From: Arthrobacter alpinus
GTDB taxonomy: Bacteria; Actinomycetota; Actinomycetes; Actinomycetales; Micrococcaceae
Assembly: GCF_001294625.1 (NCBI RefSeq)
Contig: NZ_CP012677.1
Coordinates: 3,162,001 to 3,226,000 of the forward strand
DNA length: 64,000 nt
Reading direction: 5' to 3'
This document shows, piece by piece, positions 1 through 64,000 of the stretch; position 1 is the first letter of the stretch, and each line of letters begins with the position of its first letter. The notes below the pieces were generated by a model, which saw only the letters and a list, made by a program, of their open reading frames with translations, ran no database searches and was not told the DNA's origin. Position numbers and translations under genes: made by a program.

Positions 1-577
1 CTGAGACGAACAAGCTCCCGGCAATTTCGCTGTTGCCCAGACCCTTGGCTGCCAGGAGAAAGACGTCACGTTCCCTTGCCGAGGGCCCTTCCAACACCGA
101 TAGATCGGGATCAGCAACGGGAAATGACCTGGCGGCGTGCGCGAAGAGCTCGTGGATTGAGCCGGGCGCAATAACCGAATAGCCCGAGTACACGGTGCGG
201 ATCGCCGCGAACAGAAACTCCGGCTCGGCGCTCTTGAGCAGATAGCCGCTGGCCCCCGCCTGCACGGCCTCAACCACTGCCTGGTCACGGTTGAAGGTGG
301 TCAACGCAATGATCCGCGGCTTGTCGGTTCCCGCGGCCAGTGACTCTTCGGCGATGCGGCGAGTCGCGGTGACACCGTCCATGCCAGGCATTCTCAAGTC
401 CATGAGCATGACGTCGGGGCAGAGTCGGGCGGCGAGCGCCACTGCTTCCTCGCCATCCCCGGCCTCGGCCACCAGCTCCATGTCCTGCTGGCTTTCTATC
501 AGCATGCGGATGCCCGCCCGGAAAAGCTCCTGGTCGTCCACCAACGCCACCGTGATGGGGTTCGTTGAATCACCCAC
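1..577 (-). CDS. Response regulator, NarL/LuxR family (3' end beyond window)
   Basis: The frame opens at a GTG (577-575), overlaps the last 8 bases of the upstream kinase remnant, and runs off the left edge after about 192 codons. The translation starts VGDSTNPITVALVDDQELF, a receiver domain with the acidic pair DD, the phospho-acceptor Asp in DVMLMDLRMPGMDG and the conserved Lys in SGYLLKSAEPE. From about residue 165 a LuxR-type HTH begins (REVDVFLLAAKGLGNSEIA-like) and is cut off. The protein would be a DNA-binding response regulator phosphorylated by a DesK/NarX-type kinase. Its kinase partner next door is broken, so its phosphodonor is unclear. Target genes cannot be read from the sequence. 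Confidence 0.9.
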   Translation of the reverse strand, partial: MGDSTNPITVALVDDQELFRAGIRMLIESQQDMELVAEAGDGEEAVALAARLCPDVMLMDLRMPGMDGVTATRRIAEESLAAGTDKPRIIALTTFNRDQAVVEAVQAGASGYLLKSAEPEFLFAAIRTVYSGYSVIAPGSIHELFAHAARSFPVADPDLSVLEGPSARERDVFLLAAKGLGNSEIAGSLFVS

Positions 578-1903
578 GACCAATTGCTTCCTGACGAACA
601 TCCCCGGCACCCAAGCCGATACGGTCTACCGCGTTTTCAAGCACCTGACCCATGCCGCTATGTTCACCCAGCCGGGTCCCGTAGGGGATGAAAAAGGTAA
701 CCCGGAATTGCGTCCCGTCGGGCCCCGCCGTCAGCCATCCTCCGGCCAGATGTGCCCTTTCCCGCATGCCGGCAATCCCCCGCCCCGTGCGGGTTTCCGG
801 TGCCGCGCCCTGGCCACTGGTCGTGACCGCTGGCACGTCCGAGGAAATGTGAAGCGTCAGCCCTGGCCCTCTCCAGTCAAAGTGCACCCTCGCCGCGGTA
901 CCCAGCCCGCTATGCTTGAGCGCATGGGTCAGGCACTCCTGCACGATCCGAAACACGGCAACCTGGGCCCCGGTGGTCAGCTCCATCGGTGTTCCGGACT
1001 CGCTGTGGGCAATCCTCAGACTGCCTTGCTGCATCCTTTCCAGCAGGGCCGCACATTGCTGAGGCGAGGCTGGGGAGCCGCCACTTCGCCGTCGCCCACC
1101 CCTTCAATGACACGTTGGGCGTCCACCAGGGCACTGGGTGCAAAGCGGGAAATATTCTCTAGGGCCTTGCGCACAGGCGCGGGCTGATCCTCGCCCAAGT
1201 ACATGGCACCGTCGGCCTGGGCGGCGATAACGGCCAGCGAATGGGCCAGCACGTCATGGAGGTCCCGGGAAATACTGGTCCGCTCCTGCTCGATGATCAG
1301 GTCCACTTCTGCCTCCAGCAAGGACGCCCGGGCCAGATTGCGGTCCTGGAACAATCCCCTTTGTTCCTCGAAGAGGGAAAGTAGCAGGCCCGCCGCGGCG
1401 CAGGCTGCCGCAATCATCAGCAGCAGCCCAAACACGGGCCAACCAAAGTTTTTGAATGTCGAAAAATCACCGTAGTGGCTGTTGTACCAGCCGACGCCTT
1501 GACCGTAGCGCCACGACAGCATGAGCACTGCCATGATGGCCGCAGACACCACATTGGCGGCTCCCGAAACGAACCGTTCCCTGCGGGTGCCGTTCCACTG
1601 GATGAACCCGAATGCAAGGAAGGAACCCACATAAATGGCCCAGTGGTTCGCCTCCATGGACGGGATGAGGTGGAGAAGCTGGCCCACCAACAAGGCAGTC
1701 GCCAGGCCCAGAGACACATAGGGTTTCCAGGCGGCAACCGCGAGAGTTGCCGTTGCGAACGCAAGTGGCAACGTTCCGTTCCAGGAGGGGAACCCTGGCC
1801 AGGGGCCCATTCGTCCGGCCTAGCCCACGCACCACAGAACGATGAAGACGATTGCCACCGCGGGGGCGCCCCAAAATCGCAAGACTCTCATCCGCTTTTC
1901 CAT
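570..1903 (-). pseudogene. Sensor histidine kinase (DesK/NarX type), disrupted by a nonsense codon and a frameshift
   Basis: Reading from ATG 1903 or 1891 gives MRVLRFWGAPAVAIVFIVLW and then CVG, followed by an in-frame TAG at 1822-1820, which removes the first membrane segment. After the stop the same frame continues (AGRMGPWPGF) through several membrane segments and a HisKA_3 block with the phospho-acceptor His in DLHDVLAHSLAV. At about 1047-1055 the frame breaks: adding one G to GTGCGGCC gives SNVAALLERMQQG and joins the two halves. The second half (to 570) is a HATPase domain ending in GRGIAGMRERAHLAGG, but the N-box reads ECLTHALKHSG, with His where Asn normally binds ATP-Mg. Two independent lesions plus the N-box change point to a decayed gene. 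A truncated product could start at ATG 1810. Confidence 0.85.
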
Positions 1904-2117
1904 GTTTGCAACCGTATCCACGGCTTCAGCCGTGCCGGCGCCACCTCGGGTGTCTCACCTCGAGTTCAACCCAAAAGCTGGCGGATTCATCTTTTGGGCC
2001 AATATCCGGGCTTTGCACCGTCACCGACGGTCCTGCATGCCTTGGGGAACGGCATCCCAGCATGCAGAATGGGCACATGGAACAACACCGTTCACCAAGG
2101 ACTGGCCGGAAACAACC

Positions 2118-3278
2118 GTGACGTTCCCCGTGCTTGCACTTATTTGCGTTGCAGCTCTGCTTGGCCCCTTGCTGGCGCTCCCGCAAAAGTGGCGCCTGCC
2201 CGTGGTGATCGGTGAATTACTGGCCGGCCTGCTCATTGGCCGCACCGCCTTGAACCTGGTGGATCCCGCCGAGCCCACCTTTACGTTCTTGGCCGACATG
2301 GGGTTTGCGCTCGTCATGTTCGTTGCGGGGACCCATGTACCGGTTCGAAACAAGGCGATCCGCTCCGCCCTGGGCCGCGGGGCACTGGGCCTGATTGCCG
2401 TTTCCGTCGTGGCGGCTGCCATCGGCATAGCCCTGGCCAGCGTGTTTGGCGGCGGCCATGCGCCCTTGTACATCGTGTTGCTGGCGTCGTCGTCCGCCGC
2501 CTTGGTACTGCCCATTGTGGGCTCGCTGGGACTGGCTGGCCCCAACGTCCTGGCCATGACCGCTCAGGTTGCCCTGGCCGACACCTTGGCTATTATTGCC
2601 CTGCCGCTTGCTCTGGATCCCGCCACCGCGGGGACTGCAGCGCTGGGTTCCTTAGCGGTGCTGGCCTGCTCCGGCGTCGTTTTTGTCCTGCTGCGGCAAG
2701 GCGAACGGACCGGCCTACGGGACCGCATCCACAAGGTGTCCGAGTCCAGGAAATTTGCCCTTGAGCTGCGCATCCAGCTCATCATCTTGTTTGCCCTGGC
2801 CGGACTGGCCGTCTGGAGCCATGTCTCCATCATGCTGGCAGGATTCGTGTTTGGGCTGGTGGTTTCCGCGGCAGGGGAGCCGCGCAGGCTGGCGCGGCAA
2901 CTGTTCGCGATCACCGAGGGATTCCTCGGTCCGCTGTTTTTCCTGTGGCTAGGCGCCTCCTTGAACCTGCACGAACTTGCAGCCCACCCACCCATGATCT
3001 TGCTGGGGCTGGCGCTGGGAGTGGGGGCCATCGCCGCCCACTCCGTCACGCGCTTCTTCGGCCAGCCGCTGCCTCTCGGGGTCCTGTCCGCCTCGCAGCT
3101 GGGCGTTCCCGTCGCCGCGGCAACCATTGGTATCCAGGCGAACCTACTGGCTCCGGGGGAACCGTCGGCGCTGGTCCTAGGCGCCCTCGTCACCATTGCC
3201 GCCGCCACGGTTGCGGCAGGAAGGTTTGCCGGGACGGCTGCCAAGGCCGGTGCCCTTCCGGCCCCTGACCCCGAGTAG
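2118..3278 (+). CDS. CPA2-family cation:proton antiporter
   Basis: This is a 386-residue hydrophobic protein with about 12 membrane segments, related to the Na+(K+)/H+ exchanger domain (CPA2/KefB-like). I chose GTG 2118 because the translation there begins directly with the first conserved helix (VTFPVLALICVAALLGP) followed by LPVVIGELLAGLLIGRT, a typical family N-terminus; the open frame extends upstream to 1842, but that part has no family character. No strong Shine-Dalgarno is visible (weak GGA 8 nt upstream). It has no cytoplasmic RCK/TrkA-N domain. Likely substrate is Na+ or K+ exchanged for H+; specificity cannot be read. It is the first of three cation/proton antiporter systems in the window. 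Confidence 0.85.
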   Translation: MTFPVLALICVAALLGPLLALPQKWRLPVVIGELLAGLLIGRTALNLVDPAEPTFTFLADMGFALVMFVAGTHVPVRNKAIRSALGRGALGLIAVSVVAAAIGIALASVFGGGHAPLYIVLLASSSAALVLPIVGSLGLAGPNVLAMTAQVALADTLAIIALPLALDPATAGTAALGSLAVLACSGVVFVLLRQGERTGLRDRIHKVSESRKFALELRIQLIILFALAGLAVWSHVSIMLAGFVFGLVVSAAGEPRRLARQLFAITEGFLGPLFFLWLGASLNLHELAAHPPMILLGLALGVGAIAAHSVTRFFGQPLPLGVLSASQLGVPVAAATIGIQANLLAPGEPSALVLGALVTIAAATVAAGRFAGTAAKAGALPAPDPE

Positions 3279-3287
3279 GAAGGATCC

Positions 3288-3342
3288 GTGCCGAAACAGA
3301 CGAGCCGAAACGTCGGTTTCGGCACGTTCCGCCTGTCTCGGC
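3288..3342. repeat. Nested palindrome 3' of the antiporter
   Basis: The 10-mer GTGCCGAAAC (3288-3297) is inverted at 3316-3325. GCCGAAAC recurs at 3304-3311 and forms an 8-bp hairpin (loop GTCG) with 3316-3323. The outer word 3290-3302 also pairs imperfectly with 3330-3342. It lies 9 bases after the antiporter stop. It could be a terminator stem without a T-run, or a small repeat. Confidence 0.6.
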
Positions 3343-3362
3343 GTCGGTACCAGCTTAGAGCA

Positions 3363-3395
3363 CGACGCCGGCACCCAGAAGGGGTGCCGGCGTCG
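3363..3395. terminator. 14-bp perfect hairpin between convergent genes
   Basis: CGACGCCGGCACCC (3363-3376), loop AGAAG, then its exact complement at 3382-3395. It sits between the convergent antiporter and DEAD-box helicase genes, where a bidirectional terminator is expected. No U-tract follows on either strand, so intrinsic termination is likely but not certain. Confidence 0.6.
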
Positions 3396-3403
3396 AAGTT
3401 CGA

Positions 3404-3543
3404 GCGGTGGATGGGCCCACGCTTGCCAGGTTCCGGGGAAATCGCGCCAGCGATTTATCCGGTCCCGAACATTGGGCCCACAAAGCGGTGGATGGGCCCA
3501 CGCTTGCCAGGTTCCGGGGAAATCGCGCCAGCGATTTATCCGG
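3404..3543. repeat. Two 59-bp perfect direct repeats (hairpin element, copies 1 and 2)
   Basis: Bases 3404-3462 and 3485-3543 are identical over 59 bp, 81 bp apart. Each contains GGGCCCACGC, then a hairpin AAATCGC-GCCA-GCGATTT inside weaker CCGG arms. In copy 2 the outer arms CCCACGCTTGCC and GGCAAGTGGG (ending about 3555) also pair, giving a long stem. A diverged third copy with the same loop and the same GGGCCCACGC start lies at 20141-20206. This is a small REP-like family at the 3' end of the helicase gene. Confidence 0.85.
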
Positions 3544-3557
3544 CCGGCAAGTGGGGA

Positions 3558-5285
3558 CTAGCGGCCGCGGCGCTGGTTGGAGGCAGGAGCCGAGGCACGG
3601 CGGGGCCCGCCACCGGCACGTGCCGGACGGCCTGCACCGCCACCGTTGGAGTTGAAGCTGCCACCTGAGGTGCCACCGGTGTTGGAGGACCAGACGGCCC
3701 CACCCTGGCCGGCCCCGCGTGAAGTGCTGCGCGGGGCGTCGTTGTTGTGCGAGGAACTGCGGGGCGCTGACCCCTGGCCTGCGCGGTTGCCGCGGGCCAC
3801 GTCGCCGTCGCGAGCCGGGCGACCCTCGCCTGCTGCACGTGCCGGACGGCCCTCACCGGAACGTGCCGGACGGCCTGCACCGCCAAAGCGGGCACCCTGC
3901 GGCTGGCCTTCACGGCGCTCCGAGCGGTTCCCCTCGGCGGAGGCGTCACCGGCAACGCGACCGCGCCCACCGCGACCGCCACGTCCACCGACTGTGGGGG
4001 CTGCGCCGGACCGGACCGAGCGCTTGCGCTGGGCGTTGGCGCCGTTGGAGGTGCCACCACCCTGTGCCGGCTGCTTCGCTGCGAGCAACGCCGCACGGGT
4101 ACGCGGGTCAATCTTGTCGGCAACATTGCCCACCATGTTGGCGATGGTCGGTGAGCTGGCGGTGACGCGCTCAAAGTTCACGTCGACACCGGCTGCCTTC
4201 ATGAGCTTCTTGACGTCGCTCTGCTGCTCGGGAAGCGTCAAGGTGACAACAACGCCGTCGGACCCGGCACGAGCCGTACGCCCTGATCGGTGCAGGTATG
4301 CCTTGTGCTCTGTGGGCGGGTCAACGTGGATGACCAGTTCAATGTCGTCAACGTGCACGCCGCGGGCGGCAACGTCGGTGGCAACCAGGACGCGGACGTC
4401 GCCGGTGGAGAACTCGGCCAGGTTCCTATCACGTGCGTTCTGTGAAAGGTTTCCGTGGAGGTCGACGGCGGGGATGCCGGCGTCGGTCAGGGTCTTGGCC
4501 AGCTTGCGGGCGTGGTGCTTGGTCCGCATGAACAGGATGCGACGCCCGGCCCCGGACGCCAGCTCGACGATAACCTGCTTCTTGATGGTCTGATCGCCAA
4601 CAACCAGGACGTGGTGCTCCATGGTGGATACCGACGCCGTGGGCTCGTCCACCGAGTGGGTGAGCTGGTTGGAGAGGTAGCGCTGAACAATCTTGTCCAC
4701 GCCGTTATCCAAGGTGGCGGAGAACAGCATGCGCTGGCCCTGGGTGGGGGTGGTGTCCAGCAGGCGCTTGACCACGGGAAGGAAGCCGAGGTCCGCCATG
4801 TGGTCGGCCTCGTCCAGCACGGTGATCTCAACGTTTTCCAGCGACACGATGCGCTGCTTCATGAGGTCTTCGAGGCGGCCCGGGCAGGCGATGACAATGT
4901 CAACGCCTGCGCGCAGTGCCTTTTCCTGACGGGCCTGGGAGACGCCGCCGTAAATGACCGTGGTGTTTAAGCCCATGGCCTTGGCCAACGGCTCGATGGT
5001 GTTGTTCAGCTGGGTGGCCAGCTCACGGGTGGGTGCCAGCACCAGACCCATGGGGCGGCCGGGCTTGCGGAAGTACGGGGCTTCGCGCTCGGCAAGGCGG
5101 GCAACCAGCGGGATGGCGAAGGCAATAGTCTTGCCCGAGCCGGTGCGGCCGCGGCCCAACACATCCCGGCCTGCCAGGGTGTCCGGCAAGGTCTTGATCT
5201 GGATGGGGAATGCTTCTTCAATGCCCTGAGCGGCGAGTGAAGCAACGATTTCCTTGGGCGCACCAAGGGCAGCAAAAGTTGTCAT
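3558..5285 (-). CDS. DEAD-box ATP-dependent RNA helicase
   Basis: This is a 575-residue RNA helicase. Start ATG 5285 gives MTTFAALGAPKEIV, matching family N-termini; an upstream extension is open but lacks family features. Motifs in order are the Q-motif region (FPIQIKTLP, about 26-34), Walker A RTGSGKT (47-53), PTRELA (85-90), DEAD (158-161), SAT (189-191) and HRSGRTARAG near residue 365. After about residue 440 comes a long tail rich in Gly, Arg, Ala and Pro with repeated GRPAR and RSGEGRPAR words, probably an RNA-binding disordered tail. Such proteins unwind rRNA or mRNA structure, often in the cold. The nearest candidate -10 (TAGAAT, complement of 5457-5462) would give a leader of about 165 nt, in keeping with post-transcriptional control. 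Confidence 0.93.
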   Translation of the reverse strand: MTTFAALGAPKEIVASLAAQGIEEAFPIQIKTLPDTLAGRDVLGRGRTGSGKTIAFAIPLVARLAEREAPYFRKPGRPMGLVLAPTRELATQLNNTIEPLAKAMGLNTTVIYGGVSQARQEKALRAGVDIVIACPGRLEDLMKQRIVSLENVEITVLDEADHMADLGFLPVVKRLLDTTPTQGQRMLFSATLDNGVDKIVQRYLSNQLTHSVDEPTASVSTMEHHVLVVGDQTIKKQVIVELASGAGRRILFMRTKHHARKLAKTLTDAGIPAVDLHGNLSQNARDRNLAEFSTGDVRVLVATDVAARGVHVDDIELVIHVDPPTEHKAYLHRSGRTARAGSDGVVVTLTLPEQQSDVKKLMKAAGVDVNFERVTASSPTIANMVGNVADKIDPRTRAALLAAKQPAQGGGTSNGANAQRKRSVRSGAAPTVGGRGGRGGRGRVAGDASAEGNRSERREGQPQGARFGGAGRPARSGEGRPARAAGEGRPARDGDVARGNRAGQGSAPRSSSHNNDAPRSTSRGAGQGGAVWSSNTGGTSGGSFNSNGGGAGRPARAGGGPRRASAPASNQRRGR

Positions 5286-5654
5286 GTAAAGAGAGAATCT
5301 TTCGTAAGGCGGTTCAACGTCCCACGGGCAGTTTTGACCACGGGTTCGCCGATTCAATGCCAGAGCGTGTCAACCGCGAGTGCTTTCAAAGCAAAACCGT
5401 GCGGGACAAGTTGCATGCGTTCATCGACGCAGAATGCGCAAGATGCACATTAAGTAATTCTATCCTAACAGCGGCACGACGCCGGAGCCTCACCTTAGTG
5501 CCCTAACTCACCTTCCAGGCGACTTTCTTTATGCGCAGGGCCAACCCCGGCGGGCTGCGCCACTGGCCGAGCTGAGCAACCCGAAGGGTGCCTTGCTGCG
5601 CATAATGAAGGGCCCGAGCAGGAATCTACCAAAGCCCCCGGTACGCTTAAAGGA
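5286..5654. other. Divergent intergenic region (helicase leader and trmB promoter)
   Basis: No protein-coding signal of its own was seen. The left part is the presumed 5' leader of the helicase, with a possible -10 TAGAAT on the minus strand at 5462-5457 and no convincing -35. The right end carries TACGCT at 5642-5647, 7 nt before the trmB ATG. Confidence 0.5.
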
Positions 5655-6584
5655 ATGAGTGAATTTCCAGCTTCCGAGTCCCCTGCCGCCGCACCAGCCT
5701 CTGCCGCCGCACCATCACCGGCGGAGCCGCGCGCCCCGCGCACCGAGGACGGCTCGGCCCGCCCCGTCACCCCAGGGAGCCAGGCCGCGGAGGGCACCTA
5801 CCGCACCCAGCCGGTGTCCTTCGTGCGCCGCGGCACCCGGTTGCAGGGCCGCCGCCAGCAGGCCTGGAACGAGCACTCCGACACGCTGGCCGTGGATGTC
5901 CCCCGCCATATCGCGGACACCTCCGTCCACCCCGACTACGTCTTCGACGCCGAGGCCGAGTTTGGCCGCGTGGCCCCCCTAGTCGTTGAGATCGGCTCCG
6001 GGCTGGGCGACGCCGTGGTGCACGCTGCCAAGGAAAACCCGGACAAGGACTTCCTGGCCGTGGAAGTTTACACACCGGGCCTGGCCCAGACCATCCAAAA
6101 GATCGTGGCCGCGCAACTAAACAACGTCCGCGTTGTGCAAGCCAACGCCCCCGAGGTCCTCTCCACCATGCTCCCGGCCGGCTCGGTCAGCCAGGTGTGG
6201 GTGTTCTTCCCGGACCCGTGGCACAAGACCAAGCACAACAAACGCCGCATGGTCAAGGACACATTCGCCCCCCTCGTCGCCCGCGTCCTGGCACCCGGTG
6301 GCGTGTGGCGGCTGGCAACCGACTGGTCCACCTACGCCGAGCAGATTCGCGACGTCGGCGTGGCGTCTGAGGACTTTGTCAACGTGCACGACGGCGAACG
6401 CACCGGTGCACAGAGCCCCCTCACCAAGGCGCGGCTCAGCGGCGTGGACTGCGAACAAAGCGACGAGCCGGACATGGTGGGCGGCTGGGCACCCCGCTTT
6501 GACGGGCGCATCCTGACCAGCTTTGAGAACAAGGCGCACAAGGCGGGCCGTGTCATCTTCGACCTCACCTTCCGCCGCAACTAG
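5655..6584 (+). CDS. trmB: tRNA (guanine-N7-)-methyltransferase
   Basis: This 309-residue SAM-dependent enzyme makes m7G46 in the tRNA variable loop. The catalytic domain shows the SAM site VEIGSGLGDAVVHAA (about 111-125) and the TrmB signature FPDPWHKTKHNKRR near residues 184-197. The first 60 residues are Pro/Ala-rich and probably disordered, which is longer than the usual 210-240 residue enzyme. ATG 5655 is preceded by TACGCT at -13 to -8, with AAAGGA between, so either a leaderless start or a short SD is possible. The gene stands alone, diverging from the helicase; a hairpin terminator follows at 6711. Confidence 0.93.
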   Translation: MSEFPASESPAAAPASAAAPSPAEPRAPRTEDGSARPVTPGSQAAEGTYRTQPVSFVRRGTRLQGRRQQAWNEHSDTLAVDVPRHIADTSVHPDYVFDAEAEFGRVAPLVVEIGSGLGDAVVHAAKENPDKDFLAVEVYTPGLAQTIQKIVAAQLNNVRVVQANAPEVLSTMLPAGSVSQVWVFFPDPWHKTKHNKRRMVKDTFAPLVARVLAPGGVWRLATDWSTYAEQIRDVGVASEDFVNVHDGERTGAQSPLTKARLSGVDCEQSDEPDMVGGWAPRFDGRILTSFENKAHKAGRVIFDLTFRRN

Positions 6585-6622
6585 TCCACGCCCAACACCC
6601 CAACGCCAGCAAGGTCTTTAGG

Positions 6623-6668
6623 TGATGCAGCGTTCACCAAAACACGGTAAAAGATGATGCAGCGTTCA
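6623..6668. repeat. 14-bp direct repeat upstream of narG
   Basis: TGATGCAGCGTTCA occurs at 6623-6636 and again at 6655-6668. Start-to-start distance is 32 bp, close to three helical turns. It lies about 150-195 bp before the narG start and could be a tandem regulator site. Confidence 0.6.
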
Positions 6669-6710
6669 GGTGTAGTGCGTCATATTTAACTGCGCCGATG
6701 ACACATTCCC

Positions 6711-6740
6711 TGCCACAAACGCCGCAAAGTGGCATTTTTT
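6711..6740 (+). terminator. Intrinsic terminator after trmB
   Basis: TGCCAC (6711-6716) pairs with GTGGCA (6729-6734) across a 12-nt loop and is followed directly by TTTTTT (6735-6740). It is placed between trmB and narG and would insulate the nar operon. Confidence 0.65.
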
Positions 6741-6819
6741 GGGCAACAATTAGCGCACCTCTTTGTCAGCTAATACACGGACGGTAGAAAACGCCGAAAC
6801 CACGCCTTAGGGTGGGGCT

Positions 6820-9800
6820 ATGAGTGCTGAAACTATTGCCGCCGGGGTCGATGGACCGGCGTCGGACGCGATGTTGAAATTGGGACGCTTCTTCACCAAA
6901 TGGGATGAGAGCGAGGATTCCCGTGCCGTCTTTCGGGAGGGCGGCCGCTCCGGGGACATCTTTTATCGAGACCGGTGGAGCCACGACAAGGTGGTGCGCT
7001 CCACCCATGGCGTGAACTGCACGGGCTCGTGTTCGTGGAAGATCTACGTCAAGGACGGGATCATCACGTGGGAGTCCCAGCAGACCGACTACCCCTCGGT
7101 GGGTCCGGACAGTCCCGAATATGAGCCGCGCGGCTGCCCCCGCGGCGCCGCCTTTTCCTGGTATACCTACTCCCCCACCCGGGTCCGTTTCCCCTACGCC
7201 CGCGGCGTGCTCGTGGAAATGTACCGCGAGGCCAAGTCCCGGCTCAACGACCCTGTGCTGGCCTTTGCCGAAGTCACCGGCGACCCGGAGAAGCGCAAGA
7301 GGTACCAAAACGCCCGCGGCAAGGGTGGGCTGGTGCGCACCTCATGGGCCGAGGCCATCGAGATTGCCGCCGCCGCCCATGTGAACACCATCAAGACCTA
7401 CGGCCCGGACCGGGTGGCCGGATTCTCTCCCATCCCCGCCATGTCCATGGTCAGCCACGCGATCGGCACCCGCTTCGTGCAGCTCATCGGCGGGGTCATG
7501 ACCTCCTTTTACGACTGGTATGCGGACCTCCCCGTCGCCAGCCCCCAGGTGTTTGGCGACCAGACCGACGTCCCCGAGTCCGGCGACTGGTGGGACGCCA
7601 CCTACCTGATGATGTGGGGCTCCAACGTCCCAGTGACCCGCACCCCCGACGCCCACTGGATGACAGAGGTGCGCTACCGCGGCACGAAGGTCATCGCCAT
7701 CAGCCCCGACTACGCGGACAACACCAAGTTCGCCGACGAATGGCTGCCCGCCGCTGCCGGCACTGACGCCGCCCTGGCCATGGGCATGGGCCATGTGACG
7801 CTCAAGGAGTTCTTTGTGGACCGGAAGGTCCCGTTCTTCCAGGACTATGTGCGCCAGTTCACCGACCTACCATTTTTGATCCGCCTGGAAAAGCGCGACG
7901 ACGGGACGTACAGCCCCAGCAAGTTCCTCACCGCCTCGTTCGTCCCCGGCCAGGAGGGTGTCGAGGACGCTGCATTCAAGACCATGCTCTTTGACAAGGT
8001 CACAGGTCGGGCGATCGTACCCAACGGCACCATGGGACACAGGTATTCCAAGACAGGTGAGGGCAAGTGGAACCTTGACCTCGAGGGCATTGAACCGGTG
8101 TTGAGCATGGACGAGGTCTCCACGGAGACCACCGAGATCTTGTTGCCGTGCTTTGAGGACCCCCAGGGTACCGGTTCCATCCTGCGCCGGGGTGTGCCCA
8201 GCAAACTTGTGGATGGCCACCTGGTCACCACTGTGTACGACCTGATGCTGGCCCAGTACGGCGTGGGCCGGCCGGGCCTGCCAGGGGACTGGGCCGCGGA
8301 CTACAACGACGCCTCCACCCCTTACACCCCGGCCTGGCAGGAAGAGGTCACCTCCGTCCCGGCGCAGGCGTGCATCCGGATCGCTCGCGAATTTGCCCGC
8401 AACGCCGAGCAGTCCAAGGGCCGCTCCATGATCATCATGGGCGCTGGCATCTGCCAGTGGTTCCACGGCGACACCACGTACCGGGCCATCCTGGCCCTGG
8501 TCATGCTGACCGGGTGCATGGGCCGCAACGGTGGCGGCTGGGCCCACTATGTGGGCCAGGAGAAATGCCGCCCCGTCACCGGCTGGGTGTCCCTGGCCAA
8601 CGCCCTGGACTGGTCGCGCCCGCCCCGGACCATGATCGGAACCGGCTACTGGTACATGCACACCGACCAGTGGCGCCAGGACGGCTACTCCGCCGACGCG
8701 CTCAAGTCCCCGCTTTCCACCGGCCACCTGGACGGCATGCACACGGCCGACGCCCTGGCCCAGTCCGTGCGGCTGGGCTGGATGCCGTTCTATCCGCAAT
8801 TCGACACCAACCCGCTTGATTTGGCCGACGCTGCCATCGCCGCGGTGGCTGCCGGCGAGGCGGTGGATGAGAAGACCTGGGTGGCGCAGTCACTTATGAA
8901 CCGCACCGTGAACCCGGCCATCGAAGACATTGACGCCCCGGAAAACTGGCCGCGCACGTTGGTGCTGTGGCGTTCAAACCTGTTTGGCTCCTCCGCCAAG
9001 GGCAACGAGTACTTCCTGCGGAACCTGCTCGGCACGCACAACAACGTCATGGGGCAGGACAACCACGAATCCCTCAAACCCCAGGACGTGAAATGGCATG
9101 AACGGGGCCCGGAAGGGAAACTGGACTTCCTTGCCTCCGCGGACTTCCGCATGACCAGCACCACCTTGCTCTCAGACGTGGTCTTCCCCGCCGCAACCTG
9201 GTACGAGAAGCACGATCTGTCATCCACCGACATGCACCCGTTTGTGCACGCCTTCACGCCGGCTATTGACCCGCCCTGGGAGACCAAGACCGACTTTGAG
9301 ATGTTCACGCTGCTGGCCGAGGAGTTCTCGCGCCAATCGGAAAAGCATCTGGGCACCCGCAAGGACCTGGTCAGCGTCCCGCTGATCCACGACACCGTAG
9401 GGCAGATCGCCCAGCCGGGCGGGGTGGTCCGCGACTGGCGTGAGGACGGCATTGACGGGGTGCCGGGGCAGAACATGCCCAACTTCATCGTGGTGGAGCG
9501 CGACTATACAGCCATCGCCCACAAGCTCGCCGCCGTCGGACCTCTGGCGGACAAGCTCGGGTTCACCGTCAAGGACGTGAACTACAAACTGGACAAGGCC
9601 CTCACCCACCTGGGCAAGGTCAACGGCGTCATGATGGGCGGCACGGCGCACGGGCGCCCGGCCATCGACACGGACGCCAAATTCGCTGAGGCGATCCTCG
9701 CCTTCTCCGGCACCACCAACGGCCAACTCGCCGTCAGCGGGTTCAAGGAATTGGAGAAGCGCACCGGTGTCAAGATGGTGGACCTGGCCGAGGGCAGCGA

Positions 9801-10533
9801 GGAAAAACACATTACCTTCGCCATGACCCAGGCCGGCCCGGTGCCGGTGATCACCTCCCCGGAATGGTCAGGTTCGGAGACCGGCGGGCGGCGCTACGCC
9901 CCGTTCACGCAAAATATTGAGCGGCTCAAGCCCTTCCACACACTGACCGGGCGCATGCATTTCTTCCTGGACCACGACTGGATCATCGACATTGGCGAGG
10001 CGCTTCCCATCTACCGCCCACCCCTGGACATGCACAAGCTCTTTGGGGAACCCAAGCTGGGCCCGAACGGGGACAAGGAAATTGTGGTGCGCTACCTGAC
10101 CCCACACTCCAAGTGGTCCATCCACTCCGAGTACCAGGACAACCTGCTCATGCTCTCGCTCTCCCGTGGCGGGCCCACCGTCTGGATGAGCCCCCAGGAC
10201 GCTGCCTCCATCGAGGTGAAGGACAACGAATGGGTTGAGTGTGTGAATACGAACGGCGTGTTTGTGGGCAGGGCCGTGGTCAGCCACCGCATGCCCGAAG
10301 GCGTCGCCTACATTTACCACGCCCAGGAACGCACCATCGACGTGCCCAAGTCCGAGGCCACCGGCCGGCGCGGGGGCATCCACAACTCCGTCACCCGTTT
10401 GCTCGTGAAACCCTCTCACCTCATTGGCGGGTACGCGCAGCTGACGTACGCGTTCAACTATCTTGGCCCCACAGGAAACCAGCGAGACAACGTTTCCACC
10501 ATCCGCCGTCGTTCCCAGGAGGTGCAGTACTAA
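6820..10533 (+). CDS. narG: Respiratory nitrate reductase, alpha subunit
   Basis: This 1237-residue molybdo-bis(MGD) catalytic subunit reduces nitrate to nitrite using quinol electrons passed through NarH and NarI, on the cytoplasmic face of the membrane. The N-terminus has the FS0 iron-sulfur ligands (His and Cys in HGVNCTGSCSW, a later Cys in GCPRGAAFSW), and YDWYADLP near residue 230 carries the Asp that ligates Mo in NarG. No twin-arginine signal was seen, as expected for the cytoplasm-facing type. Length matches the family (about 1220-1250). TAGGGT at 6808-6813 lies 6 nt before ATG, suggesting a leaderless mRNA. It is first in narGHJI; its stop overlaps narH by one base (TAATG). Confidence 0.98.
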   Translation: MSAETIAAGVDGPASDAMLKLGRFFTKWDESEDSRAVFREGGRSGDIFYRDRWSHDKVVRSTHGVNCTGSCSWKIYVKDGIITWESQQTDYPSVGPDSPEYEPRGCPRGAAFSWYTYSPTRVRFPYARGVLVEMYREAKSRLNDPVLAFAEVTGDPEKRKRYQNARGKGGLVRTSWAEAIEIAAAAHVNTIKTYGPDRVAGFSPIPAMSMVSHAIGTRFVQLIGGVMTSFYDWYADLPVASPQVFGDQTDVPESGDWWDATYLMMWGSNVPVTRTPDAHWMTEVRYRGTKVIAISPDYADNTKFADEWLPAAAGTDAALAMGMGHVTLKEFFVDRKVPFFQDYVRQFTDLPFLIRLEKRDDGTYSPSKFLTASFVPGQEGVEDAAFKTMLFDKVTGRAIVPNGTMGHRYSKTGEGKWNLDLEGIEPVLSMDEVSTETTEILLPCFEDPQGTGSILRRGVPSKLVDGHLVTTVYDLMLAQYGVGRPGLPGDWAADYNDASTPYTPAWQEEVTSVPAQACIRIAREFARNAEQSKGRSMIIMGAGICQWFHGDTTYRAILALVMLTGCMGRNGGGWAHYVGQEKCRPVTGWVSLANALDWSRPPRTMIGTGYWYMHTDQWRQDGYSADALKSPLSTGHLDGMHTADALAQSVRLGWMPFYPQFDTNPLDLADAAIAAVAAGEAVDEKTWVAQSLMNRTVNPAIEDIDAPENWPRTLVLWRSNLFGSSAKGNEYFLRNLLGTHNNVMGQDNHESLKPQDVKWHERGPEGKLDFLASADFRMTSTTLLSDVVFPAATWYEKHDLSSTDMHPFVHAFTPAIDPPWETKTDFEMFTLLAEEFSRQSEKHLGTRKDLVSVPLIHDTVGQIAQPGGVVRDWREDGIDGVPGQNMPNFIVVERDYTAIAHKLAAVGPLADKLGFTVKDVNYKLDKALTHLGKVNGVMMGGTAHGRPAIDTDAKFAEAILAFSGTTNGQLAVSGFKELEKRTGVKMVDLAEGSEEKHITFAMTQAGPVPVITSPEWSGSETGGRRYAPFTQNIERLKPFHTLTGRMHFFLDHDWIIDIGEALPIYRPPLDMHKLFGEPKLGPNGDKEIVVRYLTPHSKWSIHSEYQDNLLMLSLSRGGPTVWMSPQDAASIEVKDNEWVECVNTNGVFVGRAVVSHRMPEGVAYIYHAQERTIDVPKSEATGRRGGIHNSVTRLLVKPSHLIGGYAQLTYAFNYLGPTGNQRDNVSTIRRRSQEVQY

Positions 10534-12239
10534 TGCGTGTAATGGCTCAAATGGGCATGGTCATGAACTTGGACAAGTGTATTGGCTGCCACACGTGCTC
10601 GGTCACGTGCAAGCAGGCATGGACCAACCGGGCAGGGGTGGAATACGTCTGGTTTAACAACGTGGAGACCCGCCCCGGACAGGGTTACCCTCGCCGCTAC
10701 GAGGACCAGGAGAAATGGAAGGGCGGCTGGGAGCTGAACAAGCGCGGCCGCCTGAAGCTCAAGGCCGGCGGGCGCGTGAAGAAGCTGTTCGGCCTCTTCG
10801 CCACCCCCCTCCAGCCCGAGCTCAAGGACTACTACGAGCCCTGGACCTACGACTACAAGACCCTGATCGACGCACCCCTGGGTGACGACTTTCCGGTGGC
10901 CCGCCCCAAGTCCCTGATCACGGGCAAGGACACGAAGATCACGTGGAGCGCCAACTGGGACGACGACTTGGGCGGCACCTCCGAACTGGGCCACCTGGAC
11001 CCGATCGTGGAGAAGGTGCGCCGCGAGTCCGAGGACAAGATCAAGTTTGAGTTTGAGCAGACGTTCATGTTCTATCTGCCGCGCATTTGCGAGCACTGCC
11101 TGAACCCCTCCTGCATGGCCTCCTGCCCCTCCGGCGCCATTTACAAGCGCGTCGAGGACGGGATTGTGCTAGTGGACCAGGACCAGTGCCGAGGCTGGCG
11201 CCAGTGCATGACCGGCTGCCCGTACAAGAAGATCTACTTCAACCACAAGACCGGCAAGGCCGAGAAGTGCACCTTCTGCTACCCGCGGATCGAGGTGGGC
11301 CTGCCCACCGTGTGTTCGGAGACCTGTGTGGGCCGGCTGCGCTACCTTGGCCTGTTCTTGTACGACGCCGACGCCGTCACCGCCGCAGCGTCGGTCACCG
11401 ATCCGCAGGACCTTTACCAGGCACAGATGGACGTCCTGCTGGACCCCAACGATCCCGAAGTCATGGCCGAGGCCCGCAAACAAGGAATTGCCGAGGACTG
11501 GATTGTGGCGGCCCAAAAGTCGCCCGTGTACGCGCTGACCAAGGTGTACAAGCTGGCCCTGCCGCTGCACCCGGAGTACCGGACCATGCCTATGGTCTGG
11601 TACATCCCCCCGCTGTCCCCCGTGGTCGACTTGTTGCGTGAGCAAGGGCACGACGCCGAAAACCAGGACGTGCTCTTTGGCGCCATTGACGCTTTACGCA
11701 TCCCGGTTGAATACCTGGCCGAACTGTTCACCGCCGGGGACACGGAACTGGTCACCGGGGTGCTACACAAGCTTGCCGCCATGCGCGCCTACATGCGTGA
11801 TATCTCCTTGGGCAAGGACCCTGACGAGTCCATCCCCGCCTCTGTGGGCATGGACGGCGCCACCATGTATGAGATGTACCGGCTCATGGCGATCGCCAAG
11901 TATGACGAACGCTATGTGATCCCCAAAGCCCACGCCGAGCAGGCGCACGACCTGGAGGAAATGGGCTGTTCCCTGGACTTCGACGGCGGACCCGGCATGG
12001 GCGCCATGGGCAACTCCCCCTTTGGGGAGGCCAGCGGACGGCCCGTCCCCGTGGCCGTGGAGACGTTCAACGCGCTCAAGGACCGCCAGACCTCCGATTC
12101 GGTGGCCGGCGCCGACACACTCCGCGGACGGGTGAACCTGCTGAACTGGGACGGCAACGGGGCACCGGCCGGACTGTTCCCGCAGCACCACGCCACGGCG
12201 GCCGGCGTTGACACCGCCGAAGGAGGGTCGGGGGCATGA
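10533..12239 (+). CDS. narH: Respiratory nitrate reductase, beta subunit
   Basis: This 568-residue iron-sulfur subunit relays electrons from NarI haem to NarG. Four Cys clusters are visible: CIGCHTCSVTCK at the N-terminus, CEHCLNPSCMASCPSG near 185, CRGWRQCMTGCP near 215 (Trp in place of a Cys, the hallmark of the [3Fe-4S] site), and CTFCYPR plus CSETCVGR near 245-265. I use ATG 10533, which overlaps the narG stop and starts the conserved RVMAQMGMVMNLDKC; the open frame continues upstream inside narG but is not family-like. It overlaps narJ by 4 bp (ATGA). Confidence 0.97.
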   Translation: MRVMAQMGMVMNLDKCIGCHTCSVTCKQAWTNRAGVEYVWFNNVETRPGQGYPRRYEDQEKWKGGWELNKRGRLKLKAGGRVKKLFGLFATPLQPELKDYYEPWTYDYKTLIDAPLGDDFPVARPKSLITGKDTKITWSANWDDDLGGTSELGHLDPIVEKVRRESEDKIKFEFEQTFMFYLPRICEHCLNPSCMASCPSGAIYKRVEDGIVLVDQDQCRGWRQCMTGCPYKKIYFNHKTGKAEKCTFCYPRIEVGLPTVCSETCVGRLRYLGLFLYDADAVTAAASVTDPQDLYQAQMDVLLDPNDPEVMAEARKQGIAEDWIVAAQKSPVYALTKVYKLALPLHPEYRTMPMVWYIPPLSPVVDLLREQGHDAENQDVLFGAIDALRIPVEYLAELFTAGDTELVTGVLHKLAAMRAYMRDISLGKDPDESIPASVGMDGATMYEMYRLMAIAKYDERYVIPKAHAEQAHDLEEMGCSLDFDGGPGMGAMGNSPFGEASGRPVPVAVETFNALKDRQTSDSVAGADTLRGRVNLLNWDGNGAPAGLFPQHHATAAGVDTAEGGSGA

Positions 12240-12856
12240 GCCGCCGGACCCAGGTGATGTACCTGGCCGCCGGGTGGTGCTTGTCCTACCCCGACGCCGA
12301 ACTGGTGGCCCGGGTACCGATGATCCGTGCCGCGCTCTCCGAGTTCCCCAAGACGCTCCCACCCTTCGCCGCAGTGCTCCACTACCTGGAAACCACGCCT
12401 TTATTGGAGGCCCAGGGCCAGTATGTGCGCGAATTTGACTTGGGAAAGCGTCACGCCCTGCACCTGTCCTACTGGACCGACGGGGACACGCGCCGCCGCG
12501 GGGAGGTGTTGGGCGCCTTTAAGAACGTGTACCGCGGCAGCGGCGCCTTGGTGGACACCCACGGTGAACTTCCGGACTACCTGCCCATGGTGCTGGAGTA
12601 TGCTGCCACGGTTGATTTGGCCCGCGGACAGGAACTCCTGCAGCAATACCGGCCCAGCCTGGAACTGATCAAGTTTGGGCTGCAACGGGACAACCTGGTG
12701 CACAGCGACATTGTGGCGGCCCTGTGCACCACCTTGCCGGGCGCCTCTCCTGCCGATGAACAAGCTGTCATGCGGATGGCCGGCTACGGCCCGCCCACCG
12801 AATCCGTGGGGCTTGACCCGTACGATCCTCGGTTGTTGCCCTTGAAAGGAGCATGA
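12236..12856 (+). CDS. narJ: Nitrate reductase assembly chaperone (delta subunit)
   Basis: This 206-residue all-helical chaperone of the NarJ/TorD family binds apo-NarG and helps insert the molybdenum cofactor before membrane docking. The N-terminus VMYLAAGWCLSYPDAELVAR and the DLGKRHALHLSYWTDGDTR region are typical of actinobacterial NarJ, as is the DYLPMVLEYAA segment. It overlaps both neighbours by 4 bp (ATGA), so its translation is coupled to narH and narI. Confidence 0.95.
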   Translation: MSRRTQVMYLAAGWCLSYPDAELVARVPMIRAALSEFPKTLPPFAAVLHYLETTPLLEAQGQYVREFDLGKRHALHLSYWTDGDTRRRGEVLGAFKNVYRGSGALVDTHGELPDYLPMVLEYAATVDLARGQELLQQYRPSLELIKFGLQRDNLVHSDIVAALCTTLPGASPADEQAVMRMAGYGPPTESVGLDPYDPRLLPLKGA

Positions 12857-13605
12857 GCATGGACATCTTATTGTGGGGCGTGCTGCCCTACGTCATGGTG
12901 GTGGTCCTGGTGGGCGGCTCCATCTGGCGCTACAAGTACGACCAGTTCGGGTGGACAACCAGGTCCTCTCAGCTGTATGAGTCCAGGCTGCTGCGGATCG
13001 GTTCGCCCCTGTTTCACTTTGGCCTGCTCGCGGTGATTGCCGGGCACTTCTTTGGTTTGGTGATTCCCAAGTCCTGGACCGAGGCGGTGGGTATGACCGA
13101 AAGCCTCTACCACTTCAACGCGCTTTTTGTGGGCACCATCGCCGGGGTGGGGACACTGGCCGGCATCGCCTTGCTGATCTACCGTCGCCGCAAGACCGGG
13201 CCGGTGTTCATGGCAACCACCAAGAACGACAAACTCATGTACGTGGTGTTGCTGGCCGCCATCCTCTTTGGCCTGTGGACCACGCTGGCCAGCGTGTTCT
13301 TCGACGAACACGGGGTGACGTACCGCGACACCGTCTCGCCCTGGTTCCGCTCACTGTTCATCTTCCAACCGGACGTTGCCGCCATGGCCGCTGCGCCGAC
13401 GTCATTCCACATCCACACGCTGGTGGGGATGCTGCTGTTCACGATCTGGCCGTTCACCCGGCTGGTGCACGCTTTCACGGCCCCCCTGCACTACCTGTTC
13501 CGCCCATACATCGTGTACCGCTCACGGGACAAAGGGGCCAGCGTCGCACCACGCGACGGCTGGTCCGACGTGGGCACGCGCGACCGCGACACCACCAAAC
13601 GCTAG
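12853..13605 (+). CDS. narI: Respiratory nitrate reductase, gamma subunit (cytochrome b)
   Basis: This 250-residue membrane subunit oxidises menaquinol and carries two haem b. Five membrane helices can be traced: LWGVLPYVMVVVLVGG, LFHFGLLAVIAGHFFG, FNALFVGTIAGVGTLAG, YVVLLAAILFGLWTTL and HIHTLVGMLLFTIWPFTRLVH. The His residues in the second and last of these are the expected haem ligands. The C-terminus (RDKGASVAPRDG) is charged and cytoplasmic. It starts inside the narJ stop (4-bp overlap) and ends the narGHJI coupling chain; narK follows after 52 bp. Confidence 0.96.
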   Translation: MSMDILLWGVLPYVMVVVLVGGSIWRYKYDQFGWTTRSSQLYESRLLRIGSPLFHFGLLAVIAGHFFGLVIPKSWTEAVGMTESLYHFNALFVGTIAGVGTLAGIALLIYRRRKTGPVFMATTKNDKLMYVVLLAAILFGLWTTLASVFFDEHGVTYRDTVSPWFRSLFIFQPDVAAMAAAPTSFHIHTLVGMLLFTIWPFTRLVHAFTAPLHYLFRPYIVYRSRDKGASVAPRDGWSDVGTRDRDTTKR

Positions 13606-13657
13606 ACCCAACGTTCCAGGCCCCGCGCATTCCCGCGCCAGTCCTACAGGAGAGACC

Positions 13658-14902
13658 ATGGCACAAAACAAATCCGCAGTTGCACCGGCGCCGCCGCCCC
13701 TGAAGGGCCAGGCGTTGAACCTAACCCTGGCCACCGTGGCGTCGGTCGTGGGGTTCTGGGCCTGGAACGTGGTTGCCACGCTCAGCACGCACTACGCAAC
13801 CACCATGCACCTCAGTGCCGGGACCATGGGCATCCTGGTGGCCATGCCCATCTTCGTCGGCTCGCTGGGACGGATCGTGGTCGGTGCCATGACGGACAGG
13901 CACGGCGGCCGGGCACTGTTCACCTTCGTGCTGGTCGCCACCATTCCCCCCGTCTTGCTCGTGGCGTTGGGAGGGTCCCTGAACTCCTTTGCCCTGGTCC
14001 TGGCGGCCGGCTTCCTGCTGGGTGTGGCTGGCACGGTGTTTGCCGTTGGCATCCCGTTCGTCAGCGCCTGGTACCCGCCCTCGCGGCGCGGCTTTGCCAC
14101 CGGCGTCTTTGGTGCCGGAATGGGCGGGACTGCGCTGGCCGCGTTCCTTAACCCGCGGATGGTCAAATCGATCGGCTACGTGCCAACCCACCTGATCATT
14201 GCCGGGGTGCTGGCCGTCATGGCGGTGCTGGTGTGGACCTTCATGAAGAACGCCCCGGACTGGAAGCCCAGCACCGAGCCGGTGGTGCCCAAACTACTGG
14301 AGGCTTCCAAGCTCGCAGTCACCTGGAAGATGTGTTTTTTGTACGCCGTGGTGTTTGGCGGCTTTGTCTCCTTCGCCACCTACCTGCCCACATACTTGCG
14401 GGACGTGTACGCGTTCGACCCGTCGTCGGCAGGTGCCCGAACCGCAGGCTTTGCTATTGCCGCGGTGATTGCCCGGCCCATCGGTGGGGTCCTGGCGGAC
14501 AAGATCGGCTCCAAACCCGTTGTTCTGGTCTCCTTGGCCGGCGTCGCCGTTTTGGGCTGGCTCGTGGCCCTGGAACCGGCGGCAGACGTCCAGGCGGGCC
14601 CCATCTTTGTGGCCATGGCCGCAGCCCTGGGCCTGGGCACCGGCGGCGTGTTTGCGTGGGTGGGCGCCCTGGCCCCGGACGGGAAAGTGGGCATCGTCAG
14701 CGGCATTGTCAGCGCCGCGGGAGGCCTGGGCGGCTACTTCCCGCCCCTCATCATGGGCATGACCTACAACCCCAATGCTGAAAACTATAAGTACGCCATC
14801 GGGCTCTCGCTTCTGGTGGCCACGGCCCTTGCGGCCCTGCTGTTCACCTTGTTCTTCGTGAAAACCCCGGTGGCGGAGAGGAAAGTTGCGGTCACTCAAT
14901 AA
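13658..14902 (+). CDS. narK: Nitrate/nitrite transporter, MFS NarK family
   Basis: This 414-residue major-facilitator protein has 12 predicted membrane segments and takes up nitrate or exchanges it for nitrite for the adjoining reductase. ATG 13658 has a good SD (AGGAGA at 13648-13653) and starts MAQNKSAVAPAPPP; the frame is open further upstream inside narI but without family character. GRIVVGAMTDRHGGR is the A-motif loop between helices 2 and 3, and VFGAGMGGTALAAF and SAAGGLGGYFPPLIMG match the two nitrate-signature glycine-rich helices of NarK. It is probably co-transcribed with narGHJI. Confidence 0.95.
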   Translation: MAQNKSAVAPAPPPLKGQALNLTLATVASVVGFWAWNVVATLSTHYATTMHLSAGTMGILVAMPIFVGSLGRIVVGAMTDRHGGRALFTFVLVATIPPVLLVALGGSLNSFALVLAAGFLLGVAGTVFAVGIPFVSAWYPPSRRGFATGVFGAGMGGTALAAFLNPRMVKSIGYVPTHLIIAGVLAVMAVLVWTFMKNAPDWKPSTEPVVPKLLEASKLAVTWKMCFLYAVVFGGFVSFATYLPTYLRDVYAFDPSSAGARTAGFAIAAVIARPIGGVLADKIGSKPVVLVSLAGVAVLGWLVALEPAADVQAGPIFVAMAAALGLGTGGVFAWVGALAPDGKVGIVSGIVSAAGGLGGYFPPLIMGMTYNPNAENYKYAIGLSLLVATALAALLFTLFFVKTPVAERKVAVTQ

Positions 14903-15028
14903 GCCATACCGCATCAAATTCAGTGTTGCTGACTGCCCGAGGTGAAACTGGCCACCAATCCCGCCTAAGATTGCTTAGATGTGGTTCACCGTCTTGGGTC
15001 CGCACAAATCCGTAAGGAAGCAAGCTCT

Positions 15029-18000
15029 GTGACGTATTCCTCTGCCGGTTCGCAACTGCTGACGCGGATCGCCGAGTTCACCGATAATTCCATTGCTGCC
15101 GGCTGTGCCTATGCCGATGAAGGCAGGGTGAGCGAGATTACACTGGAGCCTGCCACCGGCCTGCTCTCCGGAAAAGTTATGGGCACCACCCTTTACCGTT
15201 CAACGGCCAAGCTGGTTCGTGAGCACGACGGCGTGGTGGCATGCAGGGTGGGTATCTGCAACTGTCCTGTCCGCCAGAATTGCAAGCACGTGGTGGCGCT
15301 CATCGCTGGCGCCGAAGCCGATTCGAACTTCCAGGACTACTTTGTTCCAGAGGAAGCCCCCGTGGAACCCACCTTCCTGGAGACCTTACTTGCCAACGCC
15401 AAGGGCGCCAAGGCAAACAAGCCGGCCCCCGGTAAGGCTGAAAGCTCAACGGAACAGGAGCAGGCCCCCAGTTGGGAGGCCTCGCTGAGCGAATTACTGC
15501 CAGCCGCCGCGGCAATCCCCGACGCCGACGCCCCCGCCCTCGGCCTGCAATTTGAATTGCAGGTTCCACCGCCGCGCTTTTCCTACCGCGGCAAGGGCGG
15601 CAAGGTGCCCTCGGCACCGATCCTGAACGTGCGCCCCGTCGTGATGGGAACCCGCGGCAAATGGGTCAAAACAGGCATTAGCTGGAACACTCTGGGCTAC
15701 CTCAGCTACGGTCGCCAGCACGATCCGGCCCAGTTGGAATGGCTCAGCGAATTCCTCACCTCCCACAGCCCGCGACAATACAGCCACAGCAGCGCCGCGT
15801 CCTGGTTGGCTGTCAATGACTTTGCCGGACGCAACCTCTGGCAGCTGCTCGCCGACGCCCACAAGTACGGTGTGGCTCTGGTGCAGTCAAGCAGCGGCGA
15901 TCCCGTGCGGGTCTCCACCGACGACGCCAACGTGCAACTTGACGTTTCCCGGTCCGAATCCGGTGGCCTGGAAGTCGGCTCGCTTATCGAATCGGGGGGC
16001 GTTCCCGTCACGGAAGCTGTTGTGGGCATCATTGGAACGCCTGCCCATGGCCTGTTTTTCAGCGATCTGCCCGACACCACAGCAAACGTGGGAAGCGGCA
16101 CGTCCGGGCGCAATGCCGTGGTTCGTGGAACCATCACCTTGGCTCCGTTGGCTGCGAACACGCCCACGCAGCTGCTGGACTTTGCCCTGCGCAAGGAAAC
16201 CGTCCACGTGCCTGCGGAGGGCGAGGAGAAGTTCCTCACCCAGTTTTACCCGCAGCTGAAGCAGACTGCGCCGGTGGTTTCCGCCGACCATTCCGTGGAG
16301 CTGCCTGCGTATGTTGAGCCCACCCTGTCGCTGCTGGCCGCATACGGCGACGACCACACCATGCGCCTGCACTGGGAATGGCATTACCCGGTGGGCAACC
16401 GCATCAATTCGCGCCCGTTGTGGCCCGAACTGGGCGAATCCGCTGTCCGTGACGTCGCCGCCGAGGAGCGGATCGTGGCCAGTGTGGGCCAGCCATGGGA
16501 GGAAGTTGCCTCCATGGGTGTGGCAGCCAACAGTGCGTGGGGCGAGCCGCGCCTCGCCGGTTCCGCCGCCTTGACCGGGCTGGACACCATGACGTTTAGC
16601 GAGAGCGTGCTGCCACGCCTGCGCGAGCTGCCCGGCGTCTCCGTGGAGACCAGCGGCGACCCGGCGAACTATCGCGAGGTCACCGAGGCACCGATCGTGT
16701 CGATCTCCACGCACGCCACCGACGAGCGCGACTGGTTTGACCTGGGCATCGTCATCACCGTGGAGGGGCAGTTCGTCTCTTTCTCGGCCGTCTTCTCGGC
16801 GCTGGCCGCCGGAAATTCGCGGATGCTGCTGCCCAGCGGTGCCTATTTCTCCCTTGACCGCCCCGAACTGCACCAGCTGCGGGAGCTCATTGACGAGGCG
16901 CGCGGGCTCAATGACAATAAGGATGGCGCGCTGCGGATCAGCCGCTTCCAGGCTGGCTTGTGGGACGAACTGGCCCAGCTTGGCATTGTCGATGAACAGG
17001 CGGAGGCGTGGCGGAAGGCCGTGTCAGGGCTGCTCGACGGCGGCCCCACGGACCCGCTTCCCACCCCGGCAACGCTGAACGCCACCTTACGCCCCTACCA
17101 GTTGGATGGTTTCAACTGGTTGCATTTCCTGCACACCTACGGCATGGGCGGGGTTTTGGCCGATGACATGGGCCTAGGTAAAACCGTGCAGACACTGGCG
17201 CTGATCTGTCAGGTCAAGGCCGACGGCGAGAACGACAAACCCTTCCTGGTGGTGGCGCCGACCTCGGTGGTGGGCAACTGGGCCAGTGAAAGCGAGAAGT
17301 TTGCGCCGGGATTGAAGGTTGTTACAGTCTCCGAAACTTTTGCCAAGAGCGGGCTGGATTCGGCCGCATTCTTTGCAGGGGCGGACATTGTCATCACCTC
17401 TTACGCCCTGTTCCGGATCGACTTCGCCGAATACGGGATGCAACCGTTTACCGGGTTGATCCTGGATGAGGCGCAGTTCGTCAAGAACCACCAGTCCAAG
17501 GCGTACCAGTGTGCCCGCAAGTTGAACGCCCCGTTCAAGCTGGCCGTGACGGGAACGCCCATGGAAAACAACTTGATGGAGCTGTGGACGCTGCTGTCCA
17601 TCGTGGCCCCCGGGCTGTTTCCCAGCCCGAAGCGGTTTGCCGAGATTTACCAGCGGCCCATTGAAAAGAACGGCAACAACGAGCTGCTGACCAGGCTGCG
17701 GGCCCGGGTGAAGCCGCTGATGTTGCGCCGCACCAAGGAACAAGTCATCAAGGATCTGCCCGCCAAGCAGGAACAGATTTTGGAGGTGGAGCTGAACCCG
17801 CGCCACCAAAAGATCTACCAGACGCATTTGCAGCGTGAGCGTGCCAAGATTCTGGGGCTTCTTGAGGATGTGAACAAGAACCGGTTCACCATATTCCAGT
17901 CGCTGACACTGCTGCGCCAGCTCAGCCTTGACGTGTCCCTCGTCGATGACACGCACGCAGGGGTGCGCTCCTCCAAGCTGGATGTGTTGTTTGAACAGCT

Positions 18001-18475
18001 CGAGGATGTGGTCAAGGAGGGCCACCGGGCTTTGATCTTCAGTCAGTTCACGGGCTTCCTGGGCAAGGTGCGTGACCGCCTCACCGCCGAGGGCATCGAC
18101 TTCACCTACCTTGACGGGGCCACCCGGAACCGTGCCGCCGTCGTCGAGGAATTCAAGACGGGCACGGCACCGCTGTTCCTGATCAGCCTCAAGGCCGGTG
18201 GCTTTGGGCTGAACCTGACCGAGGCCGACTACGTGTTCATCCTGGACCCGTGGTGGAACCCGGCATCCGAGGCGCAGGCCGTGGACCGTACGCACCGCAT
18301 CGGGCAGAAGAAGAACGTGATGGTCTACCGGCTCGTCGCCAAGGACACCATTGAGGAGAAAGTCATGGCGCTCAAGGCCAAGAAGTCCCAGCTGTTCTCC
18401 GACGTGATGAGCGGGGATTCACTGGCTGGAGGGGCGCTGACGGCCACCGATTTGGCTGGCCTGTTCCGCGACTAG
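15029..18475 (+). CDS. SWIM zinc-finger / SNF2-family helicase-like ATPase
   Basis: This 1148-residue Swi2/Snf2 ATPase starts at GTG 15029, which has AAGGAAG 9 nt upstream; an upstream GTG at 14981 is in frame but has no SD. A SWIM zinc finger lies near residues 71-87 (CNC-PVRQN-CKH). The SNF2 core begins near residue 685: Walker A MGLGKT about 715, ILDEAQ about 812, GTPMENN about 847, then the C-terminal helicase lobe with SLKAGGFGLNLTEA and RTHRIGQ. Such bacterial proteins act as dsDNA translocases or remodel RNA polymerase (RapA-like); the specific role is unknown. It is a lone gene, convergent with hspR across a long palindrome. Confidence 0.92.
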   Translation: MTYSSAGSQLLTRIAEFTDNSIAAGCAYADEGRVSEITLEPATGLLSGKVMGTTLYRSTAKLVREHDGVVACRVGICNCPVRQNCKHVVALIAGAEADSNFQDYFVPEEAPVEPTFLETLLANAKGAKANKPAPGKAESSTEQEQAPSWEASLSELLPAAAAIPDADAPALGLQFELQVPPPRFSYRGKGGKVPSAPILNVRPVVMGTRGKWVKTGISWNTLGYLSYGRQHDPAQLEWLSEFLTSHSPRQYSHSSAASWLAVNDFAGRNLWQLLADAHKYGVALVQSSSGDPVRVSTDDANVQLDVSRSESGGLEVGSLIESGGVPVTEAVVGIIGTPAHGLFFSDLPDTTANVGSGTSGRNAVVRGTITLAPLAANTPTQLLDFALRKETVHVPAEGEEKFLTQFYPQLKQTAPVVSADHSVELPAYVEPTLSLLAAYGDDHTMRLHWEWHYPVGNRINSRPLWPELGESAVRDVAAEERIVASVGQPWEEVASMGVAANSAWGEPRLAGSAALTGLDTMTFSESVLPRLRELPGVSVETSGDPANYREVTEAPIVSISTHATDERDWFDLGIVITVEGQFVSFSAVFSALAAGNSRMLLPSGAYFSLDRPELHQLRELIDEARGLNDNKDGALRISRFQAGLWDELAQLGIVDEQAEAWRKAVSGLLDGGPTDPLPTPATLNATLRPYQLDGFNWLHFLHTYGMGGVLADDMGLGKTVQTLALICQVKADGENDKPFLVVAPTSVVGNWASESEKFAPGLKVVTVSETFAKSGLDSAAFFAGADIVITSYALFRIDFAEYGMQPFTGLILDEAQFVKNHQSKAYQCARKLNAPFKLAVTGTPMENNLMELWTLLSIVAPGLFPSPKRFAEIYQRPIEKNGNNELLTRLRARVKPLMLRRTKEQVIKDLPAKQEQILEVELNPRHQKIYQTHLQRERAKILGLLEDVNKNRFTIFQSLTLLRQLSLDVSLVDDTHAGVRSSKLDVLFEQLEDVVKEGHRALIFSQFTGFLGKVRDRLTAEGIDFTYLDGATRNRAAVVEEFKTGTAPLFLISLKAGGFGLNLTEADYVFILDPWWNPASEAQAVDRTHRIGQKKNVMVYRLVAKDTIEEKVMALKAKKSQLFSDVMSGDSLAGGALTATDLAGLFRD

Positions 18476-18516
18476 CTTTCCGCATCCGCGGTGCAGCGCC
18501 ATTTCTGTTTCTCCGC

Positions 18517-18620
18517 CGAAAACGGGGCCAACTCGCAAGAACGGGGTATCTTCACCCCGTTCTTGCGAGTTGGCCCCGTTTTCGCCCGTGGCAGTGCGAG
18601 TTGGCCCCGTTTTCGCCCGT
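18517..18620. repeat. 31-bp perfect inverted repeat plus a 26-bp direct copy
   Basis: The left arm 18517-18547 is the exact complement of 18554-18584, with a 6-nt loop. The left arm itself contains AACGGGG twice (18521-18527 and 18540-18546) around a 12-bp core. A 26-bp stretch of the right arm and what follows (18564-18589) is repeated exactly at 18595-18620, ending at the hspR stop codon. It lies between the convergent SNF2 and hspR genes and could serve as a bidirectional terminator; there is no U-tract. Confidence 0.85.
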
Positions 18621-19060
18621 CAGCGCTGCGGTCGCCAAATCACGACGGCCTGGCTGCGCGGGCGGGGGCGTTGGCCGCGGGCCAGGGCCACAATGTCATC
18701 GCCCGTCAGGCCCGCGGCAAACACGCGGCTGCTTGGACGGGGTGGGCGTGAGTGCATCTCTGCCGTGGCCGCCTGGAGCTGTTCGCTGAGCTCTGCAACT
18801 TTGGCTTGCAGCACGTCGACCTGGTTTTCCAACTGCATGATGCGCCGGATACCCTCGAGGGAAACACCCAATTGTGAGAGCCTTTGCACCTCACGGAGCA
18901 TGTTAACGTCGTGCTGGGAATAGCGCCTGGCCCGGCCGGGAGCACGGTTGGGCATGACGATGCCCAGACGGTCATATTGTCGCAGCGTCTGCGGGTGCAT
19001 GCCCGCCAACTGTGCCGCCACGGAAATCACAAAGATGGGTGCGTACGGGTCAACAATCAT
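18620..19060 (-). CDS. hspR: Heat-shock repressor, MerR family
   Basis: This 146-residue repressor has a MerR-type winged helix at the N-terminus (FVISVAAQLAGMHPQTLRQY, then DRLGIVMPNRAPGRARRYS), followed by a coiled-coil stretch (LENQVDVLQAKVAELSEQL, about 77-95) and a basic C-terminus. HspR binds HAIR operators together with DnaK and represses the dnaK operon; two HAIR sites are visible before dnaK here. SD is AAAGGAAA. It is the last gene of dnaK-grpE-dnaJ-hspR, 54 bp after dnaJ, giving autoregulation. Confidence 0.95.
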   Translation of the reverse strand: MIVDPYAPIFVISVAAQLAGMHPQTLRQYDRLGIVMPNRAPGRARRYSQHDVNMLREVQRLSQLGVSLEGIRRIMQLENQVDVLQAKVAELSEQLQAATAEMHSRPPRPSSRVFAAGLTGDDIVALARGQRPRPRSQAVVIWRPQR

Positions 19061-19114
19061 TGCGGTTTCCTTTCTTGCAGCAACCTTTCGAGCAGAGGGT
19101 GGGGCGGGTGGGGA

Positions 19115-20101
19115 TTAGAGCTTGGCTTTCTCCGCCAACGCTGCACGGGGATCGGCGTCGGCGGTGGCTGCGGCGAAGGCGCGCACTGCATCCTGCGCTT
19201 CCTTGCTCAGCTTCTGCGGAACAACAACGTCAATGGTGACCAGCAGGTCGCCGGTGGCCTTAGACGTTTTCACGCCGGCTCCCTTGACCCGCAGGGTGCG
19301 CCCCGACGGCGTGCCGGCCGGGACGCGCACTTTGACGCTCTCCCCTGTCAGTGTGGGGACACTGATATCCGCGCCCAGGGCAGCCTCGGGGAACGTGACG
19401 GGCACGTGGATGCGGATGTTGTTGCCGTCGCGGACAAAGAAGTCGTGCGGTTTGACGTTGACGCTGACCACCAGGTCGCCGGGGCCTGCAGAACCGGCCT
19501 GGCCCTTGCCCTTGACCCGAACCTTTTGACCATCCTTGATGCCTGCCGGAATGCGCACGTCAATGACGTCGCCATTGGGTTCGCGCAGGCCAATCTTGGT
19601 GCCGTTGATAGATCCAGCAAAAGAGATGGAGGTCGACGCCGTCCTGTCCGCACCCTTGGTAGGCCGGGGCTGGTAGCCGCCAAAGCCGCCACCACCGCCA
19701 CCACCAAAGAGGTCCGCAAATTCTGGCGGCAACCCTTGGCCATTGAAGCCCTGTGATCCGCCGCGGGACCCGCCTCGGCCACCGCCAAAGAGGTCGCCAA
19801 ACACGTCCTCAAAGCCGGCGCTGCCGCCAGTGGCGCCCGAACCGCCAGCGCTGAATCGGGCACCGCCGCCCATGGCGCGGATGGCGTCGTATTGTTCGCG
19901 GTCTTCCTTGCTTGAGAGCACTGAATACGCTTCGGAGACGTCCTTGAAAGTCTTTTCCGAAGCAGCGGAACCGGCGTTGGTGTCCGGGTGGTGCTTGCGG
20001 GCCAGCTTCCGGTAGGCCTTCTTGATGTCGGCCTCCGACGCATCCTTGGATACACCGAGAATCTTGTAGAAGTCCTTTTCTGCCCAGTCTTGACTTGCCA
20101 A
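19115..20101 (-). CDS. dnaJ: DnaJ-family co-chaperone without zinc finger (CbpA/DnaJ type II-like)
   Basis: This 328-residue J-protein stimulates DnaK ATPase and delivers substrates. The J domain (residues 10-75) has the catalytic HPD at 38-40. A G/F-rich linker follows (about 85-145), then two beta-sandwich substrate domains (GSINGTKIGL; LGADISVPTLTG). No CxxCxGxG repeats are present and no Cys is seen, so it is a class II (CbpA-like) protein, although it sits in the classical dnaK operon. It starts at TTG 20101 behind a very strong SD (AGAAAGGAGG, complement of 20107-20116). A long hairpin lies in the 106-bp gap from grpE. Confidence 0.92.
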   Translation of the reverse strand: MASQDWAEKDFYKILGVSKDASEADIKKAYRKLARKHHPDTNAGSAASEKTFKDVSEAYSVLSSKEDREQYDAIRAMGGGARFSAGGSGATGGSAGFEDVFGDLFGGGRGGSRGGSQGFNGQGLPPEFADLFGGGGGGGFGGYQPRPTKGADRTASTSISFAGSINGTKIGLREPNGDVIDVRIPAGIKDGQKVRVKGKGQAGSAGPGDLVVSVNVKPHDFFVRDGNNIRIHVPVTFPEAALGADISVPTLTGESVKVRVPAGTPSGRTLRVKGAGVKTSKATGDLLVTIDVVVPQKLSKEAQDAVRAFAAATADADPRAALAEKAKL

Positions 20102-20143
20102 GACGCCTCCTTTCTAAAATTTGTGGGGGGAATGCTGTTGGGC

Positions 20144-20206
20144 CCACGCGCCCGAGGGTCCCGGGCTGAATCCGCGCCAGCGGATTCAGCCCGGGACTGC
20201 GTGGGG
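20144..20206 (-). repeat. 18-bp perfect hairpin between grpE and dnaJ (repeat copy 3)
   Basis: Bases 20159-20176 are the exact complement of 20181-20198 with loop GCCA, and CCCACGC (20144-20150) pairs with GCGTGGG (20200-20206) outside. It shares GGGCCCACGC, the GCGCCAGC apex and the general layout with the tandem repeats at 3404-3543, so it is a diverged third copy. Inside the operon it could act as an mRNA processing, stabilising or attenuating element. Confidence 0.8.
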
Positions 20207-20207
20207 C

Positions 20208-20780
20208 TTACTCTGGAACTGCCACGATCACCTGTGCAGCGCGCAGGATTCGATCACCGGACTTGTAACCGTTGCGCAGCACCTGACTGACCGTGTCGAG
20301 ATCCACATCCGCCGACGGCTGCTGAATGAGCGCCTCGTGCACGGTCGGGTCGAAGGGAACACCGGTGGCGTCGATCTTCTTCAGGCCGTACGTTCCCAGC
20401 GCTGTTTCCAGCTTGATGGCGATGGCCGCAAACGGTCCGTCAACAATATCGCCATGGGCGCGCCCGGCATCAATGTCGTCAAGGACCGGGAGCAGCGAGT
20501 TCAGCACGCCGATGACGGCCATCTGGCCGGCAACTGCCCGGTCGCGTTCAACACGCTTACGGTAGTTTACGTACTCGGCTTGCAAGCGAAGAAGGTCGTT
20601 CTTCAGCTCCGCTGCATCCTCAGCGCCGACGCCCTGGGCGACGGCATCCTCGGCCGGAACCTCAACACCGTTGAGAATGTCCTCGGCCTGGGAAAGTGCG
20701 TCGCCTTCGGGGGATTCGACGGGGGTCCCGTCAGGCTCGACCACCGGCTCGCCCTCTTCGGGGTTCACTGATTCAGACAT
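20208..20780 (-). CDS. grpE: Nucleotide exchange factor of DnaK
   Basis: This 190-residue GrpE releases ADP from DnaK. An acidic, disordered N-terminus (about 60 residues rich in Glu, Pro and Ala) leads into the long dimerisation helix (DAAELKNDLLRLQAEYVNYR then KRVERDR). The C-terminal beta-domain carries the family signature around DPTVHEAL and VSQVLRNGYKSGDRILRAA. Its ATG follows the dnaK stop by 2 bases, so translation is probably coupled. A hairpin repeat begins right after its stop codon. Confidence 0.96.
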   Translation of the reverse strand: MSESVNPEEGEPVVEPDGTPVESPEGDALSQAEDILNGVEVPAEDAVAQGVGAEDAAELKNDLLRLQAEYVNYRKRVERDRAVAGQMAVIGVLNSLLPVLDDIDAGRAHGDIVDGPFAAIAIKLETALGTYGLKKIDATGVPFDPTVHEALIQQPSADVDLDTVSQVLRNGYKSGDRILRAAQVIVAVPE

Positions 20781-20782
20781 GG

Positions 20783-22657
<1,875 letters not shown>

Positions 22658-22713
22658 TCATCAGCCGCTGCGAACAAGGCCGCCGAGGTGGCGGGGTCGC
22701 TCAATCAGCGGTA

Positions 22714-22732
22714 TTGAGCGTTCTGCACTCAA
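22714..22732. promoter_or_regulatory. HAIR operator 1 (HspR site), proximal
   Basis: TTGAGC (22714-22719), 7-nt spacer, ACTCAA (22727-22732). This matches the HspR consensus CTTGAGT-N7-ACTCAAG in all positions that form the core. It touches the -10 hexamer of the dnaK promoter. A further half-site GCTCAAT at 22699-22705 is inverted relative to 22713-22719. Confidence 0.8.
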
Positions 22733-22759
22733 CTCTACTCAGTCTCGCTTTCATGTCAA
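22732..22759 (-). promoter_or_regulatory. dnaK promoter
   Basis: On the minus strand: -35 TTGACA (22759-22754), 16-bp spacer, -10 TAGAGT (22737-22732). It is a strong housekeeping-type promoter bracketed by HAIR operators, so control is by repression and not by an alternative sigma factor. Confidence 0.75.
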
Positions 22760-22762
22760 ATG

Positions 22763-22787
22763 AAGTTGAGCGTATATGGCTCAACTT
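22763..22787. promoter_or_regulatory. HAIR operator 2 (HspR site), distal
   Basis: AAGTTGAGC (22763-22771), 7-nt spacer GTATATG, GCTCAACTT (22779-22787): a perfect 9-bp-arm inverted repeat with HAIR spacing, just upstream of the -35 box. Confidence 0.85.
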
Positions 22788-22926
22788 TCGCTTTGGGCAT
22801 ACAAGTACGACGCCGGATGGGCTGTTTTGTGTCGCGACTCTCCTCCGTGACAGCTTGGCTTGGCAGGTTTGTCCGCCTGGTGGCGAGTTCTGGCCCGTTG
22901 ACAAGTTCCGGCGTACGCTCCCTTGT

Positions 22927-23751
22927 ATGAGCGAGCAATCCAGCCAGGACCAGGGCGATGTCTACACGCACGGCCACCACGAAAGTGTGCTGAAGTCGCA
23001 CACGTCCCGGACGGCGGAAAACTCGGCCGCCTATCTGATTCCGCACCTCACACATGGGCTGCGGGTGCTCGATGTGGGGTCCGGACCCGGCACCATCACA
23101 GCCGATTTCGCCCGCCTGGTGGCCCCCGGGGAAGTGCTGGGCCTGGACCGGTCCCCCGAGGTTGTCGCGACCGCCACGGCTTGGGCCGCCACCCAACACC
23201 TGGCCAATCTCAGCTTCGACACGGGAGACGTCTACAGCCTGGACTTCCCCGAGAACTCCTTCGACGTGGTCCACGCCCACCAGGTCCTGCAACACCTCAC
23301 CGACCCGGTGCAGGCCCTGCGCGAGATGCGCCGGGTGGCGAAACCGGGCGGGATCGTGGCCGTGCGCGATGCCGATTTCCACGGCATGTTCTGGTACCCG
23401 CAACTGCCCGAGCTGGATGAATGGATGGCCCTATACCAAGAAGTTTCCCGCCACAACCAGGCCGAACCCGACGCCGGGCGGCGCTTGGTGCACTGGGCGC
23501 AAGCTGCCGGACTGGGCGAGGTGACGCCGTCGTCCGCCAACTGGTTGTACGCGACACCGCGGGAAAGGACTTGGCTCGCGGAGGTCTGGGCCGAGCGAGT
23601 CACCCATTCTGCATTGGCGGAACAGGCCGTGGCCTACGGGCTCGCCGACACGGCAACCCTGGAAAGGATCGCGGCGGGCTGGCGGGCCTGGGGCGCCGCG
23701 GCGGATGGCTGGTTCGTGATGCCCAACGGGGAGATCATCGCGCGGGTCTAG
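22927..23751 (+). CDS. Class I SAM-dependent methyltransferase (UbiE/COQ5-like)
   Basis: This 274-residue methyltransferase has motif I VLDVGSGPGTITADFARL (about 50-67), motif II GLDRSPEVVATA, and FDVVHAHQVLQHLTDPVQAL, followed by RRVAKPGGIVAVRDADF, all typical of the Methyltransf_11/25 group. The substrate is not identifiable. I use ATG 22927 (MSEQSSQDQGDVYTHGH), since the frame upstream reads through the dnaK control region. TACGCT at 22914-22919 is 7 nt before ATG, with no SD, suggesting a leaderless mRNA. It diverges from dnaK. Confidence 0.85.
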   Translation: MSEQSSQDQGDVYTHGHHESVLKSHTSRTAENSAAYLIPHLTHGLRVLDVGSGPGTITADFARLVAPGEVLGLDRSPEVVATATAWAATQHLANLSFDTGDVYSLDFPENSFDVVHAHQVLQHLTDPVQALREMRRVAKPGGIVAVRDADFHGMFWYPQLPELDEWMALYQEVSRHNQAEPDAGRRLVHWAQAAGLGEVTPSSANWLYATPRERTWLAEVWAERVTHSALAEQAVAYGLADTATLERIAAGWRAWGAAADGWFVMPNGEIIARV

Positions 23752-23777
23752 ATCGGCCCGGACGCTAAGGAGTCCGC

Positions 23778-24145
23778 ATGGAGAAGAACCGGTTCGAGGC
23801 CTTCAATGACGAGGTCATGGCGCTCGAGTTCAAGACCCCGGGGACCGCGGATTAGGCAGGGCTGAACAGTCTCGTCCCGTGACTGCTTTGCTATCTGCTG
23901 AGCTTCATTTACGTCGGCCTCTACTGGAACAACCACCGCCACATGATCAAGCTGGCCACTGATGTGAGCGGTGGAATCCTCTGGGCCGCAGTTCCAAGGA
24001 GCGCATCTCACCTTTCATCTACGCGGCGGGCTGCGCCCTGACCTTCCTCTCACCCTTGCTGGGGCTGGCCGCGTATGCGGCTGTGGCGGCCAGCTGGCTC
24101 GTCCCGGACCGGCGGCTGGAGCGGGCCCTGCCGGATGCCTCAGGA
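23778..24145 (+). pseudogene. Remnant of a TMEM175-type (DUF1211) K+ channel gene
   Basis: The first piece (23778-23855) reads MEKNRFEAFNDEVMALEFKT and then stops at TAG; RFEAFND corresponds to the R..FSD filter motif of the family, but part of the first helix is missing. A second piece (about 23887-23990), which again has a stop just before it, reads LLSFIYVGLYWNNHRHMIKL. A third, in another frame (about 24000-24145), reads KERISPFIYAAGCALTFLS and then LLGLAAYAAVAASWLVP. Together they follow the order of a bacterial TMEM175 protein with internal deletions, stops and a frame change. No functional product is expected. Confidence 0.75.
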
Positions 24146-24207
24146 TTGGACCCGTCCGACACGGGAACAGCTCACGTGTCGGGCCTCGCGAGCCGTAAGC
24201 TGGGCGA

Positions 24208-24828
24208 GTGGAATTTTCTCTGTGGCTCGCCCTCGTCGGCGCGGGCGCCATGATCAGCCTGACCCCTGGCGCTGGCGCCATCAATACGATGTCCAACGCA
24301 CTCACTTCCGGTTTCAGGCGTTCCTTCTGGGGCATCCTGGGCCAGCAGCTGGCGCTGGTCATCCATGTCATCATCGTTGCGGCCGGGGTGGGCATCCTGG
24401 TCTCCAGCTCACCGTTCTTGTTCCACTTGATCCGCTACGCCGGCGCCGCCTACCTGGTGTATTTGGGCATCCGGAAGCTGCTGGCCAAGGCCGAGAAGGC
24501 CGACGACGGAGACGCACCACCGGTGGTGGAGTCCGGTTTCTCGATGTTTCGGCGCGGGCTGTGGGTGAACCTGCTCAACCCCAAGGCCATCGTGTTCTTC
24601 CTGGCCTTCATGCCACAGTTCATCCGACCCAACGAGCCGTTGCTGCCGCAGTATGTGATCCTCACGGCCACCGTGGTGGTCATCGACATCATCGTGATGT
24701 GGTTCATCTTCGCGGCCGGCGCCAAGCAGCTCAAACACCTAACCACCAGCGAACGCGGCCAGCTCACCTTGAATCGGATCTTTGGCAGCTTGTTCGTCGG
24801 CGTGGGCGTCCTCTTGGCGGTGGTCTAA
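24208..24828 (+). CDS. LysE/RhtB-family amino-acid exporter
   Basis: This 206-residue membrane protein has six predicted helices. The N-terminal block ALVGAGAMISLTPGAGAINT contains the LysE/RhtB signature (TPGA), followed by GQQLALVIHVIIVAAGVG, YAGAAYLVYLGIRKLL and NLLNPKAIVFFLAFMPQF, the conserved NPK motif of helix 4. It probably exports an amino acid or derivative; which one is unknown. The GTG start at 24208 lies 6 nt after TAAGCT (24196-24201), a leaderless arrangement. It comes directly after the TMEM175 remnant. Confidence 0.9.
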   Translation: MEFSLWLALVGAGAMISLTPGAGAINTMSNALTSGFRRSFWGILGQQLALVIHVIIVAAGVGILVSSSPFLFHLIRYAGAAYLVYLGIRKLLAKAEKADDGDAPPVVESGFSMFRRGLWVNLLNPKAIVFFLAFMPQFIRPNEPLLPQYVILTATVVVIDIIVMWFIFAAGAKQLKHLTTSERGQLTLNRIFGSLFVGVGVLLAVV

Positions 24829-24874
24829 TCACCAGGGAAGCAGCACAGAAAATGCCCTGCGAACCCTTGCCTAC

Positions 24875-25003
24875 ATGATTCGACTCGGCCGTTTGCGGGG
24901 AAAGATTCGCAGTCCGCTTGGACGGATATTCGTCGCGGCGTTCCTCATAGCTGCAAGCGTTGCCGCGTTCTGCATTGCCGTTGCCGGGTCCACCGCCGCT
25001 TAA
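24875..25003 (+). CDS. Possible small single-span membrane protein
   Basis: A 42-codon frame from ATG 24875: a basic start (MIRLGRLRGKIRSPLGR) and one hydrophobic helix (IFVAAFLIAASVAAFCIAVAG). It fills the gap between the exporter and phosphatase genes. There is no clear SD and no recognised family, so it may be chance. Confidence 0.3.
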   Translation: MIRLGRLRGKIRSPLGRIFVAAFLIAASVAAFCIAVAGSTAA

Positions 25004-25061
25004 GCCCTTCGAACCGTAGTGGCGAGCCATTCCCTCGGCCCGGCCTCGATAGACTGTTTCA

Positions 25062-25565
25062 ATGAGTAATCCTTACCGGATCATCACCGTCTGCACCGGC
25101 AACATCTGCCGCTCCCCCATGGCCGAATTCATGCTGTCCGCAGCGGCAAAGGCGGCCGGTTTGGACATCGAGGTTGATTCGGCCGGGACTACGGCGTGGG
25201 AGCTCGGCAACCCGATGGACCCGCGCGCCGTACATGTCCTGGACCGGCATGGCATCCGCACCACGGCGCACTCGGCCCGCCAGTTTAAGCCCGTCTTCTT
25301 TGCCGAGCGCGATCTGATCCTGGCCCTGGACACCGACCACTTTGACTTCCTCCGGACCTTGGCGCCATCCCCGGAGGCCGCCGCCAAGGTGCGCATGCTC
25401 CGATCCTTTGACCCTGCCGCGTCCACCGCCAGCCCGCAGGAACAAGGCATCTACGATCCTTGGTACGGCGACGAACAAGACTTCCAGGCCAGCTGGGAAC
25501 TCATTTCAGCCGCAATTCCCGGTGTCCTGGCCCATGCCACAGCCCACGGCACCCCCCGTGGCTGA
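25062..25565 (+). CDS. Low-molecular-weight protein-tyrosine phosphatase
   Basis: This 167-residue cysteine phosphatase of the LMW-PTP fold has P-loop CTGNICRS with nucleophile Cys11 and Arg17, and the general-acid loop DPWYG near residue 139. It dephosphorylates phosphotyrosine (or phosphoarginine) proteins; the target is unknown. TAGACT (25050-25055) lies 6 nt before ATG, with no SD, so the mRNA is probably leaderless. The 3' end overlaps the proposed pabB start by up to 32 bp, so the two are likely co-transcribed. Confidence 0.92.
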   Translation: MSNPYRIITVCTGNICRSPMAEFMLSAAAKAAGLDIEVDSAGTTAWELGNPMDPRAVHVLDRHGIRTTAHSARQFKPVFFAERDLILALDTDHFDFLRTLAPSPEAAAKVRMLRSFDPAASTASPQEQGIYDPWYGDEQDFQASWELISAAIPGVLAHATAHGTPRG

Positions 25566-27654
25566 TCCCGGCCCCACCACGCACCCGGTGATCATCGCCA
25601 TCGACGGCCGCTCCGGGGCCGGCAAAACCACGCTCGCCCTGGAGCTGGCAACCCTGCTGCGCCGCCACCGCACCGTTTCACTGTTCCACCTAGAGGACAT
25701 CTACCCGGGCTGGGACGGGCTTGACGCCGGCGTGCAACGCTACGTTTCCACCGTTTTGGACCCCCTGCACCGGGACCTGCCCGCCGCGTGGACCGCCTGG
25801 GACTGGGAGTCCAACAAGGACGGCGCCGCCTGCACCACCCCCACGGCCGAGGTCGTGCTGGTGGAAGGGGTCGGCGCCTCTCATGCCAGCGCCCTGCCCT
25901 TTGTGGATGTCGTAATTTGGGTTCAGGCGCCCGTGCAGCAACGCAAGCAGCGGGCGCTTGAACGCGATGGCGAAACCTACGTGCCCTTTTGGGACCGTTG
26001 GGCCGCCCAGGAGGAGCTGCTCTTCGCAGGCTGGGACGCCGCCGCTGCCGCCGACATTGTGGTGGACGGCTGCGAGAGTGTGGCTGCCGCACCGGAAAGG
26101 GTGCTCTCGGCACTGACCGAACTGCCCGCACTGGAATCGCTGCTGGCCCCAGAACGGGCTCGGCGCCGCGGGCTGGAATTCTCCGCCGAACGCGTCGGCG
26201 CCTACCCACAGGGCCCCGAACTGTTCGCGGCCCTGTATGGGCGGTCGCCGGACGCCGTGTGGCTGGACAGCTCCATCGCCGACACCCTCGACGGGGCATC
26301 GCGCTCCTTCCCGCCGGGCCGTTCCCGGTTTTCCATCATGGCCGACGGCGCCGGCTCCTTTGGCCGGACCGCCAGCCATAAAGGTGGGCTGACCACGGTC
26401 CGGGCAGGTGCGGTCCTCTCGCGGATCCGCACCCCGTTCTTTCGGTGGCTGGAAACCGCGTGGGGCCGCAAGGCGGTGCGTGCCCCCGCACACTACCCGG
26501 CCGAGTTCACGCTCGGTTGGCTCGGTTACCTCGGCTACGAGCTCGCGGCTGAAACCGGCGGCGCCAACGAGCTCGCGGACACCGCCGGCCCCCCCACGGC
26601 AGCGCTGCTGTTCGCGGGGCGGGCGGTGGTTTTTGACCACCAGGAAAAGTGCCTGTTCCTGCTGACACTGACCGAGGCAGCCAACCAGGACACCCATGAA
26701 GAAGCAGCGTACTGGATTCAAGAGGTGCTTGACGCCCTCACCTCGCTGCCGCGCCTGTTGGCCCCTTCATTGCCGGCGGCGCCTATCTTCACCCTGCACG
26801 ACACCGAGGCCCGCTACAAGGACATGATTGCAGCGTCCCTGCACCAGATCCACGAAGGGAATTCCTACGAAGTCTGCCTGACCACCCAATTGAGCGCGAA
26901 ATCGGCGGCAACGGTGGATGCGTGGGAGAGCTACCGGGCGTTGCGCCATAAAAGCCCTGCCCCCTTTGCTGCATTCTTGCGCTTTGGCCCGCTCAGCGTG
27001 TGCAGCACCTCGCCCGAACGGTTCCTGCGCATCGATTCGGCCGGCCGGATGCGTGCCGAACCCATCAAGGGCACCCGGCGCCGCGACGCCGACCCGGCCG
27101 TTGATGCAGCGCTCGAAGCGGACCTGGCATCCTCCCCCAAGGACCGGGCCGAGAACGTGATGATCGTTGACCTGCTCCGCAACGACCTTTCCCACTTTGC
27201 CCTGCCGGGGACCCTGACAGTCCCGCGGCTGTGCGCCGTCGAAAGTTACGCCACCGTCCACCAGCTGGTCAGCACCGTTGAGGCCCAGCTGGCGCCGGGC
27301 AGTTCACGGGCGCAGGCAGTGGCCGCCGCATTCCCGGCCGGATCCATGACCGGTGCCCCCAAAATCAGCACCATGGCCATCATCGACGCCCTGGAGGCCG
27401 GGCCCCGCGGGATCTACTCCGGCGCCATCGGCTACTTCTCATTGAATGCCGCCCTGGATTTGTCCGTCACCATCCGCACCCTGGTCCTGTACAACGCCGA
27501 CGACGACGGCACCCGCCTTTCGCTGGGCGTTGGCGGCGCCATCACCGCCGACTCCGACGCCGAGGCCGAGTGGCAGGAGATCCAGGCCAAGGCCTACGGC
27601 GTGCTTTCAACCCTGGGGTCGGCGTTCCCAAACGATGGAGAGCAGGCGATGTAG
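25534..27654 (+). CDS. pabB: Aminodeoxychorismate synthase component I with N-terminal P-loop kinase-like domain
   Basis: This is a 706-residue fusion. Residues 15-200 form a uridine-kinase-like P-loop domain (GRSGAGKT at 25-32; HLEDIYPGWDGLD; VVLVEGVGASHA). From about residue 215 comes a chorismate-binding enzyme: PIKGTRRR at 510-517, with the Lys that distinguishes PabB from TrpE (PIAGT), then DRAENVMIVDLLRNDLSHF, FPAGSMTGAPK and GIYSGAIGYFS. The main reaction converts chorismate and ammonia to 4-amino-4-deoxychorismate for folate. No PabA glutaminase is fused. GTG 25558 is an alternative start. The role of the kinase domain is unknown. PabC lies 2.3 kb downstream on the same strand. Confidence 0.9.
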   Translation: MPQPTAPPVADPGPTTHPVIIAIDGRSGAGKTTLALELATLLRRHRTVSLFHLEDIYPGWDGLDAGVQRYVSTVLDPLHRDLPAAWTAWDWESNKDGAACTTPTAEVVLVEGVGASHASALPFVDVVIWVQAPVQQRKQRALERDGETYVPFWDRWAAQEELLFAGWDAAAAADIVVDGCESVAAAPERVLSALTELPALESLLAPERARRRGLEFSAERVGAYPQGPELFAALYGRSPDAVWLDSSIADTLDGASRSFPPGRSRFSIMADGAGSFGRTASHKGGLTTVRAGAVLSRIRTPFFRWLETAWGRKAVRAPAHYPAEFTLGWLGYLGYELAAETGGANELADTAGPPTAALLFAGRAVVFDHQEKCLFLLTLTEAANQDTHEEAAYWIQEVLDALTSLPRLLAPSLPAAPIFTLHDTEARYKDMIAASLHQIHEGNSYEVCLTTQLSAKSAATVDAWESYRALRHKSPAPFAAFLRFGPLSVCSTSPERFLRIDSAGRMRAEPIKGTRRRDADPAVDAALEADLASSPKDRAENVMIVDLLRNDLSHFALPGTLTVPRLCAVESYATVHQLVSTVEAQLAPGSSRAQAVAAAFPAGSMTGAPKISTMAIIDALEAGPRGIYSGAIGYFSLNAALDLSVTIRTLVLYNADDDGTRLSLGVGGAITADSDAEAEWQEIQAKAYGVLSTLGSAFPNDGEQAM

Positions 27655-27715
27655 ATGTAGAGATGTAGACCAGGCTGATTTAGTCAGGCTCAATCACCGG
27701 TTCGCCGCCGGCGCG

Positions 27716-29194
27716 CTACTGCAACGTCGCCGTCAGCCTAGCCACGTTGTCCACGTAGCGGGCCAGCACAGGCCGTTTCAGCCATTCCTCAAGGTGCAGT
27801 TCACGCGAAACGGCCCGGTAGTCTTCCTCAACTTGATGCATATCCATCACCACATCCTTGTCGATCATCATCACTGAGACCTCAAGGTTCAAGGAGAAAC
27901 TGCGCATGTCCATGTTGGAGGAGCCAATGATCGCGACGTCTTCATCAATGGTGAAATGCTTAGCGTGCAGCACCAATGGTTTCGGGTAGAGAAAGATCCG
28001 CACTCCGGCCCTCAAAAGTGCCTCGTAGTAGGAGCGCTGGGCGTGGTGGACCAGGAACTGGTCGCCCTTTTCCGAAACAAACAGTTCCACTTGGACCCCA
28101 CGCTGGGCCGCCGTCGTAATGGCATAAAGCAATGAATCATCGGGCACAAAATACGGGCTGGAAATGGTGATCTGTTCCTCGGCCGAGTACAGCAACGTGT
28201 TGAACAGGCGCAGGTTGTTCTCCGTGACAAATCCGGGCCCGCTGGGTACCACCTGGCACAGGACGCCGCCAGCAAAGGTGGTCCAGTGATGGGTTTCCAG
28301 CTGCGCTTCCAGGTTCTCTTCGGTTTCGCTTGACCAGTCGGTGGCAAACATGACGTTCAGAGTGCCAACGATGGGCCCCTCAAGTCGGGCCATCAGTTCA
28401 ACCCATTTGCGCCCTACCTTGTGGTTGGCCTTCTTCCGGTAGGAGGGCTCGATGATGTTCTGGGAACCTGTGTAGCCCACCCTGCCGTCGACCACCAGGA
28501 TCTTGCGGTGATTGCGTAAATCCGGGCGACGCCACTGGCCTCGCACCGGCAGTAGCGGCAGCATCCGCCGCCACTGGATTTGGCTGTCGTCCAGGCGGCG
28601 AATCATGGTGCGGTAGCCAGGAACCCGCAGCGAACCGATGTGGTCAAAAAGCACGCGCACCCGTACACCGCGTGCCGCGGCGGCAATAAGTTCGTTGAAA
28701 AAGTTATCCGTGGACTCATCCGAGCTCATTATGTAAAACTCGGCGTTGACATAGTTGGTGGCTCCGCGAATCTCCGCCGCCATGGCGTCGAGGGATTCCT
28801 GGTAGCCCTTGATCAATTTCACGGAGTTGCCGCCTAGTGCCGGGAAGAAGCCGAGGTTCTGGTTCAGCACAATGGCTGAATCGACCCAGGCCGGCCCGTC
28901 GTAGGCAGTGACTTCGGCGGCCATTTCCTTGGTGCCCTCCACAATACGAAGATTGACGGCCTCCTGCGTCTGACGCCGGTGCCGTGAAAGCCGGAAATTG
29001 CCGAACATGAGAAAAAGGATTAAGCCAACATAGGGCAGGAAGAAGATGCACAAAAGCCAGGCCATGGCCGTGGTGGGCCGTCTGTTGCCGGGGATCACAC
29101 CGAGAACTACTATCCGGATCACCAGATCGATCATGGCGATCACCACGGAGAACCAGACACTGGAGGTGGGCAAACTAAACGCTGTCCAGATCAA
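27716..29194 (-). CDS. cls: Cardiolipin synthase, phospholipase D family
   Basis: This 492-residue enzyme condenses two phosphatidylglycerols to cardiolipin and glycerol at the membrane. Two N-terminal membrane helices (about 12-35 and 43-63) precede two PLD catalytic blocks: HRKILVVDGRVGYTGSQN near residue 232 and HAKHFTIDEDVAIIGSSNMD near 410, each with HxK(x4)D. It starts at TTG 29194 with a good SD (AAGGAG, 6-nt spacing). It is convergent with pabB and divergent from hdeD. Confidence 0.95.
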   Translation of the reverse strand: MIWTAFSLPTSSVWFSVVIAMIDLVIRIVVLGVIPGNRRPTTAMAWLLCIFFLPYVGLILFLMFGNFRLSRHRRQTQEAVNLRIVEGTKEMAAEVTAYDGPAWVDSAIVLNQNLGFFPALGGNSVKLIKGYQESLDAMAAEIRGATNYVNAEFYIMSSDESTDNFFNELIAAAARGVRVRVLFDHIGSLRVPGYRTMIRRLDDSQIQWRRMLPLLPVRGQWRRPDLRNHRKILVVDGRVGYTGSQNIIEPSYRKKANHKVGRKWVELMARLEGPIVGTLNVMFATDWSSETEENLEAQLETHHWTTFAGGVLCQVVPSGPGFVTENNLRLFNTLLYSAEEQITISSPYFVPDDSLLYAITTAAQRGVQVELFVSEKGDQFLVHHAQRSYYEALLRAGVRIFLYPKPLVLHAKHFTIDEDVAIIGSSNMDMRSFSLNLEVSVMMIDKDVVMDMHQVEEDYRAVSRELHLEEWLKRPVLARYVDNVARLTATLQ

Positions 29195-29354
29195 CAGTGA
29201 CTCCTTGACTCGTTGGCGGCTGGCTGCCAGCTGCTGGCTTCAGCCTATCGTTAGAGGTGAAAACCCCATGACCGCAATTCTCAGGGCATTTGCTGCTACT
29301 CAGGCTAGTGTTTAGTGCAACCACATTGACGCACCTTTTTTGGGGAGGCAAGCC

Positions 29355-29978
29355 ATGAGTTCACAACAGCCCACCGGTATTATCTTCGACGAGTTCGCTC
29401 TCGACCCGGCCAAACTGGCCAAGTCAGCCATCAAAGGTTTACGGTTTGCCTTTGGCATCAGCGGTGCCGTTGCCTTGATTCTAGGTGTTCTCCTGCTCTT
29501 CTGGCCCACCAAGACACTTGCGGTGGTCGCCGTTTTCTTGGGCCTGAACTTCCTCATCACCGGTGCCGTGAAACTGGCCCTGGGTATTTTCACGCACGGG
29601 CTTTCCGCCGGAATGCGGATTCTGGACATTCTCTTTGGGTTGATCCTAGCCGTGGCGGGAATCGTCGCCATCAAGAACTCCGCGGCAACCGGGGAGTTCT
29701 TGCTGATCTTCACGGTCATCATCATTGGCATCGGCTGGATCATTGAAGGCATCTTGGCAGTCGTTGAGTCCGGTACAAGCACATCACGGACCTGGGCCGT
29801 CCTCTTTGGCGGTCTGAGCATCGTGGCAGGCATCGTGGTGCTGGTAGTCCCCACCTGGACGGCCGCATGGCTGCTGCTCATCACCGGTGTCTCCCTTGTC
29901 ATCCTGGGCCTCGCCGGCATTGTCCGCGCCGTCACTTTTGGCCGCGGCATCCTTGCGGGCCTGAGCGCAGGCACCTGA
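29355..29978 (+). CDS. HdeD-like (DUF308) membrane protein
   Basis: This 207-residue protein has six hydrophobic helices arranged as repeated pairs (for example SGAVALILGVLLLFWPTKTL and GLSIVAGIVVLVVPTW), the DUF308/HdeD pattern. Enterobacterial HdeD belongs to acid resistance; the role here is unknown. ATG 29355 has the SD GGGGAGG 6-7 nt upstream, preferred over an in-frame start 15 bases earlier. pabC starts 18 bp after its stop but has its own TAGGCT box. Confidence 0.85.
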   Translation: MSSQQPTGIIFDEFALDPAKLAKSAIKGLRFAFGISGAVALILGVLLLFWPTKTLAVVAVFLGLNFLITGAVKLALGIFTHGLSAGMRILDILFGLILAVAGIVAIKNSAATGEFLLIFTVIIIGIGWIIEGILAVVESGTSTSRTWAVLFGGLSIVAGIVVLVVPTWTAAWLLLITGVSLVILGLAGIVRAVTFGRGILAGLSAGT

Positions 29979-29996
29979 GGTACTAGGCTTTCACGC

Positions 29997-30914
29997 ATGA
30001 CTGTATTGGTTTTTTTGGACCCCGCTTTCCCCGCCGGACGCATCGTAGACGCTGGCACGCCCGCCCTTCTGGCCACCGACCAGGGCGTGACCCGCGGCGA
30101 CGGCATCTTTGAATCGCTACTGGCTGTCAACGGTCAGCCTCGAAAGGTTGACGCCCACTTTGCAAGGCTGGCAGGCTCTGCGCACGCCATGGACCTGGCC
30201 ATCCCAGGCAAGGAAGCGTGGCTGGCGGCCATGACGACGGCGGTCACGGCCTTCACCTCCGCAGAGCCCGCCGTGCTGGACGGGCACACCACCACGAACG
30301 TGGTGCTGAAGCTGATTGTCACCCGCGGCCCGGACGGTGCCCCCACGCCCACCGCCTGGGTGCAGGCGTCGGCACTCTCCCCGGCCCTTGCCGAGCAGCG
30401 GGCCAAGGGCCTGGACGTGATCTTCCTGGACCGCGGCTATGACAGCACCATCTCCGAGCGTGCGCCATGGCTGCTGCTGGGCGCCAAGACCCTCTCCTAC
30501 GCCGTGAACATGGCGGCCCTACGCCACGCCCACCAACAGGGCGCCGATGACGTGATCTTCACCAGTAGTGACGGGAAAGTGTTGGAGGGACCGACGTCGT
30601 CCGTCCTGTTGGCACATATCACGGACGACGGCGGGGTCCCCGTCAAGCGCCTCATCACACCCAACCTTGACAGCGGCATCTTGCCCGGCACCACCCAAGG
30701 TGCGTTATTTGCCGCAGCGCAAGAGGCCGGCTGGGAACTGGGCTACGGCCCGGTGGAGCCGGCGGATCTACTGGACGCCGACGCCGTCTGGCTGATTTCC
30801 AGCCTCCGCCTGCTGGCGCCGGTCAACACGATCGACGGGTTGGAGATCGGAACCGCCGAGGTACGTGCCCGGCTGAGCGCAGAGCTCAGCGCACTACTGT
30901 CGACAACGCACTAA
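29997..30914 (+). CDS. pabC: 4-amino-4-deoxychorismate lyase (class IV PLP enzyme)
   Basis: This 305-residue fold-type IV PLP enzyme follows the branched-chain aminotransferase/ADC lyase pattern: DQGVTRGDGIFESLLAVNGQ at the N-terminus, the Schiff-base Lys in LLGAKTLSYAVNMAALR, and ADDVIFTSSDGKVLEGPTSS with the phosphate-binding loop, then TPNLDSGILPGTTQGAL. It would eliminate pyruvate from aminodeoxychorismate to give p-aminobenzoate, completing the PabB pathway. A D-amino-acid aminotransferase is the alternative, but the pabB gene nearby supports PabC. ATG lies 7 nt after TAGGCT (29984-29989); no SD. Confidence 0.85.
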   Translation: MTVLVFLDPAFPAGRIVDAGTPALLATDQGVTRGDGIFESLLAVNGQPRKVDAHFARLAGSAHAMDLAIPGKEAWLAAMTTAVTAFTSAEPAVLDGHTTTNVVLKLIVTRGPDGAPTPTAWVQASALSPALAEQRAKGLDVIFLDRGYDSTISERAPWLLLGAKTLSYAVNMAALRHAHQQGADDVIFTSSDGKVLEGPTSSVLLAHITDDGGVPVKRLITPNLDSGILPGTTQGALFAAAQEAGWELGYGPVEPADLLDADAVWLISSLRLLAPVNTIDGLEIGTAEVRARLSAELSALLSTTH

Positions 30915-30962
30915 CGCCACCGGCGGCTTGGCCCTGACGCGTCACTGCGTTGGGCGGCCGGT

Positions 30963-32252
30963 TCAGGGGCTCAACCCAAGGCGTGGATAGAGGACTTCGA
31001 AGCCTTTCTCCAAACCCCCGTTCAATGCGGCAATCACATGCCCGCCGTTGGGCACCTCATAGTAAGTGCTTGACATTCCAGCGGCACCGGCTGCCGCCGC
31101 CACCTCCTTTGCCGCCGCCACGTAGACGGTGTCGTCGGAACCGGCCGTGAAAATGGCGGTGGTGTCCGGATACTTCCTCTTGTCCATAATGTTGATGGGT
31201 TTTTGTGCGTCATAGGCGGCCTGGTCCCCGCCGAAGAACTCGGCAAGGGTTGCGTCCGGATATTCCGCCCCCGGGTATTGTTCCCCCGAAATATCCAGCA
31301 CGTTTTTGAAGATGTTCGGGAATTTCGCCGCAAGGGAGATCGCGCACTGGCCGCCATTGGAATATCCGCCAATAGTCCAATACCTAGGATCTTCGAGGAT
31401 GTGTAAATTCGACTTCGCGAAATCCAGGACATCCTTGATGATGTAGCTTTCCACGTTGCCGTACTGTTTTGTGTCCAGGCACAGGGTGTCGTTTTGCTCG
31501 GGACCGATCTGATCGGCCACGACCACGATAGGGGCCAGCCCGTTGTGGGCAGCGGCGAATTTGTCCAATGTTGCCGCAATGAATTGTGTGTCCGGGTTTC
31601 CCGGTTGCCCCATCATCATGATCACCAGGGGCAGCCGTGGCGCGTTCGCCACCCCTGCCGCTGGCGGCAGGTAAATGCCCGCAGGGCGGGCAACGAACCC
31701 GGATGTGGTGTTGGGGATAATTTTATCTCCCTGCGACCCGGTGGCTGGCATGTCTGCCGGGGGCTTCCAGCTTTTCCACAACGGAACGTCGCCACCTGCG
31801 AGGCCACCGTCGTCGTGCTTGGGCAGGTCAATGGTGCTGTTGCTGGAAATACCAAATACCGAGGCCAGGGTCCGGTTGAGCCCGAATTCGCCGTTGATGC
31901 CCACGGTGGCCGTCAGGACAAAGACGGGAATGGAAATCGCCGCCACCAACTTGCGCCAGCGGGGGCTGCGTCGAAAACTCACGCTGGCCAGCCCCAACCC
32001 CACAAATGCCGCAACAAACCAGAACCTGATGGGATATTTCACGCCCACTTTCAAAACGTCCCACACATCGATGGTGACCCACAGAATGAGAACTCCGAGC
32101 AGCCCGCCGACACCGACGCCGGCAAGCGCCCGCAACATCCACCGTTTGCCGGGCCGCATAAACAGCAGTGCAAAGAAGAAGATCCCCACGGCGGCGGCAG
32201 AATAGATGACCGTGTTCGAGGTGAGATCGGCGGCTAGAATATGTCTAATCAT
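30963..32252 (-). CDS. Membrane-anchored esterase-family alpha/beta hydrolase
   Basis: This 429-residue protein has four N-terminal membrane helices (about residues 10-140), then an extracytoplasmic esterase-D-type hydrolase domain. The nucleophile elbow is GGYSNGGQCA near residue 305, and a His in NGGHVIAALNGG near the C-terminus is the likely catalytic His. ATG 32252 overlaps the stop of the upstream MprF-like gene by 8 bp, so the two are translationally coupled. Aminoacyl-phosphatidylglycerol hydrolases paired with aminoacyl-PG synthases are known elsewhere (AhyD of Enterococcus), so removal of the amino acid from lipid is a reasonable guess, not shown. Confidence 0.8.
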   Translation of the reverse strand: MIRHILAADLTSNTVIYSAAAVGIFFFALLFMRPGKRWMLRALAGVGVGGLLGVLILWVTIDVWDVLKVGVKYPIRFWFVAAFVGLGLASVSFRRSPRWRKLVAAISIPVFVLTATVGINGEFGLNRTLASVFGISSNSTIDLPKHDDGGLAGGDVPLWKSWKPPADMPATGSQGDKIIPNTTSGFVARPAGIYLPPAAGVANAPRLPLVIMMMGQPGNPDTQFIAATLDKFAAAHNGLAPIVVVADQIGPEQNDTLCLDTKQYGNVESYIIKDVLDFAKSNLHILEDPRYWTIGGYSNGGQCAISLAAKFPNIFKNVLDISGEQYPGAEYPDATLAEFFGGDQAAYDAQKPINIMDKRKYPDTTAIFTAGSDDTVYVAAAKEVAAAAGAAGMSSTYYEVPNGGHVIAALNGGLEKGFEVLYPRLGLSP

Positions 32253-34770
32253 GTGCGGGCTTATTTTCTCCCTTGGCCGTGATTTGCCGCAGGAATCCGG
32301 CACTGTCACGGGCTGAGAGTGCCGGCAGGTACGCGGCGGTGATGGCCAGGCCAATGGCTGGCAGTGCCAGTGAATCGTTGTAGAGCAGGTACAGGGTTTG
32401 ATGTTCGGGCTGGAATCTGGATTTGAAGGCAGCCAAGGATTTGAAGCCATACATTGGCTCCAACGCATTGCCCAACATGGTTAGCACTTTCTCGATCACC
32501 GAACCGCTTTCATCGGTTTCGCTGCCTCCGGAGTTGGCCAAGGGGGAACCAGAGAGCGAGATCGTTCGAACTTCCTCCTTAAAGTGTGTGACCGCTGAGG
32601 CGATCAGGAACTCCATGACCCCCTTGAAGCCTTCCTGCCGGCGCCTCATGAAGTCCAAAGTCCAGCCGGAGATGTCCCGCTCGGCATACACCGGCAGCCA
32701 GCTCGTGACCCCATGCACCAAGCCGTCACCGTCGACGGCTACGCAGCACAGTACCTGGGCGTCCTTGAGTTCATCCAGCCCGCCCAGGGTAAAGCCCATT
32801 TCCGGCAACGATTTCTCCGACACCCATTCCTCGGATATTTCCGCAAGCTGGGCGCGGATGCCCGGCGGCATGGCCGAATAGCTGTACCAATGGTCTTGGA
32901 TGCCAAGTTTGCCGGCCCGGTTCAGTGCCGTACGCACGTTTTGCCATTCCTTACCCTTGAACGTCATCGCCTCAATGTTCAAGAGGGTCTCTTCTGCTAC
33001 TTCCAGGGCCCGAAAATGGAGGCCGTCCAAGGCCTCGCCCACCTCCGAACGCACCGAATAGAAGCAGGGGATCAGTCCCTGCTCAACACAGTGAGACACG
33101 AAGTTCCGGGTTGCCTGCGCTTGGCTGTCAACAGCCCCAAACGGGCCAGCGATAGTCACGGCGACCCCGTTGTGCACCTGGTATCCGATGGCGTTTCGGC
33201 CGTCCTCACTGAACCAGTAGACGTTGTTCGCCCATAGGGACATCCAGGATAATGACCCGCCGCCGTCCTGGAGCAATTCCCGGACTTTGGTTCGTGCTTC
33301 CTTGGCGTTGGCGGAATCGGCCGTGTACAAGCGCAGGTCCTTATACGCCAACACAGCAAACGCCAACCAGAGCACAGCGCCACCAAATCCGTAAATAATG
33401 GTCGTCACCAGCCCCTGCGGCAGTACAACCACAAAAGGCATGGGGAACGGAATGAGCACGTGGGTCAGTTGCGCCAGCAGGTTGCCGAGGTTGGAACGGC
33501 CAAGGTTCCCCTCAACAAACCACATGAGCGTGTAGATAAAGATCAAAGTGGCGCCGACCATCGCGGTCCGTCGGAACAGTTTTTTGGCCGCGCGGGCCCT
33601 GGAGATCACCGGAAACTTGCCCCGGTGCATAAACAGCAGGAGCGCGATGGCCGCGGGCACCAGCACCGATGGCAGGATGTAAACCGCCAGGAACCCCAGT
33701 TCCAGGTTCCCCCCGACCAGGTCCGGCGAGGCCAAGAACACCACAACGGCCCCCAACACGACAATGGCAATCAGTGCATTGATCACCAGGGCGGTCCAAA
33801 GCGCCAAACGCCGCCCCCTTCGCAACCCTTCCGAACACACCAGCAACAAAATCACCGGAACCAACGACAACAGCACGGCACCGACACTGCTGACCCCGAC
33901 CACCGATTGGAGGTTTATGCACGCGGCATCGGCATCGCACATTTCATGAAGTTCATCCGCATCCGGGCGACCCGCAAGCATCAAGGACGAGACGGTGCTC
34001 AACGGTCCGACGGCGAAGGCGTCCGTGAACTGGGCGATCAGGGGGCCGACGGCGAACACCCCGACCACTGTTGCTAGCAGGAACCTGGCCTCGCGAAGCG
34101 ACGGTCGAGCAAAGAGTTTGCCGGTGGCATGGCGCCGTCCGGTGCCGACCAGACGTCCGACCAGCAGACCAAACACGCCACCGAGTAGTAACTGCAGTGT
34201 TTGGGCCACCCCCACATAGAAGACAAACATCAAGGAAAACGCGAGAAGCCAGGTGCGCAGGCGGTGCCGCCACAAACTCTCAAGTGAGGCCGTCGCCGCC
34301 CCAAGTGCGGCGGCGGCGCCACCATAGGCGCCAACCACATATTCGCCGCCAAGGTAGCTGAGCCAGCTGTCATTTCCTGCCGTGCCCGCTGCGGTCAAGG
34401 CAACCAGAGCCAAAGAGCTGACGATCTGGCCCACCAGGAACATGGTGACGGCGCGTGTGGATCCGACGATACGTTCGGCGATCCCCACACCCACAGCAAT
34501 GACCACCAACGCAAGCAGAGCATCAAGCCACGAGGTGGCAAAGAATGCGCTGACCAGCACCGTCCACCAGGCTGCGCTCACGTCGCCAAGGTCGATCCCC
34601 ACCACTGCGAGCACGTCGTCGGAGACGCCATTGGCCAACCCTCCGATGGCGGCTGTTGCAATGAGCACCACGAGCATCAAGAAAACCGTTGCCGGAGACT
34701 TGCGCACCACGGAAAACGCTCCAGCGCACCACCGTTTGGTTTTAGATTCGCGCACTAACTCCGTGGTCAT
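32245..34770 (-). CDS. MprF-like phosphatidylglycerol lysyltransferase-domain membrane protein
   Basis: This 841-residue protein starts at ATG 34770 (SD AGGGA, 5-nt spacing); ATG 34782 is a nearby alternative and the long open extension beyond is not family-like. The N-terminal half has about 10-12 membrane helices with a rhomboid-like patch (GGEYVVGAYGGAAAALGA). The C-terminal third is a DUF2156/LysX-MprF GNAT-type transferase domain: SLSWMSLWANNVYWF, YQVHNGVAVTIAGPFGA, GFTLGGLDELKDAQV and MEFLIASAVTHFKEE. It would transfer an amino acid from aminoacyl-tRNA to phosphatidylglycerol, changing surface charge and peptide resistance. Coupled to the downstream esterase. Confidence 0.85.
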   Translation of the reverse strand: MTTELVRESKTKRWCAGAFSVVRKSPATVFLMLVVLIATAAIGGLANGVSDDVLAVVGIDLGDVSAAWWTVLVSAFFATSWLDALLALVVIAVGVGIAERIVGSTRAVTMFLVGQIVSSLALVALTAAGTAGNDSWLSYLGGEYVVGAYGGAAAALGAATASLESLWRHRLRTWLLAFSLMFVFYVGVAQTLQLLLGGVFGLLVGRLVGTGRRHATGKLFARPSLREARFLLATVVGVFAVGPLIAQFTDAFAVGPLSTVSSLMLAGRPDADELHEMCDADAACINLQSVVGVSSVGAVLLSLVPVILLLVCSEGLRRGRRLALWTALVINALIAIVVLGAVVVFLASPDLVGGNLELGFLAVYILPSVLVPAAIALLLFMHRGKFPVISRARAAKKLFRRTAMVGATLIFIYTLMWFVEGNLGRSNLGNLLAQLTHVLIPFPMPFVVVLPQGLVTTIIYGFGGAVLWLAFAVLAYKDLRLYTADSANAKEARTKVRELLQDGGGSLSWMSLWANNVYWFSEDGRNAIGYQVHNGVAVTIAGPFGAVDSQAQATRNFVSHCVEQGLIPCFYSVRSEVGEALDGLHFRALEVAEETLLNIEAMTFKGKEWQNVRTALNRAGKLGIQDHWYSYSAMPPGIRAQLAEISEEWVSEKSLPEMGFTLGGLDELKDAQVLCCVAVDGDGLVHGVTSWLPVYAERDISGWTLDFMRRRQEGFKGVMEFLIASAVTHFKEEVRTISLSGSPLANSGGSETDESGSVIEKVLTMLGNALEPMYGFKSLAAFKSRFQPEHQTLYLLYNDSLALPAIGLAITAAYLPALSARDSAGFLRQITAKGENKPAHD

Positions 34771-34826
34771 GATTTCCCTCATCTCGATGACTTTTTTTGG
34801 GGCACTCCCACGCCTCGGCACGCAGC

Positions 34827-35468
34827 TTAGACGATGGCTGCCACGGGTGCCGGCCGCACCAAAGGACGGAGCTTGTTGGCCAGCAGAATCAGCACGACGC
34901 TGACGGCGAGGAAGGCAACCGCAATCAGCACACAGGTCACAGCCACCTGGCCGTAGCCGCCGTTTGCCGGGTTGAGGAACGGATACGCGTACCAGTTGAT
35001 CGCGGCACCACGGATCAGTGAATAGGCCAGGTACGCCAGCGGGATCAGCCCCAGAATCCAGAGTTTGCGCAGCGGGATCCTCCTGCGCGGCGGCTGGATC
35101 AGCCAATCTGCCACCACCGCAATGGGCATCACATAGTGCAGCCACGTGTTGATCCACGGCAACAAGGATCCAAGGTCCACATCGCGCAGCAGGGCGCTGA
35201 AGACAATGCCCACCAACGCCATGGCGACCACCGAAACACAGCGCAGCAACTGCCACAGCGGGCCCAATTCGCGCCCCCTCCAGGTCAGCACCGACTCAAC
35301 CAGCAGAACGCCCGCAGCCAAAATGTTGGAGAGGTTGGTGAAGTAGCTGAAGAAATTCAACACGTCGTAACCGTTGGTGATGTGGATACCCAATTGTGTT
35401 CCGACGGCTGTCAGGGTCACTGCGCCAAGTGCGAAGCGCACGGCGGCGAGGATGCGTCGCGTAGTCAT
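34827..35468 (-). CDS. Pr6Pr-family membrane protein
   Basis: This 213-residue protein has six predicted membrane helices: RFALGAVTLTAVGTQLG, FFSYFTNLSNILAAGVLL, VVAMALVGIVFSALL, WLHYVMPIAVVADWLI, LIPLAYLAYSLIRGA and CVLIAVAFLAVSVVLILL. The FFSYFTNLSN and NTWLHYVMP motifs are the Pr6Pr (FAR-17a/AIG1-like) hallmarks. Function is unknown. ATG 35468 has AGGA 7 nt upstream and is preferred over an in-frame start 60 bases earlier. It precedes the MprF-like gene by 56 bp on the same strand and may share its transcript. Confidence 0.85.
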   Translation of the reverse strand: MTTRRILAAVRFALGAVTLTAVGTQLGIHITNGYDVLNFFSYFTNLSNILAAGVLLVESVLTWRGRELGPLWQLLRCVSVVAMALVGIVFSALLRDVDLGSLLPWINTWLHYVMPIAVVADWLIQPPRRRIPLRKLWILGLIPLAYLAYSLIRGAAINWYAYPFLNPANGGYGQVAVTCVLIAVAFLAVSVVLILLANKLRPLVRPAPVAAIV

Positions 35469-35579
35469 GGGTTCATCCTGCCACCTCTGCGCCTTTTCAG
35501 ACACGAGCGGCGCCGTCATTTTCAGCAATATTTCCCGTCATGATTGGCACCGGACCCGGGTGGGTGTGTTAGTTTCAAA

Positions 35580-35690
35580 GGGAGTAATGAGCGCCAGTTT
35601 TAAGCCCTGACTTGCTGGCCGGCAACCCTCTCTTGCGGTGGGGTGCCTCAGGTGAATACTCGGCAAACCCAGCTACCCGAGGCTGTGGCT
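35580..35690 (+). ncRNA. SAM-IV riboswitch
   Basis: The run AATGAGCGCCAG, CTTGCTGGCCGGCAACCCTC, GCGGTGGGGTGCC and CAGGTGAATACTC follows the SAM-IV aptamer core. P1 is GAGTA (35582-35586) with TACTC (35657-35661); P2 is GCCAG with CTGGC. It lies before a DUF1737-rhodanese-metZ operon, a known setting for this class. A long 8-bp inverted repeat GGCTTGCA/TGCAAGCC (35687-35694, 35731-35738) follows and may belong to the expression platform, which would act about 55 bases before the first SD. Confidence 0.85.
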
Positions 35691-35792
35691 TGCAAGCGTG
35701 AACCACCTGCCGTGCTGCCAACTTTAGATGTGCAAGCCCCGTACGGAGATGTCCCGTTTGCTGGCGACGCCCACTGCATTCAAGGAGTCCAC

Positions 35793-36053
35793 GTGTCCGC
35801 CGAAGATACCCCCCTTACCTACCGCCTGATCACCGGCCCCGATGACCGCTCCTTTTGTGAGCGGATCTCGGCTGCCCTGGCCGACGGCTATATTTTGCAC
35901 GGCGGGCCGGCACTGACGTTTAACGGCACCTCAGTGGTTGCCGCCCAGGCAGTGATCCGCCCGCATCTGGTGGCGCACGCGGACTCGGCCATTGCTGATG
36001 CAGTCCTGGACCTGGAGGATGAGGAAGAGTTCGACGGCGAGGGAATCGCATGA
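35793..36053 (+). CDS. DUF1737 small protein, first gene of the metZ operon
   Basis: An 86-residue protein beginning at GTG 35793 (SD AAGGAG, 5-nt spacing). The DUF1737 core is YRLITGPDDRSFCERISAAL then ADGYILHGGPALTFNG; the C-terminus is acidic. Biochemical function is unknown. Its place between a SAM riboswitch and sulfur-metabolism genes suggests a role in sulfur amino-acid supply. It overlaps the rhodanese gene by 4 bp (ATGA). Confidence 0.8.
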   Translation: MSAEDTPLTYRLITGPDDRSFCERISAALADGYILHGGPALTFNGTSVVAAQAVIRPHLVAHADSAIADAVLDLEDEEEFDGEGIA

Positions 36054-36442
36054 GCTACGCCGGCGACTTGGCGCCTGCGCAGGCGTGGGAGACGCTAACC
36101 CAGGGCGCTGTGCTGCTGGACGTGCGCACCGCGGGCGAATGGGCCCATATTGGCGTGCCGGACCTTTCCTCCTTGGGCGCCGAGCCGGTCTTCATCCCCT
36201 GGAACCTTGCCGACGGCACCAACAACGCCGCCTTTGTCACAGAACTGGCGGCCGCCGTCCCGGCAGAGACACCCCTGGTGGTTTTGTGCCGCTCGGGTGC
36301 AAGATCCATTGCAGCGGCGCAGGCAGCCACGGCCGCCGGCTACACGGCGTTCAACGTTTTGGAAGGTTTTGAGGGTGGGACCGACCGCTTCGGCGAGCGG
36401 ACGCTCAACGGCTGGAAGAACCGCCAGCTGCCCTGGAAGTAA
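36050..36442 (+). CDS. Rhodanese-domain sulfurtransferase
   Basis: This 130-residue single-domain rhodanese has LLDVRTAGEWAHIGVPD at the N-terminus and the active loop CRSGARS with catalytic Cys80, which would carry a persulfide. The C-terminal DRFGERTLNGWKNRQLPW is typical of stand-alone rhodaneses beside metZ. It probably handles sulfane sulfur, perhaps delivering it to or protecting the MetZ reaction; this is inferred from the operon. Its start overlaps the DUF1737 stop; metZ follows after 38 bp. Confidence 0.9.
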   Translation: MSYAGDLAPAQAWETLTQGAVLLDVRTAGEWAHIGVPDLSSLGAEPVFIPWNLADGTNNAAFVTELAAAVPAETPLVVLCRSGARSIAAAQAATAAGYTAFNVLEGFEGGTDRFGERTLNGWKNRQLPWK

Positions 36443-36480
36443 ACTTCTTATCTGCGAAAGCTAAAAGGAAACACACGCAC

Positions 36481-37692
36481 TTGAGCAACTTTAATGAGCA
36501 CGCTCCGACGTGGGCGCAAGACACCCAGGCCGTCCGGGGAGGGTTGGACCGCAGCAACTTTCAGGAGACCTCCGAGGCCATCTTCCTCAATTCCGGATTC
36601 GTGTACGAATCCGCAGAGGCCGCAGAAGCCGCGTTCACCGGCGAGGTGGACCGCTTTGTGTACTCACGTTACGGCAACCCGTCGGTGGCCACATTCCAGG
36701 AACGGCTGCGCTTGCTTGAGGGCAAGGAGGCCTGCTTTGCGACGGCGTCCGGAATGTCGGCGGTGTTCACCGCGTTGGGTGCCCTGCTGGCTGCCGGGGA
36801 CCGTGTGGTGGCCTCGCGATCGCTCTTTGGCTCCTGCTTTGTGATCCTGAACGAACTGCTGCCGCGCTGGGGTGTGACAACGGTGTTTGTTGACGGGCAT
36901 GACCTTGAACAGTGGCGTGAGGCCCTGTCCGTGCCCACCACAGCGGTGTTCTTTGAGTCGCCGTCGAACCCCATGCAGGAGATTGTGGACGTGGCGGCAG
37001 TTTGCGATCTAGCGCATGCCGCCGGCGCCCAGGTGGTGGCCGACAACGTCTTCGCCACACCCCTGTTGCAGCGCTGCGGCGACTTTGGTGCCGACATCAT
37101 CGTCTACTCCGGCACCAAGCACATCGACGGCCAGGGGCGTGTGCTGGGTGGGGCCATCTTGGGCACCAAGGCGTTCATCGACGGACCCGTCAAGAACCTG
37201 ATGCGGCACACCGGCCCGGCACTGTCGGCGTTCAACGCTTGGGTGCTGACCAAGGGCCTGGAAACCATGAACCTGCGCGTCACGCATTCGTGCCACAACG
37301 CCCTGGCCCTGGGCGCGTTCCTGGAGCAGCAGCCCCAGGTGGGCCGCGTGCTGTACCCGCACCTGCCGTCGCACCCGCAGTATGAGCTGGCCAAGAAGCA
37401 GATGATGGCCGGCGGCACCGTGCTGACCTTTGAGTTGGCCGAGCCCGCCGCCGGCACCACCAAGGACGCCGCGTTTGCCCTGCTCAATGCCCTCCAGATC
37501 ATTGACATCTCCAACAACCTAGGCGACGCCAAATCCCTGATCACCCACCCGGCCACCACCACGCACCGGGCCATGGGGCCCGAGGGGCGTGCGGCCATTG
37601 GCCTCAGCGACGGCTTCCTGCGGCTCTCTGTCGGTTTGGAGGACGTGGAAGATTTGAAGAAGGACCTGGCGGCGGCGCTGTCGGCCATTTAG
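36481..37692 (+). CDS. metZ: O-succinylhomoserine sulfhydrylase
   Basis: This 403-residue PLP enzyme of the Cys/Met-metabolism family forms homocysteine from an O-acyl-homoserine and sulfide. FVYSRYGNPSVATFQERLRL holds the Tyr/Arg that bind PLP phosphate of the partner subunit; the Schiff-base Lys is in DIIVYSGTKHIDGQGRVLGG near residue 212; the C-terminal SVGLEDVEDLKKDL is canonical. A start at TTG 36481 is used, with AAAGGAA about 11 nt upstream. It is controlled by the SAM-IV riboswitch about 0.8 kb upstream. A cystathionine gamma-synthase activity is possible, but the sequence pattern and rhodanese neighbour favour MetZ. Confidence 0.9.
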   Translation: MSNFNEHAPTWAQDTQAVRGGLDRSNFQETSEAIFLNSGFVYESAEAAEAAFTGEVDRFVYSRYGNPSVATFQERLRLLEGKEACFATASGMSAVFTALGALLAAGDRVVASRSLFGSCFVILNELLPRWGVTTVFVDGHDLEQWREALSVPTTAVFFESPSNPMQEIVDVAAVCDLAHAAGAQVVADNVFATPLLQRCGDFGADIIVYSGTKHIDGQGRVLGGAILGTKAFIDGPVKNLMRHTGPALSAFNAWVLTKGLETMNLRVTHSCHNALALGAFLEQQPQVGRVLYPHLPSHPQYELAKKQMMAGGTVLTFELAEPAAGTTKDAAFALLNALQIIDISNNLGDAKSLITHPATTTHRAMGPEGRAAIGLSDGFLRLSVGLEDVEDLKKDLAAALSAI

Positions 37693-37778
37693 GGGTTCCC
37701 GCTGCTGCCCCAACGAAAGGGACGGCGTTTGCACCCCCGCCTTCTGCCTACGCCCCCACCACAACCTTCGCGGTCGGT

Positions 37779-37836
37779 GCGCATGTCTCCGCCTTCTGCG
37801 CATGTCCGGACATGCGCAGAAGGCGGAGACATGCGC
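37779..37836. repeat. 58-bp perfect palindrome (2 x 29 bp, no spacer)
   Basis: Bases 37779-37807 are the exact complement of 37808-37836. Each arm is word-core-word: GCGCATGTC, TCCGCCTTCT, GCGCATGTC. A partial extra core (CCCGCCTTCTGC) lies at about 37736-37747. It sits between the convergent metZ and AbiEi-like genes, 18 bp from the latter's stop codon. The palindrome at 38972-39030 has the same layout and almost the same core. Confidence 0.9.
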
Positions 37837-37854
37837 GATGCCCGCCGGCGGATG

Positions 37855-38862
37855 CTATTTTTGCGGGATTCCGGCTTGGCGGAGCAGCCGTTCAAAGCCG
37901 CGAAGGTTCATCATCTCGTCCCAAGTCCACCGAAAGACCCCTACATTCTGTGCCCGGATCTGGTCCTCGCGGTCCTTTTCCTTCAGGATGCGATTCTCGA
38001 GGGACAGCCCATTACCCCAGTCGGCGCGGAGATACTTGGCGCGGCCGTCAAACTCACCCACACGGCGCTGCTCCTCAAACCAGAAGTCCGTGAAAGCTGG
38101 GCTGCCGTCACGGAGCACAAACTTGTGTTGCAGTTCAGGGGCAACGAAGCCCAGCCGGGCCATCCTGACCCGGCTCAGGGATTCACCCGCGGATCCGGAC
38201 AGCCCGGAGGCGAATTCTATGACGGCCACGGCCCTGTTGCGGGCGGCCTTCGACGTAAGCTGCTCTGCGGCAGCCGTGAGCTCCGCTTTCAGCAGCGGCG
38301 GGCCCTGGGGATGGTCGTTCTTCCAGGAGGGTTCAAAGATGCCACTGGAAACACCCGGCGGCGTGAAGGTGTTCTCCACTTTGCGACGCAGCGGCTCGTG
38401 AAGGCTGGAATCGCAGGCGGCCACCGCACGTTCAAACGTCAGGCTGGCGATCAACTGCATGGTTGTGGTCAGCTTGTCCGTTAGCAGCAGTTCCCCGCAT
38501 TGGACCACGCCCTCGGTCACGGACCCAATATGACAGGTGACATCGTCATGGCTGCGGCCGCCTGTCGCCGACTCAGTTATGCAGTGAAGACTCTCCTCGG
38601 GTCTCCCGACAAGCCACAACCCCCAAACGAGTGCTGCCGTGGCATGGCAAAAAACTGGAGGCAGCTTCGACCGTATGTGATATGCCGCGGCCCGCAGGCC
38701 GTATTGGGATGGCTGATCCATGGCCTTCCACTCGACGGCGTCAGCGTAGACTGCCCGACGGACTTTGACCAGCTTGCCCTTATTTTTCAGTTTGGCCAGG
38801 TCCCGGGCATCACGGCCCAGCAATTCCATGTCTTCGGGAAGAATCAGGCGTGGTGGTTTCAT
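37855..38862 (-). CDS. AbiEi-like protein with a PD-(D/E)xK nuclease-like C-terminus
   Basis: This 335-residue protein starts at ATG 38862 (MKPPRLILPED). Residues 15-100 resemble the AbiEi antitoxin N-terminal wHTH region (LKNKGKLVKVRRAVYA; FCHATAALVWGLWLVGRP). The C-terminus looks like the DUF559/Vsr-like nuclease fold: Glu227 in SAGESLSRVRM, then VGEFDGRAKY (Glu270, Asp272, Lys276), EKDREDQIRAQNVGVFRWTW. A linker joins the two. No AbiEii-type toxin lies beside it: the neighbours are metZ and a MurA gene. It is bracketed by two related long palindromes. Function is unknown; a DNA-acting regulator or nuclease linked to these palindromes is possible. Confidence 0.75.
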   Translation of the reverse strand: MKPPRLILPEDMELLGRDARDLAKLKNKGKLVKVRRAVYADAVEWKAMDQPSQYGLRAAAYHIRSKLPPVFCHATAALVWGLWLVGRPEESLHCITESATGGRSHDDVTCHIGSVTEGVVQCGELLLTDKLTTTMQLIASLTFERAVAACDSSLHEPLRRKVENTFTPPGVSSGIFEPSWKNDHPQGPPLLKAELTAAAEQLTSKAARNRAVAVIEFASGLSGSAGESLSRVRMARLGFVAPELQHKFVLRDGSPAFTDFWFEEQRRVGEFDGRAKYLRADWGNGLSLENRILKEKDREDQIRAQNVGVFRWTWDEMMNLRGFERLLRQAGIPQK

Positions 38863-38971
38863 GGAATCAACCGTTCCAGCGTCTCCGACAGGATGTAAGG
38901 GTCCCATGGGAAATTGTGGATAACCTCGAACGGTTATCCACAGGCGAATCAGATCTCCGGCGCCTGTCGCC

Positions 38972-39030
38972 GCGTACGTCCCCGCCTTCTGCGTACGTCC
39001 GTACGTGCGCAGAAGGCGTGAACATACGCG
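38972..39030. repeat. Imperfect palindrome related to the one at 37779
   Basis: The left arm is GCGTACGTC (38972-38980), core CCCGCCTTCT (38981-38990), GCGTACGTC (38991-38999). The right arm 39002-39029 is its complement with about five mismatches. The core differs from the 37779 element at one base, whereas the flanking words differ. It is 110 bp upstream of the AbiEi-like gene. Confidence 0.85.
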
Positions 39031-39062
39031 GCGGGCGCAGGGAGCTGGGACGGGCGCACGAA

Positions 39063-39122
39063 AAAGTACGACGGCGGCCGGTGACCCTTTGAATCAAGGA
39101 TCACCTGCCGCCGTCGTACTTT
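39063..39122 (-). terminator. Terminator hairpin after the MurA gene
   Basis: AAAGTACGACGGCGGC (39063-39078) is exactly complementary to 39107-39122, and the stem continues with two mismatches for 9 more bases. On the minus strand a run of T (complement of AAAAA, 39061-39065) follows the stem, as in an intrinsic terminator for the gene ending at 39129. Confidence 0.85.
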
Positions 39123-39128
39123 AAGCGG

Positions 39129-40661
39129 TCAGTCTTGGAAGTACTCTATCTCGGCGCCGATGGTGTTCAGGCGCTCGGCCAGGTCCTCGTAGCCGCGCTC
39201 AATGACGTAGATGTTGCGCAGCTCGCTGGTGCCCTTGGCAGCGAGCATGGCCAGGAGGATGCAGGCGGCCGGGCGCAGGGCCGGTGGGCAGCCGATCTCA
39301 GCCGCACGCCACGCCGTAGGGCCCTTGATGTCTATGCGGTGCGGATCCAGCAGGCGCACGCCGGCACCGAGCCGGTTCAGTTCCGTCAGGTAGATGGCTC
39401 GGCCCTCGTACACCCAGTCATGGATGAGCGTGGTGCCTTCGGCGCAGGACGCGATGACGGCGAAGAACGGCAGGTTGTCAATGTTCAGACCCGGGAACGG
39501 CATGGGGTGGATCTTATCCGGGGCCGCCTTCAACTCCGACGGCAAGGTGGTGATGTCCACCAGGCGGGTCTGGCCGTTGCGGGCCACATACTCGGTGGAC
39601 TTCACATAACGGAAGCCCATCTGTTCTAGGATCTTAAGCTCGATCTCCATGAACTCGATGGGCACGCGGGTGACGGTCACCTCCGACTTGGTGACGATGC
39701 CGGCGGTGATCAGGGACATGGCCTCGATGGGGTCCTCCGACGGGAAGTACTCGATGTCCACATCAATGCGGGCTTTGCCGCGAATGGTGAGCGTGGTAGA
39801 GCCAACGCCCTCCACCTGCACCCCCAGTCCCTGCAGGTAGAAGCACAGGTCCTGGACCATGTAGTTGGGGCTGGCGTTGCGGATAATGGTGGTGCCCTCG
39901 CGGTGCGCGGCGGCCATGATGGCGTTTTCCGTGACGGTGTCCCCCCGCTCGGTGAGCACAAAGGTCCTGTCGGCGGTGTCACTGAGCGGCGCCTGCACCT
40001 GGTAGAAACCGTTGTGAGCGCTCACGTCAAGGCCGAACTCGCGCAGGGCCTGCATGTGCGGCTCCACGGTGCGGGTGCCCAGGTCGCAACCACCGGCGTA
40101 GGGGATCCGGTAGACCTCCTGCTCGTCAAGCAACGGGCCCAGGAGCATGATGACGCTGCGGGTGCGCTTGGCCGCCTCAACATCCATCCCGAACAGGTCC
40201 AGTACTGCGGGCCGGCGGATCTGGAGGTCGCTGGTATTGAGCCACTTGCATTCCACGCCGATGCTGGTCAGCAGCTCAACAATCCGGTTCACCTCTTCAA
40301 TGCGGGCCAGCCGGCGCAGCGTGGTGGTGCCACGGTTGATCAGGCTCGCACAGAGCAGGGCCACGCCGGCATTTTTGCTGGAGTTGACCTCCACGCTTCC
40401 GGAGAGTTCGCGGCCGCCGTGGACCCGCAGGTGGGTGACGGTGTTCTTGGGTGAGTTGCCCACGTTGACAATGTTGGTGCCCAGCAGGGATTCCATACGC
40501 TGGATCATCTTCAGGCTCAGGTTTTGCTTGCCTTGTTCCATGCGGGCCACGGCACTTTGGCTGGTGCCCAACTGGGCTGCGAGTTCCAGTTGCGTCCACC
40601 CGCGATCGTTCCGAGCATCACGCACTAATACACCAACAGTTTCAGCAGCCACTTGAGTCAT
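39129..40661 (-). CDS. murA: XRE-type HTH fused to UDP-GlcNAc 1-carboxyvinyltransferase
   Basis: This is a 510-residue fusion. Residues 8-62 form a Cro/C1-type HTH (RDARNDRGWTQLELAAQLG, then TSQSAVARMEQGKQNLS). Residues 75-508 form an EPSP-synthase-fold enol-pyruvyl transferase with the MurA residues in place: Lys96-Asn97 in NSSKNAGVALL and the active-loop Cys192 in PYAGGCDLGTRTVE, the fosfomycin-target Cys. MurA commits UDP-GlcNAc to peptidoglycan. Normal MurA is about 420 residues, so the HTH is an added domain. It may be a catalytically active paralogue or a sugar-nucleotide-sensing regulator; which one is not clear from sequence. Single gene with its own terminator. Confidence 0.88.
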   Translation of the reverse strand: MTQVAAETVGVLVRDARNDRGWTQLELAAQLGTSQSAVARMEQGKQNLSLKMIQRMESLLGTNIVNVGNSPKNTVTHLRVHGGRELSGSVEVNSSKNAGVALLCASLINRGTTTLRRLARIEEVNRIVELLTSIGVECKWLNTSDLQIRRPAVLDLFGMDVEAAKRTRSVIMLLGPLLDEQEVYRIPYAGGCDLGTRTVEPHMQALREFGLDVSAHNGFYQVQAPLSDTADRTFVLTERGDTVTENAIMAAAHREGTTIIRNASPNYMVQDLCFYLQGLGVQVEGVGSTTLTIRGKARIDVDIEYFPSEDPIEAMSLITAGIVTKSEVTVTRVPIEFMEIELKILEQMGFRYVKSTEYVARNGQTRLVDITTLPSELKAAPDKIHPMPFPGLNIDNLPFFAVIASCAEGTTLIHDWVYEGRAIYLTELNRLGAGVRLLDPHRIDIKGPTAWRAAEIGCPPALRPAACILLAMLAAKGTSELRNIYVIERGYEDLAERLNTIGAEIEYFQD

Positions 40662-40837
40662 AACAACTTTTATATCATGAGAAGCATATTTTGATGGACT
40701 TTAGTGACTAATCTAGCCGGATGGACAGTTTGGCAACTAAATTAACCGCTGGGTGCGATAAATACATCTGCGCAGTCACCCTCTAGTACCTCAACGCTAC
40801 CCCGCCCACCGCCACTGCCGGGACATTCCCTTTTTTC

Positions 40838-41635
40838 TTAGCCAAACACCGGATTCCAGCTCCCCAGCACGACGGCGGCCCCCACCGCCACTGCGACGAT
40901 CGCCACTCCCCCGGCCAGCACCCCCAGATCCCGGCCCGAGTAGCGAGATTCCCTGGCCCAAGTTCGCCGGCCGGCACCGAAGCCCTTCGCCTCCATGGTG
41001 ACCGCCAGCCGGGAGGCCCGGCGGATGGCCTGAACCAGCAGCGCCATGGCCTGCCCTGCCCCGGCCTTGACGCCGCTGAAGAAGCCGGGTTCGCCACCCA
41101 CGCCGCGGGCGCGCCGTGCCATACCCAGGGTTTGCCACTCTGCCACAAGCAGGCCCACTAGGCGCATCGCAGCCAGCGCGCCCAGGACAAACCTGTGCGG
41201 AAGCCGCAGCTTTTGCGCCAAGGCATCGGCCAGGTCCGTGGGGTCCGTGCTGGCCAGAACAATGATGCCCGGCAGCGCTATGGCCAATCCACGCACGGCG
41301 ATGGCGGCCCCTGCCTCCACCGAGCCGCTGGTGAAGCTCACAGGCCCCAGGGCCAGCAGGAGCTCACCCGTCTTCGGGGCCAGCAGCGCCGTCCCATACC
41401 CGCCCACACCGGCCGCCAGCAAGATGGGCCAGCCCCGGCGCAGCAACATGGCCGCGCTCAACCCCGCCAGCGGCAGCAGCAGCACTTCCAAGGCCAGTGC
41501 CACCGTGGCGGAGACCCAGTCGACACTCAACAGCAAGGCGACCGTGATCACCATGCCGGCGCCAAGTTTAGCCAGCGGATTGGCACCGGCCAGCCAGGCC
41601 ATGGACCGCGGCGCGGCCAGCACATCCACGCTCAT
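40838..41635 (-). CDS. ykoC: ECF transporter T component (EcfT/YkoC-like)
   Basis: This 265-residue membrane protein starts at ATG 41635, overlapping the ATPase stop by 4 bp; the open frame upstream is antisense-like. Helices include LAKLGAGMVITVALLLSV and ATVALALEVLLLPLAGLS; the coupling motifs are MRLVGLLVAEWQTLGMARRARG (first ARG-type) and RASRLAVTMEAKGFG (second), typical of EcfT/CbiQ. It connects the ATPases with the S component in an energy-coupling-factor importer. Last gene of ykoEDC. The substrate (hydroxymethylpyrimidine or thiamine) is inferred from the S component and the TPP riboswitch. Confidence 0.88.
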   Translation of the reverse strand: MSVDVLAAPRSMAWLAGANPLAKLGAGMVITVALLLSVDWVSATVALALEVLLLPLAGLSAAMLLRRGWPILLAAGVGGYGTALLAPKTGELLLALGPVSFTSGSVEAGAAIAVRGLAIALPGIIVLASTDPTDLADALAQKLRLPHRFVLGALAAMRLVGLLVAEWQTLGMARRARGVGGEPGFFSGVKAGAGQAMALLVQAIRRASRLAVTMEAKGFGAGRRTWARESRYSGRDLGVLAGGVAIVAVAVGAAVVLGSWNPVFG

Positions 41636-43233
41636 CGCCGCACCGCCTTCGCTGGTGTAGGCGCTGGTGCAGACTGTGGTGCAGATGTGGGTGCAGACGC
41701 AGCTTCTGGTGCGGGATCGCCAAGTACCAGCCGGTCTCCGCCCAGAAGCTGCGTGAAGAGGGCGTCGTGCGTCACCGACAGCACGGCGGTCCCGGCATCT
41801 AGCAGCTCGGTCAGCAATGACGCCAGTTCCGCCCACGTGTTGGCGTCCTGGCCAAAGGTCGGCTCGTCCAGTATCAGGATTTGCGGGCTCGCCGCAAGCA
41901 CCGTGGCCACGGACAAGCGGCGCTTCTCCCCGCCGGAGAGCGTAAACGGGTTGGCGTCGGCCAGGTGTTCCAGCCGCAGCCGGGACAGTAACTCCTGAAC
42001 CTTTTCACCTCCCCGGCCCAACAACCGGGGAGCAAAGAGCAGCTCTTCACGGACACTTCCGGTCACAAACTGGTGCTCCGGTTCCTGAAAAACGGTCCCG
42101 ATCCGGCTGATGAGTTCCCGTCCACGCCACGTCAACGGCGAGCTTCCCGCCCCACGCGCCAGGGCTTCCGTCGCCACCAAACTGCCGCTTGCAGGGGGCA
42201 GCAACCCGGCCAGGGTCAGTGCCAGCGTGGATTTTCCCACCCCGTTGGGGCCCGTCACGCTCAGCGCCCGCCCCGCGTAGAGGCGCACGGAGGGAACGAC
42301 GGCGGCTGGCACGGCCGGGTGCCGGCGCCGGTTTTTGCTTCGGGAGACGCCGAGATCCGCAGCTTCCAGCAACAGCTGCGAGCCGGCGTCGTGGTGGTGC
42401 CCTCCAGACCCGGACCCGGTGCGCTGGCGAACGGCCGGCACATGCCCCGGAACCCACACGCCTGCGTCGGCAAGCAGGCGGGCGCCCTGGGCCAGCACGG
42501 TGGCCGGCGGACCGTCGAACAGCACGCCTCCGGGCTCCCCCGCGGCACTGGGAGCCAGCACCACGATCCTGTCCACCACATCCAGCCACACCGGTACCCT
42601 GTGCTCCACCACCACCAGGGTGGCACCGGTTTCGGCAAGGCTGCGGCAGACGGCGTCGCGCACATCCACCACTCCTGCGGGGTCCAGGTTGGCGGTGGGC
42701 TCATCCAACAGCAGCAGGCCCGGGCGCATGGCCAGCATACCCGCCAGGCCCAAGCGTTGCTTTTGTCCGCCCGAAAGCGCCGATGTGGGGTGATCCAGCG
42801 GCAGCGCCAAGCCCACTGCCTCCAGCGCGGCAGGGACCCGGCGCCAGATTTCCTCCCGAGGCACGGACAGGTTCTCCGCACCGAAGGCCACGTCGTCGCC
42901 TACGCGGGACAGCACCACCTGCGCATCCGGATCCTGTTGCATGAGCCCGGTCCGACCGCGGGCCTGCGCCACCGGCGCCCCATCAATGAGCAGGGTGCCA
43001 AACTCGTCGGCGTCCTCATCGACGCCCAAGACGCCGGCAAGGGCGTGCAGAAGCGTGGACTTTCCGGCTCCGGAGGGACCCAGCAACAGCACTCGTTCCC
43101 CGGGTGCTATCTCCAGGTCAAGGTCATGGATTGCCTTGGCGGCGCGCCCCGAATGCTGCCACCCCCACCCCTTGGCGCTGATCCGCGCCGGGGCAACGCC
43201 GCGCCCTTGCGCACCGGATCCTTGCGCAGTCAC
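41632..43233 (-). CDS. ykoD: ECF transporter ATPase with two ABC domains (YkoD-like)
   Basis: This 533-residue protein contains two ABC ATPases. Domain 1: Walker A GPSGAGKST (about 53-61), signature ALSGGQKQR (about 158), Walker B LLLLDEPTANLD. Domain 2: GPNGVGKST (about 332), signature LSGGEKRR (about 438), Walker B ILILDEPTFGQD. The linker is Pro/His/Gly-rich. The tail after residue 505 is an Ala/Pro/Ser low-complexity run. It energises the importer with YkoC and YkoE. It starts at GTG 43233, 3 bp after ykoE, and overlaps ykoC by 4 bp. Confidence 0.93.
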   Translation of the reverse strand: MTAQGSGAQGRGVAPARISAKGWGWQHSGRAAKAIHDLDLEIAPGERVLLLGPSGAGKSTLLHALAGVLGVDEDADEFGTLLIDGAPVAQARGRTGLMQQDPDAQVVLSRVGDDVAFGAENLSVPREEIWRRVPAALEAVGLALPLDHPTSALSGGQKQRLGLAGMLAMRPGLLLLDEPTANLDPAGVVDVRDAVCRSLAETGATLVVVEHRVPVWLDVVDRIVVLAPSAAGEPGGVLFDGPPATVLAQGARLLADAGVWVPGHVPAVRQRTGSGSGGHHHDAGSQLLLEAADLGVSRSKNRRRHPAVPAAVVPSVRLYAGRALSVTGPNGVGKSTLALTLAGLLPPASGSLVATEALARGAGSSPLTWRGRELISRIGTVFQEPEHQFVTGSVREELLFAPRLLGRGGEKVQELLSRLRLEHLADANPFTLSGGEKRRLSVATVLAASPQILILDEPTFGQDANTWAELASLLTELLDAGTAVLSVTHDALFTQLLGGDRLVLGDPAPEAASAPTSAPQSAPAPTPAKAVRR

Positions 43234-43236
43234 GGC

Positions 43237-43863
43237 CTACACCACCGATTCGGCGGCGGCCCCGCGCGAGGGTAGATTGGCCAGCGCACCGGTGCGTGCC
43301 AGTCCGCGCACGGCCAGCCAGGACAAAAGGCCGGCGATGACGGCACCTGAGACGGCGGCCAGCACCACATACAAGGCCTTCCACTCGAACGCCCAGGCCA
43401 CGTTGGAGATCAGGCTGTCGTTGAGCCCGAGCGCCACCCCTGATAGCGCGCCCGCAAGCAGGGCCACCGGCAGCGTGAATTTGCGGTACCGGAACAGGGC
43501 AAAGATGGCTTCCGCGCCCAGGCCCTGAACCAGTCCCGACAGCAGGACGGTGAAGCCAAAGTGGGTGCCCAGCAGGCCCTCCACGGTGGCCGCCACCAGC
43601 TCGCAGTACAGTGCGGCACCCGGTTTGCGGATCACTAAGGCACCCAGCACGCCGGCTATGAGCCAGCCGCCGCCGTAGAGTGCCACAAGGGGCGGAAACG
43701 CGACGGTCAAGGCGCTGATCAGGCCGTAGCCGGCGGACCACAGCCAAAAGATGACACCCACGGCCACGGCCAAAACCGATGCCACCACAATGTCCACCAC
43801 GCGCCACGTACTCTTGGCAGCTGCCTTGGGGTTTGCGGGATTGCCCGCTGCTGACTTGCTCAT
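43237..43863 (-). CDS. ykoE: ECF transporter substrate-binding S component, YkoE family
   Basis: This 208-residue membrane protein has five or six helices: WRVVDIVVASVLAVAVGVIF, LISALTVAFPPLVALYGGGW, GALVIRKPGAALYCELVAAT and others. YkoE proteins bind hydroxymethylpyrimidine or thiamine as S components. The SD AGGAGG (7-nt spacing) lies in the 3' half of a CCTCCT-GAAA-AGGAGG hairpin (43886-43871), which would block ribosome access. First gene of ykoEDC, downstream of a TPP riboswitch, so it is thiamine-repressed. Confidence 0.92.
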   Translation of the reverse strand: MSKSAAGNPANPKAAAKSTWRVVDIVVASVLAVAVGVIFWLWSAGYGLISALTVAFPPLVALYGGGWLIAGVLGALVIRKPGAALYCELVAATVEGLLGTHFGFTVLLSGLVQGLGAEAIFALFRYRKFTLPVALLAGALSGVALGLNDSLISNVAWAFEWKALYVVLAAVSGAVIAGLLSWLAVRGLARTGALANLPSRGAAAESVV

Positions 43864-43870
43864 AAAGATT

Positions 43871-43886
43871 CCTCCTTTTCAGGAGG
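43871..43886 (-). promoter_or_regulatory. SD-sequestering hairpin (TPP riboswitch expression platform)
   Basis: On the minus strand CCTCCT (43886-43881), GNRA-type loop GAAA, AGGAGG (43876-43871). The 3' arm is the ykoE Shine-Dalgarno. This is the form expected of a translational OFF switch. Confidence 0.75.
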
Positions 43887-43927
43887 GGCAGCTGCTACGG
43901 TATTTCCGCGCAACCGAAGAGAACTCG

Positions 43928-44025
43928 ACTCCCTTCGCCGGTACTAACCGGAGCAGGTTCGAGGGTCTGCGGCGAACCGCACTCTCAGCGCCAGTACCCA
44001 TTAGCGGGTAGACGCTCCCCTGTCG
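43928..44025 (-). ncRNA. TPP riboswitch (THI element)
   Basis: Minus-strand reading gives GACAGGGGAGCG, GCGCTGAGAGTGCGG, GACCCTCGAACCTG and GTTAGTACCGGCGAAGGGAG: the THI-box core with CTGAGA and the ACCTG...CCGG...AAGGGA motifs. It ends about 65 bases before the ykoE start, and an SD-sequestering hairpin lies between. Confidence 0.95.
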
Positions 44026-44176
44026 TGTTGAATTGCTCATATCAGCTTACGCGCATGGCGGCGCGGGCGCCCCTTTACGACGCCGTTATGACGGCGAGCC
44101 GCGGGCGCACACTAAACTAGCTTCAACAACGCAGTGCGGGGCGGATTAGTCCCACCCACGGTTCAAGGAGACATAT

Positions 44177-44437
44177 ATGAATATCGTATTCAAACTGCTG
44201 AGCACCGGCATCAGCCTGGGCGCAGGATTTGCGGCCAGCAAGATCGTAGATACCGTTTGGGAGAAAAGCACCGGGAACAAGCCGCCCAAGGACGGCGGTG
44301 ACCTGGAGAACAGCCTCCGCTCGGCCCTGACGTTTGCACTGGTGTCCTCTGCTGTGGCGGCCATCATCCAGGTCATTGCCGGGCGCACCACACAAAAGGC
44401 CATCGCCCGCTTCAACAGCCACCCCGAAGAGGTCTAG
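44177..44437 (+). CDS. DUF4235 small membrane protein
   Basis: An 86-residue protein with two hydrophobic stretches (IVFKLLSTGISLGAGFAAS and LTFALVSSAVAAIIQVIA) around the conserved TVWEKSTGNKPP motif of DUF4235. Function is unknown; the family is common in actinobacteria. A strong SD AAGGAG is 7 nt before ATG. It is a single gene convergent with mrpG (9 bp between stops). Confidence 0.85.
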   Translation: MNIVFKLLSTGISLGAGFAASKIVDTVWEKSTGNKPPKDGGDLENSLRSALTFALVSSAVAAIIQVIAGRTTQKAIARFNSHPEEV

Positions 44438-44446
44438 TCCGGTTCC

Positions 44447-44818
44447 CTAATTGCCGGGTTGGGTGTCCTCGCGAACGGCCTCAACCACCTCGTTGAGCTC
44501 GTCGGCGCTGAGCAGTTCGGGGCGCCGGTGCTTGGTCCGGTACCCGGCACGGCCCACCATATGGGCCGACACAGGAACCGTGAGCAGCTGAAACAGCCAC
44601 GCCACCAGCAAGATCGGAACCAGCGACCACGCCCGGATCTGCAGGCCCACGGCCGCCAGCATCAAGAACAAACCCAGCACCTGCGGCTTGGTGGCGGCGT
44701 GCATCCGGCTCATCAGGTCAGGGAACCGCATCAGGCCAATGGCCGCGGCCAGGCTCATCAGGGCCCCGCCCAGCAGGCAAATCGCCGTCAGCACATTGAT
44801 CAGGCCATCAACGCTCAT
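44447..44818 (-). CDS. mrpG: Mrp antiporter subunit G
   Basis: A 123-residue protein with three membrane helices (VLTAICLLGGALMSLAAAI; VLGLFLMLAAVGLQI; LVPILLVAWLFQLLTVPV) and the MrpG/PhaG motif RFPDLMSRMHAATKPQ. It is part of the multi-subunit Na+(K+)/H+ antiporter. Last gene of mrpACDEFG, with a 4-bp overlap with mrpF. Confidence 0.93.
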   Translation of the reverse strand: MSVDGLINVLTAICLLGGALMSLAAAIGLMRFPDLMSRMHAATKPQVLGLFLMLAAVGLQIRAWSLVPILLVAWLFQLLTVPVSAHMVGRAGYRTKHRRPELLSADELNEVVEAVREDTQPGN

Positions 44819-45090
44819 GCGTCCTCCTTCTTATGGGCCACAAACCTGGCCACGGTGACCGAGCCGATGAAGCCGATCACGCTAAGAACCACCAGCAGTG
44901 CAAGGTTGTCGGCGTGCCGGTTCAGTGCCATCTCCGTGGCCAGTGAGGCGCCAAAAATTGCCAGCAGCACATCTGCGGCAATCACACGGTCCAGCAGGGA
45001 AGGCCCCGCCGCAATCCGGTAAATGGTCCCGGCTGCCGCCAGTGAAAGTACGACGGCGACCATCACCACTACAATTTGCAGGCCTGTCAT
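44815..45090 (-). CDS. mrpF: Mrp antiporter subunit F
   Basis: A 91-residue, three-helix MrpF/PhaF protein (VVVMVAVVLSLAAAGTIYRI; RVIAADVLLAIFGASLATEM; LLVVLSVIGFIGSVTVARFV) with the conserved GPSLLDRVIAAD loop. The overlaps on both sides are 4 bp. Confidence 0.93.
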   Translation of the reverse strand: MTGLQIVVVMVAVVLSLAAAGTIYRIAAGPSLLDRVIAADVLLAIFGASLATEMALNRHADNLALLVVLSVIGFIGSVTVARFVAHKKEDA

Positions 45091-45665
45091 GGCGCCTCCC
45101 TAGGTGACGGCGGGGCCGTCTCTGCTTTGAGTGCCGCCAGTTCTTCACGGCTTCCCATGACACGAATGAGCCTGGCCTCGATCTCCTGGATTTCGGCACG
45201 AGCCTTCGTCACGCCCTCGGGCGTGGAGACGTTGAGTGCATGCACGTACAAGGTGGAGGTGCCGCGATCGACCTCCACCACCAAGGACCCTGGAATCAAG
45301 GACAGCACGTGGCCGGTGGCTGTCATCAAAAAATCCGATTTGCTGCGCAGGGGTACGGCGATAACAGCATTGCGGATGGCTGGCCCGCGCACCACGGCCA
45401 AGTAGAGCACCTGCACACTGGCCACCGTCACCTCACCAAGGAAGCGCAGCGTAAAGACGAGCGCCCGGAACACGTTGAAGCGGCCCGTCAGTTCAACGGG
45501 CGGCAGATAAAACGCTTTGGACACCCCAAAAGCGATCAAGGCACCAAAGACCAGGTTACCCAGGCTGAAATCCTGCCAGAGCGCACCCCACACAAAGACC
45601 ATCCAGATGAGCAGGGGCACCTTTTGCCACACGCCCCGCTTTCCCTCTTTCACCTTGGTACTCAT
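45087..45665 (-). CDS. mrpE: Mrp antiporter subunit E
   Basis: A 192-residue MrpE/PhaE protein: membrane helices at the N-terminus (VPLLIWMVFVWGALWQDFSL; LVFGALIAFGVSKAFYLP), then a cytoplasmic domain with LSLIPGSLVVEVDRGTSTLYVHAL, the family signature. The C-terminal tail (after residue 160) is charged. 4-bp overlaps with mrpD and mrpF. Confidence 0.92.
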   Translation of the reverse strand: MSTKVKEGKRGVWQKVPLLIWMVFVWGALWQDFSLGNLVFGALIAFGVSKAFYLPPVELTGRFNVFRALVFTLRFLGEVTVASVQVLYLAVVRGPAIRNAVIAVPLRSKSDFLMTATGHVLSLIPGSLVVEVDRGTSTLYVHALNVSTPEGVTKARAEIQEIEARLIRVMGSREELAALKAETAPPSPREAP

Positions 45666-47290
45666 GGTGCGCCCACCCCACTGCCCAAAACAGCCTCAAT
45701 ATACGGGGTGCGGGCCAACATGCCCTCGGCGGCTTGTTGACTGAACTCGAACAAGGGGCCGGCAAAAACGCTCATGGCAAGCCCCAGCGCCACCAACCCC
45801 ATGGTGGAATACACCATCATCTTGGGCAGGATGGGTATCTCGTTCTCGCCGGCAAACCGTCCCTCCGTGGCGTTAACGTGCTTGCTGGTCCGCAACGCGC
45901 TCATGCTGCGCCCCCCGGCAGCAACCGGCGCGGAGGCAAGCAGCACGGGGTCTGGATTCTCGGCGTCGGCGGTGCTGCGCCAAAACACCCGGTTCCAGAC
46001 GCGTGCCATAACCAGCAGGGTCAGCAAGCTGGCCACCACCCCGCCCACCACCAGCGCATAGGCTAGCGGTGAGCCGTTGGCGACACCGGCCTGCAGCAAC
46101 CCCAGCTTGCCCAGGAACCCGGAGAATGGCGGGATGCCGGCCAGGTTCATGGCGGGGATGAAATACAGCACGGCCAGGATAGGTGAGAGTTTGGCCAGGC
46201 CGCCCAGCCGCGTGATGGCCGAGGTCCCGCCGCGGCGTTCAATGAGGCCGGTCACCATGAACAAGCTGGTTTGGATGGTGATGTGGTGGATGACGTAGAA
46301 AATGGTGGCGGCCAGCCCCAGCACGGAGGACAGGGCGACGCCGAAGATCATGTACCCGATGTGGCTCACCAGGGTGAAGGAGAGCATTCGTTTAATGTCC
46401 GTCTGGGCCAAGGCGCCCAGGATGCCCACAAGCATGGTCAGCAACGCCACCCAGAGCAGTACGTCGTTAAAATCATCGGTGGGGAACAACAGGGTTTCGG
46501 TGCGGATGATCGCATACACGCCCACCTTGGTGAGCAGGCCGGCAAACACCGCGGTCACCGGGGCCGGGGCTGTCGGGTAGGAGTCGGGCAGCCAGAAGGA
46601 CAGCGGGAACACGGCCGCCTTGATCCCAAACGCCACCAGCAACAACACGTGCAGCAGCTGCTGGGTGCCCGGATCCAGCGCGCCAAGCTTGATGGCCAGG
46701 TCTGCCAGGTTCACGGTGCCGGTGGCCCCGTAGATCATGGCGATCGCTATCAGGAACAACAGCGAGGACACCACACTGACCACCACGTAGGTGATGCCCG
46801 CACGGATGCGTGAGCCGGTGCCGCCCAGCGTCATCAACACGTAGCTGGCCGTCAGTAGAATCTCAAAACCCACATAAAGGTTAAAGAGATCCCCTGCCAG
46901 GAAGGCGTTGGAAACCCCTGCCACCAGGATCAGGTAGGTGGGGTGGAAGACGGAGACGGGCCCGCTTTCTTCTCCGTCCGCGGCACCCTGGCCGGAGGCG
47001 TAGGCCAGCACTGCCAGACTGACGGCGGAGGAGACCACCAACAGCAGCGAGGAGAACTGGTCCGCCACCATGACAATGCCAAAGGGTGGAGCCCAGCCGC
47101 CCAATTGCACGGCAACGGGCCCGGAATTCCACACCACCGCCAGAACCCACACCTCCAGGGTCAGGGTGAGGGAAAGCGTTCCCAGGCTGACCCTGCGCTG
47201 GGCGCGGGGATGGCGAATAAGTACAAAGGCGATGGCCGCCCCGAGGAAGGGAAGCGCCACGGCAAGCGGAGCGAAGGAGGCGACATTCAT
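45662..47290 (-). CDS. mrpD: Mrp antiporter subunit D
   Basis: A 542-residue proton-translocating subunit homologous to complex I NuoM/N and MrpA, with about 14 helices. The conserved core holds VFHPTYLILVAGVSNAFLAG (Lys/Glu-bearing helices follow), LLLVAFGIKAAVFPLSFWLP with the key Lys, and LPDSYPTAPAPVTAVFAGLL. The C-terminal 60 residues add an extra loop and helix. Coupled to mrpC and mrpE by 4-bp overlaps. Confidence 0.95.
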   Translation of the reverse strand: MNVASFAPLAVALPFLGAAIAFVLIRHPRAQRRVSLGTLSLTLTLEVWVLAVVWNSGPVAVQLGGWAPPFGIVMVADQFSSLLLVVSSAVSLAVLAYASGQGAADGEESGPVSVFHPTYLILVAGVSNAFLAGDLFNLYVGFEILLTASYVLMTLGGTGSRIRAGITYVVVSVVSSLLFLIAIAMIYGATGTVNLADLAIKLGALDPGTQQLLHVLLLVAFGIKAAVFPLSFWLPDSYPTAPAPVTAVFAGLLTKVGVYAIIRTETLLFPTDDFNDVLLWVALLTMLVGILGALAQTDIKRMLSFTLVSHIGYMIFGVALSSVLGLAATIFYVIHHITIQTSLFMVTGLIERRGGTSAITRLGGLAKLSPILAVLYFIPAMNLAGIPPFSGFLGKLGLLQAGVANGSPLAYALVVGGVVASLLTLLVMARVWNRVFWRSTADAENPDPVLLASAPVAAGGRSMSALRTSKHVNATEGRFAGENEIPILPKMMVYSTMGLVALGLAMSVFAGPLFEFSQQAAEGMLARTPYIEAVLGSGVGAP

Positions 47291-47865
47291 GAGCGGTCCT
47301 CCGGCGCCTGCGGCTCGGCATTCGGCTGGGCATTCGGCTGGGCATTCGGCTTCGCATTATGCCTGGCCCGCGAATGGGCGTTGTGCGCGGTGGCGGATTT
47401 CTTCAAGGTGACTCCTGGGATCATCTCTCGGCTCTCAAGGGGGTGATCGTTCTCATGGAAGTCGGAAATTTCGATGGCGATCTCGGAGTCCTCCTCAACG
47501 TCAAAGAGGTCTTGACTAGCCACCCGCAGATCCTCCCGGTCATCCTGGATGACATCTGCGTGGCTGAGCAGCCACGAGCGGTAGATCAGGCTGAGCATGA
47601 ATGCCGTAACAGCAAAGGAAATGACAATGGAGGTGAGGATGAACGCCTGTGGCAGCGGGTCGTTATATTCCGTTGCCGGAATATCTTTGTTGAAGATCGG
47701 TGCCAGCCCGGCGTAGCCGCCGGTTGTCAGCAACAAGATGTTGGTGGCGTTGGCCAGCAACATCAATCCCAGCAGCACTCGGGTCAGGCTGCGTTCAAGC
47801 AACAGGTAGATGCCAATGGCGTAGAGGACACCCATCACCAGGAGCAGGGTCATGTTGATGCTCAT
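47287..47865 (-). CDS. mrpC: Mrp antiporter subunit C, with a long hydrophilic tail
   Basis: This 192-residue protein: residues 1-110 are a NuoK-like three-helix MrpC (LLLVMGVLYAIGIYLLLE, LGLMLLANATNILLLTTGG, TSIVISFAVTAFMLSLIYR). The remaining 80 residues form an acidic, then Asn/Ala/Pro-rich tail in which NAQP repeats, encoded by tandem 12-base words at about 47327-47350. MrpC is usually about 110-150 residues, so the tail is unusual. 4-bp overlaps on both sides. Confidence 0.92.
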   Translation of the reverse strand: MSINMTLLLVMGVLYAIGIYLLLERSLTRVLLGLMLLANATNILLLTTGGYAGLAPIFNKDIPATEYNDPLPQAFILTSIVISFAVTAFMLSLIYRSWLLSHADVIQDDREDLRVASQDLFDVEEDSEIAIEISDFHENDHPLESREMIPGVTLKKSATAHNAHSRARHNAKPNAQPNAQPNAEPQAPEDRS

Positions 47866-50843
47866 CGTCCCGCCTCCAAAGGCTCGTCGTCTTCGATCAA
47901 GGTGATGCCACCGAGACCGTCTTCTTCATGCTGGTCAATTTCGGAGCCCAGGCTGCGCAGCACATCAACCACCAAGCCCACCACCACCAGGTACACGCCA
48001 ATATCGAACATGGTGGAGGTGACAAACTTGATGTGCCCAAAAACCGGAAGGTCGAAGGAGAGGATGGCACTTTGGAAGATCTCCGCGCCAAAGAACAATG
48101 GCGTGATGCCCGTCAGCGCGGCCGCCGCCAAACCCACACCCAGCAAGGTTCCAGCTGAAATCCTGGTGGCCTCCGCCAGTTCAAAACGGCCGCCAGCCAG
48201 GTACCTGATGGTCAGCGCCAGGCCGGCCACCAGGCCGCCGGCAAAGCCTCCACCGGTGCCGTTGTGCCCAGCGAGCAAGAGGTAGATGGAGAGCACGATG
48301 ATGCTGTGGAACACGAGGCGGGTGACCACCTCAATGATGATGGAGCGCCGTTCCGGGGCCAAGGTGCGCCCGGCCACCAGCCAGGGGTTGCCGGCGGTGG
48401 CCGTGAAGCGCTTGGCGAGTTCCGCCGTCGTACTCGGGGACTTCCCCCCGTCCGCCACGCGTCCAATGCTTCCCGTGGCCACTGTTGCGGCGCGGGCAAG
48501 CCGCTGGCCGCGCCCACGAACAAAGATCAAACTGGCCACACCCGTCGCGGCAATGGCCAGGACCGAGATCTCACCAAAGGTATCCCAGGCGCGGATGTCC
48601 ACAAGCGTGACGTTGACAACGTTCAGGCCGCCGCCACCTTCATAGGCCATCTTGGGCAGTTCCAGGCTGATGGGCGTGGCAATCCGCGAGCCCATGGCCA
48701 CCACGCCCACCACCACCATGACGGCCCCAAACGTGACACCCAAGACGATGCGCAAGAGCTTGTGATTCCCGGCAGTGCGTTCCTGCAGTCCCGGGGGCAG
48801 CGAACGCATGGCCAGCACAAACGCCACCAGAATGATGGTTTCCACCAACATCTGCGTCAACGCCAGATCAGGCGCGCCTTGCAAGGCAAAGATCAGCGCC
48901 ACGCCATAACCGGTGACCGAGACCATCAACACGGCCATGAAACGCTTGTTGGCCCTGGTCGCGGCCACCGCACCCACCGCGATGGCAATTCCTGCAACAA
49001 CCTGGAACGGGGAACCAGAGTCAAAGAAGTAAACCTTCTTGCTCCAGCTCTGCTCGGTGATGACCAGCACAGCCCCAATGCTGGCCAGTGCGGTGCCCAT
49101 GATGACCACCAGATAGAAGAACAGCGAGCCGCGCTGTGTGCGGCCGGTAACCCAGATGGCCACCCGGTCCAGCACCACGATTGACTGCCGGTAGCCGCGT
49201 TCAAAGTCGATCACGGGCGGCAGCTTGGCTTGCAACCGTTCGACCCGCTGCCGCACCGCGAACAAACCCAGTCCGCCGGCCACCACCACCACACTCAACG
49301 CCAATGGCAGTGTGAAACCGTGCCAAAGCGAGAGATGCAAGCTCGCTGGATCATCGGCGCGGAACTGGGCGCTGTAGGGGGCAATCCAGCCTTCCACCAG
49401 GTGGGGGTAGAGCCCGTAGGTAACTGTGAGCAGGCTCAGTAGGGCCGGTGCGCCCAGGAACAAGGCACCCACCGGCTTGAACGCGGTGGCCATGCCCTTT
49501 GGCTTTTTCGCAAAGCCACCCCACATGAACCGCGCACTGTAGGCGAAGGTCAGGATGGAACCCACCACCATGCTGGCCAGCACCAGGACACCGATGGTGG
49601 TTCCGGCAGGGCCGTAGCGGGCATTGGCTGCAAAGGCCGCAAACACCGCTTCCTTGGCGACGAATCCGGCCAACGGCGGCAGCCCGGCCATGGAGGCCGC
49701 GCAAATCAAGGCGACCACGCCCAGCTTTGGTGCCGACCGGAACACCCCGGACAGTTCGCGGATGTCGCGTGTTCCTGACTGGTGGTCGATGATGCCCACC
49801 ACCAGGAACAACGCCGCCTTGAACAGCCCGTGAGCCAGGACCATGGCCATGCCGGCCATGGCGGCTTCTTTGCTACCCAACCCCACGACGACGGTCAGGA
49901 AACCAAGCTGGCTGACAGTGCCGTAGGCGAGGATCAGTTTCAGGTCGTGCTGGCGCAGGGCCCGCCAGCCGCCCACCAGCATGGTGGCAAGCCCCAGGAC
50001 GGTGATGATCAGCTGCCAGTATTCGGTTCCGGAAAAGCCGGGGGCCAGGCGGGCGATCAGATAGATGCCTGCCTTCACCATGGCGGCGGCATGCAGGTAA
50101 GCACTGACAGGTGTGGGAGCCGCCATGGCGCCGGGCAGCCAGAAATGGAAGGGCACCAGGGCCGACTTAGTCACGGCCCCCACCAAGATCAGCGCAATCC
50201 CAATGTCCAGGGCGGTGCCGGGGGCTCCCGTGGCTGCCACCAATTCCGGGGCCTTGGCCAGCAGGCCCGAGATGCTGTACGTGCCGGCAGCCTCACCCAC
50301 CATGATCAAGCCCACCAGCATGGCCAGCCCGCCAAAGGTGGTGACCATCAACGCCTGCAAGGCGGCGCGCCGGGCAGCGATACGGGTGCGGGCGTACCCA
50401 ATCAAAAGATAGGAAAGAACAGTTGTCAGTTCCCAGAAGACAAACAACAAGATCAAGTTGTCGGCCGTGACCAGGCCAAACATGACGCCGGCGAAAGCCA
50501 CCAACTGGGCACCAAAGCCGCCCAGCCCGGCGTCGTCCGTCTTAAAATAACGGGCACAGTAGGCCAGCACCAGGGCGCCAACACCGAGCACCAGCAGCGA
50601 CATCATCCACGAGAGCTGGTCCATGCGGAACGTCAGATTCACCTCGAGGACCGAAATCCAGGGGATGTTCACGGAGGGACTTATAGCCGTCGGCGAATAG
50701 ACGGCCTCATATTGGCTCAACAGCCAGATGAAGCTCGCTGCGGGGACGGCGGCCAGCACGTAGAACGCGGCACGGCCCACCCGGGCAAACAAAATGGGCG
50801 CAAGAATGGCCACGAGGAAATGCGCACACAGGACAATCAACAC
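47862..50843 (-). CDS. mrpA: Fused Mrp antiporter subunits A and B
   Basis: This 993-residue protein starts at GTG 50843 with SD GGAG at 6-nt spacing; an upstream in-frame extension is not family-like. Residues 1-790 are MrpA: NuoL-like with LLLFVFWELTTVLSYLLIGY (catalytic Glu), LVGAVTKSALVPFHFWLPGA (Lys) and HAAAMVKAGIYLIARLAPGF. The C-terminal part, from about 840, is the MnhB/MrpB domain (ITRLVFHSIIVLSIYLLLAGH-like, then NGTGGGFAGGLVAGLALT). It is the first gene of the Mrp operon, which exchanges Na+ (or K+) for H+ and supports alkali and salt tolerance. Confidence 0.94.
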   Translation of the reverse strand: MLIVLCAHFLVAILAPILFARVGRAAFYVLAAVPAASFIWLLSQYEAVYSPTAISPSVNIPWISVLEVNLTFRMDQLSWMMSLLVLGVGALVLAYCARYFKTDDAGLGGFGAQLVAFAGVMFGLVTADNLILLFVFWELTTVLSYLLIGYARTRIAARRAALQALMVTTFGGLAMLVGLIMVGEAAGTYSISGLLAKAPELVAATGAPGTALDIGIALILVGAVTKSALVPFHFWLPGAMAAPTPVSAYLHAAAMVKAGIYLIARLAPGFSGTEYWQLIITVLGLATMLVGGWRALRQHDLKLILAYGTVSQLGFLTVVVGLGSKEAAMAGMAMVLAHGLFKAALFLVVGIIDHQSGTRDIRELSGVFRSAPKLGVVALICAASMAGLPPLAGFVAKEAVFAAFAANARYGPAGTTIGVLVLASMVVGSILTFAYSARFMWGGFAKKPKGMATAFKPVGALFLGAPALLSLLTVTYGLYPHLVEGWIAPYSAQFRADDPASLHLSLWHGFTLPLALSVVVVAGGLGLFAVRQRVERLQAKLPPVIDFERGYRQSIVVLDRVAIWVTGRTQRGSLFFYLVVIMGTALASIGAVLVITEQSWSKKVYFFDSGSPFQVVAGIAIAVGAVAATRANKRFMAVLMVSVTGYGVALIFALQGAPDLALTQMLVETIILVAFVLAMRSLPPGLQERTAGNHKLLRIVLGVTFGAVMVVVGVVAMGSRIATPISLELPKMAYEGGGGLNVVNVTLVDIRAWDTFGEISVLAIAATGVASLIFVRGRGQRLARAATVATGSIGRVADGGKSPSTTAELAKRFTATAGNPWLVAGRTLAPERRSIIIEVVTRLVFHSIIVLSIYLLLAGHNGTGGGFAGGLVAGLALTIRYLAGGRFELAEATRISAGTLLGVGLAAAALTGITPLFFGAEIFQSAILSFDLPVFGHIKFVTSTMFDIGVYLVVVGLVVDVLRSLGSEIDQHEEDGLGGITLIEDDEPLEAGR

Positions 50844-50972
50844 AGTGGGCTCCGCATGTTTGGGGCTGGCGTCACAAGCGCGGACAGAGAAATCGGCAGA
50901 ATCCGACCGTTCCAGCCTACCAACTCCCGTGCCTGATGTGACGCGGCACAAGCCGCCCGCACCCAAGGGTGA

Positions 50973-50995
50973 GCGTCATCACAACGTTATGACGC
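50973..50995. promoter_or_regulatory. Inverted repeat between mrpA and the MFS gene
   Basis: GCGTCAT (50973-50979), 9-nt spacer, ATGACGC (50989-50995), lying in the divergent promoter region. It is a possible operator for either gene. Confidence 0.4.
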
Positions 50996-51054
50996 GGCTT
51001 GATGTTTGCGCGCGCGCCACCGCCCGGTAACTTTGGGCGGCTACTATGTGGCGT

Positions 51055-52383
51055 ATGACTGAGTACCCGCCGGCTGCCGCCTACCCGCCAGCCCCCACGG
51101 CCAAACAACCCGGCACCACCTGGCAGATTGTGGCTTGGTCCCTGTGGGACTGGGGCGGTGCCGCTTTTAACGCGGTCATGACCACCTTCATCTTCACCGC
51201 GCTCTACCTCACCGGGGACGCCTTTGGCGGGGCGGATCACGCCACGGCTGTTTTGGCTTTCACCATGTCGGTATCCGGGCTGTTCATTGCGCTCCTGGCA
51301 CCCGTCGCCGGGCAGCGCAGCGACCACAGCGGTCGGCGCAAGCTGTGGCTGGGCATCAACACGGTCATTGTTGCGGTCCTGACCGGCGCCTGCTTCTTTG
51401 TCCAGCCCCAGGAGTCCTACCTGCTCTTTGGCTGTTTCCTGATCGCCGCCGGGCACGTGTTCTTTGAGCTGGCCGGCGTGAACTACAACGCCATGCTGTT
51501 GCAAATTTCAACGAAGTCCACCATTGGCAAGATCAGCGGTTTCGGCTGGGCTGCAGGCTACCTTGGCGGCATCGTGGCACTGCTGATCGTTTTCTTTGCC
51601 CTGATCAAGCCCGAGGTCGCAATCTTTGGGATCACGGCCGCGGATGGCATGAGCTACCGGGCCGTTGCCGTTTTCTCAGCCCTGTGGATCCTGGTGTTTT
51701 CCATCCCCGTGCTGCTGGCCATTCCGGAATCCAAGCCGGATCCCACGATGCCCAAGGTGGGCTTCTTCCAGTCCTACCGTGAGCTGTTCCGCACCATTGT
51801 GCGGCTGGCAAAAACCCAACCACACACGCTGTACTTCCTGATTTCATCGGCCATTTTTCGTGACGGCCTGGCGGCGATCTTCACCTTCGGGGCCGTCCTG
51901 GCTGTGGGCTCCTTCGGTTTCAAAACCGGTGATGTGCTGATCTTTGCCATCGCCGGCAACGTGGTGGCCGCCATCGGCGCCCTGTCCGCAGGGTATTTCG
52001 ATGACAAGTTTGGGCCCAAGGCCGTCATTGTCACCTCACTTCTGGGCCTGCTGGCCTCCGGAGGGATCCTGCTGTTCCTCGACGGGAAAACAGCGTTCTG
52101 GGTCTTTGGACTGATCCTGTGCCTGTTCGTGGGACCGGCCCAGTCCTCGGCCCGCACGTTCATGGGACGCCTGGCGCCCCCAGGTCATGAGGGCGAATTG
52201 TTTGGCCTCTACGCGACCACCGGCCGCGCGGTGTCCTTCCTGGCCCCGCTGCTGTTCGCCCAGTCCATCCTGCTCTTCGGAGCCCAAAAATGGGGCATCA
52301 TCGGCATCTTGGTGGTCCTCCTGGCGGGGCTGGTGCTGCTCGTGCCGGTCAAAGCCCCGCCCCGTGGGGGCGCGGCAGCTTAG
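51055..52383 (+). CDS. MFS transporter, UMF1/Atg22-like
   Basis: This 442-residue protein has 12 predicted membrane helices. The start IVAWSLWDWGGAAFNAVMTT matches the UMF1 family (DWGNSAF-like motif), and the A-motif loop is GQRSDHSGRRK. Such proteins are thought to export amino acids or drugs, without a firm substrate. TACTAT (51042-51047) stands 7 nt before ATG 51055, suggesting a leaderless mRNA starting there; ATG 51046 overlaps that hexamer and is less likely. Divergent from the mrp operon. Confidence 0.85.
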   Translation: MTEYPPAAAYPPAPTAKQPGTTWQIVAWSLWDWGGAAFNAVMTTFIFTALYLTGDAFGGADHATAVLAFTMSVSGLFIALLAPVAGQRSDHSGRRKLWLGINTVIVAVLTGACFFVQPQESYLLFGCFLIAAGHVFFELAGVNYNAMLLQISTKSTIGKISGFGWAAGYLGGIVALLIVFFALIKPEVAIFGITAADGMSYRAVAVFSALWILVFSIPVLLAIPESKPDPTMPKVGFFQSYRELFRTIVRLAKTQPHTLYFLISSAIFRDGLAAIFTFGAVLAVGSFGFKTGDVLIFAIAGNVVAAIGALSAGYFDDKFGPKAVIVTSLLGLLASGGILLFLDGKTAFWVFGLILCLFVGPAQSSARTFMGRLAPPGHEGELFGLYATTGRAVSFLAPLLFAQSILLFGAQKWGIIGILVVLLAGLVLLVPVKAPPRGGAAA

Positions 52384-52424
52384 CGGGGCAGATCCCCCGT
52401 GAGCTCTGAGATATGGCCCGTGCG

Positions 52425-53000
52425 CTAAATGGCGGTGCGGTGAAAGTTCTGGAAAGACCGCGACGCCGTGGGGCCACGCTGACCCTGGTAACGGTTGAGG
52501 TAAGGCCCGGTACCGTACGGGTTCTCCGCCGGTGAGGAGAGCTGGAAGAAGCACAGCTGGCCAATCTTCATCCCCGGCCAGAGCTTGATGGGCAGGGTGG
52601 CCACATTGGAAAGTTCCAAGGTGATGTGGCCCGAGAAGCCGGGGTCGATGAAGCCGGCCGTGGAGTGTGTCACCAGGCCCAGACGCCCCAGGGAGGACTT
52701 GCCTTCCAGACGCGCCGCCAGATTGTCCGGCAAGGTGACAGTCTCGTAGGTGGAGCTCAAGACAAACTCGCCCGGGTGCAAGATGAACGGCTCATCGGCA
52801 GCAACTTCCACCAGACGGGTCAGGTCCGGCTGCTCTTCCGACGGATCGATGTGGGCGTAGCGGTGGTTGTCAAAAAGTCGAAAGAACCTGTCCATGCGCA
52901 CATCAACACTAGATGGTTGCACCATGGAGGGGTCATAGGGGTCCAAGACAATGCGCTTGGCGTCAATTTCGGCTCGAATGTCGCGGTCTGAGATCAGCAC
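52425..53000 (-). CDS. dcd: dCTP deaminase (possibly also dUTPase)
   Basis: This 191-residue trimeric enzyme deaminates dCTP to dUTP for thymidylate synthesis. Signatures: [50 protein letters not shown] then [15 protein letters not shown], with the catalytic Ser-Arg and Glu residues of the family. Actinobacterial enzymes of this length are often bifunctional, also cleaving dUTP. GTG 53000 follows TATTTT by 6 nt on the minus strand (53012-53007), with AGAAGG between as possible SD. Confidence 0.95.
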
Positions 53001-53123
53001 CTTCTAAAAATAGCGCATTGGAGCTACACTGGCGCAGTTCAGCGGCACCGAAGAATTATTTGGCACCGGGATGGCGTTGAGATCAAACGGTAGCTCACAC
53101 AGTTTCAGCGCTAAGGTAGGACC

Positions 53124-53609
53124 ATGAATATTGAAGAGACTCCTCTTCCGGGCATTGGTGTCCGCCGGGAATTGCGGCTCGCCACCGGGCGCCGGGTGGG
53201 CGTGGTGACCCACCGCGACGGCCAGACAGAGCTGATCCTTTCCCGCATTGATGATCCCGACGCCTGCGCCGCGTCCATCCCGCTCAGTGCCGAGGAAGCC
53301 GCGGCGCTGGGTTCGCTTTTGGGTTCCGCCCAGCTCATTGCCCAGCTCGCTGCCGAGCAAGAGAACGTTTCCGGAGTGACCACGCACCAAATCTTGATCC
53401 GCAAGGGTTCCCGCTACGCTGGCCGGCCTTTGGGAGACACGCAGATGCGCACCCGCACCGGAACCTCCATCGTGGCTTTGCTTCGCGATGACGATGTCAT
53501 TGGCTCCCCACGCCCGGACGAAGTCCTGCACGCCGGCGATTTGGCTGTGATCGTCGGCACCGACGAGGGTCTGGCGCAGGCAGCCTTGATTTTGCAGTCC
53601 AGGTTGTAA
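53124..53609 (+). CDS. Antiporter regulatory subunit with RCK-C/TrkA-C domain (KhtT-like)
   Basis: A 161-residue cytosolic protein: the N-terminal domain (PLPGIGVRRELRLATGRRVG) resembles KhtT/YhaT, and the C-terminal half (about 85-160) is a TrkA-C domain (GRPLGDTQMRTRTGTSIVAL, DEVLHAGDLAVIVGT). It binds a ligand such as c-di-AMP or nucleotide in relatives and gates the antiporter encoded 7 bp downstream. ATG 53124 follows TAAGGT (53112-53117) by 6 nt. Confidence 0.88.
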   Translation: MNIEETPLPGIGVRRELRLATGRRVGVVTHRDGQTELILSRIDDPDACAASIPLSAEEAAALGSLLGSAQLIAQLAAEQENVSGVTTHQILIRKGSRYAGRPLGDTQMRTRTGTSIVALLRDDDVIGSPRPDEVLHAGDLAVIVGTDEGLAQAALILQSRL

Positions 53610-53616
53610 TTCACCA

Positions 53617-54810
53617 ATGGACCCGACGACGCTCTCCCTCATCCAACTCGGCATAGTCTTTTTCGGGCTCGGGTTTCTGGGACGCCTCGCCGGGCGTATT
53701 GGCATGTCCCCGGTTCCGCTATACCTGCTGGGCGGGCTCGCTTTTGGCGAGGGCGGGTTCGTCAACCTGGCCGGGATTGACGGCTTCGCCCACATCGCCA
53801 GCGAGATTGGTGTCATCCTCCTGCTGCTTATGCTTGGTTTGGAATATACGGCCAAGGAACTGGTGACGGGCCTGCGCCAGTCGTGGATGGCCGGGCTGAT
53901 GGACCTGGTCCTGAACATGCTCCCGGGGGTGGCTGTGGCATTGATCCTGGGGTGGGGGCCGGTGGGTGCGCTGGTCATGGCCGGCATCACCTACATCTCC
54001 TCCTCGGGCATCATCGCCAAAGTTTTGGGTGACTTGGGCCGGCTGGGTAACCGAGAGACCCCCGTGATCTTATCCATTTTGGTCATCGAAGATTTGGCCA
54101 TGGCGGCGTACCTGCCCATTCTGACCGCCGTCCTGTCCGGGGTCTCATTCGCGGGCGGGCTGAGCGCAGTTGGCATCTCCCTCGCCGTCATCACGGCGGT
54201 CTTGGTGGTGGCCCTGCGTTTTGGACACGTTGTTTCCAAGGCTTTGGACAGCCCCGACAGGGAGTCGTTCCTACTCAAACTACTTGGGGCGGCGCTTTTG
54301 GTTGCGGGTCTCGCCTCAGCCCTGCAGGTCTCTGCCGCCGTGGGGGCGTTCTTGTTGGGGATCGCTATTTCCGGTGGTACGGCACAGAGCGCCACCCGCG
54401 TCTTGGAGCCGCTGCGGGACCTGTTCGCTGCCATGTTCTTCGTCTTGTTCGGCCTGAACACCGACCCGCGCACCATTCCCCCGGTGCTCGGTTTTGCCTT
54501 GGCTCTGGCCGTAGTTTCCGCCACCACCAAGGTCTTCACTGGTTGGTGGGCGGCCAAGCGGCAAGGCATTGCCGTGCTGGGACGTGCACGGGCCGGTGCT
54601 GCGCTGATTGCCCGCGGCGAGTTTTCCATTGTCATTGCCGGACTGGCGGTGGCCTCCGGTGCCGTTCCGGCCCAACTGGCCGCCCTGGCCACCACCTATG
54701 TGCTGATCATGGCCGTCTTTGGCCCCATCGCGACCCGTTATGTGGAGCCCGTGGTGCGATTTTTTCAGGGCAAAAAGCCGCAGGCCCAGGAACCCGAACT
54801 CTCCTTTTAG
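53617..54810 (+). CDS. CPA2 K+/H+ antiporter membrane subunit (KhtU-like)
   Basis: A 397-residue protein with about 13 membrane helices, KefB/KhtU type: GFLGRLAGRIGMSPVPLYLL, VILLLLMLGLEYTAKELV, YISSSGIIAKVLGDLGRLGN and VILSILVIEDLAMAAYLPIL, with the conserved ED pair in helix 5. No soluble RCK domain is attached: it is the separate gene just upstream. Likely K+ efflux in exchange for H+. The C-terminus ends in a short basic/acidic tail. Confidence 0.92.
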   Translation: MDPTTLSLIQLGIVFFGLGFLGRLAGRIGMSPVPLYLLGGLAFGEGGFVNLAGIDGFAHIASEIGVILLLLMLGLEYTAKELVTGLRQSWMAGLMDLVLNMLPGVAVALILGWGPVGALVMAGITYISSSGIIAKVLGDLGRLGNRETPVILSILVIEDLAMAAYLPILTAVLSGVSFAGGLSAVGISLAVITAVLVVALRFGHVVSKALDSPDRESFLLKLLGAALLVAGLASALQVSAAVGAFLLGIAISGGTAQSATRVLEPLRDLFAAMFFVLFGLNTDPRTIPPVLGFALALAVVSATTKVFTGWWAAKRQGIAVLGRARAGAALIARGEFSIVIAGLAVASGAVPAQLAALATTYVLIMAVFGPIATRYVEPVVRFFQGKKPQAQEPELSF

Positions 54811-54949
54811 AGCCGCGTTGCATGTGGCCGCGCTGGCAGCACGACGGCGTCACGCGCCGTTTTTTCGCGAACCAGTTCGCCTCGACTCCCGTATGACGAT
54901 TGGATCAGCGGGGCGTTTGTCCCGAACAGTTTCCTCGAGGGAGTACATC

Positions 54950-55255
54950 ATGGTCTTTGGACGACGCAACCGACCTTCCGTTTTACGGACAGTGGCCCGA
55001 ACCTCGGTCATTGCCGGCACCGCCACGGCCGCCAGCAATGCTGTGAACAACAAGGCGGCAAATCAGCAGGCTGCCGCGCAGCAACTGTTGGCCCAGCAAG
55101 CCCAGACACCTGCGTTCCCCGTTCCGGCGGCCGCACCTGTTGGGGCGCCGGTTGCGGTCTTGTTGGGAAAACTGGAACGTCTGGCCGCGCTGCACGCTTC
55201 CGGCGCCCTCTCGGATGCCGAATTTGCAGCAGTTAAAGCCTCAATCACCGGCTAG
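54950..55255 (+). CDS. Small SHOCT-domain protein
   Basis: A 101-residue protein: MVFGRRNRPSVLRTVARTSV, an Ala/Gln/Asn-rich linker with NKAANQQAAAQQLLAQQAQ, and a C-terminal SHOCT helix pair (LERLAALHASGALSDAEFAA). ATG 54950 has the SD GAGGGA at 8-nt spacing. The open frame extends back to 54719 inside the antiporter but is not coherent. Function is unknown. Confidence 0.8.
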   Translation: MVFGRRNRPSVLRTVARTSVIAGTATAASNAVNNKAANQQAAAQQLLAQQAQTPAFPVPAAAPVGAPVAVLLGKLERLAALHASGALSDAEFAAVKASITG

Positions 55256-55370
55256 CTCGTGGCGGGACTGCGGTGGTGGTCCCGTAATGTTCAACCGGGC
55301 CCTGAACATCCGCTAGACTTTTCTTGCAATGCGCGGCACAAAGGGGTTTCTCCCGATGGCATGCAACTTT

Positions 55371-55441
55371 GCGGGCGTAGCTCAATGGTAGAGCGCTAGC
55401 TTCCCAAGCTCGATACGCGGGTTCGATTCCCGTCGCCCGCT
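55371..55441 (+). tRNA. tRNA-Gly(CCC)
   Basis: Acceptor GCGGGCG/CGCCCGC, D arm GCTC...GAGC, anticodon loop TTCCCAA (anticodon CCC), T loop TTCGATT, discriminator T. No 3' CCA is encoded (TCC then G). The anticodon stem CTAGC/GCTCG has one mismatch (T28-C42). A terminator hairpin follows at 55464. Confidence 0.97.
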
Positions 55442-55463
55442 CCGTACGAGTAAGTGAGATATT

Positions 55464-55493
55464 GATGCCCCCGCTGTCCGCAGCGGGGGCATC
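55464..55493 (+). terminator. Intrinsic terminator after tRNA-Gly
   Basis: GATGCCCCCGCTG (55464-55476), loop TCCG, exact complement 55481-55493, then AGTTCTTT. A 13-bp GC-rich stem with a moderately T-rich tail. Confidence 0.85.
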
Positions 55494-55590
55494 AGTTCTT
55501 TCCCATGCCGGTGCGATCAGCGTTCGGGGGTGCACCGGTGCGTGTAGGGTCTGTTCAGGGGCCACGTTGGTTCCCTCGAGGGGAGCAACC

Positions 55591-56781
55591 ATGGGCCAGG
55601 ACCAGCAGTTACAAGCACAAAGCCAGCCGGCAGCCGGGCTGCGCCTGGGCGTTTTGGGTGCGTCGAGGAAGCCGGATGAGCGCCGCGCGGCCATCCACCC
55701 GGAGCATTTTCTTCGCATCGATGAGGCCTTGCGCCAGCGCATGACCCTGGAAACTGGCTACGGCGAACGCTTTGGGTACACCGATTCCGAGCTGGCACCA
55801 CTGGTGGGCGCCATCGCCTCACGGGCCCAGGTCATTGCCAACTCGGACGTGATCCTGCTCCCCAAGCCACAGGCCAGTGACCTTGGAGAATTCAGGGATG
55901 GTCAGGTCATGTGGGGTTGGCCGCACTGCGTCCAGGACCGCTCCATCACCCAGCTCTCCATCGACAAGAAGCTGACAGTTATTGCTTTTGAGGCCATGAA
56001 CCACTGGAACAGCGACGGCAGTTTTAGCCTGCACGTTTTCCACCTGAACAATGAGCTGGCCGGGTACAGTTCGGTGCTCCACGCCCTGGCGCTGACGGGG
56101 TCCACCGGCGACTACGGCCGCCGGCTCAAGGCCGTGGTGATTGGCTTTGGCGCCACGGCCCGCGGCGCCGTCACGGCCCTGAACGCCCTGGGCATCTCCG
56201 ACGTTCAGGTATTGACAAGCCGCAACGTGGCAGCCGTCGCCTCACCCATCCACTCCACAGCAATGGTGCAATTCGATTTCTCCCAGGAGTACCCCCACAA
56301 CGGAAATGTGATGTTGGACGACGGTGACGTCCCGTTGGCAGAGTTCCTGGCCGGGGCCGACATCGTCGTCAACTGCACCCTGCAGGATCCCAACGACCCC
56401 ATGATGTACCTGCGCGAAGCCGATCTGGGTGCGTTCCGCCGCGGCAGCCTGATCATCGACGTTTCCTGCGATGAGGGTATGGGCTTTAGTTGGGCCAGGA
56501 GCACCACGTTCACCGACCCAATCTTTCAGGTGGGCGATCACATCAACTACTACGCCGTTGATCACAGCCCCAGCTACCTCTGGAATTCCGCCACCTGGGA
56601 GATCAGCGAAAGCCTGCTGCCGTTCATTGAAACGGTCATGGCCGGCCCAGCCGCCTGGGCGGAGAATGAGACCATCTCCCGCGCCATTGAAATTCACGAC
56701 GGCGTCATCGTCAACCCTGCCATCCTTGAGTTCCAGGACCGTGCCGAAAGCTATCCGCACCTCCCGCTGGCTGGCGCGTAG
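55591..56781 (+). CDS. N5-(carboxyethyl)ornithine synthase-like dehydrogenase
   Basis: A 396-residue NAD(P)-dependent enzyme of the alanine dehydrogenase/CEOS family. The N-terminal domain LRLGVLGASRKPDERRAAIH has the substrate-binding Arg/Lys pattern; the Rossmann motif is VVIGFGATARGAVTALNALG near residue 190; VEFDFS and LIIDVSCDEGMGF follow. Length and order match carboxyethylornithine synthase, which reductively condenses pyruvate with ornithine; a related opine-type or alanine dehydrogenase activity cannot be excluded. ATG 55591 follows a strong SD (GAGGGGA). Convergent with a wrecked desaturase gene. Confidence 0.75.
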   Translation: MGQDQQLQAQSQPAAGLRLGVLGASRKPDERRAAIHPEHFLRIDEALRQRMTLETGYGERFGYTDSELAPLVGAIASRAQVIANSDVILLPKPQASDLGEFRDGQVMWGWPHCVQDRSITQLSIDKKLTVIAFEAMNHWNSDGSFSLHVFHLNNELAGYSSVLHALALTGSTGDYGRRLKAVVIGFGATARGAVTALNALGISDVQVLTSRNVAAVASPIHSTAMVQFDFSQEYPHNGNVMLDDGDVPLAEFLAGADIVVNCTLQDPNDPMMYLREADLGAFRRGSLIIDVSCDEGMGFSWARSTTFTDPIFQVGDHINYYAVDHSPSYLWNSATWEISESLLPFIETVMAGPAAWAENETISRAIEIHDGVIVNPAILEFQDRAESYPHLPLAGA

Positions 56782-56784
56782 GCG

Positions 56785-57400
56785 CCCAGGACCTTAGCGG
56801 TACTGGCGCACCTGCGGGCAGGCAAAGGGGTCAGCCGTGGAAAGCCCACCCGGTTGAGGTAGCTGACTACTATCCCGGACGACTGCAACAGCGAGGTCTC
56901 CGTGAAGCGAATGTTGTTGCTCGCACAGGCGTCATGGACCAAAGCGTTGGCCCGGCTCCCGGCCTCCAAGACCGGCATGCCATTGCGATTCGGGGCAAAG
57001 GACGTTCCGATGTAGAAGCCGAAGACCGCCATTTGCACCCCAAACCTGAACACCAACAAGGCGATCTCCACGGAGCGGAAACAAAAGAGTGCCCTGATGG
57101 CCGGTGATGACGGCTGCGAACCCGTGTTTGCCCGCAGCCCCCTCCTCGTGGAAGGCGACAACCCCCGTGTGGATGTCCGGGGCCTTGTCTTTCACCTTGG
57201 GATTCTGGTGGTGGGCGGTGTGCTTTTTCACCCACAGCTCGTGGCTCATGCCCACTAGCAGCGGCCCCCAACATCAGCAACAGTGCGGCGAATAGCGACA
57301 ACTATAATGTTCGACGCCGTCCCATGAGCCCTGCGGCACGTACCGTTTTCAGCAACCCGGCAGAGGACTTGACCACCGAGGTGCGCGGAGGTTGCGCACC
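56785..57400 (-). pseudogene. Remnant of a membrane fatty-acid (acyl-CoA) desaturase gene
   Basis: Three frames must be joined. From about 57400: SAGLLKTVRAAGLMGRRRTL, TAG at 57304-57302, then LSLFAALLLMLGAAAS. A second frame (57255-about 57060) has GMSHELWVKKHTAHHQNP, with a HxxHH histidine box, then KDKAPDIHTGVVAFHEEG. A third (about 57040-56790) has MAVFGFYIGTSFAPNRNGMP, then jumps to NNIRFTETSLLQSSGIVVSY and LNRVGFP. The order is that of an acyl-lipid/CoA desaturase, but the last histidine box (QVEHH) is deleted. A stop, at least two frame changes and a deletion show a dead gene. Confidence 0.8.
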
Positions 57401-57475
57401 GGGGTGCGCCCAGAAGTGATGGGTGAGCTGATCGAGTTTTGTATGGTGTCACCGGCGGGTCAGCCACACACCTGC

Positions 57476-58837
57476 CTACACCGGTTCCTGCCCGGTAGCC
57501 CGCGGCACGATGAACACTAGGCGACGGGCGCTGCGCAGGTTCACCTTGAGCGTCAGCTGGCCGCGCTTGGCCAGGACCAGACCAATCACGACGGCTGCCA
57601 GCGCCGGCATGCCACCAGCAACCAGCATGGCCCACTGCACCCCCCAATGTTCGGCCAACCAGCCCATGAGCGGTCCGCCCAAGGCCTGGCCGCCGATGAG
57701 CACCATGATGTACAGGCTCATGACCCGGCCGCGGATCGACACGTTCGTGGACATTTGCACCAGTTGGTTTGCGCTGGTCAGAAACAGCAATGAACAAAAA
57801 CCGGCCACCACCATGACCGCCCCAAAGGACGCCATGCTCGGAGCCGTGGAGGCAATCATCAACACCACCCCATAGGCGCCGGCGGCCATCATGACTGAGC
57901 GCAACCGCAGCGTGGCGAACCTGGTGGAAGCCAGCGCCCCGCCCAGCGCCCCGAGCGCAACGAGAGTGTTCAACAGACCGTAGCCTCCGGCACCGACGTC
58001 GAACACGTTGTTGGCGTAGGCGGCCATCAGCACGGCAAGGCTCAACCCAAATACCGCAAAGACGGCGGCCATGATGGCGGGAAAGACGATGGTTGGCTTG
58101 TGCAAGGCATACCGGACACCTTCCATCAGCTGGCCCTTGGCACGCTTCACCGGCGGCATTTGCACCAGTTCATTGGCGCGGATCCGCGACAAAGAGATAA
58201 CCGTGATGGTGCAGGCCAGCGCATTCGCGGCGAAGGCCCAGCCCCCGCCCACAGCCATGATCAGCACGCCGCTGACGGCCGGGCCCACCATGCCGCCCAT
58301 TTGGAAGATGGAGGAGTTCAAGCTGATGGCGTTGCGTAGTTGCCGCGGTCCCACGAGTTCGTTGACGAAGACCTGGCGGGCAGGCTGGTCCGCCACCACC
58401 ACCAGACCCAGGACAAAGGCGATGACGTAGATATGCCAGACCTCAAGGTGCCCGGTGAGCGCCAGGACCGCCATGATGGCGGCCAGAATCCCCGCGGCGC
58501 TTTGGCTGATCATCAGGATCAGGCGCTTGGAGTACCTGTCGGCCAGGATGCCTCCCAGCGGCATGAGTACAAGGGAGGGGATGAATTGCATGAAGACGGT
58601 AATGCCGACGGCGGTCACCGAACCGGAAAGTTCCAGCACCATCCAGTCCTGGGCCACCCGTTGCATCCACACTGCAATGACCGCCAGCAGGTTTGCGGAG
58701 GCAAAGATGCGGTAGTTGCGGATCTTCAGCGAGGAAAATGTCTGGTTCCACGGCGGGCGCGTTGTGACCGTGTTCAAGGGGGCGGTGTGGGTGGCGGATG
58801 GCTGGGCAGCATGCTGGGTTGCTGGTGGGGGCGTCAA
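57476..58837 (-). CDS. MFS efflux transporter, EntS/MFS_3 type
   Basis: This 453-residue protein has 12 predicted membrane helices: QRVAQDWMVLELSGSVTAVG, MPLGGILADRYSKRLIL (A-motif loop) and QPARQVFVNELVGPRQLRNA, the pattern of EntS-like/MFS_3 exporters. The N-terminus is Pro/Thr-rich. A TTG start at 58837 with AGGA 8 nt before it is used. It is divergent from a LysR regulator and separated from it by 110 bp, so it is probably controlled by that regulator. Substrate unknown. Confidence 0.87.
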   Translation of the reverse strand: MTPPPATQHAAQPSATHTAPLNTVTTRPPWNQTFSSLKIRNYRIFASANLLAVIAVWMQRVAQDWMVLELSGSVTAVGITVFMQFIPSLVLMPLGGILADRYSKRLILMISQSAAGILAAIMAVLALTGHLEVWHIYVIAFVLGLVVVADQPARQVFVNELVGPRQLRNAISLNSSIFQMGGMVGPAVSGVLIMAVGGGWAFAANALACTITVISLSRIRANELVQMPPVKRAKGQLMEGVRYALHKPTIVFPAIMAAVFAVFGLSLAVLMAAYANNVFDVGAGGYGLLNTLVALGALGGALASTRFATLRLRSVMMAAGAYGVVLMIASTAPSMASFGAVMVVAGFCSLLFLTSANQLVQMSTNVSIRGRVMSLYIMVLIGGQALGGPLMGWLAEHWGVQWAMLVAGGMPALAAVVIGLVLAKRGQLTLKVNLRSARRLVFIVPRATGQEPV

Positions 58838-58930
58838 CGCGATGGTCCTGTGGCTTGTGGGGTGGGTTTGAGCTATTTCAACCCTAGGCCGGGCAAGTCC
58901 ATACAGAAAGAGTATGGTGACTATAAGTAG

Positions 58931-58947
58931 TATTACGTTCTGTAATA
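58931..58947. promoter_or_regulatory. LysR-type operator (inverted repeat)
   Basis: TATTAC (58931-58936), spacer GTTCT, GTAATA (58942-58947): a T-N11-A type box between the divergent MFS and LysR genes, ending at the first possible start codon of the LysR gene. Confidence 0.6.
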
Positions 58948-59841
58948 GTGAGGCGGAAAACCGGCGTGCATGACTCCCCTACCTTTGACCCCGCGCAGCT
59001 CAAGAGCTTTTTGGCCGTGGCCGAAACCAGGAACTTCACCCGCGCCGCCGAACGCCTGCGCGTCAGCCAACCCACGGTCAGCCAGCACGTCCGCAAGCTG
59101 GAGCAGGCGGCCGGGCGGATCCTGGTGGCCCGGGACACCCGCGAGGTCAGACTGACGGACAACGGTGACGCGATGGCCGGCTTTGCCCGCACCATCCTGG
59201 CGGCCAACGACGCCGCCACCCGCTACTTTTCCGGCGCCGCCATGCGCGGGCGCCTGCGCTTTGGCACCGCCGACGATCTGGCCATCACCGGGCTCCCGCG
59301 CATCTTGCGCGAGTTCCGCCAGCTGTACCCGCAAATTAATCTGGAACTCACCGTCAGCCAAAGCGACCAGCTGCACCGCCGGCTCAAGTCGGGGGCCCTG
59401 GACCTGGTGTTCGTGAAATGGGTATCCGGGGCGCAGGAAGGCGAAGTGGTCAAGCAAGACACGTTCGCCTGGGTGGGGCTGGAGGAAACGGTGCTGGAAC
59501 CGGGCGCACCCGTGCCGGTCATCGTGTACCCGGCACCGAGCCTGAGCCGAAAATTGGCCCTCGACGCCCTTGAGCGGGCCGGAAAGACCTGGCGGGTCAC
59601 GTGCACCACCAAGCAGATCAGCGGGGTCCTCGCAGCGGTACGTGCGGGGATCGGCATCGCCGCCATGCCGACGTCGTTGGTTCCCGATGACCTGAAGATC
59701 ATCACGAAACGCTTTGCCCTGCCCCCTGTGGGAGACGTCGACTTCACGCTGATCCGCAACCCACTGGCCAACACTGAGGTTGTCGACGCCCTGACGCGGG
59801 CCATCATGGGACGCAAGCTCACACCGCTGGGCAGGAGGTAA
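58948..59841 (+). CDS. LysR-family transcriptional regulator
   Basis: A 297-residue regulator. The winged helix spans residues 12-70 (LKSFLAVAETRNFTRAAERL, RVSQPTVSQHVRKLEQAAG); the effector domain begins near 95 (GRLRFGTADDLAITGLPRIL). It likely controls the divergent MFS gene and itself. GTG 58948 abuts an inverted repeat; GTG 58966 is a plausible alternative start, six codons in. The effector is unknown. Confidence 0.9.
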   Translation: MRRKTGVHDSPTFDPAQLKSFLAVAETRNFTRAAERLRVSQPTVSQHVRKLEQAAGRILVARDTREVRLTDNGDAMAGFARTILAANDAATRYFSGAAMRGRLRFGTADDLAITGLPRILREFRQLYPQINLELTVSQSDQLHRRLKSGALDLVFVKWVSGAQEGEVVKQDTFAWVGLEETVLEPGAPVPVIVYPAPSLSRKLALDALERAGKTWRVTCTTKQISGVLAAVRAGIGIAAMPTSLVPDDLKIITKRFALPPVGDVDFTLIRNPLANTEVVDALTRAIMGRKLTPLGRR

Positions 59842-59885
59842 CGCACAGCCCGTGGGCGTGCGGGCAGCGGTAGACTTGTCTGGTT

Positions 59886-60302
59886 ATGATGCGAACCATG
59901 TTTAAGTCCAAGATCCACCGTGCCACCGTAACCCACGCCGACCTGCACTACGTCGGCTCCGTCACCGTTGACGCGGACCTTCTGGACGCCGCCGACATCC
60001 TTCCGGGCGAGCTCGTTTCCATTGTGGACGTCACCAACGGTGCACGCCTGGAAACGTACACGATTGCCGGCGAGCGCGGCTCCGGCGTCATCGGCATCAA
60101 CGGTGCCGCCGCGCATCTGGTCGATGTTGGCGATCTGGTCATTCTTATGACCTATGCCCAAATGAACGACGCCGAGGCCCGCGCCTTTGTGCCCACGGTG
60201 GTCCACGTGAATACCGCCAACACGATCGTCAAGCTGGGTAGCGACCCCGCCGAGGCCGTCACAGACGGGCTCTTGCGCCCCGTCCTGGCACAACACCGCT
60301 AA
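59886..60302 (+). CDS. panD: Aspartate 1-decarboxylase proenzyme
   Basis: A 138-residue pyruvoyl enzyme making beta-alanine for pantothenate. Self-cleavage occurs at Gly24-Ser25 in [18 protein letters not shown]; numbering agrees with E. coli PanD from its start, which supports ATG 59886 over ATG 59889. [21 protein letters not shown] is the other conserved block. TAGACT (59871-59876) precedes the ATG by 9 nt. Single gene followed by an AEC transporter after 58 bp. Confidence 0.96.
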
Positions 60303-60360
60303 ACCCCACCTATAGGGTGGGAAGCGTGTCACCAACCAACGTTCCTGCCACGGAGGCGCC

Positions 60361-61287
60361 GTGCTAGCCGTCATCGAGGGCTTCTCCGTCGTCTGGCTCG
60401 TCATTTTGGTGGGCTTGTTCGTGGGCCGAACGAAGGTGCTGGGCGAGAACGCACAAGTTGTCCTGAGTAGACTCTCTTTCTTCGTGGCCAGCCCTGCCTT
60501 GCTGGTGGGGACCTTGGGCCGGGCCAACCTAACGACGATTTTCGCTGAACCCCTTTTGGTGGCCGCTATCAGTGCGGTCTTCACGGCCGGCGTGTTCTTG
60601 CTGATCACCAAACTTTGGCTCAAACGCCCGCTTGCCGAGGCGCTGCTTGGAGCTATGTCCTCTTCGACGGCCAACGCCGCCAACCTTGGCATCCCCATCG
60701 CCGCTTATGTCCTAGGTGATGCCGCACTCATTGCTCCCGTGCTTGTTTTCCAGCTGGCTTTCTACACGCCCTGCTATTTGCTGCTGCTGGACAGCCTCAC
60801 GAGCGGGCGCAGGGCCACCCCGTGGCGTGTGGTGCTGCAGATTTTCCGCAACCCCATGATCCTTGCCACCGCGGCGGGGCTCATTTTGGCCGCCACCGGC
60901 TGGACGCTGCCGGATCTGCTCGCCGAACCCATCCATTTGATCGGCGGTGCGGCGATCCCCGCGATTCTCATGGCCTTTGGCATGTCACTGGGCGCCAACA
61001 AGCCGCTGTCGGCAGCGGATGGGCGGCGCGCCGACATCTTGCTGGCCACCGGGTTCAAGCTGGTGGTGCACCCGTGCGCCGCCTTCCTGCTGGGACACGT
61101 CGCGCTGGGCATGGACGGGCCCGCACTTTTTGCTGTTGTGGTGACTGCGGCCCTCCCAACGGCCCAAAACGTTTACGTGACGGCGCAGCGCTACCAGGTT
61201 GGCGTTGCTGCGGCCAAGGACACGGTGCTGATAACTACCATCCTGGCCATCCCGGCCATGTTCGCGGTGGCATTCTTGCTGGGTTGA
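60361..61287 (+). CDS. AEC-family (auxin efflux carrier-type) transporter
   Basis: A 308-residue membrane protein with about 10 helices. SVVWLVILVGLFVGRTKVLG at the start, SSSTANAANLGIPIAAYVLG near residue 105 and TAALPTAQNVYVTAQRY near 265 are AEC/MdcF-type motifs with the helix-breaking Asn-Pro/Ala-Gln. Bacterial members move organic acids such as malate or malonate. GTG 60361 has the SD GGAGG 4-8 nt upstream. Substrate unknown. Confidence 0.88.
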   Translation: MLAVIEGFSVVWLVILVGLFVGRTKVLGENAQVVLSRLSFFVASPALLVGTLGRANLTTIFAEPLLVAAISAVFTAGVFLLITKLWLKRPLAEALLGAMSSSTANAANLGIPIAAYVLGDAALIAPVLVFQLAFYTPCYLLLLDSLTSGRRATPWRVVLQIFRNPMILATAAGLILAATGWTLPDLLAEPIHLIGGAAIPAILMAFGMSLGANKPLSAADGRRADILLATGFKLVVHPCAAFLLGHVALGMDGPALFAVVVTAALPTAQNVYVTAQRYQVGVAAAKDTVLITTILAIPAMFAVAFLLG

Positions 61288-61374
61288 GCTTCTCTTCCAT
61301 TTCTAGAACATATATTCGTGAATTTTATCATCTTATCTATTGACATGGTCTATGTATACGAGAAGAATGATGGT

Positions 61375-63492
61375 ATGAGCAGTCGGGCGAATGACCCCGG
61401 ACGCCGGGGTGGCGACACCACCACACTGGATGTGGCGGCACTCATCTCTGCGATTACCCTTCCCCCCATTGAACGCTTCGGCGCTGACAGCGCTCTCCTT
61501 ACCGGCCTTCCTGCCTATACGCCGTGCCCGGTCCCGAACCCGGAACCCTTGTCGCGCGTTCTGGTTGCGCGAAGCGTGTATGACAATGCCGTTGAGGCTC
61601 TCGCGGCGCTAAAACGGCTGGAGGACGCCACGGCTGCGTGCCGGGCAGCGCTCATTGACAGGCTCATGGGCGCCGCGTTTGTCGAAGGCACCTCTCTGGC
61701 ATTGGATCGTTGGCAATCCGGGATGTCAGAGCAGTCGGCACGGACTGAGATCGCCGCCGTGCTCTGTATTCCAGAAGGCACTGCCACCACCATGGTTCGT
61801 CACGCCACCGAACTGGTGGGATCGCACCCAGCCACGCGAGACGCTTTGGCCGCGGGAAAATTGTCCTGGCGGCATGTTGGAACAGTCATTGACGAAACCG
61901 ACACTCTCTCTCAAACCCCCGGCATGACCCCGGAGGATCTACACGATTTCGAGCAGCACCTCCTGAAACTGGCGCCGGGGTCAACTGCCACGAGGTTCAA
62001 GTCGAAGGCCCGCCGCCTGCGCGAAGGTACCCACCCGGAATCGCTGCCCGTGCGTTCGAAGGAGGCGATCTTGGCGCGGGCCATGACCATGGAGCCTGGC
62101 CGTGACGGCATGTCATGGCTGACCCTGCACCTCCCCGCGCCCGCGGCGGAGGGCGTCTGGGTCCACTGCACCCGGCTGGCACGCAAACTCCAATGCCCCG
62201 ACGAGAACCGCACCCTTGCCCAATTGCGCATCGACGTCGCTGCGGCACTGCTACTGGGCCAATCACCCATAGACCAATCCAAGGCGGGCCAATCGACCCT
62301 GGGCCAGCATCGCCTCACGGCCCCACTCGGAGAGGGGCGCTCCGACGGCGCACCCGACGACGGACACTTCGACGACGTGAGCTTCGTTGGCGCCGCCCGC
62401 GGCAGTGGCGGCGTTGACCCTGGCGCTGTCAGCACTTTCGGAGGCGACCCCCTCCAGGGCGACCCCCTCCATGGTGCCGCCGTCCGGGGCGCCGGCGCTA
62501 TAGGCGCTGTCGGAGCTGTCGGAGCTGTCGGCGCTGATCCCGACGGAGATGAAGGCGCGCCCTTTGATCCGGCCCCCTGGGATTTATCAAAGAAAAGTTC
62601 ATTCGGCGATTGGCCCGACTCCCCCATTCTCAAGGGGATCCGGATGGCTGCCCCTGGGTATCTGGACGGTGTGGTCGATGGAATTCCGGAGGACCCGATG
62701 CAGGACTACTTGGACATGCTGGCCGCCACCCGTGCTGGAAAGGTCATCACGGAGCCTCCGCTTCCCGAGGCCCAGATCCTTCTCACAGTCCCCGTTCTCG
62801 GAGCCCTGGGAATTACCAATGAACCCGCCGAACTCATCGGATACGGACCAATACCGGAAACCACTGCCCGGAAACTACTAGCAAATTCCAGCACCTTCCT
62901 GCGGCTATTCACCGATCCCATCACCAATGAGCCACTTGAGATGAACCCTGACAGGTACAGGGTCCGCGAGTCAGAGCGTGCCGTGCTTCGCGCCATGGCG
63001 CAGACCTGCTATTTTCCCAACTGCACCGGCCCTGTCCTGGTCACCGAGCTGGACCACGTCCAAGCATGGGAAATTGGTGGGAAATCCACACCTGACAACC
63101 AAAGACCCGCGTGTGCACGGCACCATGCCCTCAAACATTTCAGGGACGACAAGGACAAACATGGCCGCTCCCGCCGTGACCGGGATCCGGATCGGGCAGG
63201 TATCCGGCTCCGCGGATGGAAACCTTCCACCACACCCGACGGCCGGATCAACTGGCAATCTCCCTCCGGCCGCGTGCATCCAGGCCCGCCGAGGGAACTG
63301 CGGCCACCTGCCTACCCGAAATGGCTCAAGAAGAAGATCGCCAGGGCCCTTCACCCCACCCGTGTGCCACCCGCAGTACCGCCAAGCAGCGCCCGGACAA
63401 GCAGTGCCCAACCAAGCAGCGCCCCGCCGAGCATCATCGAGCTGATCCTGGCCGGGAAGCATGTCGAATACCGCCGCCCTGAGCATAGGTAG
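61375..63492 (+). CDS. DUF222 / HNH-endonuclease domain protein
   Basis: This 705-residue protein has a DUF222 region at about 50-260 (ALDRWQSGMSEQSARTEIAA, AAGKLSWRHVGTVIDETDTL), a variable low-complexity insert at about 300-400 with repeated GQS, GDPLQ/GDPLH and GAVGAV words, and an HNH domain at about 540-600 (CYFPNCTGPVLVTELDHVQA, then NQRPACARHHALKHF, with the zinc-type Cys residues). The family includes the multi-copy 13E12 proteins of mycobacteria. Function is unproved. ATG 61375 is preferred: TTGACA (61340-61345), 17 bp, AAGAAT (61363-61368), 6 nt, ATG. The upstream 57 bases are AT-rich. Confidence 0.85.
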   Translation: MSSRANDPGRRGGDTTTLDVAALISAITLPPIERFGADSALLTGLPAYTPCPVPNPEPLSRVLVARSVYDNAVEALAALKRLEDATAACRAALIDRLMGAAFVEGTSLALDRWQSGMSEQSARTEIAAVLCIPEGTATTMVRHATELVGSHPATRDALAAGKLSWRHVGTVIDETDTLSQTPGMTPEDLHDFEQHLLKLAPGSTATRFKSKARRLREGTHPESLPVRSKEAILARAMTMEPGRDGMSWLTLHLPAPAAEGVWVHCTRLARKLQCPDENRTLAQLRIDVAAALLLGQSPIDQSKAGQSTLGQHRLTAPLGEGRSDGAPDDGHFDDVSFVGAARGSGGVDPGAVSTFGGDPLQGDPLHGAAVRGAGAIGAVGAVGAVGADPDGDEGAPFDPAPWDLSKKSSFGDWPDSPILKGIRMAAPGYLDGVVDGIPEDPMQDYLDMLAATRAGKVITEPPLPEAQILLTVPVLGALGITNEPAELIGYGPIPETTARKLLANSSTFLRLFTDPITNEPLEMNPDRYRVRESERAVLRAMAQTCYFPNCTGPVLVTELDHVQAWEIGGKSTPDNQRPACARHHALKHFRDDKDKHGRSRRDRDPDRAGIRLRGWKPSTTPDGRINWQSPSGRVHPGPPRELRPPAYPKWLKKKIARALHPTRVPPAVPPSSARTSSAQPSSAPPSIIELILAGKHVEYRRPEHR

Positions 63493-63772
63493 CCGCCGGC
63501 GGCGCGGCCGGATCAAATGTCAGGAATGGCAGGAATGCCAGGGGACTATGCCGTGATGGCCTCGGAAATTCGTTGCCGCGATCGCCCCACCGCCTAGAGT
63601 GCCATGGATGGTTACGGGGATTAAAACACGCACGTTTGAGCAGTCGCAGATTCTCGTGAAGTGGTTGCGTCACGAAATCCGGATGGGCGCGATCAGCGTG
63701 ATATTCTTTGACCCGCTATACAGGGGCCCGCTGGGCCGCGCCTGAGCTCCCTTCAGAAAGTACCACTTGGTC
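63493..63772. other. Intergenic stretch without recognised genes
   Basis: No frame with family character or clear start signal was found here. TTTGACC at 63708-63714 resembles a -35 box, but a matching -10 is not clear. Confidence 0.5.
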
Positions 63773-64000
63773 ATGGCGTCGATCCAGCAGCATTCATCCT
63801 TGAGCAGCCTCCAGACAAAGTCAGTGGGTGGCAGAAGGTCCAGGACACTAGCCACGCTACTCACCATCGGTGTTGCTATGGCAGGAAGCCTAGTGATGGC
63901 CGCACCGTCCTCCGCAGTACAACCTGCCACAACAAGTTGTACGCAGACTAACGCCGGAGTCCTTTGCAGCGTATCGTTCTCCTTCGCAGGTGCCGAGCAG
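63773..64000 (+). CDS. N-terminus of a predicted secreted protein (runs off window)
   Basis: 76 codons are visible from ATG 63773 (GTG 63824 is another option). After a polar lead (MASIQQHSSLSSLQTKSVGG) comes a signal peptide: RRSRT, hydrophobic LATLLTIGVAMAGSLVMAA, and a PSSA-VQ type cleavage site. The mature part has TTSCTQTNAGVLCSVSF with two Cys. No family can be named from this fragment. Confidence 0.6.
   Translation, partial: MASIQQHSSLSSLQTKSVGGRRSRTLATLLTIGVAMAGSLVMAAPSSAVQPATTSCTQTNAGVLCSVSFSFAGAEQ

Follow-up and report, generated by a model that had tools for sequence, protein, structure and literature searches.

An AbiEi-like gene with a Vsr-type nuclease domain between two related palindromes in Arthrobacter alpinus: a candidate mobile cassette

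Why is a single gene of Arthrobacter alpinus framed by two long palindromes that resemble each other, and does its product act on them? The gene lies in the window, the stretch of 64,000 nt of contig NZ_CP012677.1 that was analysed here. An earlier note on this DNA had described two related palindromes with word-core-word arms, cores one base apart and only an AbiEi/nuclease-like gene in between, and it had likened the arrangement to REP-associated transposases.

Anatomy of the cassette and its protein

This description was confirmed. The arms of the left palindrome were GCGCATGTC-TCCGCCTTCT-GCGCATGTCC and those of the right palindrome GCGTACGTC-CCCGCCTTCT-GCGTACGTCC. The cores TCCGCCTTCT and CCCGCCTTCT differed by one base, the words differed between the ends (GCGCATGTC on the left, GCGTACGTC on the right), and a single gene and nothing else was located between them (Table 1). 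The left palindrome formed 29 perfect pairs, and 22 bp lay between it and the end of the coding match; the right one had arms of 31 nt, 87% complementary, around a centre of 4 nt. The core copy outside the left palindrome is perhaps a decayed extra palindrome arm. The whole cassette, comprising palindrome, DnaA-box-like site(s), gene and palindrome, measured about 1.25 kb and was located between two convergent genes, which we take from their protein sequences to be homologues of metZ and murA.

Table 1. Features of the cassette in the window (feature, position, strand, remarks)
3'-side terminal palindrome	37779..37836		58 bp; GCGCATGTC twice per arm, 19 bp apart
Gene, 335 aa	37855..38862	-	about 1-219 AbiEi-like; about 220-335 Vsr / I-Bth0305I-like nuclease domain
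DnaA-box-like TGTGGATAA	38915..38923	+	in gene orientation TTATCCACA, at -61 from the start codon
Second DnaA-box-like word TTATCCACA	38934..38942	+	inverted relative to the first
5'-side terminal palindrome	38968..39033		66 bp; GCGTACGTC twice in the better-conserved arm, 19 bp apart
Isolated core copy CCGCCTTCTGC	37737..37747	+	just outside the left palindrome

A pattern search of the whole genome (4.05 Mb, single contig) with CGCCTTCT-N(8-36)-AGAAGGCG matched only the two palindromes of the cassette, the reversed control gave no match in the same 4.05 Mb, and no dispersed palindromic copies of the window core were found in this genome. Seven long palindromes were present in a 400-kb sample of it, none with a clear 19-bp word repeat. 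Of 27 Rfam matches up to E 1, none reached its gathering score and most were to microRNA hairpin models. The long hairpin at 39063-39122 (I4) was considered as a further family member and rejected. It had no word period, and similar palindromes lie 3' of murA in many relatives, so it was read as the native murA terminator.

A structure model and fold comparison indicated that the protein is an AbiEi-type part fused to a nuclease domain of the Vsr/I-Bth0305I type. The first part modelled as a winged helix plus a second domain with the AbiEi-type fold, and the second showed the Vsr-type catalytic fold with conserved acidic residues. Residues E227, D259, E270, D272 and K276 were invariant in 21 aligned sequences. 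Both the AbiEi and the PD-(D/E)xK calls of the earlier note were thereby borne out, the latter now specified as Vsr / I-Bth0305I, as was its choice of E227, E270, D272 and K276 as catalytic-like residues. Pfam identified AbiEi_4 as the sole domain in all 21 sequences (E up to 0.1), and no HUH tyrosine transposase (Y1) domain was detected in them at the same limit. NCBIfam gave nothing, and two matches in a PDB sequence search (E 0.026 and 0.055) were taken as chance. No AbiEii nucleotidyltransferase-type partner was present in the cassette, whose one gene is all that stands between the metZ and murA homologues; the suggestion of an addiction-like unit found no support, since the cassette holds one gene.

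Flanking palindromes, their words and the upstream site

Homologues were found in all 23 genomes of the genus (window genome included), some only as pieces. A wider collection scan matched 176 stretches, 99 of them encoding relatives; the best 80 were kept and yielded 79 loci, 19 of the same genus, and among the loci kept the range reached Microbacteriaceae, Nocardioides and Geodermatophilus. One locus, L049 (NZ_JADHDY010000006.1), comes from a record titled Sporosarcina beigongshangi and is Arthrobacter-like; the record is probably mislabelled.

At one strict threshold, with rows L083 and L109 dropped, 27 of 30 same-genus loci had a long palindrome on at least one side (16 on both). Among 60 more distant loci, which include an own-genome paralogue, 22 had one (11 on both sides) and 38 had none. 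Such a palindrome was present in 3 of 900 control windows taken from these loci (1/450 of 330 bp, 2/450 of 250 bp), which excludes chance for the flanking palindromes. A looser threshold, applied to 92 loci, gave 34 loci with both palindromes, 30 with one and 28 with none, 98 palindromes altogether. The expectation of the earlier note that homologues would be flanked by inverted repeats thus held within the genus, where homologues carry paired palindromes whose two ends match, but failed in part further out. Two more copies lie in the window genome itself. L005 (G000:C1:2126843-2127736), the paralogue, is 34% identical and lies between the two palindromes of a matched pair; L004 / L006 (G000:C1:2167008-2167689) is a broken family copy at the chromosomal site called B, with one upstream palindrome left that carries another word.

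The palindromes, mostly about 56-90 bp long, follow a common grammar. Typically the arms carried one word twice, 19 bp apart (98 palindromes, 92 loci). The mean arm self-match reached 5.93 at offset 19 and did not exceed 2.48 at the other offsets from 8 to 30, and 19 was the best offset in 62 of the 98 palindromes, a set that includes the murA terminator taken as the 5' palindrome of L003. A pattern drawn from the Microbacteriaceae-type loci, with the spacer left free from 2 to 14, gave 21, 25, 5, 20, 18, 4 and 10 arm matches in the seven genomes of these loci; among the matches listed, all but one had spacer 7, which corresponds to the 19-bp period, and the reversed pattern gave none in the same seven genomes. 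An exact central hexamer GTAGAC (either strand) was present in 14 of 50 same-genus cassette palindromes, compared with 0.2 on average and 3 at most in 200 shuffles, related palindromes not being independent. It was absent from the palindrome pair of the window.

The words varied together with the protein. In this comparison L036 and L054 were dropped, as no arms were found, and the 5' palindrome of L003 was corrected. Similarity was 0.82 between the two palindromes of one locus (21 loci) and 0.49 across loci; of the 420 ordered pairs behind the second value, 1.0% attained the within-locus median. Word similarity rose with protein identity, with a Spearman coefficient of 0.71 where 500 permutations reached 0.32 at most; the coefficient was 0.69 for residues 49-130 taken alone and 0.60 for the nuclease part. 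Because shared ancestry contributes, this covariation is supporting rather than decisive. That words follow the protein and that the two ends of a locus match favours palindromes linked to the gene.

Most same-genus cassettes also had a steady geometry, the 3' palindrome starting about 15-30 bp after the coding match and the 5' palindrome lying about 95-135 bp before it, spanning roughly -170 to -95 of the start. Many palindromes had A-runs at the beginning and T-runs at the end, as terminators do. Such positions and runs would suit an orphan AbiEi-type autoregulator whose upstream palindrome is its operator and whose downstream palindrome is a strong bidirectional terminator, with an unrelated role for the nuclease and no mobility of its own. 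There is precedent, as AbiEi and Rv2827c are described as binding repeats of an inverted 23-bp site in their promoters and so regulating themselves (PMC7319586). Autoregulation by itself, however, leaves unexplained why the 3' and 5' palindromes share words, why same-word palindromes occur elsewhere, and why inverted copies exist and lone palindromes replace the cassette at sites A and C (below). We regard it as rather unlikely.

Upstream of the gene, TTATCCACA or its complement occurred within 130 bp at 29 of 93 loci (24/32 of the same genus, 5/61 others) and nowhere in 794,320 bp of flanks; we presume that this word is a DnaA box. Its TCCACA part was located at -75 to -45 in 29/31 same-genus loci and 10/60 others. 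Within 130 bp on either strand TCCACA was found in 30/31 and 31/60 loci, respectively, compared with 4.5% of 15,000 background windows. The window cassette has an inverted pair of TTATCCACA-type sites. This upstream site may link the cassette to replication.

Chromosomal sites and gene-less palindromes

Four chromosomal sites were compared in 23 genomes. Depending on the genome, they held the cassette in one or the other orientation, a lone palindrome in its stead, or no cassette at all. Occupied and empty sites, which the earlier note proposed to compare between close strains, thus both exist. The metZ-murA site was without the cassette in 22/22 relatives. The cassette L048 of genome G012 was likewise absent in 22/22 other genomes; both flanks of its site were found in 21 genomes, 16 to 914 nt apart, while the stretch of G014 that was examined showed no downstream flank. 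The 32 nt between the stop codons at this site in the window genome (G000) equal the stretch left of the insert in G012, which indicates that the insert runs from palindrome to palindrome (1279 bp). No target duplication was visible at this one resolved insertion; flanks elsewhere are too diverged. Inverted terminal repeats and presence or absence at a site, as in insertion sequences, are thus both found.

At site C the cassette had one orientation in G010 and G002 and the opposite one in G006, G020, G007 (broken), G015 (decayed) and G017 (one flank only, at a contig end). A lone gene-less palindrome with the 19-bp period was located there in G021, G016 and G001, the word of the last being that of the site-B cassette of G001 itself. 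The other 13 genomes had nothing clear of the type, although a palindrome in G009 might be one. Site A held the cassette in G001, G004, G005, G007, G013 and G022, a lone GCGCCC-word palindrome in G010, G012 (placed by its downstream flank only) and G021, and neither in 14 genomes, several of which had other palindromes there; G000 may keep a decayed trace at this site. The long palindromes or half-units L161, L141, L145, L303 and L306 differ in design, lie in the same intergenic gaps of relatives, and may belong to further repeat families.

In a tree of 31 proteins the window protein grouped with five of six site-A proteins (100/99), and the window genome has a broken copy at site B. The metZ-murA copy is a derived insertion with its closest relatives at site A. 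As 25 of the 31 proteins were located at sites A, B or C, movement must be rare. An apparent duplication in G005, with two cassettes and identical palindromes, was rejected: the first and last 8.4 kb of G005:C1 overlap at 99.88% identity, an unclosed circular assembly that mimics a duplication.

Several genomes also had lone palindromes with the same words scattered over other places. A search for palindromes with the TGCCGC word gave matches in 7 of 23 same-genus genomes (reversed control: a match in G001). Five of these (G001, G002, G005, G008, G022) had the typical arm, and the matches in G016 and G021 looked different. A same-word cassette is present in four of the five (L034, L039, L024, L033), and in the fifth a gene fragment lies beside a same-word palindrome. 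GCGCCC-word palindromes matched in 13 of 23 genomes (reversed control: matches in G011, G018 and G019). Of the twelve such places in G007, two are the ends of its site-A cassette; the count for G005 is inflated because of the overlapping contig ends. Five of ten long palindromes in a 400-kb sample of G024 had a GGGGTCTCGGCG-type word, two with a clear 19-bp repeat. A palindrome-bounded gene with dispersed gene-less copies, as in RAYT/REPtron systems, was therefore found in relatives, with no dispersed copy in the window genome. The earlier note had also expected that the palindromes would not be scattered beside unrelated genes; this held in the window genome, where the core flanks this gene only, and failed in part in Microbacteriaceae-type genomes, in which palindromes with the same word also lie at other places. 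Separately, the window contains a gene-less 68-bp palindrome between convergent genes (18517-18584), with AACGGGG twice per arm, 19 bp apart, and a further half-arm following; its pattern had one sister in the genome, at 3658303, and no match in 22 relatives.

Lone palindromes would also exist if host-driven REP-like or terminator palindromes were spread by other enzymes and the gene were a passenger between two copies, and the same gaps do hold other, unrelated palindromes in relatives. A passenger gene does not account for a core that occurs in the window genome only at this gene, for words that follow the protein, or for the same-word cassette or gene fragment in every typical-arm TGCCGC genome, and we consider it most improbable. 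A defence nuclease, for which the palindromes would be decoy or self-recognition sites regulating an endonuclease aimed at invading DNA, is suggested by the action of AbiE systems against phages (PMC3985639) and by a weak PADLOC AbiEi match (E 4.7e-4). It is very unlikely in view of the missing partner gene, the turnover of words, the inversions, the lone palindromes and the housekeeping-like immediate neighbours, the only ones considered.

Proposed mechanism and comparison with known systems

We consider it probable that the gene and its palindromes form a self-contained mobile cassette whose product recognises its own palindromes, similar to REP/RAYT or homing systems without being a RAYT. 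The earlier suggestions of a palindrome-linked cassette and of a product recognising the palindromes are supported by the paired matching palindromes, the covariation of word and protein and the sites with and without the cassette, recognition itself following from these by inference. Built on the anatomy, grammar, covariation, polymorphism and fold obtained by comparison, the proposed steps of recognition, cutting and copying would be as follows. The protein would read the words through its AbiEi part, and the nuclease domain would cut or nick the palindrome, perhaps near the centre. A central cut would leave two like half-sites, and repair or copying from a cassette-bearing template would insert the cassette. 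With the same palindrome at either end, the cassette could enter or flip in both orientations. Recombination between its ends would leave a lone palindrome, so that lone palindromes might be both landing sites and scars. Central cutting, copying and end recombination would together explain the lone palindromes, the inversions and the lack of any other target duplication. Homing would not cover the first arrival of a cassette at sites without a palindrome, such as that of L048; a transposition step would be needed there.

More tentatively, and with some doubt on our part, these cassettes of Actinomycetota could be selfish DNA of a new class. Their AbiEi-Vsr nuclease would recognise and cut a four-word, 19-bp-periodic palindrome, copy the cassette in either orientation (palindrome homing) and spread gene-less REP-like palindromes, with a replication link through the DnaA-type sites and a word specificity that diversifies with the protein. 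If true, this would account for the long palindromes that occur in families between genes of Actinomycetota, and it would assign a function to a set of orphan AbiEi-like genes, which would otherwise be classed with toxin-antitoxin systems on a weak domain match. Dozens of natural protein-word pairs would then make a DNA recognition code readable.

No description of palindrome-flanked AbiEi-like nuclease genes was found in the parts of the open-licence PMC literature that were searched, and the cassette looks like one member of a mobile-element family that is not described there. Several known systems resemble it in part. It differs from the AbiE type IV toxin-antitoxin systems (AbiEi, Rv2827c) in having one gene without an AbiEii partner, and from their antitoxins in the added nuclease domain and the palindromes on both sides of the gene. 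The nuclease domain is of the type of Vsr and of the homing endonuclease I-Bth0305I; the cassette gene was not seen within an intron or intein, and its presumed target stands as two palindromes around the gene. Lone palindromes where relatives hold the cassette are compatible with homing-type copying into a cognate site. TnsA of Tn7 and other PD-(D/E)xK transposition nucleases match in the broad fold only, and the cassette has no partner transposase.

The closest likeness is to the REP/RAYT systems (REPtrons and TIRtrons, of the IS200/IS605 group), whose REP palindromes are presumed to owe their mobility to HUH enzymes. In both, palindromes enclose one nuclease gene, copies lacking the gene are dispersed in some genomes, and sequence families are matched to the protein. 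RAYTs are described as having a catalytic tyrosine and an HUH domain and as cutting single-stranded REP DNA (PMC3733652). The cassette protein shows no HUH domain in Pfam and so fails the test that defines RAYTs, despite a system that works like theirs, and its palindromes, with their 19-bp word period, are mostly longer than REPs, which are given as 20-40 bp. The comparison with REP-associated transposases made in the earlier note, which did not claim a known transposase, stands for the organisation. It appears that an AbiEi-Vsr protein unrelated to the HUH enzymes reached a similar life-style with a DNA grammar of its own.
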